Part shown: one piece after another, positions 1 through 64,000 of the stretch
How the letters are laid out: every line of letters starts with the position of its first letter
Position numbering within the stretch: the first letter of the stretch is position 1
From: Oceaniovalibus guishaninsula JLT2003
GTDB lineage: Bacteria; Pseudomonadota; Alphaproteobacteria; Rhodobacterales; Rhodobacteraceae
Assembly (NCBI RefSeq): GCF_000299575.1
Contig: NZ_AMGO01000052.1
Coordinates: 1-64,000 of the forward strand
Direction of reading: 5' to 3'
DNA length: 64,000 bases
Program-made: the position numbers and the translations under genes
The notes under the pieces: model-generated
The model's database searches: none
What the model was told of the DNA's origin: nothing
What the model saw: the letters and a program-made list of their open reading frames with translations, nothing else

Positions 1-915
1 ACGCGGCCCGATTTCGCGCGCGCAACAGCGTCGAGCCGGGGGGTGATGGCGCTGCTGATCGCGGCCGCGTCGGTCGCGGTCCTGACCACCATCGGCATCG
101 TCGCGTCGCTGGTCTTCGAATCGGCCGCCTTCTTCCGCCAGTATCCCTGGACGGACTTCCTTTTCGGGCTGAACTGGTCGCCCAATTTCCGCGGCGATTC
201 CGATCTGGGGATCCTGCCGCTGCTCTGGGGGACGCTCTATATCTCGGCCATCGCGCTGCTTGTCGCGGTGCCCATCGGCCTTTATTCCGCCATCTATCTC
301 AGCGAATACGCCTCGCGCCCCGTGCGCGCCGTGGCCAAACCGCTGATCGAGGTGCTGGCGGGCATTCCCACCATCGTCTACGGCCTTTTCGCCCTGATCA
401 CCGTCGGCCCGCTGCTGCGCGATTGGTTCGCGCAGCCGATGGGCCTTGGCAATTCGGCGACTTCGGTGATGACGGCGGGGCTGGTGATGGGCGTCATGCT
501 GATCCCCTTCGTCAGCTCGCTGTCCGACGACATCCTCAACGCCGTGCCGCAATCGCTGCGCGACGGCAGCCTCGGCCTAGGCGCCACCCGGTCCGAGACC
601 ATCCGCCGCGTCGTCGTGCCAGCCGCCCTGCCGGGCATCGTCGGCGCGGTGCTGCTGGCCGCCAGCCGCGCCATCGGCGAAACGATGATCGTCGTGCTGG
701 GGGCGGGGGCGGCGGCCCGGCTGGATCTCAACCCGTTCGAGGCGATGACCACCGTCACCGTCAAGATCGTCAGCCAGCTGACCGGCGACACCGATTTCGC
801 GTCGCCCGAAACGCTGGTGGCCTTCGCGCTGGGTCTCACGCTGTTCGTCATCACGCTGGCGCTGAACGTGCTGGCGCTCTACATCGTGCGCCGCTACCGG
901 GAACAATACGAATGA
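1..915 (+). CDS. pstC: Phosphate ABC transporter permease PstC (5' truncated)
   Basis: Inner-membrane permease subunit of the high-affinity phosphate importer PstSCAB. The window opens inside the gene, so the N-terminal part is missing. The visible part has several hydrophobic segments and the binding-protein-dependent transport loop near nt 580-690 (LGATRSETIRRVVVPAALPG), ending in YREQYE as in Rhodobacteraceae PstC. The first 38 bases read as the family sequence RFRARNSVEP only in frame 3, while everything after the G run at 38-43 is in frame 1. This suggests one extra G there. The stop overlaps the pstA start as ATGA, so the two are translationally coupled. Identity is sure; the 5' frame is less so. 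Confidence 0.93.
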   Translation, partial: TRPDFARATASSRGVMALLIAAASVAVLTTIGIVASLVFESAAFFRQYPWTDFLFGLNWSPNFRGDSDLGILPLLWGTLYISAIALLVAVPIGLYSAIYLSEYASRPVRAVAKPLIEVLAGIPTIVYGLFALITVGPLLRDWFAQPMGLGNSATSVMTAGLVMGVMLIPFVSSLSDDILNAVPQSLRDGSLGLGATRSETIRRVVVPAALPGIVGAVLLAASRAIGETMIVVLGAGAAARLDLNPFEAMTTVTVKIVSQLTGDTDFASPETLVAFALGLTLFVITLALNVLALYIVRRYREQYE

Positions 916-2250
916 CCGACGCCGCGTCCGTTCCGCGCAAGGGATCGCTGCTGGTTCCCGACGACCGCACCCGCCGCCGCAATGCGGCCGAGCGGCGCTT
1001 CAGGCTCTACGGTCTCTTTGCCGTCTCGCTGGGCGTTCTGGCACTGGTCGTGCTGCTGACCTCGATCCTCGGCAACGGGCTGTCGGCGTTCCGCCAGACC
1101 TTCATCCAGCTCGACGTGGCCCTGCCGGCCGATCTGCTCGATCCCGCTGGCAACCGGGACGCCGCCGACATCGCCCGCGTCACGACCTTCGGTTATGCGC
1201 CCCTCGATCGCCGACGCGCTCGAGGCGCGGATGATCGCGCTGGGTCTCGACACCGACGCCATCGACCGCGAGGCCGCGGCGGCGCTGGTCTCGCGGCAGG
1301 CCCCCGCGACGCTGCGAAATTACGTCCGCGCCAATCCCGACGCCATCGGCACCATCCAGCCGTTCGAGTTTCTGGCAGGCGGCCGCATCGACGCCTATCT
1401 AAAGGGCGACGTGACCCTGCAAAGCGCCGAGCGCGACCGCAACGTGTCGCCCGCGCAATTGCGGCTGGCCGACGCGCTGCGCGAAGCGGGCACGCTGAAA
1501 CAACGCTTCAACTTCGGCTTTCTGACCGATCCCGACGCGTCGGACCAGCGCCCCGAGGCGGCGGGCCTCGGCGTCGCCATTCTGGGCAGCCTCTACATGA
1601 TGGCTATCGTTCTGGTCCTCGCGCTGCCCATCGGCGTCGCGGCTTCCGTCTATCTGGAGGAGTTCGCGCCGAAGAACCGCCTGACCGACATCGTCGAGGT
1701 CAACATCTCGAACCTCGCCGCGGTGCCGTCCATCGTGTTCGGGATCCTGGGGCTGGCCATCTTCATCAACTTCATGGGCCTGCCGCAATCGGCGCCCATC
1801 GTCGGCGGGCTGGTGCTGACGCTGATGACGCTGCCCACCATCATCATCTCGACCCGCGCGTCGCTGAAATCGGTGCCCCCCTCGATCCGCGACGCGGCGC
1901 TGGGGGTAGGGGCGTCGCGGATGCAGGCGGTATTCCACCATGTCCTGCCGCTGGCCGCGCCGGGCATCCTGACCGGCACGATCATCGGCCTGGCGCAGGC
2001 GCTGGGCGAAACCGCGCCGCTGCTGCTGATCGGCATGGTGGCCTTCGTGCGCGATCATCCGGGCGCGCCGCCCGAAGGTTTCTTCGACCCCGCCACGGCG
2101 CTGCCGGTGCAGATCTTCAACTGGACGCAGCGTTCCGACCCGGCCTTCGTCGAACGCGCCTCGGGGGCCATCATCGTGCTGCTGGTGTTCCTGCTGGCGA
2201 TGAACGCGCTGGCCATCGTCCTGCGCCGCCGGTTCGAGAGACGCTGGTGA
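912..2250 (+). CDS. pstA: Phosphate ABC transporter permease PstA, interrupted by a single-base frameshift
   Basis: Second membrane permease of the phosphate importer. The first 98 codons (frame of ATG 912) give the usual PstA start with one membrane helix and end at TTFGYAPL. The rest of the protein continues in another frame from about 1207 (IADALEARM...) through the permease loop ([22 protein letters not shown]) to RRFERRW. Removing one base near 1206 joins them into a protein of about 445 residues, the normal length for Rhodobacteraceae PstA. Translation of either frame alone gives no complete protein. It is either a sequencing indel or a recent mutation. Neighbours pstC and pstB confirm identity. 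Confidence 0.9.
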
Positions 2251-2275
2251 CACCCCAAACCTCGACGCCCCCCAA

Positions 2276-3055
2276 ATGAATGACGGATCGGCCATGCAGC
2301 CCACCAAGATCGCCGCCCGCGACGTGAATGTCTGGTATGGCGACGCCCATGCCATCAAGGATGTCAGCGTCGATATCGCCGACAACACCGTGACCGCCTT
2401 CATCGGGCCTTCGGGCTGCGGCAAGTCCACGTTCCTGCGCTGTCTCAACCGCATGAACGACACCATCGCCAGCGCCCGCGTGACCGGCGACATCCTGATC
2501 GACGACGAGGATATCTATGACCGCAAGGTCGATCCGGTGCAGCTTCGCGCCAAGGTCGGCATGGTCTTCCAGAAACCCAATCCGTTCCCGAAATCCATCT
2601 ACGACAACGTGGCCTACGGCCCGCGCATCCACGGCCTCGCCAACGGCAAGGCCGCCCTGGACGAGATCGTGGAAAGCGCGCTGCGCCGCGCCGCCCTCTG
2701 GGACGAGGTGAAGGACCGTCTGACCGCCGCCGGCACCGGCCTGTCCGGCGGCCAGCAGCAGCGGCTTTGCATCGCGCGCGCCGTCGCCACCTCGCCCGAG
2801 ATCCTGTTGATGGACGAACCCTGCTCGGCGCTCGATCCGATCGCGACGGATCAGGTCGAAAACCTGATCCACGACCTGCGGCGCAACTACTCGGTGGTGA
2901 TCGTCACCCATTCCATGCAGCAGGCCAGCCGCGTCAGCCAGAAGACAGCCTATTTCCATCTGGGCAACATGGTCGAATATGGCGACACGACCGACATCTT
3001 CACCCGTCCGCGCGACCAGCGGACGGAAAACTACATCACCGGCCGGATCGGATAG
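2276..3055 (+). CDS. pstB: Phosphate ABC transporter ATP-binding protein PstB
   Basis: ATPase that powers phosphate import through PstC/PstA on the cytoplasmic side of the membrane. 259 residues, full length. Walker [10 protein letters not shown] is at residues 44-52, followed by a Q-loop ([12 protein letters not shown], typical of PstB), the ABC signature LSGGQQQR and Walker [15 protein letters not shown] second Met (residue 7) could also be the start; the upstream one lies 25 nt after the pstA stop. It is followed after 3 nt by phoU, as in most pst operons. Regulation by PhoB/Pho boxes is expected from the family, but such boxes would lie upstream of this window. Confidence 0.98.
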
Positions 3056-3058
3056 ACC

Positions 3059-3772
3059 ATGCCAGACACCCCGCATATCTCGTCCGCCTTCGACCGCGAC
3101 CTCGAGGCGCTTCAGGCGCTGGTGCTGGAAATGGGCGCACTGGTCCAGACCGCCATCCGCGAGGCGGCCCTGTCCTTCGATACCCGCGACGAGGATCTGG
3201 CCGCGCGCGTGCGCGCAGACGATGCCCGCATCGACGCGCTCGAGGAACGCATCAACGACGAGGCCGCGCGCATCATCGCCCTGCGCGCCCCGCGCGCCCG
3301 CGACATGCGGCTGGTCCTGTCGGTCATCAAGATCAGCGCCAATCTCGAACGCATCGGCGATTATGCCAAGAACCTGGCCAAGCGCACCGGCGTGCTGCTG
3401 CAACTGCCGCCCATCGAGGGCGCCGCCGCCTCGATCCGCCGGATGGCCCGCGAAGTCGAACGGATGCTGCACGACGTGCTGGCCGCCTACGCCGCGCGCG
3501 ACCCCGATCTCGCCCTCGACGTGCGCAACCGCGACCACGAGATCGACCAGATGTATACCGCGCTTTTCCGCGAGTTTCTGACCTTCATGATGGAGGATCC
3601 GCGCAACATCACCGCCTGCATGCACCTGCATTTCATCGCCAAGAACATCGAACGCATGGGCGATCACGCGACATCCATCGCCGATCAGGTCATCTATACC
3701 GTGACCGGCGACATTCCCGTCGAAGACCGTCCCAAGGGCGACAGCACCTCGACCACGCATATGGCGCCCTGA
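3059..3772 (+). CDS. phoU: Phosphate signalling complex protein PhoU
   Basis: Cytoplasmic negative regulator that links the Pst transporter to the PhoR/PhoB two-component system. 237 residues with the two repeated PhoU three-helix bundles. Each carries the acidic metal-binding style motif: ISANLERIGDYAKN near residue 100 and FIAKNIERMGDHATS near residue 200. It lies 3 nt after pstB and its TGA overlaps the ATG of the next gene (TGATG). Notably, phoB does not follow, although it usually does in Rhodobacteraceae. Confidence 0.97.
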   Translation: MPDTPHISSAFDRDLEALQALVLEMGALVQTAIREAALSFDTRDEDLAARVRADDARIDALEERINDEAARIIALRAPRARDMRLVLSVIKISANLERIGDYAKNLAKRTGVLLQLPPIEGAAASIRRMAREVERMLHDVLAAYAARDPDLALDVRNRDHEIDQMYTALFREFLTFMMEDPRNITACMHLHFIAKNIERMGDHATSIADQVIYTVTGDIPVEDRPKGDSTSTTHMAP

Positions 3773-4878
3773 TGGCGGGAATCGGGGCAGGGGGCGGCAC
3801 CACCCGGCTGGACCGGGCCGCGCAGATCTCGCTGATCGTGCTCGGCGTCTGCGCCGCCGCCGCCGCGCTGCAATATGCCGAAAGCCTGCTGGCGCCGGTG
3901 GTGCTGGCGCTCGTCATCGGCGTGGTGCTGTCGCCGATCTCGGATTTCTGGGAACGGATCGGCGCGCCGCGCGTCATCGGCGCGCTGACCAGCCTGATGC
4001 TGACGCTGGGCTTCGTGATCGTGCTGGTGATGCTGGTGCAGCCGGTGGCGTTCCGCGTCGTCAGCGCCTGGCCCACGATCCTGTCCGAAACGCGCGGCAC
4101 CCTGGTCGAATTGCAGACCGCGTTCGAGGGGCTGCGCAATGTCGGGCAGGAGGTCGATCGCGCCCTGACCGGCGACGCGCCCCCGCCAACCGCCGCCGGG
4201 CCTGCCGACACATCCGTCATCGCCATCCCCGACACCGCCGACGCGCTGTTTCTTGCGCCCGCGGTCCTGGGTCAGACGGCGGTGTTCGCCGGAACGCTGT
4301 TCTTCTTCCTGCTGACCCGGCAGGAAGTCTATGCCTGGATCGCCCGCCGCATCGCGCCCGACACGATGACGCACGATGTGGCGATCCGGCTGCGGCTCGC
4401 CGAACGGCAGGTCGCGCGGTATTTCCTGACCATCACCGTCATCAATACCGGCCTCGGGGTTGCGGTGACGGCCGGGATGACGGCCCTGGGCATGCCCGAA
4501 CCCTATGTCTGGGGCGCCGCCGCGACCTTGCTCAACTTCATTCTCTATCTCGGGCCGGCGATGCTGTTCGGCGCGTTCGTCATCGCCGGCATGGTGCAGT
4601 TCGACGGCATCGCGTCGCTGCTGCCGGCCTTGGTCTATGGCGGCATGAACCTGATCGAGGCGCAGTTCGTGACGCCCGCTGCCGTGGGCAAGCGGCTGTC
4701 GGTGAACCCGCTGCTGGTGTTTTTGGCGCTAATCGCGTTCCTTTGGTTCTGGGGGCCGCTGGGCGGCATCGTCGCCATTCCGCTGCTGCTCTGGGCGATG
4801 GTGCTGGCCAACGAAATCCGCATGACCCGCGACGACATCGCCGCCGCCGAACGCGAGGCGACCGAGATCGAGGGGTAA
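3772..4878 (+). CDS. AI-2E family transporter (PerM/TqsA-like permease)
   Basis: Polytopic inner-membrane protein of 368 residues. Two hydrophobic segments at the N-terminus (about 14-80) are followed by a soluble loop (about 95-160), then more helices and the family's C-terminal signature region (NLIEAQFVTPAAVGKRLSVNPLLVFLAL in two parts, around 290-320). The family includes the AI-2 exporter TqsA and Na+/H+ antiporter-like members; the substrate here cannot be read from sequence. Its ATG overlaps the phoU stop by one base, so it is co-translated with phoU and may be phosphate regulated. A charged tail ends the protein. Confidence 0.88.
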   Translation: MAGIGAGGGTTRLDRAAQISLIVLGVCAAAAALQYAESLLAPVVLALVIGVVLSPISDFWERIGAPRVIGALTSLMLTLGFVIVLVMLVQPVAFRVVSAWPTILSETRGTLVELQTAFEGLRNVGQEVDRALTGDAPPPTAAGPADTSVIAIPDTADALFLAPAVLGQTAVFAGTLFFFLLTRQEVYAWIARRIAPDTMTHDVAIRLRLAERQVARYFLTITVINTGLGVAVTAGMTALGMPEPYVWGAAATLLNFILYLGPAMLFGAFVIAGMVQFDGIASLLPALVYGGMNLIEAQFVTPAAVGKRLSVNPLLVFLALIAFLWFWGPLGGIVAIPLLLWAMVLANEIRMTRDDIAAAEREATEIEG

Positions 4879-4935
4879 ATCCGCTAATCAGAATTATGTA
4901 ACCTAAGCGACTGCGCGATCCTGACGGAGCCTTCG

Positions 4936-5373
4936 ATGACCCATATCCTCATTCTCAACGGACCGAACCTGAACCTGCTGGGCCAACGCCAGCCCGACAC
5001 CTACGGCACCGCGACGCTGGCCGAGATCGAGGCGCAGTGCCGCCAGACTGCCACGGCCTTGCAGGTCGAAATCGACTTCGCGCAATCGAACCACGAAGGC
5101 GTCCTGATCGACCGCATCCATGCGGCGCGCGGCGTCTCGGCCGGGCTGATCCTGAATGCCGGGGCCTATACCCATACCTCCATCGCGCTGATGGATGCGA
5201 TCCTGTCGGCCGAGCTGCCGACGATCGAGCTGCACCTGTCGAACATCCACGCGCGCGAAGGCTTTCGCCACCGTTCCTATATCGCGCGCGCCGCCATCGG
5301 GGTGATCTGCGGCTTCGGTCCCGCGGGCTACGATCTGGCGCTGCACGCGATGGCGCGCCACCTCGCCGCATGA
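4936..5373 (+). CDS. aroQ: 3-Dehydroquinate dehydratase, type II
   Basis: Third step of the shikimate pathway: dehydration of 3-dehydroquinate to 3-dehydroshikimate, as a cytosolic dodecamer. 145 residues, the normal type II size. The signature ILNGPNLNLLGQRQPDTYG (residues 5-23) includes the catalytic Tyr22 and the flexible-loop Arg. The C-terminal HLSNIHAREGFRHRSY holds the catalytic His. It stands alone in an AT-richer gap after the permease gene, so it probably has its own promoter, and faces tsf tail to tail. Confidence 0.97.
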   Translation: MTHILILNGPNLNLLGQRQPDTYGTATLAEIEAQCRQTATALQVEIDFAQSNHEGVLIDRIHAARGVSAGLILNAGAYTHTSIALMDAILSAELPTIELHLSNIHAREGFRHRSYIARAAIGVICGFGPAGYDLALHAMARHLAA

Positions 5374-5383
5374 AAACCGCATG

Positions 5384-5408
5384 AAAAAGGCGCCGCGATG
5401 GGCGCCTT
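5384..5408 (-). terminator. Rho-independent terminator of rpsB-tsf
   Basis: An 8-bp perfect stem AAGGCGCC/GGCGCCTT with a 6-nt loop is followed on the minus strand by a run of five T. It sits between the convergent aroQ and tsf stops. The T tract serves tsf; the stem could also halt aroQ transcripts from the other side. Confidence 0.85.
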
Positions 5409-5433
5409 CTCCGGTCGTTCCGTTACCGTCCGT

Positions 5434-6321
5434 TCAGCCCTGCGCGGCCCGCGCGACCTCGGCGGCGAAATCCTCTTTCGCCACCTCGATGCCCTCGCCG
5501 ACTTCCAGCCGGACGAACCCGGTGATCGTGACGCCCGCCGCCTCGGCCGCGTCGGCCACGGTCCTGTCGGGATCGACGACGAAGGCCTGACCCAGCAGCG
5601 TCGCCTCGGCCATGAACTTCTTCATCCGGCCTTCCAGCATCTTCTCGATCACCTGATCGGGCTTGCCCGATTCGCGCGCGATGTCGGTCTGGACCTGACG
5701 CTCCTTCTCGACCAGCGCGGGGTCCAGATCGGCCTCGCCCAGGGCCGCCGGATTCGCCGCCGCGACATGCATCGCGACCTGGCGGCCGAACGCCTCGTCG
5801 CCGCCGGTCATCGCCACCAGCACGCCGATCTTGCCCATGCCCGGCGCCACCGCGTTGTGGACATAGGACACCACCGTATCGCCCGTCAGCCGCGACACGC
5901 GGCGCAGGGTCATGTTCTCGCCAATGGTGGCGATCTTGTCGGTGATCTGCTCGTCGATGGTCTTTTCGCCCATGGCGCTGGACTTCAGCATCTCCAGGCT
6001 GTCCCGCTCGGCGCCGCCGCGCAGGGCGACCTCGGCGATGTCGCCGGCCAGCTTCTGGAACTCGGCATTGCGCGCGACGAAATCGGTCTCGGAATTGATC
6101 TCGATGGCGACGCCCTGCCCGCCCTCGACCTTGACGGCCACCAGCCCCTCGGCGGCGGTGCGGCCCGATTTCTTGGCGGCCTTGGCCAGCCCCTTGGTGC
6201 GCAGCCAGTCGACGGCCGCTTCCATGTCGCCGTCGGTTTCCTGCAACGCCTTCTTGGCATCCATCATGCCGGCGCCGGTGCTTTCGCGCAGCTCTTTCAC
6301 TTGTGCAGCGGTGATCGCCAT
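5434..6321 (-). CDS. tsf: Translation elongation factor Ts
   Basis: Guanine-nucleotide exchange factor that regenerates EF-Tu-GTP. 295 residues. It has the N-terminal UBA-like segment and signature [19 protein letters not shown] (residues 8-26), the [12 protein letters not shown] core motif near residue 75, and two EF-Ts dimerisation domains. The frame stays open upstream, but ATG 6321 is chosen because GAGGAGT lies a proper distance before it and the protein then begins MAITAAQVK as in relatives. It follows rpsB in the conserved rpsB-tsf order with a structured 94-nt gap. Confidence 0.97.
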
Positions 6322-6339
6322 ATCGCGATACTCCTCTCG

Positions 6340-6390
6340 GATTGTCTTGTCGCGGATTGTCCTGTCGCGGACGGGTCCGCCCCGTCCGCG
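6340..6390 (-). repeat. Tandem 15-bp repeat and 10-bp hairpin in the rpsB-tsf gap
   Basis: Two adjacent 15-bp units (6340-6354 and 6355-6369, one mismatch, core GATTGTC-TGTCGCG) run into a perfect 10-bp inverted repeat, CGCGGACGGG/CCCGTCCGCG with a 5-nt loop (6366-6390). On the mRNA the hairpin lies between the rpsB stop and the tsf ribosome-binding site and has no T tract. It may act as an attenuator, processing site or 3' stabiliser setting the S2/EF-Ts ratio; that role is inference. Confidence 0.6.
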
Positions 6391-6415
6391 TTCGCCTGCG
6401 CCCTGCGGCGCGGGA

Positions 6416-7291
6416 TCAGGCCTTCTGCTCGGCCGGCTTGTTGTCCAGATCGTAGGGCGCGTCCTTGGCGATGGCGTCGTTCGACACCGCCTCGTCCGAC
6501 AGATCCAGCGGCGCATCGGCATTGGCCGGCGTCTCCAGGATCGGCTCGGCCAGATCCTCGGTCACGTCTTCCATCGCGCCCATATCGACGCCGGCGGCGT
6601 CCATTTGCGCCGACATGCCGTCCAGCGCCGCGCGGCTGACCAGATCGCAATAAAGCGCGATGGCGCGCGCCGCGTCGTCGTTGCCGGGGATGATATAGTC
6701 GATCCCGTCGGGCGACGAATTGCTGTCCACGACCGCGACGATGGGAATGCCCAGCTTCTTGGCTTCCAGAACCGCCAGATCCTCCTTGTTCACGTCGATG
6801 ATGAACAGCAGGTCGGGCACGCCGCCCATTTCGCGGATCCCGCCCAGCGACGCGTTCAGCTTGGCCTGGTCGCGTTCCATCGACAGACGCTCGCGCTTGG
6901 TCAGGCCCTCGGCGCCCTCGGCCATCCGCTCGTCGATCTGCTTGAGGCGGTTGATCGACTGCGACACGGTCTGCCAGTTGGTCAGCGTCCCGCCCAGCCA
7001 GCGATGGTTCATGTAATACTGCGCGCAGCGCTCGGCCGCGTCGGCGATGGGCTTTTGCGCCTGCCGCTTGGTGCCCACGAACAGGATGCGCCCGTTCTTC
7101 GCCACCGTGTCGCGGATGACCTGCAACGCCTTGTCCAGCATCGGAACCGTCTGCGTCAGGTCGAGGATGTGGATCCCGTTGCGGTCGCCATAGATGTATT
7201 CGGCCATGCGCGGATTCCACCGCTGGGTCTGGTGGCCGAAGTGAACGCCAGCTTCCAGAAGCTGACGCAGATTGAACTCGGGAAGAGCCAT
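6416..7291 (-). CDS. rpsB: 30S ribosomal protein S2
   Basis: Ribosomal protein needed for S1 docking on the 30S subunit. 291 residues: the S2 core ([21 protein letters not shown] start, [14 protein letters not shown] and [21 protein letters not shown] signatures) fills about 1-230. A further acidic Ala/Asp/Glu-rich tail of about 60 residues (residues 230-291) is longer than in E. coli S2 (241 residues). The start at 7291 is preceded by AAAGGAT. It is first gene of rpsB-tsf. Confidence 0.97.
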
Positions 7292-7328
7292 CGCGCTATC
7301 CTTTTTCCGGTTTCATGCCTTGGCGGAA

Positions 7329-7358
7329 CGTCTCAAGCCGCCCATGGGGGCGTCTCAA
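7329..7358 (-). promoter_or_regulatory. rpsB: Possible rpsB mRNA leader element
   Basis: Two direct copies of CGTCTCAA (7329-7336 and 7351-7358) flank a small hairpin CGCCC/GGGCG (7339-7352), 38-67 nt before the rpsB start. S2 is autoregulated through its leader in several bacteria, so a feedback element is plausible here. I do not recognise a known leader family, and the stem is short. Confidence 0.3.
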
Positions 7359-7525
7359 CCGGCGGACCGCTTCGGGATGTCTCCCCGACGCGGACCAAGT
7401 CCCACCTGTGAAGTGTGGCCCCGTTACAGCGATCGCGCGCCGACCGCAAGACGGCCCGCGCGGGGATAGGCCGCGACGCCGCCCCGCCCTTGCGCCCCGC
7501 GCGCCGAGCGGCCATCACCACAGGC

Positions 7526-8425
7526 ATGGATCCGGCCATCCTCTGCATCGGCTCCGTCCTTTGGGACGTGATCGGCCGCTCGCCTTCCGCGATGGGGCTG
7601 GGCAGCGACGTGCCCGGCCGCATCAGCCGCCTGCCGGGCGGCGTCGCTCTGAACATCGCCATGACGCTGCGCCGCTTCGGCCTGGCGCCCGCCCTTCTCA
7701 GCGCCGTGGGCCGCGACGACGAGGGCGACGCGCTGATCGCCGAGATCGCGGGCCTCGGGCTGCGCTGCGACCTGATATACCGCTCCGACGACCTGCCCAC
7801 CGACCGCTACATGGCGATCGAGGGCGCGGGCGGCCTCGTCGCCGCCGTCGCCGACGCGCATTCGCTGGAACGCGCCGACGCGCGCATCCTCGCCCCGCTT
7901 AAGGACGGCCGCCTCGGCGCGCCGGACGCCCCGTTCGACGGCATCGCCGCGCTGGACGGCAACCTGACCGAGGGGCTTCTGGCCCGCATCGCGCAAGGTC
8001 CGTGGCTGGCGCGGGCCGATCTGCGCGTGGCCCCCGCCTCGCCCGGCAAGGTCGCGCGCCTGCAACCGCTGCTGTCGCATCCGCGCGCCACCTTCTACGT
8101 CAACCTCGAAGAGGCGCGGCTGCTGCTGAACGCGGCCCCCGGCGCGGGCCCCGCCACCGCCCTCGCCGCCGCCGCCGCCCTGCACGGCCGGGGCGCGGCC
8201 CGCGTCCTCGTGACCGATGGCGGGCGGTCGGCCGCGCTGGCCGATCCGCAGGGCGCGTTCGACGCCGCGCCGCCCGCCGTCATGGTGGCGCGCGTCACCG
8301 GGGCCGGCGACACCTTCATGGCCGCGCATATCGCCGCCGAACTGCGCGGGGAACAGGGGCCGGCCGCCCTGCGATCCGCGCTCGCCACCGCCGCATCCTA
8401 CGTTTCCGGAGAAGTCGCATCATGA
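7526..8425 (+). CDS. psuK: PfkB-family carbohydrate kinase, probable pseudouridine kinase
   Basis: Ribokinase-fold kinase of 299 residues. It has the PfkB N-terminal glycine motif (GRISRLPGGVALNIAMTLRRFG, residues 31-52) and the C-terminal signature with catalytic Asp (RVTGAGDTFMAAH). The frame is open back to 7415, but ATG 7526 gives the normal family start MDPAILCIGSVLWD. It overlaps psuG by ATGA, which is the basis for assigning pseudouridine as substrate: PsuK phosphorylates pseudouridine and PsuG splits the product to uracil and ribose 5-phosphate. From sequence alone it could be another nucleoside or sugar kinase. Confidence 0.85.
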   Translation: MDPAILCIGSVLWDVIGRSPSAMGLGSDVPGRISRLPGGVALNIAMTLRRFGLAPALLSAVGRDDEGDALIAEIAGLGLRCDLIYRSDDLPTDRYMAIEGAGGLVAAVADAHSLERADARILAPLKDGRLGAPDAPFDGIAALDGNLTEGLLARIAQGPWLARADLRVAPASPGKVARLQPLLSHPRATFYVNLEEARLLLNAAPGAGPATALAAAAALHGRGAARVLVTDGGRSAALADPQGAFDAAPPAVMVARVTGAGDTFMAAHIAAELRGEQGPAALRSALATAASYVSGEVAS

Positions 8426-9357
8426 CACCCCCCCTGTCCCTTTCGCCCGAGGTCGCCACCGCCCGCGACGAAGGTCGCGCCATCGTCGCGCTTGAATCGA
8501 CCATCATCACCCACGGCATGCCCTTTCCCCGCAACGTCGAGACCGCCCGAGCGGCCGAGGACGCGATCCGCGACCGCGGCGCCACGCCCGCCACCATCGC
8601 GGTGGTCGAAGGCACGCTGCATATCGGCATGACCGGCGATCAGCTCGACCGTCTGGCCGCCGCCGGCAGCGTCGCCAAGCTCAGCCGCGCGGACCTGCCT
8701 GTCTGCATCGCCACCGGCGGCACTGGCGCCACCACGGTCGCCGCGACCATGATCGCCGCCCGCCTCGCCGGGATCGAGGTGTTCGCCACCGGCGGCATCG
8801 GCGGGGTGCATCGCGGCGCCGAACGCAGCTTCGACATTTCCGCCGATCTCAACGAACTGGCGCAGACGGCGGTGACGGTCGTGGCGTCGGGGGCCAAGGC
8901 GATCCTCGATCTGCCCAAGACCTGGGAGGTGCTGGAAACGCTGGGCGTGCCGGTCATCGCCTACGGCCAGGACAGCCTGCCCGCCTTCTGGTCGGCCGCC
9001 TCGCCCTATCCCGCGCCGCTGCGGCTCGATTCGCCCGAAGACATCGCCAGCGCCCATGTGACCCGCGGCAAGATGGGCCTGCCCGGCGGCCAGCTCGTCG
9101 CCAACCCGATCCCCCCCGAGGCCGAGATTCCCGCAGCCGACCTCGCGCCGATCATCGAACAGGCGCTGGCCGATGCCGAAACCCGCGGCATCAGCGCCAA
9201 GTCGGTGACGCCCTTCCTGCTGGCGCGGATATTCGAACTGACCGAAGGGCGCTCGCTCGAAGCCAACATCGCGCTGGTTCTCAACAATGCCGCTTTGGCC
9301 GCTGCCATTGCGCACGAAATCGGCGCGATCCGCACCGTCATGCGCGACGGATCCTGA
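8422..9357 (+). CDS. psuG: Pseudouridine-5'-phosphate glycosidase
   Basis: Cleaves the C-C glycosidic bond of pseudouridine 5'-phosphate to uracil and ribose 5-phosphate. 311 residues, usual length. Family motifs are VALESTIITHGMPFP near residue 25, CIATGGTGATTVAATM near 95, FATGGIGGVHRGAERSFDIS near 120 and SVTPFLLARIFELTEGRSLEANI near 260. It is translationally coupled to the upstream PfkB kinase. The pair salvages pseudouridine from RNA turnover. Confidence 0.96.
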   Translation: MTPPLSLSPEVATARDEGRAIVALESTIITHGMPFPRNVETARAAEDAIRDRGATPATIAVVEGTLHIGMTGDQLDRLAAAGSVAKLSRADLPVCIATGGTGATTVAATMIAARLAGIEVFATGGIGGVHRGAERSFDISADLNELAQTAVTVVASGAKAILDLPKTWEVLETLGVPVIAYGQDSLPAFWSAASPYPAPLRLDSPEDIASAHVTRGKMGLPGGQLVANPIPPEAEIPAADLAPIIEQALADAETRGISAKSVTPFLLARIFELTEGRSLEANIALVLNNAALAAAIAHEIGAIRTVMRDGS

Positions 9358-9439
9358 CCGCGCGCGTCCCCGTTCCAAATCCATTGCGGCAGCGCCCGCT
9401 TGGCCCTAGATGGACCAGGCCCTGCGGGATCTGCATCCA

Positions 9440-10144
9440 ATGACGAAGCCCGACCTCGACCCGATTCCGCCTCTCCGCCGCCGCACCGCGTTCGGCGGCC
9501 TGCGGGCCAGTTTCCTGACCGGCCTCGTCGTCATCGCGCCCATCGGCCTGACGATCTGGCTGATCTGGGCCGTGATCGGCTGGATCGACGGGTTCGTCCT
9601 GCCGCTGATCCCCGACCGCTTCCAGCCCGAACATTATATCGGGATCAACCTGCGCGGCATCGGCGTCGTCATCTTCCTGGTCTTCACCGTTCTCGTCGGC
9701 TGGGCCGCCAAGGGCTATATCGGGCGGTCGCTTCTGCGCTTCGGCGAAAGCCTGGTGGATCGGATGCCGGTGATAAGGTCGGTCTATAACGGCCTGAAAC
9801 AGATCGCGGAAACGGTCTTCGCCCAGTCCGACACGTCGTTCGACAAGGCGGTTCTGGTCGAATATCCGCGCAAGGGTCTTTGGGCGATCGCCTTCGTGGC
9901 GACCGACGCGCGGGGCGAAATTGCGGCCAGCATGCCCGGCGACGAACAGAAAGTATCGGTTTTCCTGCCGACCACGCCCAACCCGACCTCGGGCTTCTTG
10001 CTGTTCGTCAACCGCTCGGACCTGCGCGAACTGACGATGAGCGTCGAGGATGCGGCGAAACTGGTGATCTCCGCCGGCCTCGTCTATCCGCAGCCGAAGG
10101 AACCGGCGCGCGCGCCCGCCCGCAGGCCGCAGGCCGCCGAATGA
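9440..10144 (+). CDS. DUF502 family membrane protein
   Basis: Conserved protein of unknown function, 234 residues from this start. It has two hydrophobic helices (about residues 20-45 and 65-85), then a soluble part with DUF502 features: VDRMPVIRSVYNGLKQIAETVF, VLVEYPRKGLWAIAFVA and FLPTTPNPTSGFLLFV. An in-frame ATG at 9410 would add ten residues; 9440 is preferred because relatives begin just before the first helix. Its TGA abuts the stop of the converging patatin gene with no spacer (TGATCA). Confidence 0.88.
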   Translation: MTKPDLDPIPPLRRRTAFGGLRASFLTGLVVIAPIGLTIWLIWAVIGWIDGFVLPLIPDRFQPEHYIGINLRGIGVVIFLVFTVLVGWAAKGYIGRSLLRFGESLVDRMPVIRSVYNGLKQIAETVFAQSDTSFDKAVLVEYPRKGLWAIAFVATDARGEIAASMPGDEQKVSVFLPTTPNPTSGFLLFVNRSDLRELTMSVEDAAKLVISAGLVYPQPKEPARAPARRPQAAE

Positions 10145-11176
10145 TCAGCCGAACATGGCACCCAGATCGACGGTCGGGCGCACGTTCAGATCGTCCAGAT
10201 GCGCGTCAAGGAACCGCTGCGCCGCCGCCTGCCCGGCCGTCTTCAGCCGCGCCACTGTAACTGCGGTCGGTATGATCTTGGTGGCGACCGACAATTCGTT
10301 CATCAGCGCGTCGTCGGCGATCATGTGGATCTTGACGTTCCGCATCACCCCTTCGGGCATCCGCCCCTCGGCAATCAGTCGCCTGACGAAGTCTATCGCC
10401 CGAAGTTCACGCAGAAGCGAGGAATTGAAACTGATCTCGTTGATCCGGTTCAGGATCTCCTGCGGCGAAACGGGCAATTCCTCGCGGTGGATCGGGTTGA
10501 TGTTGACCACCACGATATCGTCGGGAAACCGCCCCTCGTATAGGGGAAACAACGCCGGGTTCCCGGTATAGCCGCCGTCCCAATAGGCCTGCATCGTGCC
10601 GTCCTCGTCCGCCACCTCGACCGCCTGGAACAGCGTCGGCAGGCAGGCAGAGGCCATGATCGTCTTCGGCCCTATCTCCTCGCCCGTGAATACCCTGATC
10701 TTGCCGGTCCGCACATTGGTGGCGCAGACGAACAGCGCCGGACCTTCGGGCGCGCAGACATCCTCGAACTGCATCCGCGACAGCAGCCCTTCCAACGGGT
10801 TGGTATAGAACGGCCCCCAGACATAGGGGCTGACCATCCGGCTGATCGTGTCGGCGGCGGCATAGGCGGGCGATCCCTGGATCGCGCGGGCAAGCTGGGC
10901 CGTCGGGGGGGCCAGGTCGGACAGCCAGGCTGTCAGATGCTCGTCCCCGATTCCCGCCACCTCGCTCCACAGCCAGTCCAGGTTGGCGCGCGCCGCGTTA
11001 ACCCCGCCGCGCACTATCCCGGCCTTGACCGCCGCGCCGTTCAGTGCCCCGGCCGAGGTGCCGGTGATCGCGGCGATCTCGATCTCGGGACATTGCAGCA
11101 GGACGTCCAGCGCGCCCCAGGTGAAGGCGCCGTGCGCGCCGCCCCCCTGAAGGGCGATGTTGATGCGTTTTGGCAT
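10145..11176 (-). CDS. Patatin-like phospholipase / lipid acyl hydrolase
   Basis: Serine lipid hydrolase of 343 residues. The oxyanion-hole motif GGGAHGAF is at residues 11-18, the nucleophile elbow GTSAG (Ser41) at 39-43, and the catalytic Asp in the YWDGGYTGNPAL segment. ATG 11176 places the motif at the usual distance from the start. It lies just downstream of bdhA on the same strand. A patatin hydrolase next to 3-hydroxybutyrate dehydrogenase suggests hydrolysis of polyhydroxybutyrate or its oligomers, but a membrane phospholipase role is equally possible from sequence. Confidence 0.88.
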   Translation of the reverse strand: MPKRINIALQGGGAHGAFTWGALDVLLQCPEIEIAAITGTSAGALNGAAVKAGIVRGGVNAARANLDWLWSEVAGIGDEHLTAWLSDLAPPTAQLARAIQGSPAYAAADTISRMVSPYVWGPFYTNPLEGLLSRMQFEDVCAPEGPALFVCATNVRTGKIRVFTGEEIGPKTIMASACLPTLFQAVEVADEDGTMQAYWDGGYTGNPALFPLYEGRFPDDIVVVNINPIHREELPVSPQEILNRINEISFNSSLLRELRAIDFVRRLIAEGRMPEGVMRNVKIHMIADDALMNELSVATKIIPTAVTVARLKTAGQAAAQRFLDAHLDDLNVRPTVDLGAMFG

Positions 11177-11186
11177 GACCGTCCGA

Positions 11187-11227
11187 TATGTACGTTTGGG
11201 CCTCTGAAATGTACAATTTGTACGTTT
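11187..11227 (-). promoter_or_regulatory. TGTAC operator cluster upstream of the patatin gene
   Basis: A near-perfect 21-bp dyad (11207-11227; arms AAATGTACAA and TTGTACGTTT, one mismatch) is accompanied by another TGTACGTTT copy at 11189-11197. The cluster fills the 53-bp gap between bdhA and the patatin gene, where it would overlap a patatin promoter. The regulator is unknown. Confidence 0.55.
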
Positions 11228-11229
11228 CG

Positions 11230-12003
11230 TCAGAGCGCGGTCCATCCGCCATCGACGCTGATCGTCGTTCCGGTGATCTGATCGGCGGCGGACGAACACA
11301 GGAAAACCGTCGTCCCGCCCATCTGCTCGACGGTCGCGAATTGCTTGCTGGGCTGCCGCTTCAGCATGACGTTGGCGATCACGTCCTCGCGGTTCATCCC
11401 GTATTCCTTCATGGTATCAGGGATTTGCGCCTCGACCAGCGGCGTCAGCACATAGCCGGGACAGATGGCGTTGCAGGTGATCGGCTCTTCCGCCGTCTCC
11501 AGCGCCACCGTCTTCGACAGCCCGACGATTCCATGCTTGGCGGCAATATACGCGCTTTTATAAGGACTTGCGGTCAACCCATGCGCCGAAGCGATGTTGA
11601 CCACCCGCCCCCAACCCGCCTTGCGCATCATCGGCAGCGCCGACGCGATGGTATGGAAGGCCGATGTCAGGTTGATCGCGATGATCGCGTCCCACTTCTC
11701 GACCGGGAACTCGTCCACAGGTGCAACGTGTTGGATTCCCGCGTTATTCACCAGGATGTCGCAGACGCCCGCCTGCGCGATCAGTGCCCGGCACTCGTCG
11801 CCCTTTGACATGTCCGCCCGAATATACCGCGCCCCGACCCCGAACTCCTCCGCCACCGACGCGGCCAGCGCATGGTCGTCATCGGAATCGGTGAACGAAT
11901 TCAGGACGATATCGGCCCCCGCGCGGGCAAGCTCACGCGCGATGCCCAACCCGATTCCCGAGGTGGATCCGGTGATGACGGCGGTCTTGTTCTTCAGCTG
12001 CAT
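11230..12003 (-). CDS. bdhA: 3-Hydroxybutyrate dehydrogenase (short-chain dehydrogenase)
   Basis: Oxidises D-3-hydroxybutyrate to acetoacetate with NAD+, the exit step of polyhydroxybutyrate use. 257 residues. The Rossmann motif TGSTSGIGLGIA is at residues 10-21, then NNAGIQHV, the catalytic Ser-Tyr-Lys set (NIASAHGL, YKSAYIAAKHG) and the BDH-typical tail NAICPGYVLTPLVEAQIPD. Start 12003 follows GAGGAA; the frame is open further upstream but the extra part is not SDR-like. A palindromic promoter and an intrinsic terminator lie 120-245 nt upstream on the same strand. Confidence 0.94.
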   Translation of the reverse strand: MQLKNKTAVITGSTSGIGLGIARELARAGADIVLNSFTDSDDDHALAASVAEEFGVGARYIRADMSKGDECRALIAQAGVCDILVNNAGIQHVAPVDEFPVEKWDAIIAINLTSAFHTIASALPMMRKAGWGRVVNIASAHGLTASPYKSAYIAAKHGIVGLSKTVALETAEEPITCNAICPGYVLTPLVEAQIPDTMKEYGMNREDVIANVMLKRQPSKQFATVEQMGGTTVFLCSSAADQITGTTISVDGGWTAL

Positions 12004-12123
12004 GGCTTCCTCGACTGGTCGTTCGGGCCGGACTATGCTGCACCTGCGAAAGGAACGCAAACGCCGCGACCGGGCGGGAATGCGAATCGGGGTGCCGCTT
12101 GGCCTGCACCGCGTTGATTCCAA

Positions 12124-12151
12124 TAAAAAAACGCCCGCGCAAGGCGGGCGT
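12124..12151 (-). terminator. Rho-independent terminator
   Basis: Perfect 8-bp stem ACGCCCGC/GCGGGCGT with a 5-nt loop, followed on the minus strand by seven T. No protein gene ends nearby on that strand, so it must terminate the candidate RNA that starts near 12199. Confidence 0.85.
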
Positions 12152-12199
12152 CCAGTTATTGAGGCAGGTTCCATACAGGCACGAAACCTATCGAGCAGT
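12124..12199 (-). ncRNA. Candidate small RNA or attenuated leader upstream of bdhA
   Basis: A good sigma70-type promoter on the minus strand (TTGAAA at 12228-12233, 16-nt spacer, TATATA at 12206-12211) would start RNA near 12199. About 76 nt later there is a strong intrinsic terminator. The predicted RNA has an upstream stem (AGGUU pairing with AACCU) and then the terminator hairpin. No convincing gene is encoded. It may be a stand-alone sRNA or the early-terminated leader of bdhA, which begins 120 nt further on. No known RNA family was recognised. Confidence 0.5.
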
Positions 12200-12205
12200 G
12201 GTTCA

Positions 12206-12271
12206 TATATACGCGACGTCCTGCTGATTTCAAATGGTAAATTTGAAACGCGGCTTCCAGCCGGGTAAGGT
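12206..12271. promoter_or_regulatory. Divergent promoters sharing one palindromic operator
   Basis: The perfect inverted repeat TTTCAAAT-N5-ATTTGAAA (12228-12248) contains one TTGAAA -35 box on each strand. The minus one pairs with TATATA at 12206-12211 (16-nt spacer). The plus one pairs with the weaker TAAGGT at 12266-12271 (17-nt spacer), 47 nt before the YejA-like start. A regulator on the palindrome would control both directions. Confidence 0.55.
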
Positions 12272-12317
12272 TTGGGTGATCGGATCGTCTTCGTTGCAAT
12301 TCAGACATGGAATCATC

Positions 12318-14126
12318 ATGGGTCTCGTCCAAAATACACGCATAGCGTGTATCGTCACGGCATTTCTTCTGGCATCCATCGCCAGTGCCCAGCCTCGGCA
12401 TGGAATCGCGATGTATGGCGATCCGGCCCTGCCGCCCGACTTCACCGCCCTGCCCTATGCCAACCCGGACGCACCGAAGGGCGGGCGGATCGTGCAGGGC
12501 GAAGTCGGCAGCTTCGACAGCCTCAACCCTTTCATCCTGAAGGGAAATCCGCCGTGGCAGATGCAATTTCTGGTCTACGAATCGCTCATGGGCCGCAACT
12601 ACGACGAGCCTTTCACGCTCTATGGCCTGTTGGCTGAATCGGTCGAGACCGCGCCCGACCGGTCCTGGGTGGAATTCACCTTACGTCCCGAAGCGACGTT
12701 TTCCGACGGAACGCCCGTGACCGTTGACGATGTATTATGGTCGTTCGAAACGCTTGGCACGGAAGGCCATCCGCGCTTTCACGGCGCCTGGCAGAAAGTC
12801 GCCAGTGCCGAACGGACCGGCGAGCGGACGGTTCGATTCACGTTCAACGAACGCGACGATGAATTGCCGCTGATCATGGGATTGCGTCCCATTCTGAAAA
12901 AGGCGCAATGGGACGGCAAGGATTTTTCGGCGTCGGGGCTGAACACGGTTCCTGTCGGATCGGGGCCCTACGTCATTGGAGATTACGAGGCGGGCCGGTA
13001 TGTCACGCTGCTGCGCGACAAGGATTATTGGGGTGCCGACCTGCCTCTGCGGCGCGGGACCGGCAATCTCGATGAAGTGCGGATGGAATTCTTCGGCGAC
13101 GGAACCGTGATGTTCGAGGCATTCAAGGGCGGCCTTCTGAACACCATGCGCGAGACCAACGCAAAGAAATGGGCCACGCAATACGACTTTCCCGCAATTC
13201 GTTCGGGCGATGTCGTCAAGTCGGAAATTCACCATCAACGCCCTTCGGGCATTACCGGGCTGGTCATGAATACCCGACGCGCACCGTTCGACGACTGGCG
13301 CGTTCGGGAGGCGATGATTCTTGCTTTCAACTTCGAGTTTATCAACCAGACCCTCAACGGCGGCAACGCGCCGCGGATCACCAGCTATTTCTCCAATTCC
13401 GACCTTGGGATGCTGGACGGTGCGGCAACGGGACGCACCGCCGATTTGCTGGCGCCCTTCGCCGACACTTTGTTGCCCGGCACGCTGGACGGGTATGAGA
13501 TGCCGGTCAGCGACGGCACGGAACGCAATCGTCGCAACACTGCCCGCGCGCTCGACCTGTTGGCAGAGGCCGGCTGGCAGGTCGGCCCCGGCGGCACGCT
13601 GCGCAATGCGGACGGCGAGCCGTTCGAATTTACCATCCTTCTCAACCAGGGCGACAACGAGTCGCAGCAGGTGGTCGATCTTTATGCTGCGGCGCTGAAA
13701 CGGCTGGGGATCGCGCCGCGCATCCTGAGCGTGGACAGCGCGCAATATGTTCAACGCACGCAGGAATTCGACTTCGACATGACGTGGTACACCCGCGCGC
13801 TGTCGCTCAGCCCCGGCAACGAACAGAAGCTCTATTGGGGCGAGGGGTCGGCCGACACGCCCGGATCGCGCAACTGGATGGGTGCCGACGATCCCGCCAT
13901 CGACGCGATGATCGACGCGATGCTGACATCGGAGACGCCGCAGGATTTCGTCGCCGCGACGCGGGCGCTTGACAGGCTGCTGACGGCCGGACGCTATGTC
14001 ATCCCCATCTGGCACAACCCGGTATCCTGGATCGCGCACGATGCACGCCTGCATTACCCGCCCGACACGTCGATCTACGGTGACTGGATCGGATTCCAGC
14101 CCGATGTCTGGTGGTGGCAGGACTGA
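12318..14126 (+). CDS. Extracellular solute-binding protein, family 5 (YejA-like)
   Basis: Periplasmic binding protein for oligopeptides or microcin-like peptides. 602 residues, close to E. coli YejA (604). A signal peptide (hydrophobic LVQNTRIACIVTAFLLASIASA) is cut before QPRHGIAMYG. The SBP_bac_5 body follows, with LRPEATFSDGTPVTVDDVLWSF near residue 120 and VPVGSGPYVIGDYE near 215. No permease or ATPase genes follow, so the partner transporter must be elsewhere. Start chosen as the ATG right before the signal peptide. Codon choice is slightly less GC-rich than its neighbours. Confidence 0.9.
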   Translation: MGLVQNTRIACIVTAFLLASIASAQPRHGIAMYGDPALPPDFTALPYANPDAPKGGRIVQGEVGSFDSLNPFILKGNPPWQMQFLVYESLMGRNYDEPFTLYGLLAESVETAPDRSWVEFTLRPEATFSDGTPVTVDDVLWSFETLGTEGHPRFHGAWQKVASAERTGERTVRFTFNERDDELPLIMGLRPILKKAQWDGKDFSASGLNTVPVGSGPYVIGDYEAGRYVTLLRDKDYWGADLPLRRGTGNLDEVRMEFFGDGTVMFEAFKGGLLNTMRETNAKKWATQYDFPAIRSGDVVKSEIHHQRPSGITGLVMNTRRAPFDDWRVREAMILAFNFEFINQTLNGGNAPRITSYFSNSDLGMLDGAATGRTADLLAPFADTLLPGTLDGYEMPVSDGTERNRRNTARALDLLAEAGWQVGPGGTLRNADGEPFEFTILLNQGDNESQQVVDLYAAALKRLGIAPRILSVDSAQYVQRTQEFDFDMTWYTRALSLSPGNEQKLYWGEGSADTPGSRNWMGADDPAIDAMIDAMLTSETPQDFVAATRALDRLLTAGRYVIPIWHNPVSWIAHDARLHYPPDTSIYGDWIGFQPDVWWWQD

Positions 14127-14184
14127 CACGGAACAGGCGAACGGCCTGTGCATTGGCCGGGCGTAGCAGCCTCGGAGAAAGTCG

Positions 14185-14532
14185 ATGAAGTGGAAGACCG
14201 TGCAGCAGAACTGGGAAGCCTTCGTGGTTCCGATGCAGCAGCGATGGCCGCAGACGACCGAGGTTGACCTGCTGGATATCGACGGCGACCGCGACCGTCT
14301 GGTGGCCTATATCGGCGACCGGCACGAATTGACCCGCGCCGAGGCGGACGAAGAGGTGGCCGAATGGCTGGAAGGCGCGGTGCCGGCGGACGTGCAGATG
14401 GACGATCACATGGACAACGCCAATATCCGAAAGTCGGGCGAAAGCATTCCCGTGGGCGAGGACGTGTATTCGGACGACCGTGAATTCGGCGACGACAACG
14501 TGCCAGAAAGCCCCATGGGCCGAACCGACTGA
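14185..14532 (+). CDS. CsbD-like small protein with acidic tail
   Basis: 115-residue soluble protein. The first 60 residues (WKTVQQNWEAF..., QRWPQTTEVDLLDIDGDRD, LTRAEADEEVAEWL) follow the pattern of the CsbD family, small helical stress proteins of unknown biochemical role. The last 50 residues are acidic and look unstructured. GGAGAAAG lies just before the ATG. It sits between the YejA-like gene and the converging mfd gene. The CsbD relation is from pattern recall and needs a profile search. Confidence 0.7.
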   Translation: MKWKTVQQNWEAFVVPMQQRWPQTTEVDLLDIDGDRDRLVAYIGDRHELTRAEADEEVAEWLEGAVPADVQMDDHMDNANIRKSGESIPVGEDVYSDDREFGDDNVPESPMGRTD

Positions 14533-14545
14533 TCCGAACCCGACC

Positions 14546-14562
14546 GGCCGGATCAACCGGCC
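14546..14562. terminator. Hairpin between the convergent CsbD-like gene and mfd
   Basis: GGCCGG/CCGGCC, 6-bp perfect stem with 5-nt loop, overlapping the mfd stop codon. There is no T tract, so it is a weak or Rho-assisted terminator at best. Confidence 0.35.
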
Positions 14563-17500
14563 TTGGCCTTCTCGCGCTCGCCTTTCAGGTGGCGCGCGAG
14601 GTCCTGCGCGACGGCGAAACACCCCTTGATCCGGTCAGATTCCTTCGGCCAATCGTGCCGGACCACGATCTTGTTGTCCTTCACCTTCGCCGCGCCCTTC
14701 TGCGCCTCGATGAATTGCACCAGTCCGGCCGGGTTCGCGTATTTGTCGTTATGGAACTGGATCGTCGCGCCCTTCGGTCCGGCATCCAGCCGGGCGATTC
14801 CCGCGCGCTTGCATTCCGCCTTGATACGCACCACCAGAAGCAGCGTGTTGACCTCGCGCGGCAATTTGCCGAAGCGGTCGATCAGCTCGGCCGCGAACCC
14901 TTCCAGCTCCACCTTGGTGGTCAGGTCGGCCAGACGGCGATAAAGGCCCAGCCGCACGTCCAGATCGGGCACATACTCCTCGGGGATCAGGACGGGCACG
15001 CCGAGATTGATCTGCGGCGACCAGCCATCGTCGTTGCCAATGCCGTCCAGGCCGTCGAATTCGCCCGATTTCAGCTTGGCGATCGCGTCTTCCAGCATAG
15101 ACTGATAAAGCTCGTATCCTACCTCGCGGATATTGCCCGATTGTTCCTCGCCGACCAGATTGCCGGCGCCGCGAATATCCAGATCCTGGCTGGCCAAGGT
15201 GAACCCCGCCCCCAGCGTGTCGAGCGATCCCAGAACGCGGAGACGCTTCTCGGCGGCGGGCGTCAGCTTGGCGCGCGGCTTGGTCGTCAGATAGGCGTAG
15301 GCACGGGTCTTGGCCCGCCCCACACGGCCCCGTATCTGATAAAGCTGCGCCAGCCCGAACATATCGGCCCGATGCACGATCATCGTATTGGCGGTCGGAA
15401 TATCCAGGCCGGATTCCACGATGGTGGTGGCCAGCAGAACGTCATAAGCGCCGTCGTAAAAGGCGTTCATCCGATCGTCGAGCTCGCCCGCGGCCATCTG
15501 TCCGTTGGCCGTGACAAAGGTGATTTCGGGCACCTGATCGCGCAGGAACGCCTCCATCTCGGGCAGATCCTTGATGCGGGGCACCACGACGAAGGATTGT
15601 CCGCCGCGATAATGTTCGCGCAGCAGCGCCTCGCGCACGGTGATGGTGTCGAATTCGCTGACATAGGTGCGGATCGCCAGCCGGTCCACGGGCGGCGTGC
15701 CGATGATCGACAGATCGCGCACCCCGGTCAGCGACAGTTGCAGCGTGCGCGGGATCGGCGTCGCCGTTAGTGTCAGCACATGCACATCGGTGCGCAGCTG
15801 TTTCAGCCGTTCCTTGTGATTGACGCCGAAATGCTGCTCCTCGTCGACGATCATCAGGCCGAGGTTCTTGAATTTCACCGACTTCGACAGCAGGGCATGG
15901 GTGCCGATGACAATGTCGCAGGTGCCGTTCGCGATGCGCTGACGGGCCAGCGTGGCATCCTTCGCACTGACGAAGCGCGACAATTGCCGCACCTCGACCG
16001 GAAAGCCGCGGAAACGGTCGCTGAAGCTTTTGAAATGCTGGCGCGCCAGCAGCGTCGTGGGCGCGATGACGGCCACCTGCGTGCCCGACATCGCGGCAAT
16101 GAAGGCCGCGCGCATGGCCACTTCGGTCTTGCCGAAGCCGACGTCGCCGACGATCAGCCGGTCCATCGGCGTGCCGCTGGCCATGTCCTCCATCACGTCC
16201 TCGATGGCCTTTAGCTGATCCTCGGTTTCCTCGTAGGGGAAGCGCGCGCTGAAATCCTCCCACATGCCGGTTGGCGGCTCCAGGATCGGGCCCTTGCGCA
16301 AAAGGCGCTCGGCGGCGATGCGGATCAGGCGGTCAGCGATCTCGCGGATGCGCTGCTTCAGGCGGGCCTTCTTGGCCTGCCACGCGCCGCCGCCCAGTTT
16401 GTCGAGAAGGCCCTCCTCGTGACCGAAGCGGCTGAGCAGCTCGATATTCTCGACCGGCAGATACAGCCTGTCGCCGCCTGCATATTCCAACAAAATGCAT
16501 TCGTGCGCCGCGCCCAGCGCCGTCACGACCTCCAGCCCCTGATAGCGCCCGACGCCGTGATCGACATGCACCACCAGATCGCCGGGGCTGAGCGATTGCG
16601 CCTCGGTCAGGAAATTCTCGGCCCGGCGGCGCTTGGGCGTCTTGCGGATCAGCCGGTCGCCCAGCACGTCCTGTTCCGAGATGACGCAAAGCCGGTCGTC
16701 CTTCACCGCGCCTTCGAAGCCGTGCTCGAGCCCCCATACCGCAAGGAACAATCCGCCCTTGCCCTCGGGCACGTCGCGGAAATCGCGGATGCGGGTGGCA
16801 CCGGTCACGCCCTCGTCCTTCATCAGCCCTTCCAGGCGCTCGCGCGCGCCTTCGGAATAGCTGGCGACGATGACCTGCCCTGTCTTGCGCTTTGCCTTCA
16901 CGTGATCCGCCAGCGCGCCGAAAAGGCTGATCTTTTCCTGCTGCCGCTCGGGCGCGAAATTGCGCCCGATCCGCCCGCCGGCATCCGCCACGCCCGGCCC
17001 GCTGGCCTGCGCCAGAGGGTGAAACTGCACGGTGCGGTGATCGGCGGTGGCCGCGTCCCATCCCGCCTCGTCCAGGTAAAGCAGGGCGGGCGGCGCGGGT
17101 TTGTAAACGGTATCGACCCGGCCCTTGGCGGTCATCGCCTCGCGCCGGTTGTCGTACTGGTCGGCGATCCCTTCCCATCGGGCGATGCGACTGGGCGTCG
17201 TCTGATCGTCAAGACAGATCGTCGCCTCGGGCAGATAGTCGAAGATCGTCTCAAGCCGCTCGTGGAAGAAGCCCAGCCAATGCTCGACCCCTTGGTGCTT
17301 GCGGCCCGCGCTGACGGCTTCGTAGAGCGGATCGTCGGTGCCCGCCGCGCCGAATTCGATCCGATAGTTCTGGCGGAACCGGGTGATCGCGGCGTCGTCG
17401 AGGATCACCTCGGATACCGGGGCCAGTTCGACCGTTTCCAGCTTGTCGGTGGTGCGCTGGGTGGCGGGATCGAAGCGCCGCGCACCGTCCAGAACGTCAC

Positions 17501-18059
17501 CGAACAGGTCCAGCCGGATCGGCCCCTCGTCCTTGCCGCCCTGCCCCGGCGCCCAGATGTCGATGATGCCGCCGCGAATGGCGTAGTCGCCCGGCTCCAT
17601 CACCGTGGGCGCCTGCGTAAAGCCCATGCGCACCAGAAACCGGCGCAAAGCGTCCTCGTCCAGCCGGTCGCCGACGCGCGCGGTAAAGGCGGCGTCGCGC
17701 AACGTGTCGCGCGCCGGCACCCGCTGCGTCGCGGCGGCCACCGTCGTCAGCAAAACGAAGCGCTTGGGCATCGCATGGGTCAGCGCCGCCAGCGTCGCCA
17801 TGCGCTGGGCCGAGATGTCGGCATTGGGCGACACGCGGTCATAGGGCAGGCAATCCCAGGCGGGAAACACGAAGACCGGCAGGGCGGGGTCGAAGAACGC
17901 CAGTGCCGCCTGCATCGCCGCCAGTCGCTTGTCGTCGCGCGCGACATGGACGACCGCGCCCGATCCGCCCTTGGCGGCCCGGTCGAGTTCGGCAAGGGTC
18001 AGGCGGGCATCGAACCCTTCGGGCGCCCCGCCCAGCGTGATCTTTTCGGTCTTCGGCAT
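14553..18059 (-). CDS. mfd: Transcription-repair coupling factor Mfd
   Basis: Large DNA translocase that removes stalled RNA polymerase and recruits UvrA. 1168 residues, normal length. Order: UvrB-like N-terminal domain (about 1-350), CarD/TRCF RNA-polymerase-interaction domain (about 470-560, [20 protein letters not shown]), then a superfamily 2 helicase with Walker [21 protein letters not shown], the TRG motif region ([14 protein letters not shown]) and the C-terminal TRCF domain. An ATG at 18095 in frame would add 12 residues; 18059 gives a start like relatives ([15 protein letters not shown]). It diverges from the kinase gene. Confidence 0.97.
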
Positions 18060-18192
18060 GGAAAAGGCAGGTATAGGGCGCGCCGACCGTGTCAATCGCG
18101 ATTCGGCAAAATACCACGCATCCGCGACGCTTTGCGGATGACCGCGTCCGGCTTTCGTCCTAAAGTTGGCTCTGTAACAGCCCAGCAGAAAG

Positions 18193-19340
18193 ATGCCTAT
18201 GCGTGCGCCGGCCCACCCGCGCCAGGATGATCGGCTGATCGCCCTGGCAAGCTATGAGATCCTCGATACCGACCGCGAAGCCGAATTTGACGAGGTCGTC
18301 GATCTGACCGCCAGAATTTGCGACGCGCCTATTTCGGTCGTCAACCTGATCGACGCCGGCCGTCAGTGGTTCAAGGCCGAGACAGGGCTTGGCGTGCGCG
18401 AAACGCCGCTGGACAGCTCGCTCTGCTCGCATGCCATCCTTGAGCACGATTTCGTCGAGATCGAGGATACGCTGGCCGATCCGCGCATGGCCGACAATCC
18501 CCTTTGTCTCGGGGACCGCGGGCTGCGATTCTATGCCGGCGCGCTGTTGCGGTCCGATCAGGGCCTGCCCATCGGGACGCTCTGCGTTCTGGATTATCGC
18601 CCCCGGCGATTGACCGACCTGCAACGCGACACGATGCGGATCCTCGCCGGCCAGGTGATGGCGCGGCTCGACCTGCGGCGCGCGCTGGCCCATGCGGACA
18701 TGCTGCGCAAGGAAGTCGATCACCGGGTGAAGAATTCGCTGACCTCGCTGGCCTCTCTGGCGCGGATCCAGGGCCGCGTCTCGGTGCAGGCCGAGACGCG
18801 CGAAGCGATGCAGACGATGGAAAATCGCATTCGCGCCGTGTCCATGCTGCATGAACAGCTTTACCGCACCGATGCCGGGTCGCGGGTCGATCTGGGCAGC
18901 TATGTCGCCAATCTGTGCGGCTATCTGGACAGCATCCGTCCCGCGAACGTGACGCTTTCACATGACGCGGTACCGATCCGCGTCTCGTCGCAAGAGGCCG
19001 CGGCAGTCGGCACGCTGGTCAACGAATTCGTCTCGAACGCGCTCAAGCATGCGTTTCCCAACAATCGGCCAGGCCATGTATCGGTGCGTGTGACCGTAGC
19101 GGCGGACGGGCGGGTCGGGATATTCTGCGCCGATGACGGCATCGGGATGCAGCGCCAGCCCGCGGCGAAACCCGGCCTTGGGATGCAGGTGGCCGAAGCG
19201 ATCTGCACGCAGCTCGGCTGTGACCTGTCGGTCGCGCCGAATGCGTCCGGGGGCGTGACCGCCAGCCTCAGCTTCCGGCCCGAAGGCGCGGGCGACGCTC
19301 AGGACGCCGAACGCCCGCCCGAACGGCAGGCCGGCGCGGC

Positions 19341-19344
<4 letters not shown>
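18193..19344 (+). CDS. GAF-domain sensor histidine kinase (HisKA_2 type)
   Basis: Cytoplasmic sensor kinase of 383 residues with no membrane helix. A GAF domain fills about 25-160. The HisKA_2 phosphoacceptor box EVDHRVKNSL (His177) follows, then an HATPase_c domain with N box NEFVSNALKHAF, ADDGIGM and GLGMQVAEA. Such kinases commonly feed general stress response or light/redox signalling in alphaproteobacteria. No response regulator is adjacent, so the partner and signal are unknown. The third codon is also ATG and could be the start. Confidence 0.9.
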
Positions 19345-20989
<1,645 letters not shown>

Positions 20990-21113
20990 CGCCGGACGGC
21001 AACATGACGCCGCGCCTTGTGTCCGGCAGGTGACACAGCGTCGCGTGGCCGCTAAGGTCCGGCGTGGAACGGCCGTCATAAGGCCGTCCGGGGCAGCACG
21101 AAAAGGGCAGACC

Positions 21114-21674
21114 ATGAACATCCTCACCCGGCGGGCGATGCTTGCAGGCGCGGCTTCGACCGCGACGCTGACGGCCGCCTGCAACAACGGCGTATCGAGC
21201 AGCGGCGCGTCCACCATCGACGCCCGCGTCCAGAGCACGCTAAACTACCTCTATTCCACCTATCCCGGCACGCAGGAACTGCGCGACAAGTCGGCCGGCC
21301 AGCTTGTCATGCCCGTCGTGACCAAGGCGGGGTTCGGGGTCGGCGGATCCTACGGGCGCGGCGCCTTGCTGGTGAACGGCAGCGTCATCGACTATTATTC
21401 GGCCACGCAGGCCAGCGTCGGATTGCAGATCGGCGCGCAGCAATACGCGCATGTGCTGTTCTTCATGACCAACGACGCGCTTTACGATTTCCGCAACTCG
21501 CCGGGCTGGGAGGCGGGCGCGAATGTCGAATATGCCGCCAACGACCGGGGCGGCAATCTGGGCACGACGACGACCACCTCGCTCAGCCCGGTGATCGCGG
21601 TGGTGTTCGGGCAGGCCGGCCTGATCGTGGGCGCCACCGTCGAGGGCACGAAATACGCGCGCATCATCCCCTGA
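21114..21674 (+). CDS. SYLF/YSC84-domain lipoprotein
   Basis: 186-residue exported protein. The N-terminus has a twin-arginine-like sequence (LTRRAMLAGAA) and a lipobox-like LTAAC (Cys23), which suggests a Tat-exported lipoprotein. The rest matches the YSC84/SYLF lipid-binding fold: AGFGVGGSYGRGALLVNG, YYSATQASVGLQIGAQQYAHVLFF and AVVFGQAGLIVGATVEGTKYARI. AAAGGG precedes the ATG. A 6-bp hairpin ACGGCC/GGCCGT (21069-21087) lies in the leader after hemB. Confidence 0.87.
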   Translation: MNILTRRAMLAGAASTATLTAACNNGVSSSGASTIDARVQSTLNYLYSTYPGTQELRDKSAGQLVMPVVTKAGFGVGGSYGRGALLVNGSVIDYYSATQASVGLQIGAQQYAHVLFFMTNDALYDFRNSPGWEAGANVEYAANDRGGNLGTTTTTSLSPVIAVVFGQAGLIVGATVEGTKYARIIP

Positions 21675-21747
21675 CATTCCGGCGCGCCGCTTGCGGCAGC
21701 GGACGGGCTGACATAGGACGGACGCGCGGATTTTGTGGGGGACGGGC

Positions 21748-23607
21748 ATGGCATCTTCGTCGAAGGCGCTGTCGAAAGCGGTGGTCTGGATCATCCTGCT
21801 GCTGCTGATCGTCGGTCTGGCGGGCTTCGGCGCGACGTCGTTCGGCGGATCGGTGCGCGAGGTCGGGTCGGTCGGCGACACGGCCATCGGCGCCGACCGC
21901 TATGCCAACGCGCTGCAACAGGAAATTGCCAGCTTCGAGGCGCAGACCGGCCAGCGCCTGACCTTCGCCGAGGCGCGCGAGGCCGGGCTGGACCAGATCG
22001 TTCTGCGCCGGCTTCTGGCGTTGGCCGCGCTGGAGGACGAGGCGCAGGATCTGGCGCTGTCGGTCGGCGACGAGCAGGTCCGCCGCGACGTGCTGCGCAT
22101 CCCGGCGTTTCAGGGTCTGGACGGCACGTTCGATCGAGAGGCCTATGAATTCGCGCTCGACCGTGCAGGGCAGACCGTGGCCGAGTTCGAGGAAAGCCTG
22201 CGCTCCGAAACCGCGCGCACGCTTTTGCAGGGCGCGCTGGTGGCGGGCATCCTGCCGCCCGACATCTTCGTCGATACGCTGTATGATTATGCGCGCGAAA
22301 CCCGCGACGTGACGCTTGTGTCTTTCGGTCCGGGCGACCTCGACACGCCCATTCCCGCGCCCACCGATGCGCAGATCGAGGCGTTCTACGATGCCAACCC
22401 CAAGCTTTTCACCCTGCCCCAGCGACGTGCGCTCACCTATGCGTGGCTGACGCCCGACATGCTGACCGCCACGGTCGAGGTGGACGAGGCGACGCTGCGC
22501 CGCGCCTATGACGAGAGGCTGGCCGATTTCGTGCAGCCCGAGCGGCGGCTGGTCGAACGGCTGGTCTTCGCAGACGACGCCGCCGCCCGTCAGGCCGCCG
22601 ATGCGATCGCGGCGGGCGAGACGACGTTCGACGACCTGGTGGCGGAACGGGGCCTGTCGTCGGCCGACACGGATCTGGGCGAGGTTTCGCGCGACGATCT
22701 GGGCGACGCCGCCGATGCGGTCTTCGCGGCGCCCGCCTTGGGGATTGCGGGGCCGGCGCCGACCCCGCTCGGCCCCGCGCTTTTCCGCGTCAACGGCACC
22801 CTCGGCGCGCAGGAGACGACGTTCGAGCAGGCGCGCGAAGACCTGCGGGCGGAATACGCCGTGGCCGCCGCCCGCCGCGCCATCGAGGAGGAGGTCGAGA
22901 CGGTCGAGGATTTGCTGGCCTCGGGTGCCACGCTCGAGGAGGTCGCGCAGGAGACGCCGCTGGAACTGGGCCAGACGGTCTGGTCGGCCGAGGATGCGGG
23001 TCTCGGCGGTGCGGATATCGACGCCTATGAGGAGTTCCGCGAAAGGGCCGCCGGCATCCAGCCCGGCGATTTCCCCGAGGTCGAGATGCTGGCAGACGGC
23101 GGCATCTTCGCGCTGCACCTCGACCGGGTGATCGAGCCCGAGGTTCAGCCCCTCGCCGATGTCGAGGTGCGCGTCATCGAGGCTTGGGAGGCCGCCGAGC
23201 GCCGCGCCGTCCTGCGCGCGCGGGCCGAGCGAGCCGCAGAGGCGCTGGCGGACGGGGCCGATCCCGCAACCCTTGGCGGCACGGCCCGGACCGAGACCGA
23301 TCTGGGGCGCGACGCCTTTCTGGAAGACCTGCCGGTCGAGACCGTGACCGCGGCCTTCGCGATGGCGCCTGCCGAGGTGCGGGTGCTGGACACCGCCGAC
23401 GGCGCGCTGACCCTGCGGCTGGACCGCGTGCAGGCCCCCGACGGCGACAGCGTCGAGGCGCGCGAGGTCAAGGACGTGTTCCGCGCCCAGACCGGACAGG
23501 GCATCGCCGAGGACGTGACCGGCGCTTTCGTGACCGCGCTTCAGGCGCAAAAGGGCATCACGCTGAACGCGCAGGCGGTCAACGCCGTCAACGCGCAGTT
23601 CAACTGA
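21748..23607 (+). CDS. PpiD-like periplasmic peptidyl-prolyl isomerase / chaperone
   Basis: 619-residue membrane-anchored folding factor. A single N-terminal helix (KAVVWIILLLLIVGLAGFGAT, split at residues 9-29) is followed by a SurA_N-type chaperone segment (about 35-215) and a parvulin-like rotamase region (about 250-365, VERLVFADDAAARQAADAI). A long acidic, Ala/Glu-rich C-terminal part completes it. It matches PpiD by length and layout. Start 21748 has GGGGGACGGG before it. It is followed after 3 nt by trpE, an arrangement I know from other Rhodobacteraceae. Confidence 0.88.
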   Translation: MASSSKALSKAVVWIILLLLIVGLAGFGATSFGGSVREVGSVGDTAIGADRYANALQQEIASFEAQTGQRLTFAEAREAGLDQIVLRRLLALAALEDEAQDLALSVGDEQVRRDVLRIPAFQGLDGTFDREAYEFALDRAGQTVAEFEESLRSETARTLLQGALVAGILPPDIFVDTLYDYARETRDVTLVSFGPGDLDTPIPAPTDAQIEAFYDANPKLFTLPQRRALTYAWLTPDMLTATVEVDEATLRRAYDERLADFVQPERRLVERLVFADDAAARQAADAIAAGETTFDDLVAERGLSSADTDLGEVSRDDLGDAADAVFAAPALGIAGPAPTPLGPALFRVNGTLGAQETTFEQAREDLRAEYAVAAARRAIEEEVETVEDLLASGATLEEVAQETPLELGQTVWSAEDAGLGGADIDAYEEFRERAAGIQPGDFPEVEMLADGGIFALHLDRVIEPEVQPLADVEVRVIEAWEAAERRAVLRARAERAAEALADGADPATLGGTARTETDLGRDAFLEDLPVETVTAAFAMAPAEVRVLDTADGALTLRLDRVQAPDGDSVEAREVKDVFRAQTGQGIAEDVTGAFVTALQAQKGITLNAQAVNAVNAQFN

Positions 23608-23610
23608 TCC

Positions 23611-25122
23611 ATGCGCCCCAGTCCCGACTTCGAGACCTTCGCCTCGGCCCATGCGCGCGGCGACAATCAGGTCGTCCACCTGCGCCTGGCAGCCGATCTC
23701 GACACGCCTGTTTCGCTGATGATGAAGCTGGGCGGCGCGGGGCGCGACACCTTCTTGCTGGAGTCGGTCACGGGCGGCGAGATCCGCGGCCGCTATTCCA
23801 TCATCGGACTGAAGCCGGATCTGATCTGGGAATGCCGTGGAACCATGGCGCGGACGAACCGGCAGGCCCGCTTCGACCCCGATGCGTTCGTGGACGATGA
23901 CCGTCCCCCGCTCGAATCCCTGCGTGCGCTGATCGCCGAATCGCGGATCGTGCTGCCGTCCGGTCTGCCGGCGGCCTCGGCGGGGCTGTTCGGCTATCTG
24001 GGCTACGACATGGTGCGGCTGGTAGAGGATTTACCGCTGGCCAATCCCGACCCGCTGGGCGTGCCCGACGCCGTGTTGCTGCGGCCGTCGGTGATCGTCG
24101 TGCTGGACGGCGTGAAGGGCGATGTCATCGTCGTGGCGCCGGTCTGGGCGGGGTCGGGCCTGACCGCCAAGGCGGCCTTCGCGCAGGCGGCCGAACGCGT
24201 GATGGATGCGGTGCGCGATCTCGACCGGCCGATCCCGGCCGCGCTTGCCGTCGCGGCAGCGCCCGCATCGGTGGCGGACCCGGTGTCGAACTTCACGCAT
24301 GCGGGCTATCTGGATGCCGTGCGCCGTGCCAAGGAATACATCGCGGCCGGCGACATCTTCCAGGTGGTCCCCTCGCAACGCTGGTCGCAGCCCTTCGCGC
24401 AATCGTCCTTCGCGCTTTACCGGTCGTTGCGGCGCACCAATCCGTCGCCCTTCATGTTCCATTTCGACTTCGGCGGCTTCCAGGTGGTCGGCGCCAGCCC
24501 CGAGATACTGGTCCGGGTGATGGACGGACAGGTGACGATCCGCCCCATCGCGGGAACGCGCCCGCGCGGCGCCACCCCCGACGAGGATCGCGCGCTGGAA
24601 GCGGATTTGCTGGCCGATCCCAAGGAACTGGCCGAGCATCTGATGCTGCTCGATCTGGGGCGCAACGATGTGGGGCGCGTTGCGCGCATCGGCACCGTCC
24701 GCCCGACCGAGGAATTCACCGTCGAACGCTATAGCCACGTCATGCACATCGTCTCGAATGTGGTCGGCGAACTGGCCGAGGGACAGGATGCGCTTTCGGC
24801 GCTGCTGGCCGGATTGCCCGCCGGAACGGTGTCGGGCGCGCCGAAGATCCGCGCGATGCAGATCATCGACGAGCTAGAGCCGGAGAAGCGCGGTATCTAT
24901 AGCGGCGGCGTCGGCTATTTCAGCGCCGGTGGTGACATGGACATGTGCATCGCGCTGCGCACGGCGGTGGTCAAGGACGGCACGCTGCACATCCAGGCCG
25001 GAGGCGGCGTCGTGCATGACAGCGATCCCGAAGCCGAATACCGCGAAACGGTCGCAAAAAGCCGCGCCATCCGCCGCGCCGCCGAGGATGCGGGCCGCTT
25101 CGACACGACGCGCAATTCCTGA
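23611..25122 (+). CDS. trpE: Anthranilate synthase component I
   Basis: Makes anthranilate from chorismate with the glutamine amidotransferase TrpG, first step of tryptophan synthesis. 503 residues. The LLES motif at residues 49-52 marks the tryptophan feedback site. The chorismate-binding domain carries IAGTRPRGATPDED, HLMLLDLGRNDVGRVA, GTVSGAPKIRAMQIIDELEP and GIYSGGVGYF. It lies directly behind the PpiD-like gene with no room for a trp leader peptide, so any attenuation must act further upstream. trpG/trpD are not in the window. Confidence 0.97.
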   Translation: MRPSPDFETFASAHARGDNQVVHLRLAADLDTPVSLMMKLGGAGRDTFLLESVTGGEIRGRYSIIGLKPDLIWECRGTMARTNRQARFDPDAFVDDDRPPLESLRALIAESRIVLPSGLPAASAGLFGYLGYDMVRLVEDLPLANPDPLGVPDAVLLRPSVIVVLDGVKGDVIVVAPVWAGSGLTAKAAFAQAAERVMDAVRDLDRPIPAALAVAAAPASVADPVSNFTHAGYLDAVRRAKEYIAAGDIFQVVPSQRWSQPFAQSSFALYRSLRRTNPSPFMFHFDFGGFQVVGASPEILVRVMDGQVTIRPIAGTRPRGATPDEDRALEADLLADPKELAEHLMLLDLGRNDVGRVARIGTVRPTEEFTVERYSHVMHIVSNVVGELAEGQDALSALLAGLPAGTVSGAPKIRAMQIIDELEPEKRGIYSGGVGYFSAGGDMDMCIALRTAVVKDGTLHIQAGGGVVHDSDPEAEYRETVAKSRAIRRAAEDAGRFDTTRNS

Positions 25123-25127
25123 CGCCC

Positions 25128-26000
25128 TCAGCCCAGGCGGCGCAACCGCTCGATCAGCGCGGACGTGTCCCAGCGCGCGCCGCCCATGTTCTGAACGTCC
25201 TTGTAGAACTGATCGACCAGCGCCGTCACCGGCAGCGCCGCGCCCGTCTCGTCGGCGGTCTGCAAGCAGATGCCCAGATCCTTGCGCATCCAGCTTACGG
25301 CGAACCCATGCTCGAACTGGCCGGCCAGCATCGTCTGATGGCGGTTCTGCATCTGCCACGACCCGGCCGCGCCCTGGCTGATGACCTCGACCACCGCAGC
25401 GCCGTCGAGGCCGGCCTTCTCGGCGAAATGCAGCGCCTCGCTCAGGCCTTGGACCAGCCCGGCGATGGCGATCTGGTTGCACATCTTCGTCATCTGCCCT
25501 GCCCCCGTCTCGCCCAGACGGCGGCAGATTTTGGCATAGGCGTCGATGACGGGTTCGGCGCGCGCGAAGGCATCCGCATCGCCGCCGCACATCACCGACA
25601 GCGCGCCGTTCTCGGCCCCCGCCTGCCCGCCCGAGATCGGCGCATCGACATAGCCGATGCCGCGCTGCGCGGCTTCTGCCGCCAGTTCGCGCGTCACGGC
25701 GGCAGAAACCGTGGTGTGATCGACAAGGATCGCGCCTGCCTTCATGCCCGCGAAAGCGCCCTCGCCGCCGGTGCAGACGGCGCGCAGATCGTCGTCGTTG
25801 CCCACGCAGGTCATCACGAAATCGGCACCGTCCGCCGCACCCCGCGGCGTCGGCGCGCTGCTGCCGCCGTGTTCCCGCACCCACGCATCGGCCTTGGCCG
25901 CCGTTCTGTTGTAGACGGTTACATCGTGGCCCGCGTGAACGAGATGGCCTGCCATCGGGTATCCCATCACCCCCAGCCCCAGAAACGCCACTTTCGCCAT
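25128..26000 (-). CDS. NAD(P)-dependent beta-hydroxyacid dehydrogenase (3-hydroxyisobutyrate dehydrogenase family)
   Basis: 290 residues. N-terminal Rossmann motif FLGLGVMGYPMAGHL (residues 6-20), substrate motif DAPISGGQAGAENG near 120-133, and the catalytic Lys in GAGQMTKMCNQ near 170. The family oxidises 3-hydroxyisobutyrate, tartronate semialdehyde or glyoxylate-type substrates; the exact one cannot be assigned. No valine-catabolism genes are adjacent. It converges on trpE (5 nt between stops) and diverges from the acylase gene. Confidence 0.9.
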   Translation of the reverse strand: MAKVAFLGLGVMGYPMAGHLVHAGHDVTVYNRTAAKADAWVREHGGSSAPTPRGAADGADFVMTCVGNDDDLRAVCTGGEGAFAGMKAGAILVDHTTVSAAVTRELAAEAAQRGIGYVDAPISGGQAGAENGALSVMCGGDADAFARAEPVIDAYAKICRRLGETGAGQMTKMCNQIAIAGLVQGLSEALHFAEKAGLDGAAVVEVISQGAAGSWQMQNRHQTMLAGQFEHGFAVSWMRKDLGICLQTADETGAALPVTALVDQFYKDVQNMGGARWDTSALIERLRRLG

Positions 26001-26104
26001 ACCTTCACCTCGCCTTGCGGATTGTCTAAGCCCGTGCCGTCGGCGACCTGTCTGACTATACCCGCGCGCCCGGTCAACCGGGGTGCCGTCCGCCCGGAGG
26101 TTCG

Positions 26105-28588
26105 ATGATCGCCACCTTTCGATGGTCGCTGCGCATTTTTGCCGGTCTGGCGCTGCTGGCGTTGCTGGCGGGCGCGCTGGCCTACTGGTTCGCGGCGCGG
26201 TCGCTGCCCGATTACGATACCACGGTCGAAGTCGAGGGGCTGACCGCCCCGGTCGAGATCGTGCGCGACAATGCGGATGTGCCGCATATCTTCGGCGACA
26301 GCGATCCCGACGTGTTCTTCGGGCTGGGCTTCACGCACGCGCAGGACCGGCTGTGGCAGATGACGCTGATGCGCCGCACCGCGCAGGGCCGGTTGAGCGA
26401 GATCTTCGGCCAGCGCACGCTGAAGACCGACGAATTGCTGCGCCGGCTGGATATCTACAACCTCGCCAGCCAGTCGGTAGCGGCGCAGTCGCCCGAAACG
26501 CTGGCAGCCCTCGACGCCTATGCGGCCGGGGTCAACGCGTGGCTGGCGCAGGTCAACACCGGCGCGCGCGGCCGGGGCGCGCCCGAATTCTGGCTGTTTC
26601 CGCCCGAAATAGCGCCTTGGCAGCCAGCCGATTCGCTGGCGATCCTCAAATTGATGGGCCTGCAACTTTCGTCGCACCTGACCGAGGAAGTTCTGCGCGC
26701 CCGCGTCAGCCTGGCGCTGGAGGACGAGGCCCGCATCGAGGACATCATGCCCGATGTTCCCGGCCCCGGCATCGCGTCCCTGCCCCCCTATGCGGCGCTG
26801 GTTCCAGATGCGCCCGGACTGCCCGGCGGCACGGCGGACAGGAAGACGGATTATGCCGATTTCCTGTCGCCGGTCGCACGCCGGGGCCTGGGCGGCGCAT
26901 CCAACATCTGGGCCGCGGCGCCCGACCGGTCCGCGACGGGCGGGACGCTGCTGGCGAACGATCCACATCTGGGGTTCACCGCCCCGTCGATCTGGTATCT
27001 GGCGCGGATCGAGCTGCGTTCGGGCGGCGTCATCGGCGCGACGCTACCGGGCATTCCCGCGGTCCTGCTGGGACGCAGCGCGGATCTGGGTTGGGGGCTG
27101 ACCTCGTCCTATCTCGACGATCAGGACGTTCATATCGAAAAGGTCGATCCCGACGATCCGCAGCGGCTGCTGACGCCCGAAGGATACCGGCCGATGCGCA
27201 CGCGGTCGTCGATCATCCGGGTCAAGGATTCGGCCCCCGTCACCGTGACGCTGCGCTGGTCCGAGAACGGTCCGATCCTGCCCGGATCGCATTTTGACCT
27301 GGCCGCCGTCACGCCGCCCGGCCACGTCGCGTCGCTGGCCTGGACCGTGCTGTCGCCTGCCGACACGTCGATGACGGCGGCCATGGATCTGATGCAGTCC
27401 AGGACGGTTGCCGACGGCATCGCCGCCGCCGAGGGCTTCATCGCGCCCAGCCAGAACCTGGTGCTGGCGGACCGCCGGACGATTGCCATGAAGACCATCG
27501 GCGCGATGCCCCGCCGCGACGAGGCCCATCAAAGCATGGGCCGGCTGCCGACCCCCGGCTGGCTGCCGCAGAACCGTTGGGACGGCCGGCTGCCCTACGC
27601 CGACAATCCCGAATTCGTCGATCCCGAAGGCGGCATACTGGGCAACACCAACAACAAGATGATCGACCGACCCTTTCCGGGGCATGTCTCCTTCGCGTGG
27701 GGCGATACCCAGCGGATCCAGCGATGGCGCCGATTGATGCAGACGCGCGAGGTTCATACCCGCGAAAGCTTCATCGAGGCGCAGCTCGACACCGTCAGTT
27801 TCACCGCGCGGTCGCTGCTGCCGCTCATCGGCGCCGATCTGTGGTATACCGGCGAGGCGGCGCCGGACGGCACCCCCGAACGGCTGCGCCAGCGCGCGCT
27901 CGATCTGCTGGCGAGCTGGAACGGCGAGATGAACGAACACCTGCCCGAACCGCTGATCTATGCCGCGTGGCTGCGCGCGCTTCAGTCGCGGCTGATCGAG
28001 GACGAGCTGGGGCCGCTGGCGGCGCAGTTCACCCATGTCGAGCCATTGTTCATTGAACGCGTCTATCGCGATATCGACGGCGCGGCGGCGTGGTGCGACG
28101 TGATCCAGTCCGCCGCCGTCGAGAGCTGTCTCGACATGGCGCGGCTGGCGCTGGACGATGCGCTGATCTGGATTGCCGAGGAATACGGCACGTCGCTGGA
28201 AAGCCTGCGCTGGGGGGATGCGCACCAGGCCATGCAGGATCATCCGGTTCTGGGCGACATCCGCGGGCTGGGGTGGCTGGTGAACATCCGCCAGTCGACC
28301 AGCGGCGGCGACAACACGCTGCTGCGCGGCCGCACCAAGGGAACCGATCCGCATCCATTCTTCAACGTCCACGGGGCGGGATATCGCGGCGTCTACGATT
28401 TCGCCGATCCCGACAGTTCGGTCTTCGTGATCTCGACCGGCCAGTCCGGGCATCCTCTGTCGCGGCATTACGACGATCTGGGCGAATTGTGGCGGCGCGG
28501 CGAATACATCCCCATGTCGCTCGACCCCGATCTGGCGCGGGCAGCCAGTGTCGGCATCACCCATCTGCAACCGGCGAAGTCCGAATAG
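26105..28588 (+). CDS. Penicillin acylase family Ntn hydrolase
   Basis: Exported or membrane-anchored amide hydrolase of 827 residues. One N-terminal helix (about 10-30) precedes the alpha chain. Autocatalytic processing would expose Ser266 in GGASNIW, the SNxW start of the beta chain. GIPAVLLGRSADLGWGLT and the NNKMIDRPFPGHVSF region are family motifs. Members hydrolyse penicillin side chains or acyl-homoserine lactones; nothing here decides the substrate. A long spacer and a hairpin terminator follow. Confidence 0.9.
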   Translation: MIATFRWSLRIFAGLALLALLAGALAYWFAARSLPDYDTTVEVEGLTAPVEIVRDNADVPHIFGDSDPDVFFGLGFTHAQDRLWQMTLMRRTAQGRLSEIFGQRTLKTDELLRRLDIYNLASQSVAAQSPETLAALDAYAAGVNAWLAQVNTGARGRGAPEFWLFPPEIAPWQPADSLAILKLMGLQLSSHLTEEVLRARVSLALEDEARIEDIMPDVPGPGIASLPPYAALVPDAPGLPGGTADRKTDYADFLSPVARRGLGGASNIWAAAPDRSATGGTLLANDPHLGFTAPSIWYLARIELRSGGVIGATLPGIPAVLLGRSADLGWGLTSSYLDDQDVHIEKVDPDDPQRLLTPEGYRPMRTRSSIIRVKDSAPVTVTLRWSENGPILPGSHFDLAAVTPPGHVASLAWTVLSPADTSMTAAMDLMQSRTVADGIAAAEGFIAPSQNLVLADRRTIAMKTIGAMPRRDEAHQSMGRLPTPGWLPQNRWDGRLPYADNPEFVDPEGGILGNTNNKMIDRPFPGHVSFAWGDTQRIQRWRRLMQTREVHTRESFIEAQLDTVSFTARSLLPLIGADLWYTGEAAPDGTPERLRQRALDLLASWNGEMNEHLPEPLIYAAWLRALQSRLIEDELGPLAAQFTHVEPLFIERVYRDIDGAAAWCDVIQSAAVESCLDMARLALDDALIWIAEEYGTSLESLRWGDAHQAMQDHPVLGDIRGLGWLVNIRQSTSGGDNTLLRGRTKGTDPHPFFNVHGAGYRGVYDFADPDSSVFVISTGQSGHPLSRHYDDLGELWRRGEYIPMSLDPDLARAASVGITHLQPAKSE

Positions 28589-28696
28589 GACCGCGTCGAC
28601 GCCTGCAAGGCATTGTGCGTTGACGCCCGAAAAGTCGTCTCATACGGTCGCGCCAATGAGAAGCTGGCCAGTCCGGCAGGGAAAGCGAACGCGTCG

Positions 28697-28718
28697 AAAG
28701 GCTCCTTCGGGAGCCTTT
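28697..28718 (+). terminator. UUCG-capped terminator hairpin
   Basis: Perfect 9-bp stem AAAGGCTCC/GGAGCCTTT closed by a TTCG tetraloop, 109 nt after the acylase stop. The T run is short (TTT then CTTC). It probably ends the acylase transcript. Confidence 0.75.
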
Positions 28719-28721
28719 CTT

Positions 28722-28749
28722 CGTTCCGGGCGGCGGAAAGCCCGGAACG
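28722..28749. repeat. Second adjacent hairpin
   Basis: Perfect 10-bp stem CGTTCCGGGC/GCCCGGAACG with an 8-nt loop, starting 3 nt after the UUCG hairpin and 81 nt before the IalB gene. No T tract follows. The 241-bp gap 28589-28829 holds only these two hairpins and no credible gene. Confidence 0.6.
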
Positions 28750-28829
28750 GGACACACGCAAAATCGCACTGACACTTGCAAGCGTCCATGTTAGGGGCGC
28801 GGGGCAGTTTCATAACAGACAGGCTGACG

Positions 28830-29510
28830 ATGTCCGACTTCTGGAAGACGATCCCCTTGCTGGCGGCGCTTGCGGCCGCGGCACCCCTTGCCGCGCAAAC
28901 AGACGGCGAAGCGGCGACAGATGCAGACGCCACGCCGCCCGCGCAAACCCAGCCGGCCGAAACGGGCGAAGCCCCGGCGACCGATGACGCGGACCAGACC
29001 GCCCCGTCGGGCCTGAACATGGGCCAGGAAATTCCGACGGAAGAAACGGCGCAGCCTGGCCAGTCCTATGTCGCGGAATCGTTCGGGGACTGGGAACAGC
29101 GCTGCATCCGCACCGAGGACGGCAAGGATCCCTGCCAGCTTTACCAGTTGCTGCGGGACGGGAACGGTAATGCCGTGTCCGAGATGAGCGTCTTTGCTCT
29201 GCCCGAAGGCGCGCAGGCCGCGGCCGGATCGACGATCATCACCCCGCTGGAAACCTATCTGCCCGGCGCGCTGACGATTTCGGTCGATAGCGGCGCGGCG
29301 AAGCGGTATCCCTTTGATTTCTGCGCGCAACAGGGCTGTTTCGCGCGCGTCGGCTTTACCGAGGCCGAGGTGCTGGCCTTCAAGCGCGGCGCCAAGGCGC
29401 AGATGGTCATCGTGCCCGCGGCGGCCCCCGATCAGAAGATAACGTTGCCGATCTCGCTGAACGGATTTACCGCCGGCTACGACGCGGTGGCGGCCGCCAA
29501 CGCCGATTGA
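28830..29510 (+). CDS. Invasion-associated locus B (IalB) family protein
   Basis: 226-residue secreted protein. A signal peptide (SDFWKTIPLLAALAAAAPLAAQ, broken at residues 2-20) is followed by a low-complexity Ala/Thr/Asp/Pro linker (about 23-75). The IalB domain then starts at AESFGDWEQRCIRTEDGKDPCQ, with paired cysteines here and in FCAQQGCF. In Bartonella IalB is linked to erythrocyte invasion; in free-living Rhodobacteraceae these proteins are common and their role is unknown. The frame is open upstream, but the start is set by the signal peptide. Confidence 0.88.
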   Translation: MSDFWKTIPLLAALAAAAPLAAQTDGEAATDADATPPAQTQPAETGEAPATDDADQTAPSGLNMGQEIPTEETAQPGQSYVAESFGDWEQRCIRTEDGKDPCQLYQLLRDGNGNAVSEMSVFALPEGAQAAAGSTIITPLETYLPGALTISVDSGAAKRYPFDFCAQQGCFARVGFTEAEVLAFKRGAKAQMVIVPAAAPDQKITLPISLNGFTAGYDAVAAANAD

Positions 29511-29549
29511 TTAGCGGGGCGGGACGCAGGCAGCGCCCCGCCCGTCCGC

Positions 29550-30758
29550 TCAGGCCCGGCGCAGGGCGATGACGGCATTCATGCCGCCGAAGGCGAAGGC
29601 GTTCGACAACGCGACACCGACATCGGCCTCGCGCGCCACGTTGGGAACGACATCCAGCGCACAATCGGGATCGGCGCGCCGATGACCGATCGTCGGGGCG
29701 ATCACCCCGTCGCGCAATGCCAGGATGCAGGCCAGCAATTCCACCGCGCCGGTGCCCCCGATCAGATGACCGTGCATCGACTTGGTGGACGAGATCGCGA
29801 CTTGCGGCGCATGGGGGCCGAACACCTCCATGACGGCCGCGCATTCCGTGCGGTCGTTCGCCGTCGTCCCGGTGCCGTGCGCGTTGATATATCCCACATT
29901 GTCCGGCGCCACGCCCGCATCGCGCATCGCGCCGGCAAGCGCGCGTGCCGCACCGTCGCGGCTGGGTGCCACGATGTCCGCCGCATCCGAACTCATGGCG
30001 AAACCGGCGACTTCGGCCAAGATCGCCGCGCCGCGACGCATGGCATGTTCGCGTTCCTCGAAGACGAAGATGCCCGCGCCCTCGCCCTGCACCATGCCGT
30101 CGCGATCGGCGGAAAACGGACGGCACCCGGTTTTCGACATGACACGCAGGCCTTCCCAGGCCTTCACCCCGCCAAAGCACAACATCGCCTCGGACCCGCC
30201 GGTCAGCATCGCGTCGGCCATGCCCGCGCGGATCAGCGCCAGCGCCTGTCCCATCGCGTGATTGGACGAGGCGCAGGCGCTCGATACCGTGAAGGACGGG
30301 CCGCGCAGATTGTGCCGGATCGAGATATGCGCGGCGGCGGCGCTGTTCATCAGTTTCGGAACGACGAAGGGATGCACCCGGTCCTTGCCCGCCTCATAGA
30401 CGGCGCGGTAATTGTCGTCCTGGGTGTTCAGACCGCCCCCGGACGTGCCGACCACGACACCGGCCCGTTCCGACAATGCGCCGTCGAAGGAAAGCCCCGA
30501 TTGTTCCACAGCCTCCTGCGCGGACAGCAGGGCGAACTGGGTGAAGCGGTCGTAAAGGGAAAGCTGCGGGCGGTCGAAATGCGCCGTTTCGTCGTAACCG
30601 CGGACCTGCGCGCCGATGCGCACTGTAAGGCGGTCGATCAGGGGGATGTCCAGCGGCCCGATACCGCATCGCCCCTCGCACATGGCGGTCAGCGTCGACG
30701 CGACATCGTGGCCCAGGGGGTTGATCGTTCCGGCCCCGGTGATGACCACCCGCCTCAC
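29550..30758 (-). CDS. Beta-ketoacyl-ACP synthase (KAS II-like)
   Basis: Condensing enzyme that extends acyl chains on ACP. 402 residues with the Cys-His-His triad: Cys162 in SSACASSNH, His294 in NAHGTGT, and His331 in the STKSMHGHLIGG segment with Lys326. The start overlaps the ACP stop by 4 nt, and the ACP follows lpxD on the same strand. This layout suggests a dedicated synthase-carrier pair for a special acyl chain, perhaps for lipid A, rather than the housekeeping fabF. That role is inferred. Confidence 0.9.
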   Translation of the reverse strand: MRRVVITGAGTINPLGHDVASTLTAMCEGRCGIGPLDIPLIDRLTVRIGAQVRGYDETAHFDRPQLSLYDRFTQFALLSAQEAVEQSGLSFDGALSERAGVVVGTSGGGLNTQDDNYRAVYEAGKDRVHPFVVPKLMNSAAAAHISIRHNLRGPSFTVSSACASSNHAMGQALALIRAGMADAMLTGGSEAMLCFGGVKAWEGLRVMSKTGCRPFSADRDGMVQGEGAGIFVFEEREHAMRRGAAILAEVAGFAMSSDAADIVAPSRDGAARALAGAMRDAGVAPDNVGYINAHGTGTTANDRTECAAVMEVFGPHAPQVAISSTKSMHGHLIGGTGAVELLACILALRDGVIAPTIGHRRADPDCALDVVPNVAREADVGVALSNAFAFGGMNAVIALRRA

Positions 30759-31021
30759 GAACGCTGGGCCGCCACCAGACCCTCGACCGCGCCGATGATG
30801 GACGCCACCGTGGAAATGTCGAAATCGCCGGCCTGCGGATCGTTGGCGTTGAACGGAATCTGGATGTCGAACGATTCCTCGAGCGCGAAGATGGATTCGA
30901 CCAGCCCCATGGAATCGATGCCCAGATCGGCCGGCGACTGGTCCATCGAAACATCCGACACGTCGACCAGCGCCTGCTCGGCGATGATCTCGATCACCCT
31001 TTGCCTGATTTCGTCGGCCAT
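30755..31021 (-). CDS. Acyl carrier protein
   Basis: 88-residue carrier. Phosphopantetheine attaches at Ser37 in LGIDSMGLVESIFALEE. It is acidic with an extended middle loop (ANDPQAGDFDISTV) that differs from the housekeeping AcpP, as in specialised carriers such as AcpXL. It is coupled to the ketosynthase by a 4-nt overlap and lies 30 nt downstream of lpxD. That supports service in lipid A acyl-chain synthesis. Confidence 0.92.
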   Translation of the reverse strand: MADEIRQRVIEIIAEQALVDVSDVSMDQSPADLGIDSMGLVESIFALEESFDIQIPFNANDPQAGDFDISTVASIIGAVEGLVAAQRS

Positions 31022-31051
31022 GCGCCCGTCCGTTCCCTGACTGGCGCCGAT

Positions 31052-32143
31052 CTAGTCATTCGGACCCGCATTTGGAACCGCTTTCTGCCGGCTGCCCAGA
31101 TCGCGCAGCAGGCGCGGCAACCGCCGCAGCGCCTTGTACATGTCGACATTCTGATCCATGCGGACAGCGGGGTAGCCCATCATCACCCGACCCGCAGGCA
31201 CATTCGAGAGCACCTTGGTGCCGCCGGTGATTATGACATCGTCGCCGATCTGCACATTATCCGCGATACCCGACGCGCCGCCAAAGACGCAGCGGTCGCC
31301 GACCACGGTCGATCCGGCGATCCCGGTCAGCGCGGCCAGCAGGCAATCGCGCCCCATGACGACATTGTGGGCGATATGCACAAGGTTGTCGATCTTGCAT
31401 CCGTCGCCGACTCTCGTGGCGCGAATGGTACCGCGGTCAATGCAGGAATTGGCGCCGAGTTCCACGTCGTTGCCGACGATGACCGTTCCCAGCGAATGGA
31501 TGCGCGACCAGCCCTGCGGCCTGATTTCGCCCCGCGCGCCAAGACTTTCGCGCACTTCCTCGACACCCGATTTCTCGGGGGTGACGAAGGACAGCCCGTC
31601 GGCGCCGACCACCGCGCCGGGCTGGGCGACGAAACGGTCGCCGATCACGACGCGGTCGCCGATCCGTGTGCCGGCGGACATCAGGGCATCGTCGCCGATG
31701 ACCGTGTCCGCACCGATGGTGACATGGGCGACGATCCGACAGCGCGCGCCGATCCGAACATTCGGCCCGATGCAGGTATAGGGACCGATGGCCGCGCCAG
31801 GGCCGATCCGGGCGCTGGAATCGACCAGGGCCGTGGGATGAATGCCCGCAGGAAGATGCGGACCGGGATCGAGCATTGCCGTGACCTGCGCCATTGCAAG
31901 GCGGGCCCGCGGCACGAAGATCGCCGCCTGCAACCCCAGCGCCGTCCAATCCGCGCCGGGCCACAGGATCGCCGCCCGCGCGCGGCCCTTGGGCACGCCA
32001 TCGGCATAGGCCGGGGCCATGGCCAAGGCCAGGTCGTCGGGGCCCGCATCGGCAGGCTCGGTCGCCCCTGAAACGACGATCGTGCCATCGCCTTCCAGCC
32101 GCGCGCCCAATGCCTTGGCAAGTTCAGAGACCCGAATTTTCAT
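31052..32143 (-). CDS. lpxD: UDP-3-O-(3-hydroxyacyl)glucosamine N-acyltransferase
   Basis: Third step of lipid A synthesis: transfers a 3-hydroxyacyl chain from ACP to the amino group of UDP-3-O-acyl-glucosamine. 363 residues. An N-terminal uridine-binding domain (1-100) precedes a left-handed beta helix of hexapeptide repeats (about 102-330) containing the catalytic His259 (DNLVHIAHNV), and a C-terminal helical tail. MKIRVSELAKALG is preferred over an ATG three codons upstream. It heads the lpxD-ACP-KAS cluster; lpxA, lpxB and fabZ are not next to it. Confidence 0.96.
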   Translation of the reverse strand: MKIRVSELAKALGARLEGDGTIVVSGATEPADAGPDDLALAMAPAYADGVPKGRARAAILWPGADWTALGLQAAIFVPRARLAMAQVTAMLDPGPHLPAGIHPTALVDSSARIGPGAAIGPYTCIGPNVRIGARCRIVAHVTIGADTVIGDDALMSAGTRIGDRVVIGDRFVAQPGAVVGADGLSFVTPEKSGVEEVRESLGARGEIRPQGWSRIHSLGTVIVGNDVELGANSCIDRGTIRATRVGDGCKIDNLVHIAHNVVMGRDCLLAALTGIAGSTVVGDRCVFGGASGIADNVQIGDDVIITGGTKVLSNVPAGRVMMGYPAVRMDQNVDMYKALRRLPRLLRDLGSRQKAVPNAGPND

Positions 32144-32179
32144 CGCTCGCACTATTCCTGATCGTCGGTCCGACCCAGA

Positions 32180-33772
32180 CTAGCTGCGCGGCAATGGCAG
32201 CGCCACCCCGGCCCGGATCAACGCCTCGAGGATTGCCGCGTCGCGCCCATAGACGTCGTCGCGATACTGCATGCCGCCGTTGGGTTTGGCGATGGCCGTG
32301 CGGTAGATCAGATGGACGGGAACCGGACGTTCGAGGTCGATCCGGGTCTCGCGCCCCGTGCGCAGATGGGACTGAAACAGCGCCTCGGGCTGGTCCGACT
32401 GCATGCTCAGCAGTTCGTAGGCGAAATCGAAAGGATCGTTCAACCGGACGCATCCGTGCGAGAAGGCCCGCACGTCCCGGTCGAACAGGCTTTTCGACGG
32501 CGTATCATGTAGATAGATGTTATATTTGTTCGGAAACATGAACTTCACGCGGCCAAGCGCATTGCCGTCGCCCGGCGGCTGCCGCATGGAATAGGGAAAC
32601 GAGCTGGCCGTATAGCGCGAAAAGCCCCCGGCACGCGGGACCGGTCGGCCAGAGCGGTCGGTGATCTGCATGTGCGACAGCGCAAAGGGGTTGCCGCGCA
32701 GCACGGGCAGGTATTCGCCCACGACGATGGATCGCGGGACATACCAGCTGGGATTGACCACCATATGATCCATCTCGTCCGAGAATTCGGGTGTTTCCCG
32801 CCCGCCGCTGCGCGCGCCGATAACCGATCGGGTCACGAACACCACCTCGTCCGCCTCGATGATGGCGGCCTGGAAATCCGTCAGGTTCACGCGGATATGA
32901 CGGCTTCCAAGGTCGCGCGGCATCCAGCGCTCACGCTCCATTGCGACGATGACGGATTGCAGCCGGGTCAGCGGATCGACGTTCAGTCCGGCAAGCGTCG
33001 CCCCCCCGACAACGCCGTCTGGCGGCACGCCAATATCCGTCTGAAACGCGCGAACGGCGTCGGTCATGGATTCGTCGAAGCGGGAAGCGGCGGATCGGGG
33101 CAGATAACCGAGGGTGGTCAGGCGGTCGCGCAGGGCGGTGACATCGGCGCCGCTTTGTCCGGGTGCGAGGGTTCGTTCCGGCAACGGTGAACCCCAATCG
33201 CCTGCGGCGATAACGGCTTCCAGCGCGGCCTTTTCGCGAAACAGCCGTATGTATTCGGACGATCGCGGCAGCAGGTCACGGAACAGACGGTCCGCCGGCT
33301 TGGTCCGCAAAGCCTCCATCAGATCGGCGACCGTGCGGCGGGGTGGTTCGCGCTTGATCGCCGGAACCACATCGTTCGGGACAAGCACGCCGGACTGGAT
33401 GTTACGGGCATAGGCGAGAAATGCCTTGGACAGCGCGATCTCGGCCTTGCCACGGTCGTCTTCCGTAACGGTCGTTGCCAGCAGCGCTTGCAGTTTTTCG
33501 CCCCCGTATCTGCCGGCGGGCAATCCATGCCGGTGCGCCCCGTCCAGCGCCCGCAGCAACGCCGCGCGGCGCGCGAGGGCCGCTGGTTCCGAACCGACCC
33601 AAAGTGGCCGATACGCGCCGTCGCGATAATAGGCGGCCAGATCCGAATCGTCGGCCGACGCTTCGGCGACGGCCAATCCGAACGCCGTCACGCCTGCCGA
33701 AACGTGCGATGCCGATAGTAGCGTCGCAGCAACAGCCAGCGCGGCCACGGATCCCCGGATCGTTTTTCTCAT
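32180..33772 (-). CDS. L,D-transpeptidase (YcbB-like) with peptidoglycan-binding domain
   Basis: Periplasmic enzyme that forms 3-3 crosslinks in peptidoglycan. 530 residues. Signal peptide about 1-27 (cleaved after ASHVSA). An N-terminal scaffold domain is followed by a PG_binding_1 domain (about 205-265, LAPGQSGADVTALRDRLTTLGYL) and a YkuD catalytic domain with FSHGCVRLND (catalytic Cys441). Size and domain order match E. coli LdtD (YcbB). ATG 33772 is set by the signal peptide. It diverges from the DUF882 peptidase-like gene, also a wall protein. Confidence 0.93.
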   Translation of the reverse strand: MRKTIRGSVAALAVAATLLSASHVSAGVTAFGLAVAEASADDSDLAAYYRDGAYRPLWVGSEPAALARRAALLRALDGAHRHGLPAGRYGGEKLQALLATTVTEDDRGKAEIALSKAFLAYARNIQSGVLVPNDVVPAIKREPPRRTVADLMEALRTKPADRLFRDLLPRSSEYIRLFREKAALEAVIAAGDWGSPLPERTLAPGQSGADVTALRDRLTTLGYLPRSAASRFDESMTDAVRAFQTDIGVPPDGVVGGATLAGLNVDPLTRLQSVIVAMERERWMPRDLGSRHIRVNLTDFQAAIIEADEVVFVTRSVIGARSGGRETPEFSDEMDHMVVNPSWYVPRSIVVGEYLPVLRGNPFALSHMQITDRSGRPVPRAGGFSRYTASSFPYSMRQPPGDGNALGRVKFMFPNKYNIYLHDTPSKSLFDRDVRAFSHGCVRLNDPFDFAYELLSMQSDQPEALFQSHLRTGRETRIDLERPVPVHLIYRTAIAKPNGGMQYRDDVYGRDAAILEALIRAGVALPLPRS

Positions 33773-33902
33773 CGACGCAAACTCCGATCGCCGCGCCGGT
33801 GATGGTGTTCCGGCGCTCCTCATGAACGGTTTGAACGATAGACCGTAAGCGCCGGGTAAGCGCCGCCGAAAAAGAACGCCGCGCGGACAGCAGGCGGAAA
33901 GA

Positions 33903-33973
33903 TGCGGCAGGGATGCCGCACCTCGCTCGCCTCAGAGGCGAATCACGCCGCTATCGGCGTTAAGCAATTTTTT
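33903..33973. repeat. Cluster of three hairpins in the 353-bp divergent gap
   Basis: Three short perfect stems follow each other: TGCGGCA/TGCCGCA (33903-33920), TCGCCTC/GAGGCGA (33927-33941) and ACGCCG/CGGCGT (33945-33960). The last is followed after 7 nt by six T on the plus strand. The gap between the L,D-transpeptidase and DUF882 genes (33773-34125) has no credible ORF. The block could be the end of a plus-strand RNA or part of the DUF882 leader. Confidence 0.4.
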
Positions 33974-34125
33974 GCCGACAAGATCTACAATCGTGACTGC
34001 GAAGGATCAGAAAGCTTGGTCGGCTCACGACGCCGTGTCATAGAAAGCGGGCAGTTGAGGCAAGCTGGCAGCAAGCCGCGACACAAGCGGCAAACGGTAA
34101 GCAACGAGCGGGACACGGTAGCAAC

Positions 34126-34695
34126 ATGACAGTGACCACAACCTCGGGTCTGACCCGACGCGCCCTTCTGGGTGCCTTTGCCGCGACGGCCTGCGCCGCC
34201 GCACCGACCTATTCGCAGGCCTTCGGGATCCTGCGCGGTGCCGGCGACGTTCGCCGGATCAAGATGTATTCGGGTCGAACCGGCGAAAGCCTCGACACGA
34301 TCTACTGGATCGAGGGCGATTATATCCCCGAAGCGTTGCAGGAAGTGACGTTGTTCATGCGGGACTGGCGCAACAACAAGATGATGAATATCGACGCGCG
34401 CACCGTGGACATCATGGCCGCGGCGCACAATCTGCTCGACACGTCCGAACCCTACATGCTGCTGTCGGGATACCGGTCGCCCGAGACCAACGCGATGCTG
34501 CGCGCCAGGTCCAGCGGTGTGGCGCGCAATTCGCTGCACCTGAAGGGCCAGGCCGCCGATCTGCGGCTGCGGTCGCGTTCCGTCGGGCAGATGTTCAAGG
34601 CCGCGTCGGCCTGCAAAGCGGGCGGCGTCGGGCGTTATTCGTCATCGGATTTCGTGCATATGGACTGCGGCAGTGTCCGCCAATGGGGCAGCTGA
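34126..34695 (+). CDS. DUF882 / YcbK-type M15 peptidase-like protein
   Basis: 189-residue exported protein. A twin-arginine signal (LTRRALLGAFAATACAAAP, residues 9-27) precedes the M15-like domain with zinc-ligand motifs SLHLKGQAADL (about 145-155) and HMDCG near the end, plus LLSGYRSPETNAML. The E. coli relative is YcbK, and related enzymes cut peptidoglycan crosslinks or peptides. It diverges from the L,D-transpeptidase gene and converges on the protease gene. The ribosome-binding site is weak. Confidence 0.9.
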   Translation: MTVTTTSGLTRRALLGAFAATACAAAPTYSQAFGILRGAGDVRRIKMYSGRTGESLDTIYWIEGDYIPEALQEVTLFMRDWRNNKMMNIDARTVDIMAAAHNLLDTSEPYMLLSGYRSPETNAMLRARSSGVARNSLHLKGQAADLRLRSRSVGQMFKAASACKAGGVGRYSSSDFVHMDCGSVRQWGS

Positions 34696-34702
34696 CACGC
34701 CC

Positions 34703-35821
34703 TCAGGCTTCGCTTTGCAAAACGATGTCCACCTGCTGACGACGCCCGTCGCGCAACAGGTGGACTGTGACGGATTGACCGGCCCGATAGCGGTCGAGCG
34801 TCGCCGAAAGCTCCGATCCGGTAGAAATATCGTGATCGTCGATGCCGACGATAATGTCCCCTGGCACCAGATTGCCGTTTCGCATCAGGCGCGCGGCGAC
34901 GATACCGGCCTCGGCCGCCGGCGATCCTTCTTCGACAGCCAGAACCACCGCACCCCTGCGACCGGTCCGAGCCAGTAACGCATCGGCCCTCGGATCGGTG
35001 ACGATACCCATGCCCGGCGGGCTGTAACGCCCGCGCGCGATCAATTGAGGCACGACCCGGTTGACGGTATCCACCGGCACCGCGAACCCGATCCCGGCGG
35101 ATGCGCCCGAGGGACTATAGATGGCCGTGTTGACGCCGATCAGCCTGCCGGCGGAATCCAGCAGCGGACCGCCCGAATTGCCGGGGTTGATGGCGGCATC
35201 GGTCTGCACCAGTCCCCGGATGACGATGCTGCCCTCGCCCGGAAGTTCGCGTTCCAAGGCTGAAATGATCCCGGTCGTCAGCGTGAAGTCGAGCCCGAAG
35301 GGATTGCCGATGGCAAAAACGGTCTGACCGACGCGCAGGTCGGCACTGGTGCCCAACGCAACCGGTAACAACGGCACACCGCGTGTATCGATCCGCAGCA
35401 CAGCCAGATCGTGCGTCCGGTCGATACCGACAAGCCGCGCAGGATAGGCGCCGCCATCGGCAAGACGCACCGTGGCACGGTTCGCGTTGGCGATGACATG
35501 CGCGTTGGTGACTATATGGCCGCGGTCGTCCCAGACAAAACCCGACCCTGTCCCGCGCGGCGTCTCGTAAGTGCGGCGGCGCCAGAAGTCGTGCGCCGCC
35601 GTCGTGGTGGCGATGAATACGACCGATCCGCGCGCACTTTCGAAAAGGGCGATTGTGGCGGCTTCGTTCTCGGCCAGGTCGCCACGGGCGAGGATGGGGG
35701 CCGGGGCGGCATTGCTGTCGAAAACAACTCTCTCGATCACCGGCGCGAACCACCAGCCGATGGCGGCGCCGAACCCAGCGAATGCCGCACAGATTACTAG
35801 GAATACCGCTTTAGCCTGCAT
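34703..35821 (-). CDS. DegP/DegS-like trypsin-type serine protease with one PDZ domain
   Basis: Envelope protease of 372 residues. An uncleaved-looking N-terminal helix (about 4-26) anchors it in the inner membrane. Catalytic triad His108 (VTNAHVI), Asp138 (THDLAVLRI) and Ser217 (NPGNSGGPL) is followed by a single C-terminal PDZ domain (about 265-370). One helix plus one PDZ is the DegS plan, so a regulatory protease is as likely as a general degradase. lipA lies 36 nt upstream on the same strand. Confidence 0.92.
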   Translation of the reverse strand: MQAKAVFLVICAAFAGFGAAIGWWFAPVIERVVFDSNAAPAPILARGDLAENEAATIALFESARGSVVFIATTTAAHDFWRRRTYETPRGTGSGFVWDDRGHIVTNAHVIANANRATVRLADGGAYPARLVGIDRTHDLAVLRIDTRGVPLLPVALGTSADLRVGQTVFAIGNPFGLDFTLTTGIISALERELPGEGSIVIRGLVQTDAAINPGNSGGPLLDSAGRLIGVNTAIYSPSGASAGIGFAVPVDTVNRVVPQLIARGRYSPPGMGIVTDPRADALLARTGRRGAVVLAVEEGSPAAEAGIVAARLMRNGNLVPGDIIVGIDDHDISTGSELSATLDRYRAGQSVTVHLLRDGRRQQVDIVLQSEA

Positions 35822-35857
35822 CGCTGTCCTACGCGCGAAGGGTCGGCGCGGGTCCGA

Positions 35858-36805
35858 TCAGCCGATGGCGGCGATCCGTGCCGCGCGCAACCGTTCGAAG
35901 TCGGCACCCGCGTGATAACTGGACCGGGTAAGCGGCGATGCCGACACCATCAGGAAACCCTTTCCCCAGGCAGCCTTTTCATAGGCGGCAAATTCCTCGG
36001 GGGTTACAAAGCGTGCAACGGCATGATGCTTTGGCGTCGGCTGCAGATACTGTCCAACGGTCAGGAAATCGACATCGGCAGCACGCATGTCGTCCATCAC
36101 CTGCCGCACTGCCTGCGCATCCTCGCCAAGACCGACCATGATCCCCGATTTGGTGAACATCGACGGATCCAGTTCCTTCACCCGCTGCAACAGGCGCAGG
36201 GAATGAAAATACCGCGCGCCGGGGCGGACGGTCGGATAAAGGCCCGGAACGGTTTCGAGATTGTGATTGAAGACATCCGGCCGGGCGGCGACCACCGTTT
36301 CCAGCGCACTGTCGGCGCAGCGCAGGAAATCGGGCGTCAGAACCTCGATCGTGGTGCCGGGCGACTTGCGACGGGTCGCGCGGATTGTCTGGGCGATATG
36401 CTCCGCCCCGCCATCCTCGACATCGTCGCGGTCCACGGACGTGATGACGACGTGCTTGAGCCCCAGCTTCATCACGGCATCGGCCACGCGCCCCGGTTCG
36501 AACACATCGAGCGCGTCGGGACGTCCCGTCGCCACATTGCAGAACGTGCAGCCGCGCGTGCAGATCTCGCCCATGATCATCATGGTGGCGTGCCCCTGGC
36601 TCCAGCATTCGCCCACATTGGGACAGCCGGCTTCCTCGCACACCGTCACCAGGCGGTTTTCGCGCATGATCTCGCGCGTGGCGCGATAGCCGTCGCCGGT
36701 GGGGGCCTTGACGCGGATCCAGTCGGGCTTTTTCAGGCGCGGGGTTTCCGCGCGGCGCGCCTTTTCGGGATGACGCTGATCGGGGATCTTCAGGTCGCGG
36801 GGCAT
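35858..36805 (-). CDS. lipA: Lipoyl synthase
   Basis: Radical SAM enzyme that inserts two sulfurs into protein-bound octanoyl chains to form lipoyl groups. 315 residues. The auxiliary cluster motif [12 protein letters not shown] (near 56-67) and the radical SAM motif CTRGCTFC (near 82-89) are both present, with the C-terminal RSSYHAG serine ligand. The ribosome-binding site AAAGGAT is inside a 7-bp hairpin just before the start. It depends on Fe-S clusters made by the suf system encoded further right. Confidence 0.97.
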
Positions 36806-36810
36806 CGTTC

Positions 36811-36830
36811 GGTATCCTTTCGGGGATACC
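36811..36830 (-). promoter_or_regulatory. lipA: Hairpin covering the lipA ribosome-binding site
   Basis: On the minus strand GGTATCC and GGATACC form a perfect 7-bp stem with a 6-nt loop. The purine-rich AAAGGAT Shine-Dalgarno sequence lies in the loop and the start-proximal arm, 8 nt before the ATG. The stem would hide it, so translation may be controlled by structure. Confidence 0.4.
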
Positions 36831-36938
36831 CGATGTGATAAACTCGCGCGGTCTCCTTGTCCAATGCCCCGACGGCAAGACGGGCATGTCGCCGGCGCGG
36901 CAAATCGGCCCTCGCCCTTCCCTTCTAGAGCCCAAAAG

Positions 36939-36955
36939 ATTAGAATACTTCCAAA
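36939..36955. promoter_or_regulatory. katA: ICE/Irr-like box at the katA promoter
   Basis: ATTAGAA-TAC-TTCCAAA matches 12 of 14 positions of the Irr target motif TTTAGAA-N3-TTCTAAA. It overlaps a possible -10 box TAGAAT (36941-36946), 27-43 nt before the katA ATG, a position suited to repression by Irr when iron is low. Confidence 0.5.
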
Positions 36956-36981
36956 TTCCGCAAAGCTAAGGAGGCATCGTT

Positions 36982-38483
36982 ATGTCCGACAAACCCCGCC
37001 TGACGACGACCGGGGGCGCCCCGTCCCATCCAACGACACCAGCCAGACCGCCGGCCGCCGCGGCCCTGTTCTGTTGCAGGATTACCAACTGATCGAGAAG
37101 CTGGCCCATCAGAACCGCGAACGCATCCCCGAGCGGGCGGTTCACGCCAAGGGCTGGGGCGCGCAGGGCAAGTTCACTGTCACCCATGACATCACGAAGT
37201 ATACCTGTGCCAAGGTCTTCCGCCCCGGAACCACGACCGAGGTGCTGGCGCGCTGGTCCACCGTCGCCGGCGAGATGGGCGCCGCCGATACCGAACGCGA
37301 CGTGCGCGGTTTCAGCCTCAAGTTTTATACGCCCGACGGAAACTGGGATCTGGTGGGCAACAACACGCCGATCTTCTTCGTGCGCGACGCCTACAAGTTT
37401 CCCGACTTCATCCGCACGCAGAAACGGCATCCGAAGACCAACATGCGCTCGCCCGAGGCGATGTTCGATTTCTGGGCTGCGCAACCCGAATCGGTGCACC
37501 AGGTCACGATCCTGATGTCCGACCGCGGGATTCCCGTGAATCCGATGCACATGAACGGTTACGGCAGCCATACATTCAGCTTCTGGAACGAGGCGGGCGA
37601 GCGTTTCTGGGTCAAGTTCCACTTCAAGACCCAGCAAGGCCACAAGTATTATACCAACAAGGAAGCCGAGGAAGTCATCGGCAGGACGCGCGAGGCGACG
37701 CAGGAAGACCTCTATAACGCGATCGACACGGGCAACTTCCCGAAATGGACGATGTTCGTCCAGATCATGCCCGAGGCCGACGCCGACAAGCAGGACTTCA
37801 ATCCCTTCGATCTGACGAAGGTCTGGCCCCACGGCGCCTTCCCCTTGATCGAGGTCGGCGAGCTGGAGATGAACCGCAACCCCGACAACTATTTCCAGAT
37901 GGTCGAGAACGCGGCCTATTCGCCCAGCAACGTGGTGCCGGGCATCGGCTACAGCCCCGACAAGATGCTTCAGGCGCGCGTTTTCAGCTATGCCGACGCG
38001 CATCGCTATCGGCTTGGCACGCATTACGAAATGCTGCCGGCGAACGCGCCCAAGGCCGCCAATGTGAACCACTATCACAAGGACGGTCCTATGCGGTTCT
38101 TCACCAATGATTTCGGCAATCCCGACGCCTATTACGAGCCGAATCAGTATGGCGGACCGGTTGCCGATCCGTCGGTCAAGGAACCGCCGCTGCGTATCGA
38201 CGGCGATGCGGACCGCTATCATCAGGACCACGTCGATGCGGATTACGTCCAGCCGCGCGCGCTTTACACCGAGGTGATGGATCAGGCCGAACGGGATCGG
38301 CTGCACTCCAACATGGCGGCCGCGATGGCGCCTTGTTCGGATGCGGTCAAGGAACGGTGGTATGCCGTCCTGGGCCGGGTGCACCCCGATTACGAGGCCG
38401 GCGTCAGGGCGGCGGCGAAATCTCCGAAGGAAGAGAATGCGTTGCCGGTCGATTCCGATACGCCGGTCGAAGCGGCGGAATAG
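36982..38483 (+). CDS. katA: Heme catalase, frameshifted near its N-terminus
   Basis: Small-subunit heme catalase (about 500 residues after correction), which breaks H2O2 into water and oxygen. ATG 36982 has a perfect AAGGAGG before it and starts [14 protein letters not shown]. This frame hits TGA at 37090, while the catalase continues in another frame from 37023 ([18 protein letters not shown]...). One C is missing in the run at 37019-37022. Catalytic His lies in VHAKG, the Asn region in [12 protein letters not shown] and the heme Tyr in [13 protein letters not shown]. It ends with a hairpin terminator. It is probably a sequencing indel. Confidence 0.92.
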
Positions 38484-38502
38484 GTTCCGACGATACGACA
38501 AA

Positions 38503-38522
38503 GGGGCGCCTTCGGGCGCCCC
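38503..38522. terminator. UUCG-capped hairpin terminator after katA
   Basis: Perfect 8-bp GC-rich stem GGGGCGCC/GGCGCCCC with a TTCG loop, 20 nt after the katA stop and 25 nt before the stop of the converging DUF6456 gene. A short TTT follows on the minus strand, so it can serve both genes. Confidence 0.75.
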
Positions 38523-38546
38523 TGCCATGCCGAAAGCCCTCCCGAG

Positions 38547-39548
38547 CTAGCCGATCAGCGGCGCGTACTTTCCTTGCGCGTCATAGTGCTCCTTCAATCC
38601 CTCCAGACCGATGCGCAGGATGACCTTTGCCGACCGCGCGGTGAAGTTCAGCTCGCGCTCGATCTCCTGCAATCCTTCCAGTTGGCAGCATGCCCGAAGG
38701 ACGACGTTGCGCAGGCTCGGTCCCAGCGCGTCCAGGGCTGCGGCCACGCGCGCCCGCGCCCCGGCGGGTCCGGTATCGGAAGGGTCGGCATCCGTGCCGT
38801 CCAGCGGATCATGGCCGCTGTCGAGCCGCGCCAGTTCGTAATCCTCACGCAGACGTTCGCCCGCGCGCACCAGATCGCGGCTTAGAAACGGGCTGCCATC
38901 CCTGGCGCGGCGGCGGGAAAGGACGGTCAGCGGACTTTCGGCTTGAACCGGACGCCGCGCTCTTCCCCGTTCGGCGATTTCGTCGCGCCCATTGCCCAGA
39001 AGCTCTTTCAGCGCCACCCGACCGGCAGGGCGGATGCGATAGCGCATGATCCGTCCCGCACCGCCGCCGCCGATCCAGTTGTTCAGCGCCATTGCCTCGG
39101 CGATACGGCGGTCCACCGTCCCGGTCCGCAGGGTCTCGCCGTCTTCCATTTCGCGGACGACAACGGCCGTCTCCATCCCGTCCGCCAGCGCCAGGCAGGC
39201 GCCCGGTTCCACCAGTCTGGCCAGGATGCGCCGTGCTTCGGCGGCAATCTCGCCATCGTCGGGAATGAAGCGGTCGCGGGGGGCTTGTCTGGTCACGTGG
39301 GGGACTCCGTTCGTCGTTTGAAAGGGAATTTGGCCGTCGGGCCGCTGCATCAGACGGTTCAGCGCGGCGTCGATCAGCGGGTCGTCGCGCCGGGTTTCGC
39401 AGCGCCGGATCCGGCGCAGCACGGTGGACGCATGACAGCCCGACCGCCGCGCGACCGCCCGGATAGGTTCTCCATCGACGACATGGGCCAGATACGCGTC
39501 CACGGCTTCCGGCACCCAGCCGGGCAAGTCGTTTCGCATCGCTTTCAT
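38547..39548 (-). CDS. Helix-turn-helix protein with DUF6456 domain
   Basis: 333 residues. The N-terminus has an HTH resolvase/sigma-like segment (VVDGEPIRAVARRSGCHASTVLRRIRR, in residues 23-49). The C-terminal half carries DUF6456, whose last part (LGPSLRNVVLRACCQLEGLQEIERELNF) resembles sigma region 4. It is probably a DNA-binding protein conserved in alphaproteobacteria; target genes are unknown. ATG 39539 could also be the start. It diverges from the DUF6477 gene. Confidence 0.8.
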   Translation of the reverse strand: MKAMRNDLPGWVPEAVDAYLAHVVDGEPIRAVARRSGCHASTVLRRIRRCETRRDDPLIDAALNRLMQRPDGQIPFQTTNGVPHVTRQAPRDRFIPDDGEIAAEARRILARLVEPGACLALADGMETAVVVREMEDGETLRTGTVDRRIAEAMALNNWIGGGGAGRIMRYRIRPAGRVALKELLGNGRDEIAERGRARRPVQAESPLTVLSRRRARDGSPFLSRDLVRAGERLREDYELARLDSGHDPLDGTDADPSDTGPAGARARVAAALDALGPSLRNVVLRACCQLEGLQEIERELNFTARSAKVILRIGLEGLKEHYDAQGKYAPLIG

Positions 39549-39733
39549 TGCTGTCCGTCCTCGATCGAAGCACCGTGATGGCCGCCGGGTGCGCGCGTCT
39601 TAAGCGGGATCCTGACGCTCGCGGCGGCAGGCCCGGACCGCGCGTCAACCTTTGGCCGACCTGTGGCACATTGCTAAGATTTGGTTAACGAACCCCAAGG
39701 GATCCGTTCGCGCACTGCATGAGAAACGCAACG

Positions 39734-39746
39734 CAACCCTGGGTTG
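39734..39746. promoter_or_regulatory. Palindrome upstream of the DUF6477 gene
   Basis: Perfect 13-bp dyad CAACCC-T-GGGTTG, 35 nt before GTG 39781. It lies within the 232-bp divergent gap 39549-39780, which otherwise holds an AT-rich stretch (GATTTGGTTAACG near 39678-39690) and no ORF. It is a possible operator. Confidence 0.35.
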
Positions 39747-39780
39747 TGCAAAAGGTCAGGCATCTTCTGGAGGATTGCCT

Positions 39781-40119
39781 GTGCAACTGACCCTGACCGC
39801 CGCCCCTCGGCTCAACCGTCCTGCCCTTCTGGTCCGGGCCGCCCGAATTGCGATGAAGCATCATGACCGCGACAAAGCGCTGCACCGCCTGCTTGGAGCG
39901 GCGCGTCCGCCCGCCCCCGCCGAAAGCCAGCGCCGGCTGGCCGAAATCGAGTCGGACCTGAATGACCTGCGCCGCGCGGGGGATGCCGCCTATGATGTCG
40001 TCCGCCATGTCGGCGTTCTGACGGCTTTGATGGGCGAGGTGCGGCTGCTGCACATGCAGGAGGTGGAGGGCGGTGCCGCACGCCCGGCACGACCCGCGCT
40101 GACGCTCGTCTCGGGCTGA
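39781..40119 (+). CDS. DUF6477 family small protein
   Basis: 112-residue protein starting at GTG 39781, chosen because TGGAGGA lies 8-14 nt before it; the frame runs further upstream without a better start. The pattern [28 protein letters not shown] and [27 protein letters not shown] fits the DUF6477 family of Rhodobacteraceae. It is helical with no membrane segment. It diverges from the DUF6456 gene and is followed by guaA. Function unknown. Confidence 0.75.
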
Positions 40120-40172
40120 CGGCGGCAACGGCCGGCCTTGCGCGTCTACCGGGCCTGCCCTACGACGCGCGC

Positions 40173-41759
40173 ATGACCGATACCGCCATCGCCCCGGCCT
40201 ATCAGGCCGCGCATCAGAAACTGCTGATCGTCGATTTCGGGTCGCAGGTGACGCAGCTTATCGCGCGCCGCCTGCGCGAATTGAACGTCTACTGCGAGAT
40301 ACATCCATTTCACGTTGTAACTGACGAATTTCTAAGGGATTTCGACCCTCTGGCGGTCATCCTGTCAGGGGGCCCCGCATCCGTCCCCGATGCGGACAGC
40401 CCGCGTCCTCCGCCCGCGGTTTTCAACCTTGGCGTTCCGGTCCTCGGTATCTGCTACGGCCAGCAGGTAATGATGGAAATGCTGGGCGGCACGGTCGAAC
40501 GGGGCGCCGGCACGGCCGAATTCGGGCGCGCGTTCGTCAGCCGCACCGATCTGCAAAGCGATCTCCTGAAGGGTTGGTTCGCCGCGGACAGGGAACAGGT
40601 CTGGATGAGCCACGGCGACCGTGTTGCGCGGCTTGCACCGGGATTCGCGGTCGCGGCAACGTCGCCCGGCGCCCCTTTCGCCGCCGTGGCCGACCCTGCG
40701 CGCCGCTTTTACGCCGTGCAGTTCCACCCCGAGGTTCACCACACCCCGTCTGGCCGCACCCTGCTGGAAAACTTCGTAAGGATTGCAGGCTTCGACGGAG
40801 ACTGGACCATGGGCGCCTATCGCGATCAGGCGATTGCCGCCATCCGGCAGCAGGTCGGCGATGGCCGGGTCATTTGCGCGCTCTCGGGCGGGGTGGATTC
40901 GTCGGTTGCCGCGGTGCTGATCCATGAAGCCATCGGCGACCGGCTGACCTGCGTCTATGTCGATCACGGGCTGATGCGGAAAGGCGAATCGGAACAGGTC
41001 ACGGGCATGTTCCGCGACCATTACAACCTTCCGCTGATCCACTTGGACGAATCGGACCTGTTTTTGTCCGCCCTGGACGGCGTCAGCGACCCCGAGGAAA
41101 AGCGCAAGATCATCGGCCGGCTTTTCATCGAGGTCTTTCAGAAACAGGCCGATGCGCTGGGGGGTGCCGAGTTTCTGGCGCAGGGAACGCTTTACCCCGA
41201 TGTGATCGAAAGCGTCAGCTTCTCGGGCGGACCGTCGGTGACGATCAAGAGCCATCACAATGTGGGCGGCCTGCCCGAAAAGATGGGGATGAAACTGGTC
41301 GAACCTCTGCGGGAGCTGTTCAAGGACGAGGTTCGAGAATTGGGCCGCGAACTGGGCCTGCCCGATCACTTCATCGGGCGTCATCCCTTTCCCGGCCCCG
41401 GCCTCGCCATCCGCTGTCCCGGCGCGATTACCCGCGAAAAGCTGGCGATCCTGCGCGAAGCCGATGCCATCTTTATCGACCAGATCCGCCGACACGGTCT
41501 TTACGACGACATCTGGCAGGCTTTTGTCGCGCTGCTGCCCGTTCGCACGGTCGGGGTGATGGGCGACGGGCGTACCTATGACTATGCTTGTGCGCTGCGG
41601 GCGGTAACGTCGGTGGATGGAATGACGGCCGATTATTATCCCTTCTCGCACGACTTCCTGGGCGAAACGGCCACGCGAATCATCAACGAGGTGCGCGGTA
41701 TCAATCGTGTGACCTACGACATCACAAGCAAGCCGCCCGGCACGATCGAATGGGAGTGA
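40173..41759 (+). CDS. guaA: GMP synthase (glutamine-hydrolysing)
   Basis: Converts XMP to GMP using ATP and glutamine. 528 residues. The N-terminal class I amidotransferase domain has nucleophile Cys in LGICYGQQ and the His-Glu pair in QFHPEVHHT. The ATP pyrophosphatase domain begins with the P-loop LSGGVDSS. The C-terminal dimerisation domain contains [13 protein letters not shown] and ends in PPGTIEWE, the usual terminus. Confidence 0.98.
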
Positions 41760-41913
41760 TCGGCAGCAGCACCTCGACCCAGGCTTGACCATCGAAATAC
41801 TGTGACCCGAAAGCGTCGGTGCGCCGCGGTTCCATATCGTGACGCAAGGTTATTCACCCTTCGTTCAGAGTTTGGCTGCCCAATGGCGTCAAACGACATT
41901 CACGGGGGGACAC

Positions 41914-43101
41914 ATGAAAACTTTTCTGGGATCGGCTGCCGCAATCGCTCTTTGCCCGCTGATGGCGCATGCCATCGGCCTTGATCGGTCGGCGCAGAAC
42001 ATCGACATCCTGTTCGAGGATGGGAATTACGCTCAGCTCAGCTTCGGGCGTTTCTTCCCCGATGTTAGCGGCACCGACCTGCCGCAACCTTTGGGGCCGG
42101 TGACGTCGCCGGGCGGGGCCCGGTCCGGCAACGTCGCCGACGACTTCAACAATGTGGCGCTGGGCCTGAAGTATGACTTCAACGATCGCCTCTCGATGGC
42201 CGTGATCCTCGACCAGCCCTATGGCGTCGATGTTCATTACGACGAAGGCAAGTCCGTGCGCTTCGGCGGGACCGAGGTCGCGGTGGACAGCCGCGCGATC
42301 ACGGCCCTGCTGCGATACAAGTTCGACGACAACTGGAGCGTTCACGGTGGTTTGCGCTACCAAGAGATCGAGGCCGATGTTCGCTTGCGCGGTCTGGCCT
42401 ACGGCCTGCCCTTCGCGGGCGCGCCGACCACGCTGAACGGGTATCGCGGCGAATTCGGCAGCGACGGCGATCTGGGCTACGTCATCGGCGCGGCATACGA
42501 GATGCCCGAGATCGCCCTGCGGGTCGCGTTGACCTACAACAGCAAAACCACGCACGATCTGCGCACGTCCGAATCGGTAAACGGCATAGACATCGCCACG
42601 CTCACCGGCGGGGCATTCGGCGACAGCGTGACCGAAGTCGAAGCGCCCGAAGCCGTCAATCTGGATTTCCAGACAGGCATCGCGCCCGACACCCTGCTTT
42701 TCGGATCGCTTCGTTACGCCTGGTATGACGACACCAAGGTTTCGCCCGATTTCTTCGCGCAGGCGACGGACGGCGACAGCTTGACCAGCATCGAAAACAA
42801 TTGGGGCGGCACCATCGGGATCGGTCGCCGCCTGAGTGAAAAGCTCAGCGGATCGGTTGCCTTCGGCTACGATGCGCGCGAATCGAACGATCTGGTCTCG
42901 CCCCTCGCCCCGACGAATGGCAGCCGGTCGCTGGCTCTCGGTCTTAGCTACGACGTAAGCGAGGCGATCAACCTCGCCGGTGGCGTGCGCTATATCTGGA
43001 TCAACGATGCGCGCCCCGAAACCGGCGACGACGTGGCCCGTGCCCGGTTCGAGGATAACGACGCCACCGCCGTCGGATTCTCGATCGGCTATCGGTTTTA
43101 A
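41914..43101 (+). CDS. OMPP1/FadL-type outer-membrane transport protein
   Basis: 395-residue outer-membrane beta-barrel. A signal peptide (KTFLGSAAAIALCPLMAHA, residues 2-20) is cut before IGLDRSAQN. Repeated amphipathic strands follow (LALGLSYDVSEAINLAGGVRYIW and others), and the chain ends in Phe (GYRF), the usual barrel-assembly signal. The N-terminal pattern fits the FadL family that takes up long-chain fatty acids or other hydrophobic compounds. GGGGGGA precedes the ATG. The frame is open upstream, but the signal peptide fixes the start. Confidence 0.88.
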   Translation: MKTFLGSAAAIALCPLMAHAIGLDRSAQNIDILFEDGNYAQLSFGRFFPDVSGTDLPQPLGPVTSPGGARSGNVADDFNNVALGLKYDFNDRLSMAVILDQPYGVDVHYDEGKSVRFGGTEVAVDSRAITALLRYKFDDNWSVHGGLRYQEIEADVRLRGLAYGLPFAGAPTTLNGYRGEFGSDGDLGYVIGAAYEMPEIALRVALTYNSKTTHDLRTSESVNGIDIATLTGGAFGDSVTEVEAPEAVNLDFQTGIAPDTLLFGSLRYAWYDDTKVSPDFFAQATDGDSLTSIENNWGGTIGIGRRLSEKLSGSVAFGYDARESNDLVSPLAPTNGSRSLALGLSYDVSEAINLAGGVRYIWINDARPETGDDVARARFEDNDATAVGFSIGYRF

Positions 43102-43108
43102 AAGCGGC

Positions 43109-43133
43109 GGGGCGGACCGAGACGGGCCGCCCC
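43109..43133 (+). terminator. Hairpin terminator after the outer-membrane protein gene
   Basis: GGGGCGG/CCGCCCC, 7-bp stem with an 11-nt loop, starting 8 nt after the stop and followed by TT and a C run. It is moderately strong. Confidence 0.5.
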
Positions 43134-43169
43134 TTCCCCCCCTTGCGGCAGCGCGCTAAGACCCGCGCC

Positions 43170-44024
43170 ATGATCTATCCGACTTCAGACGACTGGCGCC
43201 GTGCGTCCCGTAAGCGCGTGATGCTGTTCGGGATGTCCGGGCTGGGCAAGACCTATCTTGCCAACCTTCTTCGCAACACCGGCAGATGGTTTCACTATAG
43301 CGTCGATTATCGCATCGGCACTCGATACATGGGCGAATACATCGCCGACAACTTCAAGCGCGAGGCGATGAAGGTTCCGCTTCTGCGGGAGCTGCTGATG
43401 AGCGACAGCATCTTCGTCGGCTCCAACATCCGGTTCGACAATCTTGCGCCGCTATCGACCTATCTGGGCAAGCCGGGCGACCCGGCCCGCGGCGGTTTGT
43501 CCCTCGCCGAATATTGCGCCCGTCAGGACCAGCATCGGCAGGCCGAGGTTCAGGCGCTGTACGATGTCGGTCGCTTCATCGACCGGGCGCAGGACATCTA
43601 TGACTACGATAACTTCGTCTGCGACACCGGCGGGTCGATCTGCGAGGTTGTGGACGCCGACGATCCCGACGATCCGCTGCTTGACTACCTGTCCGGCTTG
43701 CTTCTGCCGGTCTGGATCGCGGGCAGCGACGACCACACGGCATCGCTGATCCGCCGGTTCGACCGCGCGCCGAAACCGATGTATTACCAGCCCCGGTTTC
43801 TGGCCGATGCCTGGGCCGACTACACCGCCGATCGGGCCGAAGGCTGCGTCGATCCCGATGCGTTCATCCGCTGGACCTATGCCCGCGCGCTGGCCCATCG
43901 ACAGCCGCGCTATGCCGCCATGGCGCGACGTGGCGTGACGATCTGCGCGCAGGACGTGGCCGATGTGACGGATGCCGTGCAATTCGAGGATCTGATCGAG
44001 CGCGCCATAGACGACCGAACCTGA
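43170..44024 (+). CDS. P-loop ATPase/kinase-like protein
   Basis: 284-residue soluble protein. A clear Walker A GMSGLGKT lies near residues 20-27 ([19 protein letters not shown]), and [18 protein letters not shown] near 155 could be the Walker B region. The rest has no motif I recognise. It ends 10 nt before metA, so the two are probably cotranscribed. Similar ATPases occur beside metA in related genomes as I recall, but the substrate is unknown. ATG 43170 is preferred over one 9 codons upstream. Confidence 0.72.
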
Positions 44025-44034
44025 AAGCGCCGCC

Positions 44035-44952
44035 ATGCCCATCAAACTGCCCGAAGATCTGCCTGCCTTCAGCGTGCTTCAACGCGAGGGCGTCATGGTG
44101 ATGTCCGAGGATCAGGCCGCGCGTCAGGACATCCGGCCGCTTCGCATCGGCCTGCTGAACCTGATGCCGAAGAAGATCCAGACGGAAAACCAGTTTGCCC
44201 GTCTGATCGGTGCCACACCGCTGCAAATCGACCTGAACCTGATCCGCATGAGCGAACATCAGACCCGCAATACCGCCGCCGAACACATGGAGGCGTTCTA
44301 TCGGCCGTTCAGCGACATACGCGATGAACGGTTCGACGGGCTGATCGTGACCGGAGCGCCGATCGAGCATCTCGATTTCGAGGACGTGACCTATTGGGCC
44401 GAACTGCGCGACGTCATGGACTGGACGCAGACGCATGTGCATTCGACCATGGGCGTCTGCTGGGGCGGCATGGCGATGATGGCGCATTTCCACGATGTGC
44501 CGAAACACCTGTTGCCGGCCAAGCTTTTCGGTTGCTACCGGCACCGCAACCTCGACACTACGTCACCCCTCCTGCGGGGTTTCTCGGACGAATGCGTGAT
44601 TCCCGTCAGCCGCTGGACCGAGATCCGCCAGCCCGACATCGACCGCGCGCAGGGTCTGCGGACGCTGCTGTCCAGCGATCTGGCCGGCCCCGCGCTGGTC
44701 GAGGATCCGGGACACCGGGCCGTCTATGTGCTCAATCATTTCGAATACGACGACGACACGCTCAAGCAGGAATACGACCGCGATGTCGCCGCCGGCGTCG
44801 CGATCAACGTGCCCGGCAACTATTATCCCGATGACGATCCCGCGAAGAAGCCGCTGAACCGCTGGCGCAGTCATGCCCATCTTCTATACGGCAACTGGAT
44901 CAACCAGATTTACCAGACAACGCCCTATGATACCGATCAGATTGGCCGCTAG
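44035..44952 (+). CDS. metA: Homoserine O-acetyltransferase of the MetA family
   Basis: Acylates homoserine at the start of methionine synthesis. 305 residues, normal MetA length. Nucleophile Cys142 in MGVCWGG and the catalytic His and Glu region in YVLNHFEYD are present. Residue 111 is Glu ([13 protein letters not shown]); in this family Glu at 111 favours acetyl-CoA and Gly favours succinyl-CoA, so acetyl transfer is predicted. The preceding gene is only 10 nt away, so there is no space for a SAM-II riboswitch. The next gene overlaps its 3' end. Confidence 0.94.
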
Positions 44953-45895
44953 CCTGGCCGCCGCGGCGGTGGCGCTTCAAGGTTGCGCGGCTCTCGACAG
45001 GCGCATCGCGGCGCGCAAACATGCGGCCGAAGCGGTCTATCCGCCCGAAGGCCGGTTCGTCACGGTATCGGGGCGACGCGTTCACTACGTCCAGCGCGGA
45101 CACGGACCCGACCTCGTGCTGATCCACGGTGCCAGCGGCAGCACACGGGATTGGACCTTTTCCTTCGTGGACCGTGTGACCGACCGCTATCGCGTCACTG
45201 TATTCGACCGCCCCGGCCTCGGCTATACCGATCGTATCGCCACGAACGGCGCGTCCAGCCCACAGGCGCAGGCCGCCCTTCTTGCCGCGGCCGCGGACCG
45301 GATCGGGGTCGAGCATCCCATCGTCCTGGGGCATTCCTATGGCGGCGCCGTTGCGATGGCATGGGGCGTGCATCACGATGCGGCCGCGCTGGTGATCCTG
45401 TCGGGCGCAACGGAACCCTGGCCGGGCGAAAGCCTGGGTCCGGTCTACGACCTTGTCGGATCGCGGCTGGGCAATGCAACGCTTGTCCCGCTGATTACCG
45501 CCTGGACGACACCGGGCCTTGTCCGTTGGGTGATCGACAGCATCTTCACGCCGAATGCGGTGCCGGAGGGCTATGCTGAACAGGTCGGCGCCCCGCTGAC
45601 CCTTCGCCGTCAAAGTTTCATCGCCAATGCCCGTCAGGTGAACACCCTGCGGCCGCATCTGGTCGAATTATCGCGGCATTACGGCGAAATCGAGATTCCG
45701 GTCGAAATCGTGCATGGCATGGAAGACGAGATCGTGCCGGGGCAGGTCCATGCCGCGCCGATGGCGCGCCAGATACCGGACGCGCATCTCACCTGGCTTG
45801 AAGGCGTGGGGCACATGCCGCACCACGCCGCCCCGCTAGCGGTCGAACAGGCCATCGACCGCGCCGCGCGCCGCAGCGGATTGCGCTTGCCCTGA
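44927..45895 (+). CDS. Alpha/beta hydrolase, predicted lipoprotein
   Basis: 322-residue alpha/beta-fold hydrolase. Its N-terminus has a signal peptide with a lipobox (VALQGC, Cys at about residue 20). The oxyanion motif HGASGS is near residue 68, the nucleophile elbow GHSYGG near 140, the acid in [10 protein letters not shown] and the final His in GVGHMPHH. It resembles haloperoxidase/epoxide-hydrolase-type enzymes; substrate unknown. The ATG lies inside the last 26 nt of metA in another frame, which suggests coupled expression. Confidence 0.85.
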
Positions 45896-45937
45896 CGGGG
45901 GCCTAGCCTTCGCGATCAACTGCACAGGAAGCCGGAC

Positions 45938-46819
45938 ATGCCGCTGCCATTTGACGGTGCCATCACGCGTTTCGCTGACCAGAAGGCGCCGCATTTTGTC
46001 CGCGACCGACTGCGCCAGACGTCGCATTCCGGCATCGCGTCTGCCTCATATCCCTATGACAGCCGCCTGAAGAAAACCGTCTACGCGGTCGAGATGCACG
46101 CCCTGCAACTGCAACTGGCCCGTCTTCAGGCCGACGTGCGATCCACCGGCAAGCGCGTCGTCGTCGTCTTCGAAGGCCGGGATGCGGCCGGGAAGGGCGG
46201 CACCATCAAGCGCTTGCGCGAGAACCTCAATCCGCGCGTCTGCCGTGTCGTCGCTTTGGGCACGCCCGGCGAACGGGAGCGCGGGGAATGGTATTTTCAA
46301 CGCTACATCCGTCATCTGCCGACCCAGGGCGAAATCGTGCTTTACGACCGGTCCTGGTACAATCGCGGGGTGGTCGAGCGCGTATTCGGGTTCAGCACCG
46401 ACGACGACCGCGCGCGTTTTTTCCGTCAGGTTCCCCAGTTCGAGGCCATGCTGGTCGATGACGGCATCCGTCTGATAAAGCTGTGGCTGAATGTCGGGCG
46501 CGCCGAGCAGTGTCGCCGCTTCCTCAAGCGGGAACGCGACCCTCTGAAGCAATGGAAGCTGAGCCGCATCGACGTCGAAGGGCTGGCGCTGTGGGATGCA
46601 TACAGCGCGGCAATCGAAGAGACCTTCGCGCGCACCCACACGCAGGCGGCACCCTGGACCGTCATTCGCGCCGACGACAAGCGGCGCGCGCGCCTGGAGG
46701 CCATACGGGCCGTCCTGCTGCCGCTCGACTATGCCGGGAAGGATCTTGCGGCCATCGGCGCGCCGGACCCGGCCATCGTCGGCGCGCCGGACATCCTGCA
46801 TCGGGACACCGATGTCTAA
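45938..46819 (+). CDS. ppk2: Polyphosphate kinase 2
   Basis: Transfers phosphate between polyphosphate and nucleoside diphosphates. 293 residues with a single PPK2 domain. Walker A GRDAAGKGG is at residues 80-88. Walker B and lid motifs are LYDRSWYNRGVVERVFGF and WLNVGRAEQCRRFLKRERDPLKQWKLS. This is the class I type that uses GDP or ADP. It overlaps the following tetR gene by 8 nt. Confidence 0.95.
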   Translation: MPLPFDGAITRFADQKAPHFVRDRLRQTSHSGIASASYPYDSRLKKTVYAVEMHALQLQLARLQADVRSTGKRVVVVFEGRDAAGKGGTIKRLRENLNPRVCRVVALGTPGERERGEWYFQRYIRHLPTQGEIVLYDRSWYNRGVVERVFGFSTDDDRARFFRQVPQFEAMLVDDGIRLIKLWLNVGRAEQCRRFLKRERDPLKQWKLSRIDVEGLALWDAYSAAIEETFARTHTQAAPWTVIRADDKRRARLEAIRAVLLPLDYAGKDLAAIGAPDPAIVGAPDILHRDTDV

Positions 46820-47426
46820 GCAAGGCTATCACCACGGCAATCTGCGGCAGGCCCTGGTCGATGCGGTGCTTTTGCTGATCGAGGAAAAGGGCCCCAACGG
46901 CTTTACCCTGTCCGAAGCTGCGAAGAAGGCGGGGGTGACGCCTGCCGCCGTCTATCGCCATTTCAAGGGACGCGAGGATCTGATCGCCGAAGCGGCGCGT
47001 CAGGGATACGAGATCTTCGCCGATCTGATGGAGTTCGCCTATCGCTCGGGTCAGCCGTCCGCCCTTGCCTCGTTCGAGGCGACGGGACGTGCCTATCTGG
47101 CATTCGCCCGGCGATATCCGGGGCATTACGTGGCGATGTTCGAATCGGGTATCGGCCTGAACCGGACGCCCGAGCTGTTCGCCATCGCCAATCGGGCCAA
47201 CGGCGTCCTCGAACGGGCTGCCGAAGACCTTTCACAGCGTATCCCCAAGGACAAACGCCCCCCGGCGCAGATGTTCAGCGCGCATGTCTGGGCGCTAAGT
47301 CACGGGGTGGTCGAGCTTTTCGCCCGCGGGTCGCCCGGCACGACATCGCCGTTCCCGCCCGAAGACCTGCTGGAAAGCGGCATCGGCATCTATCTGCGAG
47401 GCCTGGGCTTGGTGCCGCCCGACTGA
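46812..47426 (+). CDS. TetR/AcrR family transcriptional regulator
   Basis: 204 residues. The N-terminal TetR helix-turn-helix is complete: GNLRQALVDAVLLLIEEKGPNGFTLSEAAKKAGVTPAAVYRHFKGREDLIAEAA (residues 9-62, in overlapping helices). The C-terminal domain includes a WHG-type motif (MFSAHVWALSHGVVELFARG). The start lies inside the end of ppk2, so the two are translationally linked. Its target is unknown; self-control of the ppk2 operon is the first guess. It converges on the ABC transporter genes. Confidence 0.9.
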   Translation: MSKQGYHHGNLRQALVDAVLLLIEEKGPNGFTLSEAAKKAGVTPAAVYRHFKGREDLIAEAARQGYEIFADLMEFAYRSGQPSALASFEATGRAYLAFARRYPGHYVAMFESGIGLNRTPELFAIANRANGVLERAAEDLSQRIPKDKRPPAQMFSAHVWALSHGVVELFARGSPGTTSPFPPEDLLESGIGIYLRGLGLVPPD

Positions 47427-47443
47427 TTGCCGGACCGCTTTCG

Positions 47444-48541
47444 TCAGGATCGGGGCGGAAACACCATCAGCGACGACGCGTCCCAGGAAACCTTCACGCG
47501 GTCGCCCAACTCGGCGGCCACGCCGCCTGGCAGGTTCTTCATCGACACCACGACCGGCTGCGCGGCCCCGTCGAGAACGATGTCGTAATACGACATGTCG
47601 CCGTAATATTCGACCTCGGTGACGACGCCCTCGCTCAGCCGCTGGCCTGGCCGTGGCGCGTCTTCAACAAGCGACAGCATCTCGGGGCGAATGCCGATAT
47701 CGGCCTGGCCGTCATGCAGCCCACCCGGCGCCTGTCCAGGTTCGACCCCTGCGCGACCCAACCCCGCCACGTCCACCTCGGCCCCCGAAACCTGCGCTGG
47801 CAGGAACGACATGAAGCCGATGAATTGCGCGACCTGCCGGCTGGCCGGTCGCAGATACAACTCGCGCGGGGGGGCCATCTGGGCGATTCGTCCGTCGAAC
47901 ATCACCGCGACGCGGTCAGACATGATCAGCGCTTCCTCCTGATCGTGCGTCACGAGGATGAAGGTGATGCCGACCTGGCGTTGAAGGCGCCGCAATTCCG
48001 CCTGCATCGTTTCACGCAGCTTCTTGTCGAGCGCGGACATCGGCTCGTCCAGCAGCAGCACGCGCGGTTTGAGAATCAGCGCGCGCGCCAGCGCCACCCG
48101 TTGCCGCTGGCCGCCCGACAGCGCGGTTGCGCTGCGCCGCCCGTATCCGGCCAGCCCGACCATTTCCAGCGCCTCGGCCACCGCGCGGGCCTTGTCCTGC
48201 GCATTGCGCGGGTCGCGGCGCAGACCGAAGCCGACATTGTCAGCGACGTTGAGGTGCGGAAAGATCGCGTAGGACTGAAAGACCATGTTGGTGGGACGAT
48301 GGTTCGCCGGAACGCCCGCCATGTCGCGTCCGTCGAGGATCAGCCGGCCGGCAGAGGGCGTCTCGAATCCGGCGATGGTCCGCAACAGCGTGGTCTTCCC
48401 GCAGCCCGAGGGGCCGAGAAGCGAAAAGAATTCGCCTTCCCCGATCTCCAGGTCGATCCCCCGCAGGATGAGATCGTCGTCGAACCGCTTGTCGATGCCC
48501 TGCATCTGGACGATGGGCCGCCTTTGTGCCGTCTCTTTCAT
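47444..48541 (-). CDS. potA: Polyamine-type ABC transporter ATP-binding protein
   Basis: ATPase subunit of a spermidine/putrescine-class importer. 365 residues. Walker A GPSGCGKTT near 44-52, Q-loop MVFQSYAIFPHL, signature LSGGQRQR, Walker B LLLDEPMSALD and H-loop VTHDQEEAL, then a C-terminal TOBE_2 domain (about 285-365). The frame is open upstream, but ATG 48541 overlaps the previous permease stop as ATGA. No periplasmic binding protein gene accompanies the set. Confidence 0.92.
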   Translation of the reverse strand: MKETAQRRPIVQMQGIDKRFDDDLILRGIDLEIGEGEFFSLLGPSGCGKTTLLRTIAGFETPSAGRLILDGRDMAGVPANHRPTNMVFQSYAIFPHLNVADNVGFGLRRDPRNAQDKARAVAEALEMVGLAGYGRRSATALSGGQRQRVALARALILKPRVLLLDEPMSALDKKLRETMQAELRRLQRQVGITFILVTHDQEEALIMSDRVAVMFDGRIAQMAPPRELYLRPASRQVAQFIGFMSFLPAQVSGAEVDVAGLGRAGVEPGQAPGGLHDGQADIGIRPEMLSLVEDAPRPGQRLSEGVVTEVEYYGDMSYYDIVLDGAAQPVVVSMKNLPGGVAAELGDRVKVSWDASSLMVFPPRS

Positions 48542-49335
48542 CCCAGAAACCCTCCATCCATGCGGCCCGTTCGCGCGACGCCACGCCGTCTTGCCCATTC
48601 GGCCAGGCACAGCAGCAGAACCGACGACAGCACAAGGATCGTCCCCAACGCCATGACCACGGGCAACTTGGCCGGAAAGCGCAACTGCCCCCAAAGATAG
48701 ACCGGCAAGGTCGGGTTCGTGCCGGTCAGGAAGAAGGCAATGATGAACTCGTCGAGGCTGATCGTGAACGCGATCAGCAACGATGCGACGATGCCCGGCG
48801 CGATCAGGGGCAGCGTCACGCGCCGGAAACTCGACGCACGGGTTTCCCCCAGATCGACCGCCGCCTCCTCGAGCGACCGGTCCAGTGCAGAAAAGGAACC
48901 GTTCAGAATGGCAATCGAGAACGGCATGCAGATCAGGGTATGCCCCAGAATGACCGTGAAGGCGGTCAATTGCAGGCCCAACGCCAGCACCACCACCAGA
49001 AGCGACACGGCGATGATGATTTCCGGCAGCACCAGCGGCAGCATCACGAAGCCCAGCACGGCCCGCTTTCCAGAAAAATCGTATCGCGCCGAGGCCCGCG
49101 CGGCACAGATGCCGAGGATCGTGGACAGGAGCGCGGCGGAGACGGCGATGATGGCAGATGTTCTGACCGACTGGACCAGTGCGGGTGTCTGCGGAAGCTC
49201 GGCGAACCACCGGGTCGTGAAACCCTGCAAGGGGAAGGCGATCACCGTGCCGTCGTTGAACGCGAAAAGCGGCAGCAGCACGATCGGCGCATAGAGAAAG
49301 ACCATATAGGCCAGCACATAGACACGCAGAATCAT
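48538..49335 (-). CDS. potI: Polyamine-type ABC transporter permease (PotC/PotI-like)
   Basis: 265-residue inner-membrane permease with about six helices. The coupling loop LEEAAVDLGETRASSFRRVTLPLIAPGI (about 170-197) contacts the ATPase. It is coupled to its neighbours at both ends by ATGA overlaps. Family context suggests spermidine, putrescine or a related cationic substrate, but the specificity normally rests with a binding protein that is not encoded here. Confidence 0.92.
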   Translation of the reverse strand: MILRVYVLAYMVFLYAPIVLLPLFAFNDGTVIAFPLQGFTTRWFAELPQTPALVQSVRTSAIIAVSAALLSTILGICAARASARYDFSGKRAVLGFVMLPLVLPEIIIAVSLLVVVLALGLQLTAFTVILGHTLICMPFSIAILNGSFSALDRSLEEAAVDLGETRASSFRRVTLPLIAPGIVASLLIAFTISLDEFIIAFFLTGTNPTLPVYLWGQLRFPAKLPVVMALGTILVLSSVLLLCLAEWARRRGVARTGRMDGGFLG

Positions 49336-50204
49336 CGCGGCGCCCTCAACCAGCGCGAGAGGGCAAGCGTGAAGATTGCCGCGACGAAGCCGACCGACGC
49401 CATCGCCACGACCGACAGCGCCGCCCCCATCGGCGCATTGTTCAGCCGAAGAAACTGCGTCTGGATCATGTTGGCGATCATCAGTCCATCGGGACCGCCC
49501 ACCAATCGCGGGGTGACATAGTCGCCTATCGTCGGGATAAAGACGATCAGCACGGCCGCCACGATGCCGGGCACCGACAGTGGAAGCGTCACCCGCAGAA
49601 ATGTCGTGACCCGCGTCTCGCCCAGGTCGCGCCCCGCTTCGAGAAGCGAGCGGTCGATCCGTTCCAGCACGACATAGATCGGAAGGATCGCGAATGGCGC
49701 GAAGGAATGCGCCAATGTGATAACGACAGCCGTGGGATTATACAGCACCCAACCCAGGGGCTCGTCAATCACGCCCAGCCCCAGCAGCGCCGAGTTCAAG
49801 ACGCCGTTGAACCCCAGGATCACCTTCCACAGAAAAACCCGGATCAGATAGCTGGTCCAGAACGGAATGGTAATCAGGAACAGCCACAGGGATTTGCGTT
49901 CCTGCGGCACGTGAAAGCTGACGAAATAGGCCACCGGATAAGCCAGAAGGACCGTGGCCAGCGTGACACCTGCCGCGATGAGAATCGACCGCACCAGAAG
50001 CTGCCGGTAAAGCGGATCGGTGGCGATCTCGGCGTAATTCGCCAAGGTCAGATTGCGGTCGAGGGTCAAGAAATCCTGCGTCCAGAAGCTGAACAGCATG
50101 ATCGTGCAGATGGGAATCGCCAGCAGCGACAGCGCAAAGACGAAAGGCGGCGCAGCCAGCGACCAGCCCCGAATACGTTCTGTCCGGTCGGCGCCTGCGC
50201 CCAT
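49332..50204 (-). CDS. potH: Polyamine-type ABC transporter permease (PotB/PotH-like)
   Basis: 290-residue permease with about six helices and the coupling loop LLEAGRDLGETRVTTFLRVTLPLSVPGI near 180-207. FIPTIGDYVTPRLVGGPDGLMIANMIQ is typical for PotH. It is the first gene of the set (GAGGTGG precedes the ATG). Upstream lies tRNA-Arg rather than the usual potF binding protein gene. Confidence 0.92.
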   Translation of the reverse strand: MGAGADRTERIRGWSLAAPPFVFALSLLAIPICTIMLFSFWTQDFLTLDRNLTLANYAEIATDPLYRQLLVRSILIAAGVTLATVLLAYPVAYFVSFHVPQERKSLWLFLITIPFWTSYLIRVFLWKVILGFNGVLNSALLGLGVIDEPLGWVLYNPTAVVITLAHSFAPFAILPIYVVLERIDRSLLEAGRDLGETRVTTFLRVTLPLSVPGIVAAVLIVFIPTIGDYVTPRLVGGPDGLMIANMIQTQFLRLNNAPMGAALSVVAMASVGFVAAIFTLALSRWLRAPR

Positions 50205-50293
50205 GCCACCTCGTCCCTGCCCCTTGCCCGTGACTTTCGGCCATCCATGCGACGACCTTGAGGCGGCGCAGGGCAGACCGGGTTGTCCGGGAA

Positions 50294-50370
50294 TGGCGGA
50301 CCCAAGAGGATTCGAACCTCTGGCCTCTGCCTTCGGAGGGCAGCGCTCTATCCAGCTGAGCTATGGGTCC
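50294..50370 (-). tRNA. tRNA-Arg (anticodon CCG)
   Basis: 77-nt cloverleaf with encoded CCA. Acceptor arm GGACCCA/TGGGTCC, D arm GCTC/GAGC, anticodon arm CTGCC/GGCAG with loop CTCCGAA (anticodon complement at 50334-50336), a 5-nt variable loop, and T arm AGAGG-TTCGAAT-CCTCT. It reads CGG arginine codons, common in this GC-rich genome. It lies between sufS and potH. Confidence 0.97.
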
Positions 50371-50430
50371 ACTCGCGCGGTCAATACTGGCATGACGCCT
50401 GCCGTGCAACGCCGAATATCGGCGAGTCCG

Positions 50431-51651
<1,221 letters not shown>

Positions 51652-51660
51652 CGAATGTTC

Positions 51661-52251
51661 CTAACGCGACACGGTGACGCCGAGCAGCGTCAGAAGAAAG
51701 GACAGCGCCAGCGCCACGCCGATCAGCACGAAAACGATCATGCCGAAAACCCGCCCCCGCGACGTGAACCCGTGAAGTTCCGCGATGAAGTTGGTGAGCA
51801 GGTAAAGAAACAGGACAAGCCCACCCATGACGATTAGACCGCCCAGCGGCGGGATCAGAATGATCACCAGCGACTGCACGACCTGAAGGCAGATCATCAC
51901 GAATTGCAGCCAGACGACCGCCAGCAGGGCACCCGGCAGCGTTCCCGAACCGCCCATGGCGCGGCCGATACGGTCGATCGCAAGAACCGTCAGGGCAAGG
52001 ACCGCAAATTGAATTGCCCCGAAAACAAAGGGCACCGGCACGACGATGGCATTATCGGGGGCGGGATCCGGCCGGACCAGCAGCGCCGTCGCCTCGGCCA
52101 TCAGGACCGAGATCACGACGACCAGCAACAATGCCTGCCAAAGCACGCCGGCCGGCAGGTCCAGGCGGAGAAGACGACCGAATGCCTCGCGCGGTTGCCG
52201 GATCGAGGCAAGCGCCATCGGCAGAAGCAGGTTCAGCGACAAAAGGCTCAT
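51661..52251 (-). CDS. Yip1-family membrane protein in the suf operon (second copy)
   Basis: 196-residue protein with about five hydrophobic helices (near 35-55, 70-95, 100-125, 130-150 and 165-190), of the Yip1 domain pattern. The start follows the usual family beginning (LPMALASIRQPREAFGRLLRLDLP). Its ATG overlaps the stop of the other Yip1-like gene by 4 nt. It is embedded between sufD and sufS, so its expression follows Fe-S demand; its role is unknown. Confidence 0.78.
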   Translation of the reverse strand: MSLLSLNLLLPMALASIRQPREAFGRLLRLDLPAGVLWQALLLVVVISVLMAEATALLVRPDPAPDNAIVVPVPFVFGAIQFAVLALTVLAIDRIGRAMGGSGTLPGALLAVVWLQFVMICLQVVQSLVIILIPPLGGLIVMGGLVLFLYLLTNFIAELHGFTSRGRVFGMIVFVLIGVALALSFLLTLLGVTVSR

Positions 52252-52739
52252 CTGCCCCTTTCGACCGACCAGAGGCCGGCAATCCAGATGATGGCAAACG
52301 CGACCAGAGCCGCGATCCCGACCATATCGACGGCAAGATGTGCGACCAGCATGCCCGACATCAAACCCCATAGCAGCCAGAGCGGTGACGCCGCCAGCAG
52401 CGCCCAGAACAGGGCCATGCGTGCCTGAAGCCACGTGGCGCGCCCCCCTGCCATACGGGCGACGAGATGGCTGATGGCAGCCAGTCCATAGAAGAAAAGC
52501 GGCGCGATGAACAGCCAGCCAAGCAGGGCACCGCCGACCAGCATATCGAGCGGCCTGCCGGTCTCGAACGCTTCGCGGCTCAGTCGCGGCCATTGCGCGA
52601 CGAAGACGATGAAACAGGCCAGCATCAGCGTGACCAGCGCGCGCGCCTCGTCGCGGCCGTCGCGCGGGCCGTCAAGCCTGCGGCGAAGCACCCTGCCCGG
52701 ATCGCGATAGCTGGCCAGAATATCCAGGGTCAGGGCCAA
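52248..52739 (-). CDS. Yip1-family membrane protein in the suf operon (first copy)
   Basis: 163 residues if the TTG at 52739 is the start, preceded by GGGGTGA and 4 nt after the sufD stop. No ATG lies at a suitable place. It has about four hydrophobic helices (near 35-50, 65-90, 105-125 and 135-158), and the family-type opening (LDILASYRDPGRVLRRRL). It overlaps the next Yip1-like gene by 4 nt. Function unknown; the start is uncertain. Confidence 0.68.
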   Translation of the reverse strand: MALTLDILASYRDPGRVLRRRLDGPRDGRDEARALVTLMLACFIVFVAQWPRLSREAFETGRPLDMLVGGALLGWLFIAPLFFYGLAAISHLVARMAGGRATWLQARMALFWALLAASPLWLLWGLMSGMLVAHLAVDMVGIAALVAFAIIWIAGLWSVERGR

Positions 52740-52743
52740 CCCG

Positions 52744-54044
52744 TCACCCCGCGTGACGCGCCAGCCATCCGGCCAGTCGGTCTTGCAGCGCCTCGGCCAT
52801 GACGGGATCGTCGACCTCTTCAAGCGCTTCGGCCAGGAATGCCAGAACCAGCAGATCGGTGGCATCGCGTTCGGGAATTCCGCGGGACCGCAGATAGTAA
52901 AGTGCCGTTTCGTCAATCGCGCCGGTGGTCGACCCGTGCGAACAGGCGACATCGTCGGCATAGATTTCCAGCTCGGGCTTGGCCAGGAACTGGCTGTCCT
53001 CGTCCAGAAGAAGCGACTGGCTGATCTGATAGCCGTCGGTTTTCTGCGCGCCGTCCTTCACCAGAATCTTGCCCTGAAAGACCCCTACCGCCCCGTTTTT
53101 CAGCACCTTCTTGAAGACCTGGCGGCTTTCGCAGCGCAGCGCGTCATGCGTGACGAACACCGTGTCGTCATGATGAAACCGGCCCGTCCGTCCATCGCCG
53201 ATGGCAATTCCAGCGACATGCGCAACCGAATCGTCGCCCAGCATCTCGACCACATGCTCGTTCCGGGTCAGAACCCCATTGGCGGTCATGGTGAAGGACT
53301 TGTAGGTCGCGTCGCGACCGATCCGCGCGAAAACCGAAGTGACGGCTTGTCGCAGATGCGTCCGCCCCTGGTCGCGGACATGGTGGAAGGTCGCGTTGTC
53401 GGCAATGTCGCTTTCCATGACCGTATTCAACCGCGCGGCGGCCGGACCTGTCTCCAACAGCGTCAGGGATGCGCCTTCATCCACCCGGACGACATGATGC
53501 AGGATCGCGTCGGATCGGCTGTCGCGGTGGACGTACCGGATCGCCACAGGACGCGCGACAGGCTTCGTCGCCCGGATCAGCAAACCGTCCGTGGCAAAGG
53601 CCGTGTTCAAAGTCGCGAAAGGACGTGGGACCGGCACTTGACCAGCCGCTTCAAGGCGACCGAAGACTTTGCGCGCCCAGTGAATGTCGGTCTCTACTGC
53701 ACTGGATAGAAAGGCAACTTGCAAACCTTCATGACGCAGATCGTCGCGGGCTTGGGGGTCGAGAACGCCATCCACGAACGTGATCTCGATCGGCTTCAAC
53801 TCGTTGAAGAGCGGCGTTTCGTCATCGTTTTGAAACGGTTCGGCCTCGGCGACTTCCACGGCGTTGAAGGCCGCCGGATCGGTAAAGCGCCAGTATTCGT
53901 CGCGCCGCTGCGGCAAGCCCATCGCCCCCAGGCGGGTCAGCGCATCCTCGCGGGCGGGCAAAGTCCATCCGCCCGACACCGGCAGCCGCAGGTTCGTCAG
54001 GCGGGCCTCGGTCGCGTCCTGCCGGCGCTTCGGCAAGGCAGACA

Positions 54045-54048
<4 letters not shown>
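52744..54048 (-). CDS. sufD: Fe-S cluster assembly protein SufD
   Basis: Scaffold subunit that pairs with SufB in the SufBC2D complex. 434 residues, usual size. The C-terminal beta-helix core has GRFHHDDTVFVTHDALRCESRQVFKKVL and the conserved DDVACSHGSTTGAIDETALYYLRSRGI. The ATG overlaps the sufC stop by 4 nt (ATGA), so sufC and sufD are coupled. A second Met follows the first. Confidence 0.96.
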
Positions 54049-54800
<752 letters not shown>

Positions 54801-54846
54801 CTTCCGCTCCATTCCTGAAAGGTATCGGCACTTTGCCCGCCGATCC

Positions 54847-55071
54847 TCATCTTCTTTTCCGCCCGCGCCGCGGCTTCATCTGCCGGATGACGAAGGCCGA
54901 CAACAGCCAAGCCGCAAGGGCCGCCCCGACGAGGGCGATGGCGAACCGTCCAGCCGAGCCTGCCCACCACGACGCGCTGACCATCAATGCCAGCACCGTC
55001 AGCACACCGATCATCAGGTTCAGCAGCCAGCGCCGGTCGTCGGGCACCCGGATACGGTCCAGCCCGCTCAT
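54847..55071 (-). CDS. Small two-helix membrane protein in the suf operon
   Basis: 74-residue protein with two hydrophobic helices (about 17-34 and 40-60) and a very basic C-terminus (MKPRRGRKRR). The ATG shares one base with the sufB stop (TGATG), so it is coupled to sufB. It lies between sufB and sufC. Relatives are found at this position in other Rhodobacteraceae as I recall, but no function is known. Confidence 0.7.
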   Translation of the reverse strand: MSGLDRIRVPDDRRWLLNLMIGVLTVLALMVSASWWAGSAGRFAIALVGAALAAWLLSAFVIRQMKPRRGRKRR

Positions 55072-56609
55072 CAGCCGACGGATCCTTCCAGGCTGATGGC
55101 GACCAGTTGCTGGGCTTCCATCGCGAATTCCATCGGCAGCGCTTGCAGCACCTCGCGGCAGAAACCGTTGACCACCAGCGCGACCGCTTCCTCTTCGTCC
55201 ATGCCGCGGGACCGGCAATAGAAGATCTGGTCGTCGTCCACCTTCGACGTCGTCGCCTCGTGCTCGACCCGGCTGCTGTTGTTGCGCACCTCAATATAGG
55301 GGACCGTATGCGCACCACAGGTCGATCCGATCAGCAGGCTATCGCACTGAGTGTAATTGCGGCTATCCTTCGCCTTGGGATGCATCGACACCAGCCCGCG
55401 ATAGGTGTTCTGCGCATGACCCGCACTGATCCCCTTGCTGACGATCCGCGACCGCGTGCGCTTGCCCAGATGAATCATCTTTGTGCCGGTATCGGCCTGC
55501 TGCCAGTTGTTGGTGATGGCAATGGAATAGAATTCACCCTGGCTGTCGTCGCCGCGCAGGATGCAGGACGGATACTTCCAGGTCAGCGCGCTGCCCGTCT
55601 CGACCTGCGTCCAAGAGACCTTGGACCGGTCCCCGCGGCAATCGGCCCGCTTGGTGACGAAGTTGTAGATTCCGCCCTTGCCGTTCTCGTCGCCCGGATA
55701 CCAGTTCTGAACGGTCGAATACTTCACCTCGGCATCGTCCAGCGCCACAATCTCGACCACGGCGGCGTGCAGCTGGTTGGTGTCGCGCATCGGCGCGGTG
55801 CAGCCTTCCAGATAGCTGACATAGCTCTGCTCGTCGGCGATGATCAGCGTCCGTTCGAACTGGCCGGTATTCTCGGCGTTGATGCGGAAATACGTCGACA
55901 ATTCCATCGGGCACCGCGTTCCCTTGGGAATGTAGACGAAGCTGCCGTCCGAAAAGACCGCGCTGTTCAGCGTCGCGAAGTAGTTGTCCGATACCGGCAC
56001 GACCGACCCCAGGTATTTCCTGACCAGTTCGGGGTGTTCGCGGATCGCTTCGGAAATCGAGCAGAAGATCACGCCGGCTGCGGCCAGCTCCTTTTGGAAT
56101 GTCGTGCCGACCGACACGCTGTCGAACACGGCATCCACCGCGACCTTGCGCCCCTGCGACGCGCCGTCGGCCGGCGATGCGGCAGCCCCTTCGACACCCG
56201 CAAGAACCATCTGTTCCTTCAGCGGAATACCCAGCTTCTTGTAGGTTTCCAGCAACTTGGGGTCTACATCGTCCAGCGATTTGGGCTTGACCGCCATGCT
56301 GGCGGGTTTGGCATAATAATACTGTTCCTGATAATCGACAGGCGCATATTTCAGCATCGACCAATCCGGCTCGTCCAGCTTCTGCCATCGGCGGAACGCT
56401 TCCAGCCGCCAATCGAGCATCCATTCCGGCTCGCCGTTCTTTTCGCTGATCAGCCGGACGATATCCTCGGTCAGGCCCTTCGGGGCGAAATCCATCTCGA
56501 TTTCGGTGTTCCAGCCGTGCTTGTAGGCACCCGAAAGCTGGGCCACGGCATCGACGGTCTGCTGATCGACGCCTTCCTTGACTTCGGGGGCAAGCGTTGT
56601 CTGCGTCAT
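55071..56609 (-). CDS. sufB: Fe-S cluster assembly scaffold SufB
   Basis: Scaffold subunit on which the new cluster is built. 512 residues. Hallmarks are [49 protein letters not shown] and [16 protein letters not shown], and the C-terminal [17 protein letters not shown] with the functional Cys. It overlaps the upstream desulfurase by 4 nt and the next small gene by 1 nt. Confidence 0.98.
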
Positions 56610-57673
56610 GTCAAGCTCCTCTCGTGGACGGCTGGCGTCCGCTGCGTCTCAAGGCTGCGCCGCCAGGTATCGGCAAAGCGCAGGATATCGTCCTTCGTGG
56701 TCGCGGGCCCGATGGAAACCCTGACCGCCGACCGCGCCTGCGCATCGTCGAACCCCATCGCCGCCAGGCCCGAACTTCCCCGGACCTTGCCGCTGGAGCA
56801 GGCCGATCCGGCGGATACCGCGAACCCGGCAAGGTCCATGCGCATCACCTGCGTCTCGCCTTTCAGATCCGGCGTGACGATGCAGGTGGTGTTCGGCAGC
56901 CGCGCGACATCGTTCCCGACAAAAATAGTCTGTCGAGGGCCGGACGCCAATGCCTTCTCTAGAATATTTCTAAGTTCGGCGACGGCGTCCCACCGACCGG
57001 CCGCCAGGTCGCGGCTGGCGCAGTCTGCGGCCGCCCCGAACCCGGCAATGGCCGCGACGTTCTCGGTTCCCGCCCGCCGTCCGAGTTCCTGGCCCCCGCC
57101 CCGGATTCGCGCGGCGATCTCGGTTCCCCGCCGCAACAGCAGCGCGCCGATGCCCTTGGGGCCGCCGAACTTGTGCGCCGACAGGATCGCCATGTCGCAA
57201 TTCATCCAGTCGAATGCGAACGGGATCTTTCCGAAGGCCTGGGTCGCATCCGTGACGGCCAGACCCGGCGGCAGTGTTTGCAGGATGCCGGTTTCGGAAT
57301 TGGCGCCCTGCACTGCCGCGCCACCGGGGTCCGTAATCGCAATAGCGCCGTCGGCATCCACCCCCAGGCGTTTATCGCACCATGCAAGGATCGCCTGATG
57401 TTCGACGGGCGCGCAGGACAGCCCCCTGCCAGCGCAGGCCAGGGCCGCCGCTTCGGTCGCGCCGCTGGTGAAGACGATGTCGGCCCCCTGCGCACCGGTC
57501 GCTTCCGCGATCTGGGCACGGGCATGCTCCACGATCCTGCGCGCGGCCCGGCCCTCGGTATGGACCGAGGACGGATTGCCGGTGACATCCATCGCGTCCA
57601 GCATCGCGCGCCGCGCCTCGGGACGCAGGGGCGCCGATGCATTCCAGTCGAGATAGACGCGCGCCGCCTTCAT
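56606..57673 (-). CDS. IscS/NifS-type cysteine desulfurase
   Basis: PLP-dependent desulfurase of 355 residues, class I type. Schiff-base Lys168 in [11 protein letters not shown] and the mobile sulfur-carrying Cys292 in [11 protein letters not shown], with His92 in VEHQAIL. It sits between iscR and sufB with 4-nt overlaps on both sides. The operon thus encodes both a class I and a class II (SufS) enzyme. Residues 235-239 are encoded by unusually AT-rich codons that form an ICE-like box. Confidence 0.93.
56958..56974. promoter_or_regulatory. ICE/Irr-like box inside the iscS-like gene
   Basis: TCTAGAA-TAT-TTCTAAG matches 12 of 14 positions of the TTTAGAA-N3-TTCTAAA motif, with an exact TAGAA/TTCTA dyad. 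It encodes Leu-Arg-Asn-Ile-Leu using codons CTT, AGA, AAT, ATT, CTA, which are rare in this genome. It is about 350 nt before sufB and might control an internal promoter. Confidence 0.4.
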
Positions 57674-58131
57674 CGCTCATCCACCACCTGAAGGATCGAC
57701 GGGACCGCCGGGCACGGGGCCAGACCGTTGCCGACGACATCCGACAACCGGGTCTGGTGCAGAAAGACGTAGACATGCGCACTCAGCCCCTCCCACAACC
57801 GGTTGGCCATCGACTGCGCCCGCGTTCCCGACGCGCCGCCCGTCGTTCCCGCGCCCTGCTGCATGGCGCTGACCGTTTCGTCGACGGCGCTGAGGATTTC
57901 GGAGATGCGGATATCGGACGCCGGCCGTGCCAAGCGATAGCCGCCGCCGGGGCCGCGCACCGATTCGACCAGCCCTTCGCGGCGCAGCTTGACGAACAAC
58001 TGTTCGAGATAGGGCAGGCTGATGTTCTGACGCTTGCTCAGTTCGGACAGCGACACCAGCGCTCCGCCCGGCTGTAACGCCAGATCGCCGAGCGCGACCA
58101 TCGCATACCGTCCCTTCGTACTCAGTTTCAT
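57670..58131 (-). CDS. iscR: Rrf2-family regulator IscR (no cluster cysteines)
   Basis: Transcription factor heading the suf operon. 153 residues with a winged helix (MKLSTKGRYAMVALGDLA..., ISLPYLEQLFVKLRREGLVESVRGPGGGYRL, residues 1-67). The E. coli Fe-S ligands Cys92, Cys98 and Cys104 are absent: residues 88-110 read SAMQQGAGTTGGASGTRA then QSMAN. The only cysteine is Cys140. It still belongs to IscR by context and length. An ICE box lies 84-100 nt upstream. It overlaps the next gene by 4 nt. Confidence 0.93.
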   Translation of the reverse strand: MKLSTKGRYAMVALGDLALQPGGALVSLSELSKRQNISLPYLEQLFVKLRREGLVESVRGPGGGYRLARPASDIRISEILSAVDETVSAMQQGAGTTGGASGTRAQSMANRLWEGLSAHVYVFLHQTRLSDVVGNGLAPCPAVPSILQVVDER

Positions 58132-58214
58132 GCCGCCATTCCCCCGGAAGGCACAGTTGACGCAAGCCTGCCGCGCCTCTACCTGCGACAGGTCCGCGCT
58201 CTGCCGCGCCATAG

Positions 58215-58231
58215 TTTAGAACGCTTCTAAG
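58215..58231. promoter_or_regulatory. iscR: ICE/Irr box in front of iscR-suf
   Basis: TTTAGAA-CGC-TTCTAAG matches 13 of 14 positions of the Irr target motif. It is in the 165-bp gap between iscR and the divergent hydrolase gene (58132-58296), so it could act on either. Irr control of suf genes by iron fits established knowledge of alphaproteobacteria. Confidence 0.7.
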
Positions 58232-58296
58232 GTATCCGAGCAAAACCGTCAACGACGGTCGCGCACGGCCCCGCCAAGCCCAGCACGAAGGTCGCC

Positions 58297-58950
58297 ATGC
58301 CCGAGGTCATCTTTCCCGGTCCCGAAGGCCGGCTTGAAGGTCGCTATCATCCCCAGAAGATGCGCGATGCGCCGATTGCGATCATCTTGCACCCGCATCC
58401 GCAATTCGGCGGCACGATGAACAATCGCGTCGTTTACAACCTGCACTATGCCTTCCTCAACCTCGGATTCACGGTGCTGCGGTTCAACTTCCGCGGTGTG
58501 GGGCGCAGCCAGGGCGAATACGATCAGGGCATAGGCGAGCTGTCGGACGCGGCATCGGCGCTCGATTATCTGCAAAGCATGAACAACAATGCCAAGCATT
58601 GCTGGGTCGCGGGCTTCAGCTTCGGCGCATGGATCGGGATGCAGTTGCTGATGCGGCGCCCCGAGATCACCGGCTTCATCAGCGTCTCGCCGCCCGCCAA
58701 CATGTACGATTTCAGCTTCCTCGCGCCCTGCCCGTCCTCGGGGCTGATCGTGAACGGCACCGCCGACCGGGTGGCGCCGCCCAAGGATACGCTCAACCTG
58801 GTCAACAAACTGCACGACCAGAAGGGCATCACGATCACCCACGAACAGATCGAGGGTGCCGACCACTTCTTTCAGGATCCGCATATGGAACCGATGATCG
58901 GCATGGTTCAGGATTATGTCAGGCGGCGCCTGACGGAATCGACGCGCTAG
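58297..58950 (+). CDS. Alpha/beta hydrolase (serine aminopeptidase/esterase type)
   Basis: 217-residue soluble hydrolase. [12 protein letters not shown] near 32-43 is the oxyanion region, the nucleophile elbow GFSFGA lies near 105, the acid in [11 protein letters not shown], and the His in [10 protein letters not shown]. The pattern fits the small DUF/COG2945-type alpha/beta hydrolases. It diverges from iscR in many related genomes. Substrate unknown. Confidence 0.85.
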
Positions 58951-59047
58951 GACATCGACCGCACGGCCCGGCGGAATCGGGGGTTGGCCTTCCCCACCGC
59001 CGCACGATGGGTTACGGGGTGCGGCAAAGCACAACCCGGAGGCCGGA

Positions 59048-60259
59048 ATGGACAAGATCAAGGTAGCCAACCCCGTCGTGGAACTCGACGGCGACGAGAT
59101 GACGCGCATCATCTGGGATGTCATCAAGCAGAAGCTGATCCTGCCCTATCTGGACATCGACCTGCTCTACTACGATCTTGGCATCGAGAAACGCGACCGC
59201 ACCGACGACCAGATCACCATCGACGCCGCCGAGAAGATCAAGGAGATCGGTGTCGGCGTGAAATGCGCCACCATCACCCCCGACGAGGCACGGGTCGAGG
59301 AATTCGGCCTGAAGAAGATGTGGCGCAGCCCCAACGGAACGATCCGCAACATCCTGGGCGGCGTCATCTTCCGCGAACCGATCATCTGCAAGAACGTGCC
59401 CCGCCTGGTGCCCGGCTGGACGCAGCCCATCATCGTCGGCCGCCACGCCTTCGGCGACCAGTATCGCGCAACCGACTTCCGCTTTCCCGGCAAGGGCAAG
59501 CTGACGATCAGGTTCGTGGGCGACGATGGCGAGACGATCGAGCACGAGGTTTTCGACGCGCCGTCCTCGGGGGTGACGATGGCGATGTACAACCTCGACG
59601 ACAGCATCCGCGACTTTGCACGCGCATCGCTGAATTACGGACTGAACCGGAACTATCCGGTCTATCTTTCGACCAAGAACACGATCCTCAAGGCGTATGA
59701 CGGCCGGTTCAAGGATATCTTCCAGGAAATCTACGACGCCGAATTCGCCGACGCCTTCAAGAAGGCCGGCATCACCTATGAGCACCGCCTGATCGACGAC
59801 ATGGTGGCCGCGGCGATGAAATGGTCCGGCGGCTATGTCTGGGCGTGCAAGAACTATGACGGCGATGTGCAATCCGACACCGTGGCGCAGGGCTTCGGCA
59901 GCCTGGGGCTGATGACCAGTCAACTGATGACGCCCGACGGCAAGATCGTGGAGGCCGAGGCCGCCCACGGCACCGTCACCCGCCATTATCGCCAGCATCA
60001 AAAGGGCGAGCAGACCTCGACCAATTCCATCGCGTCGATCTTTGCCTGGACGGGCGGCCTGCGTCACCGCGCCAAGCTGGACGACAACGCCGAATTGCAA
60101 CGCTTCGCCGATACGCTGGAAAAGGTGGTCGTGGACACCGTTGAAGCGGGCCACATGACCAAGGATCTGGCGCTTCTGGTCGGGCCGGAGCAGAAATGGC
60201 TGACGACGACGGGTTTCCTCGACAAGGTGGACGAGAACCTGAACCGCGCGCTGGGCTGA
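59048..60259 (+). CDS. icd: NADP-dependent isocitrate dehydrogenase
   Basis: TCA cycle enzyme that turns isocitrate into 2-oxoglutarate, CO2 and NADPH. 403 residues, the homodimeric eukaryote-like type common in Rhodobacteraceae. Motifs are [12 protein letters not shown] (substrate Ser/Asn), [37 protein letters not shown] (metal Asp) and [19 protein letters not shown] precedes the ATG. Confidence 0.98.
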
Positions 60260-60270
60260 TCCCCGCACCG

Positions 60271-60295
60271 TCCGCCCGGCCCCAAGCCGGGCGGA
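60271..60295 (+). terminator. icd: Hairpin terminator after icd
   Basis: Perfect 10-bp stem TCCGCCCGGC/GCCGGGCGGA with a 5-nt loop, 12 nt after the icd stop and 25 nt before the MscS gene. It lacks a T tract, so it may be partial or serve mRNA stability. Confidence 0.55.
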
Positions 60296-60319
60296 TCGCC
60301 CCACCGGAGCCTTCGGCCG

Positions 60320-61228
60320 ATGCACGAAATCTTCGGCCCCTTCTGGGGCATGTTTCCCGCCCCCATGCGCGATCAGCTGACTGGCTATGCCACCGCCTTC
60401 TGGCGCGCATTGCCCGGCATCGTCATGGCGGCGGTTTTCCTGCTGTTCATCTGGGGCATCGTGCGGCTGGTCCGGTGGAGTCTTCCGCGCACGCTGGGTC
60501 GGGCGCATATGCGCCATTCCATCGTCGATGTCATCGCAATGCTGGCCACGGTAGGGTTGTGGCTGCTAGGGGCGCTGATCGCCGTGACGTTAGCCTTTCC
60601 GGGTATCACGCCGGGCCGCGCGCTGGCGGCGCTCGGCCTTGGCGGGGTGGCCATCGGCTTTGCCTTCAAGGATGTGTTCGAAAACTTCCTAGCGGGAATC
60701 CTGCTGTTGATCCGCGAGCCGTTTCGCGTCCACGACTTCATCGAGTGCGAGGGGATCGAGGGCCAGGTCGAAGTCATCACCATCCGCGACACCCATGTCC
60801 GTCAGACCGACGGTCAGCTTGTCGTCGCCCCCAACGCGATGTTCTTCAAGAACCCTGTCACCATCCGCACCGCCGAGGGTCTGCGTCGCACCACGGTCAT
60901 CTGCGGTATCGCCCTGCACGAGGACGTGGACCGCGCCCGCAGCGTCATCGCAGACGCCGTGCGCGGCGTCGATTCTGTTCGCAACGATGTGAAGGACGTG
61001 CAGATCTTCGCGCAGGAATTCGGCGACTACGCCATCCGCTTCGAGGTGACGTGGTGGACCGGATCGCGGCCCGTCGATATCCGCGCCAGCCGCGACAAGG
61101 TGGTGGCCGCCGTCAAACGCGCGCTGGACGAAGCCGGGATCGAAATTCCGGTGCCCTACAGACGCATGACTTTCGGCGACCCTCTCCATACCGTGAACGA
61201 TGGGGCGTCCCGGCAAGACGGGGACTAG
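60320..61228 (+). CDS. Mechanosensitive ion channel of the MscS family
   Basis: 302-residue inner-membrane channel that opens under membrane tension. Three helices (about 31-52, 68-92 and 97-125), the third being the pore helix (ALAALGLGGVAIGFAFKDVFENFLAGILLL). The cytoplasmic beta domain follows, with REPFRVHDFIECEGIEGQVEVITIRDTHVR, VVAPNAMFFKNPVTI and a C-terminal alpha/beta domain. It follows icd closely but is functionally unrelated. Confidence 0.93.
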   Translation: MHEIFGPFWGMFPAPMRDQLTGYATAFWRALPGIVMAAVFLLFIWGIVRLVRWSLPRTLGRAHMRHSIVDVIAMLATVGLWLLGALIAVTLAFPGITPGRALAALGLGGVAIGFAFKDVFENFLAGILLLIREPFRVHDFIECEGIEGQVEVITIRDTHVRQTDGQLVVAPNAMFFKNPVTIRTAEGLRRTTVICGIALHEDVDRARSVIADAVRGVDSVRNDVKDVQIFAQEFGDYAIRFEVTWWTGSRPVDIRASRDKVVAAVKRALDEAGIEIPVPYRRMTFGDPLHTVNDGASRQDGD

Positions 61229-61283
61229 CCATCGGCGCGGCCACGCTGTAAGGGCCGCTCACTCCCTCAATCAAGGCTGCCCA

Positions 61284-63101
61284 ATGGATCTGCGAAACAT
61301 CGCCATCATCGCCCATGTCGATCACGGAAAGACGACGCTGGTGGACGAACTGCTGAAGCAGTCGGGCGCCTTCCGTGAAAATCAGGCCACGGCCGAGCGG
61401 ATGATGGACAGCAACGACCTGGAGCGCGAGCGCGGGATCACCATCCTTGCCAAGAATACCAGCGTCGAATGGAAAGGCACGCGCATCAACATCATCGACA
61501 CGCCGGGCCACGCCGACTTCGGCGGCGAGGTCGAACGGATCCTGTCGATGGTTGACGGTGTGGTGCTGCTGGTCGATGCCGCGGAAGGCCCGATGCCGCA
61601 GACCAAATTCGTTACCTCAAAGGCGCTGGCGCTGGGGTTGCGGCCCATCGTCGTGCTGAACAAGGTCGACAAGCCCGATGCCGAACCCGACCGTGCCCTG
61701 AACGAGGTGTTTGATCTTTTCGCCAACCTCGATGCCGATGACGACCAGCTCGACTTTCCGCATCTCTATGCCAGCGGGCGGAACGGCTGGTGCGATGCCG
61801 AACTCGACGGTCCGCGCAAGGATTTGTCGGCGCTTTTCAACCTGATCGTGCGACACGTTCCCGCCCCGCGGCAGCAAAAGCATCAGGACGAAGACTTCTC
61901 GATGCTGGCCACGACGCTGGGGGCCGATCCCTTCGTCGGTCGCCTGCTGACGGGCCGGGTCGAGACCGGCAGGCTGAAGGTCGGCGCGACGGTTCAGGCC
62001 CTGTCCCGCATCGGCCAGAAGATCGAGCAGTTCCGCGTGACCCGCATCCAGGCTTTCCGCGGATTGGGCCAGCAGGATATCGACGAAGCGCAGGCAGGCG
62101 ACATCGTCAGCCTCGCGGGCATGTCGAAGGCCACCGTGGCCGACACGATCTGCGCACTTGCCATCGAAACGCCCCTGCCGGCCCAACCCATCGACCCGCC
62201 GACGATCACCGTCACCTTCGGCATCAACGACAGCCCGCTTGCCGGGCGCGACGGCAAGAAGGTTCAATCCCGCGTCATCCGCGAACGCCTGCTCAAAGAA
62301 GCGGAATCGAACGTCGCCATCAAGGTGTCCGATACCCCCGGCGGCGAGGCGTTCGAGGTCGCGGGACGGGGCGAACTTCAAATGGGCGTCCTGATCGAGA
62401 ATATGCGTCGTGAGGGGTTCGAGCTTTCGATTTCGCGGCCGCAGGTGCTGATGCGCGATGTGGACGGTCAACGGATGGAGCCGATCGAGGAAGCCACGAT
62501 CGACGTGGACGACGAATATTCCGGCGTCGTGATCGAAAAGATCACCGGCGCGCGCAAGGGCGAACTGGTCGAGATGAAACCGGCCGGCGCGGGCAAGACA
62601 CGTATCATCGCCCATGTTCCGTCGCGCGGATTGATCGGTTATCACGGTGAATTTCTGACCGACACGCGTGGGACCGGCGTGCTGAACCGCGTGTTCCACG
62701 GCTGGGCGCCGTTCAAGGGTCCGATCCCCGGCCGCCGTCAGGGCGTCCTGATTTCGATGGAGAACGGAACGTCCGTCGCCTATGCGCTCTGGAAGCTGGA
62801 AGATCGCGGCAGGTTCTTCATCGGCGCGCAGGAGCCTGTCTATACCGGCATGATCATCGGCGAACATAGCCGCGACAACGATCTCGAAGTGAACCCGTTG
62901 AAGGGCAAGCAACTGACCAATGTACGTGCCAGCGGCACCGACGAAGCCGTGCGCCTGACCACGCCCGTCACCATGTCGCTGGAACAGGCCATCGCCTATA
63001 TCGACGACGACGAACTGGTCGAGGTCACGCCGAACGCGATCCGCCTGCGCAAGCGGTTCCTCGACCCCCACGAACGCAAGCGCCACGCAAAGGCAAGCTG
63101 A
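61284..63101 (+). CDS. typA: Ribosome-associated translational GTPase TypA/BipA
   Basis: GTPase of 605 residues that helps ribosome assembly under cold or stress. G1 AHVDHGKTT (residues 10-18), switch region RERGITI, G3 DTPGHADFGGEV, G4 NKVDKPDA and the C-terminal domain VPSRGLIGYHGEFLTDTRGTGVLNRVFHGW are all present. The frame is open upstream, but ATG 61284 gives MDLRNIAIIAHVDHG as in relatives. A hairpin terminator follows. Confidence 0.97.
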   Translation: MDLRNIAIIAHVDHGKTTLVDELLKQSGAFRENQATAERMMDSNDLERERGITILAKNTSVEWKGTRINIIDTPGHADFGGEVERILSMVDGVVLLVDAAEGPMPQTKFVTSKALALGLRPIVVLNKVDKPDAEPDRALNEVFDLFANLDADDDQLDFPHLYASGRNGWCDAELDGPRKDLSALFNLIVRHVPAPRQQKHQDEDFSMLATTLGADPFVGRLLTGRVETGRLKVGATVQALSRIGQKIEQFRVTRIQAFRGLGQQDIDEAQAGDIVSLAGMSKATVADTICALAIETPLPAQPIDPPTITVTFGINDSPLAGRDGKKVQSRVIRERLLKEAESNVAIKVSDTPGGEAFEVAGRGELQMGVLIENMRREGFELSISRPQVLMRDVDGQRMEPIEEATIDVDDEYSGVVIEKITGARKGELVEMKPAGAGKTRIIAHVPSRGLIGYHGEFLTDTRGTGVLNRVFHGWAPFKGPIPGRRQGVLISMENGTSVAYALWKLEDRGRFFIGAQEPVYTGMIIGEHSRDNDLEVNPLKGKQLTNVRASGTDEAVRLTTPVTMSLEQAIAYIDDDELVEVTPNAIRLRKRFLDPHERKRHAKAS

Positions 63102-63108
63102 CCTTGGA

Positions 63109-63133
63109 CGGCCCGGCGTCTCGAACCGGGCCG
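63109..63133. terminator. Hairpin between convergent typA and DUF1330 genes
   Basis: Perfect 8-bp stem CGGCCCGG/CCGGGCCG with a 9-nt loop fills the 33-bp gap between the two stops. No T tract is seen; its position suggests bidirectional use. Confidence 0.55.
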
Positions 63134-63134
63134 C

Positions 63135-63419
63135 CTAGGCTTCCTCGACGATCGACAACTCCCGTTCGGCGGCACCGCGCGCATGGGCCAGCGCCTGCTG
63201 GTAGGCCTCGGATCTATAGCAGGCTTCCGCAGCTTCGACCGACGGAAAGCGCGCCACCACATTGCGGGGGCGGTCCGGTCCTTCCAGCGTGACATACCGG
63301 CCGCCCCGCGCCAGAAACTGCCCACCATGCGCGGCAATGGCGTCGGTCGCCAGCGCGGCATAACGGGCGTACCTGTCTGCATCGGTGACACGCACATGCG
63401 CGATCCACAAGGCCGTCAT
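63135..63419 (-). CDS. DUF1330 domain protein
   Basis: 94-residue ferredoxin-like small protein. Family pattern: AHVRVTDADRYARYAALATDAIAAHGGQFLARGG (residues 7-40) and VVARFPSVEAAEACYRSEAYQQALAHARGAAERELSIVEEA (split near 54-94). Biochemical role unknown. It starts 2 nt after alaS on the same strand, so the two are cotranscribed. Confidence 0.9.
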   Translation of the reverse strand: MTALWIAHVRVTDADRYARYAALATDAIAAHGGQFLARGGRYVTLEGPDRPRNVVARFPSVEAAEACYRSEAYQQALAHARGAAERELSIVEEA

Positions 63420-63421
63420 GG

Positions 63422-64000
63422 TCAGACCCCTTCCAGCATGGTGCGTACGGCCGAAATCGCCGCATCGGCTCGACTGACATCCGGCCCGCCGCCTTGCGCC
63501 ATATCGGGTCGCCCGCCCCCGCCCTTGCCGCCCAGTTCACCGACAGCAGTACGCACGATATCGACAGCCGAGATGCGCCCTGTCAAATCGTCGGTGACGC
63601 CAGCGGCCACCGCCGCCTTCCCACCCGTATCCGCGATCAGCAGGGCGATCCCGCTGCCCAGCCGCCCCTTGAGTTCGTCAATCAGGGCGGGCAGGTCCTT
63701 GCCGCTCACATTTTCGACCGCCTGCGCCGCGAATGCGATTCCCGCGACGGTTTCGGAAGCCTGTCCTATTGCCGCCCCCCCCATCGCCGCGTCGCGGCGA
63801 AGCCGGCCGAGCTGGGCGGCCAGATCGCGCCTCTCGTCCAGAAGGCCCTTCACGCGCTCCGTCACTTCGCCCGGCGGCGTGCGCAGCATTGCGGCCGTCT
63901 CGGCCAGCCGGGCCGCCTGAAGGGAAAGGTGATCGAGCGCGGCCTGCCCCGTCAGCGCTTCGATCCGACGGACGCCCGACGACGACGCGGCGTCGCCCAG
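63422..64000 (-). CDS. alaS: Alanyl-tRNA synthetase, C-terminal part (truncated by the window)
   Basis: The last 192 residues of AlaRS; the rest lies beyond the right edge. SSSGVRRIEALTGQAA marks the end of the editing domain. The DHHA1 domain follows (KGGGGRPDMAQGGGPDVSRADAAI near the end, the glycine-rich C-terminal motif). The frame is open to the window edge without a start. It is the upstream partner of the DUF1330 gene. Confidence 0.95.
   Translation of the reverse strand: MGDAASSSGVRRIEALTGQAALDHLSLQAARLAETAAMLRTPPGEVTERVKGLLDERRDLAAQLGRLRRDAAMGGAAIGQASETVAGIAFAAQAVENVSGKDLPALIDELKGRLGSGIALLIADTGGKAAVAAGVTDDLTGRISAVDIVRTAVGELGGKGGGGRPDMAQGGGPDVSRADAAISAVRTMLEGV

Follow-up and report, generated by a model that had tools for sequence, protein, structure and literature searches.

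Upstream of bdhA in Oceaniovalibus guishaninsula JLT2003, promoter-like and terminator-like sequences bound a short segment on the strand that also carries bdhA. Does this segment encode a short, stable RNA in its own right, or is it a leader of bdhA in which transcription is conditionally stopped ahead of the ATG? An earlier note on the window (the whole stretch analyzed here, 64,000 nucleotides of contig NZ_AMGO01000052.1) had put forward both readings. We are fairly confident that the segment encodes an orphan, trans-acting, and probably Hfq-dependent small RNA (sRNA) of about 72 to 76 nt, which is predicted to pair with the leader of the dcw operon and with the RNA UpsM. The features on which the argument depends are as follows.

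12318-14126, plus strand: divergent gene for an ABC-transporter substrate-binding protein
12239-12248, minus strand: upstream promoter element TTTCAAATTT (family consensus TCAAACTTTT at -48 to -39)
12228-12233, minus strand: -35 element TTGAAA (family consensus CTTGGA at -36, its TTG one base further upstream)
12206-12211, minus strand: -10 element TATATA (family consensus TATAA at -12 to -8, from 140 distinct upstream regions)
12124-12199, minus strand: predicted sRNA gene, 76 nt, with its predicted +1 at the A of 12199 (family blastn matches, alignment A1, and model R1 at 98.3 bits)
12192-12198, minus strand: sRNA nt 2-8, CUGCUCG, the invariant 5' end and the complement of CGAGCAG, which 81 of 94 dcw leaders contain
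12166-12189, minus strand: stem-loop 1, consensus AGGUUUC / GAAACCU (fold and alignment)
12166-12182, minus strand: putative pairing segment (sRNA nt 18-34), whose complement lies in the mraZ (dcw) leader and UpsM
12125-12151, minus strand: intrinsic terminator, an 8-bp GC-rich stem (12151-12131) and seven T (12131-12125)
11230-12003, minus strand: bdhA, with its ATG at 12003, 121 nt beyond 12124

A probable conserved transcription unit in Rhodobacteraceae

The earlier note had read TTGAAA, a 16-nt spacer, and TATATA on the minus strand, followed by an 8-bp stem and seven T, and each of these elements proved correct to the base. ACTGCTCGATAGG... begins 6 nt after TATATA. Positions 12199 and 12124, near which the ends of the transcript had been placed, are the first and last bases of the predicted gene, and family blastn matches end within one base of both; among the roughly 150 matches listed, they typically span 12200, or slightly further up into the promoter, to 12125.

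Motifs alone are weak proof of an sRNA gene, because the counts in a scan of the 10- to 15-kb region were near chance expectation, with 5 terminator-like sites against 3.5 expected and, elsewhere in the region, 1 promoter-like site against 1.2 expected. The sRNA terminator had the longest stem listed in that scan (10 pairs; the remaining four terminator rows had 5 or 6, and one of them is the same site), and the sigma70 rule used there did not pick up the sRNA promoter. It is conservation that settles the reality of the gene: a 141-bp blastn query matched 192 of 198 genomes of the family, sampled at nearly one genome per genus, and 172 of the 174 genomes with a completeness of 90% or more and a contamination of 5% or less. 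The match was single in 189 of the 192 positive genomes. A second sample, which shares genomes with the first, yielded matches in 292 of 292 genomes, and two genera taken separately yielded 100/101 and 7/7.

Promoter and terminator are conserved together with the RNA. In 140 distinct upstream regions, selected for ACTGC at +1, the conserved positions are TCAAACTTTT at -48 to -39, CTTGGA at -36, TATAA at -12, and A at +1. Six of the eight pairs in the terminator stem have changed on both sides in a compensatory manner, and 100% of the alignment cells in the stem are paired. The predicted sRNA fold contains two stem-loops and is better than 198 of 200 shuffled sequences (z = -3.3). The promoter, stem, and T run, whose conservation in related genomes had been proposed as a check, are thus all conserved, and the idea of a short, stable RNA that has a promoter and a terminator to itself is strongly supported by this pattern: the segment appears to be a conserved, stand-alone transcription unit. 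As a separate observation, the TCAAACTTTT element just 5' of the -35 element, kept in the 140 regions, may be an UP element or the site of a regulator.

Within the RNA, nt 1 to 40 show no departure from the consensus in any of the 106 copies retrieved through BLAST or coordinates (29 + 9 + 2 + 7 + 1 + 58, with some genomes counted twice; the BLAST copies are the better-scoring ones, and the weaker genomes of the 198-genome sample lie outside this count). The same is true of 116 of 118 pattern-selected loci, a set that can vary inside the pattern only at nt 18 and 29; the exceptions are a Planktomarina locus (L080), with G at nt 18, and a locus (L097) whose copy ends at the edge of the fetched stretch. 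An alignment of 43 copies shows no variation in 38 of its first 40 columns. The window copy departs from the consensus at nt 18 (12182) and nt 29 (12171). Among the copies examined, the change at nt 29 occurs in the window copy only, and G at nt 18 occurs only there and in L080.

The exact 35-nt core, with two N, is present in at least 118 contigs of a named genome collection, and its carriers, among the matches listed, include Ruegeria, Sulfitobacter, Paracoccus, Jannaschia, Roseovarius, and Neomegalonema. A covariance model run against a class-wide sample of 241 genomes scored 98 to 106 bits in the 4 family genomes listed and found no genuine copy in the other 237, where 7 matches reached only 26.7 to 32.7 bits. 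These seven were rejected on reading: none has the loop GCCTGTATG or CTCGATAGG, and one has the 8-mer CTGCTCGA in common with the sRNA. The class-wide search used strict filters, so weak homologues outside the family could be missed, and it lists no families for 210 genomes without a match. Forty nearly unchanged nucleotides across almost every sampled genus of Rhodobacteraceae suggest that the RNA serves a core function.

Genomic neighborhood and the reading as a bdhA leader

Among 118 listed named loci, 76 of the 91 with enough sequence have bdhA downstream, on the strand of the sRNA, with the terminator in between. This arrangement is what a conditionally terminated leader, an attenuator of bdhA, would look like, a reading that the earlier note had offered; we regard it as very improbable. 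In 15 of the 91 loci the sRNA is kept although the fetched stretch contains no match to bdhA; linkage to bdhA is therefore not obligatory. Where bdhA is present, the gap is 49 to 344 nt in 69 of 76 loci and 980 to 2,218 nt in the other 7. The divergent transporter gene is the tighter neighbor, being found upstream in 80 of 84 loci with enough sequence. Moreover, the predicted fold shows no alternative structure that would disrupt the terminator, and what is invariant is the 5' 40 nt, not an element linked to bdhA. Of the earlier interpretation, then, the short stable RNA is strongly supported and attenuation of bdhA is not supported. Even more remote is the idea that the transcript is a small mRNA for a micropeptide, MKPASIT, which can be read as AUG AAA CCU GCC UCA AUA ACU plus a stop in copies that end in ACTTAA or ACTTGA. 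The stop is missing from the window and from other copies (ACTGGA, ACTCAA, and ACTGAA), up to nt 40 the third positions of codons vary no more than the other two, and beyond that point the frame is broken by indels; we find such a peptide scarcely credible.

In the window, the AUG that opens MKPASIT-stop in many copies belongs to 12151-12174 on the minus strand, where the reading frame continues without a stop. One Paracoccus record has the same two kinds of neighbor annotated and nothing annotated under the sRNA.

A conserved complementary site in the dcw leader

The loop and descending arm of the sRNA are complementary to a conserved site in the dcw leader, with which pairing is predicted. 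In the genome of the window, the leader of mraZ carries CTTCATACAGGCAC, which is complementary to the loop and arm of the sRNA, 197 nt before the mraZ GTG, and TTCATACAGGCA occurs once in that whole genome, in the mraZ leader. The motif ATACAGG was present in 15 of 17 mraZ loci of the family versus 0 of 10 mraZ loci from the class outside the family. The two family loci without it belong to same-genus relatives, of which one (G066) has CGTACAGG, keeping a G-U pair, and the other (G360) has CCTACAGG, breaking the pair.

A larger comparison gave the same picture. MraZ was matched in 186 of the 198 genomes, and the 96 leaders that were easiest to cut were taken, including that of Rhodobacter sphaeroides (G051). 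Conserved complementarity to an RNA encoded elsewhere was found in 94 of these 96: TTCATACAGGC occurs with at least 9 of 11 bases in all but G182 and G109, and exactly in 79. The site, some 200 nt ahead of mraZ, stands out as an island of conservation, with 1.8 to 2.0 bits in its core versus 0.1 to 0.6 bits in most flanking columns. When the 19-nt complement was scored, at least 15 bases matched in 80 of the 96 real rows, whereas 14 was the maximum for leaders that had been reversed or shuffled; the R. sphaeroides row in this count is a leader stretch that ends before its site (11 matches).

The 9-nt leader core is perfect in 85 of 94 leaders, and 8 of the 9 substitutions keep pairing through G-U. 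All eight transitions in the core are of this kind, which is weak evidence by itself because 6 of the 9 core positions allow it. Covariation between the leader and the pairing segment cannot be shown, since the sRNA side hardly varies. Predicted duplexes reach -33 kcal/mol for the window's own pair, -30 kcal/mol for R. sphaeroides, and -34 kcal/mol for the consensus, all calculated without accessibility costs, and in predicted folds of the leader just part of the site is free of base pairs. A single C-A mismatch occurs in the predicted duplex of the window's own genome, to which G18 contributes an extra G-C pair and G29 a wobble.

Two genomes, G033 (74% complete) and G157 (80% complete), have the leader site and no sRNA match. 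Conversely, 10 of the 12 genomes (of 198) that lack a MraZ match keep the sRNA, which suggests that dcw may not be its only target. Other targets are likely also because the whole 5' 40 nt is constrained.

UpsM, the RNase E cut, and a second leader element

UpsM (RSs0682) arises from termination in the mraZ leader. It differs in this from the RNA of the window, which is a separate gene elsewhere, and it is presumed to be a partner of the sRNA; it carries the complementary site, and we propose that both belong to the same circuit. In R. sphaeroides 2.4.1, UpsM starts near 694,636, and the mraZ GTG lies 207 nt after the start of CATACAGGC. The pairing site occupies 694,689-694,706, inside UpsM and 14 nt upstream of the RNase E cut, which the accessible part of PMC6238624 maps to 694,720 and describes as giving a 130-nt UpsM fragment.

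A second element may extend the contact. CGAGCAG, the complement of sRNA nt 2 to 8, was found about 48 nt downstream of the pairing site in 81 of 94 leaders, against one hit in 94 on the upstream side and one in 94 for reversed strings. In R. sphaeroides it lies at 694,742-694,748, as counted on the sequence, beyond the RNase E cut; the leader in the window's own genome does not have it. Both leader elements are collinear with the sRNA and so could pair at once, with the cut site in a loop between them. The second contact is no more than suggestive, because CGAGCAG sits within a more extensive hairpin loop (68 of 94 leaders have ATCCCCCCAG) that may be conserved for another reason; we estimate the chance of such a 7-nt match at a few per cent. 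Separately, the C-run half of the hairpin loop GCGAGCAGACATCCCCCCAGG, found in 68 to 81 of the 94 leaders, may bind another RNA or a protein.

The region upstream of UpsM has features of its own. In the dcw promoter region of R. sphaeroides, TCCCAT/GCCCAT repeats resemble MraZ-binding boxes. The GGGAGGAGG repeats number 14 in R. sphaeroides, at 691,716-692,429, and similar GGGAGGAG repeats occur in the window's genome, not far upstream of the dcw leader. Both GGGAGGAGG and GGGAGGAG resemble the motif of CcsR (RSs0680a-d), repeats of which sit at 691.7-692.4 kb in R. sphaeroides.

Relationship to StsR

An sRNA that binds UpsM has been described before. StsR (formerly RSs0827) is 72 nt long, RpoHI/HII dependent, and binds UpsM, according to the accessible text of PMC8307010, PMC11354728, and PMC8625941; in the open literature on UpsM and Rhodobacter, as far as its accessible text extends, it was the only sRNA reported to do so. 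Might the present sRNA be the orthologue of StsR, which binds UpsM and promotes its RNase E cleavage? The two have the same partner, UpsM or the dcw leader, and a similar length (72 nt for StsR in the available part of PMC8307010). StsR is likewise a short orphan sRNA with its own promoter that pairs with UpsM and the dcw 5' untranslated region. The promoter of the present sRNA also fits the RpoHI/HII rule TTG / TAT, as given in the accessible part of PMC10673084, and this TTG / TAT is equally compatible with sigma70 and with RpoHI/RpoHII.

Chromosome position points elsewhere. In the accessible sources, RSs numbers track position (RSs0682 at 694.6 kb, RSs1543 at 1,632,642, RSs1624 at 1,724,505, and RSs2461 at 2,598,224), and by interpolation RSs0827 falls near 853 kb. 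The R. sphaeroides copy of the present sRNA, in contrast, lies at 1,443,996-1,444,071 on the minus strand (1.444 Mb, or about number 1370), with its predicted start at the A of ACTGCTCG near 1,444,071. Another terminator-bearing candidate is found at 858,083, where TTCACTGTCCC exactly matches the 5' part of UpsM. From its RpoH-like CCCATGT, its terminator, and TTCACTGTCCC, the 858,083 region is likely the StsR gene. The UpsM site of this candidate is full length in 1 of 94 leaders, that of R. sphaeroides only, which is consistent with the report, in the available part of Weber et al. (PMC5089854), that the 5' region R1 of UpsM is hardly conserved.

An identification with StsR, which had been adopted initially on the match to UpsM, was withdrawn in view of the positional RSs numbers and the 858-kb candidate, and we now consider it improbable. 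Most likely, StsR maps to another locus with another sequence, and the dcw leader appears to have a second partner in the present sRNA. This sRNA would differ from StsR in being family-wide and in pairing, as predicted, with UpsM at a conserved site beside the RNase E cut that is distinct from the site of the 858-kb candidate. A search for ChrR by TIGR02451 found none in R. sphaeroides or in the window's genome.

Proposed mechanism

We infer from these comparisons that the sRNA is transcribed in O. guishaninsula, binds Hfq, pairs in the cell, and affects its target in a direction that could take either sign. The exposed loop GCCUGUAUG would act as the seed for pairing with the dcw leader, and pairing would then invade the stem, producing a duplex of 12 to 18 bp with the dcw operon leader and UpsM. 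Where CGAGCAG is present, a second short duplex with sRNA nt 2 to 8 could loop out the region of the RNase E cut. By setting how the leader is cut, the sRNA would determine the amounts of dcw mRNA and UpsM that are kept; the outcome might be repression of dcw or, alternatively, titration of the sRNA by abundant UpsM. Most likely, then, the sRNA acts through pairing next to the RNase E cut and so changes cutting and the levels of dcw mRNA and UpsM.

The chief alternative as to direction is that the roles are reversed, with UpsM as the regulator and the sRNA as the regulated party: abundant UpsM would sponge the sRNA off other targets until stress or stationary phase leads to cleavage of UpsM. 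The invariant stretch of the sRNA is indeed longer than dcw pairing requires, and the RNA persists in the 10 genomes noted above that have no MraZ match. The pairing site is also present, however, in the leader of unterminated dcw mRNA, and we think this arrangement rather unlikely. Returning to pairing beside the cut as the preferred reading, a bolder version may be offered tentatively, short of our favoring it outright. The sRNA would be a family-wide core regulator of the division operon that clamps two leader elements around the cut, UpsM would be a built-in sponge, and StsR would be a later, R. sphaeroides-specific addition.

The available part of Weber et al. (2016; PMC5089854) states that the stable fold of UpsM needs an additional partner (RNA, protein, or ligand) in order to refold. 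StsR answered this question for R. sphaeroides under stress, and the new site offers a partner for the whole family. The sRNA probably helps control growth through the leader of the cell division genes, and division control in the ecologically important Rhodobacteraceae is made directly testable by compensatory mutations.

Earlier detections of the RNA and minor observations

No match to the sRNA reaches an Rfam gathering score, in agreement with the earlier note, which had recognized no known RNA family. The nearest entry, Hrs13 (RF02631), matches over its full length at 23 bits versus a gathering score of 52, and the unrelated families Leu_leader and Trp_leader match the sRNA about as well. 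The Rfam near-misses, at 9 to 23 bits, were rejected as generic hairpin matches. A tRNA-Arg (CCG) at 50294-50370 on the minus strand is the only Rfam match at gathering score in the window.

The segment had been called a candidate new RNA, a description that holds in that no Rfam family covers it and is weakened in that homologues have probably been detected before, without a function, in R. sphaeroides and Paracoccus denitrificans. By chromosome position (1,443,996-1,444,071), an R. sphaeroides sRNA numbered about RSs1370 is the probable copy. Its name may be RSs1368. Neither RSs1368 nor RSs1386 was found by name in the open literature searched. Searches of the same literature with the sRNA letters or with probe-like complements returned no relevant paper; those on mraZ, small RNA, and Rhodobacteraceae returned only the UpsM paper as relevant; and those on conserved sRNAs of Rhodobacteraceae, including Ruegeria pomeroyi, returned only the P. 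denitrificans paper. None of the open literature searched assigned a role to the sRNA.

In P. denitrificans, the accessible text of PMC5107571 describes "Intergenic 134," an 84-nt RNA confirmed by reverse transcription-PCR, conserved in Rhodobacteraceae, and with a context in common with an R. sphaeroides sRNA. The same text reports homology of "Intergenic 134" to Actinobacteria and Chloroflexus. By our reading of the paper's numbering, "Intergenic 134" lies on chromosome 2, and the sRNA of Paracoccus relatives lies on a second replicon, a likeness of location that makes "Intergenic 134" a candidate homologue. "Intergenic 60," which was picked initially on read numbers, falls on chromosome 1 by the same reading and was set aside, "Intergenic 134" being the better-fitting candidate for that reason. 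In P. versutus, P. ferrooxidans, and P. pantotrophus, the sRNA is on a secondary replicon of 1.46 to 2.24 Mb.

Finally, CATACAGGC also occurs at 624,067 in R. sphaeroides, 124 nt ahead of the start codon (ATG) of a cold-shock-like gene, where it may mark a second target or be a chance match.
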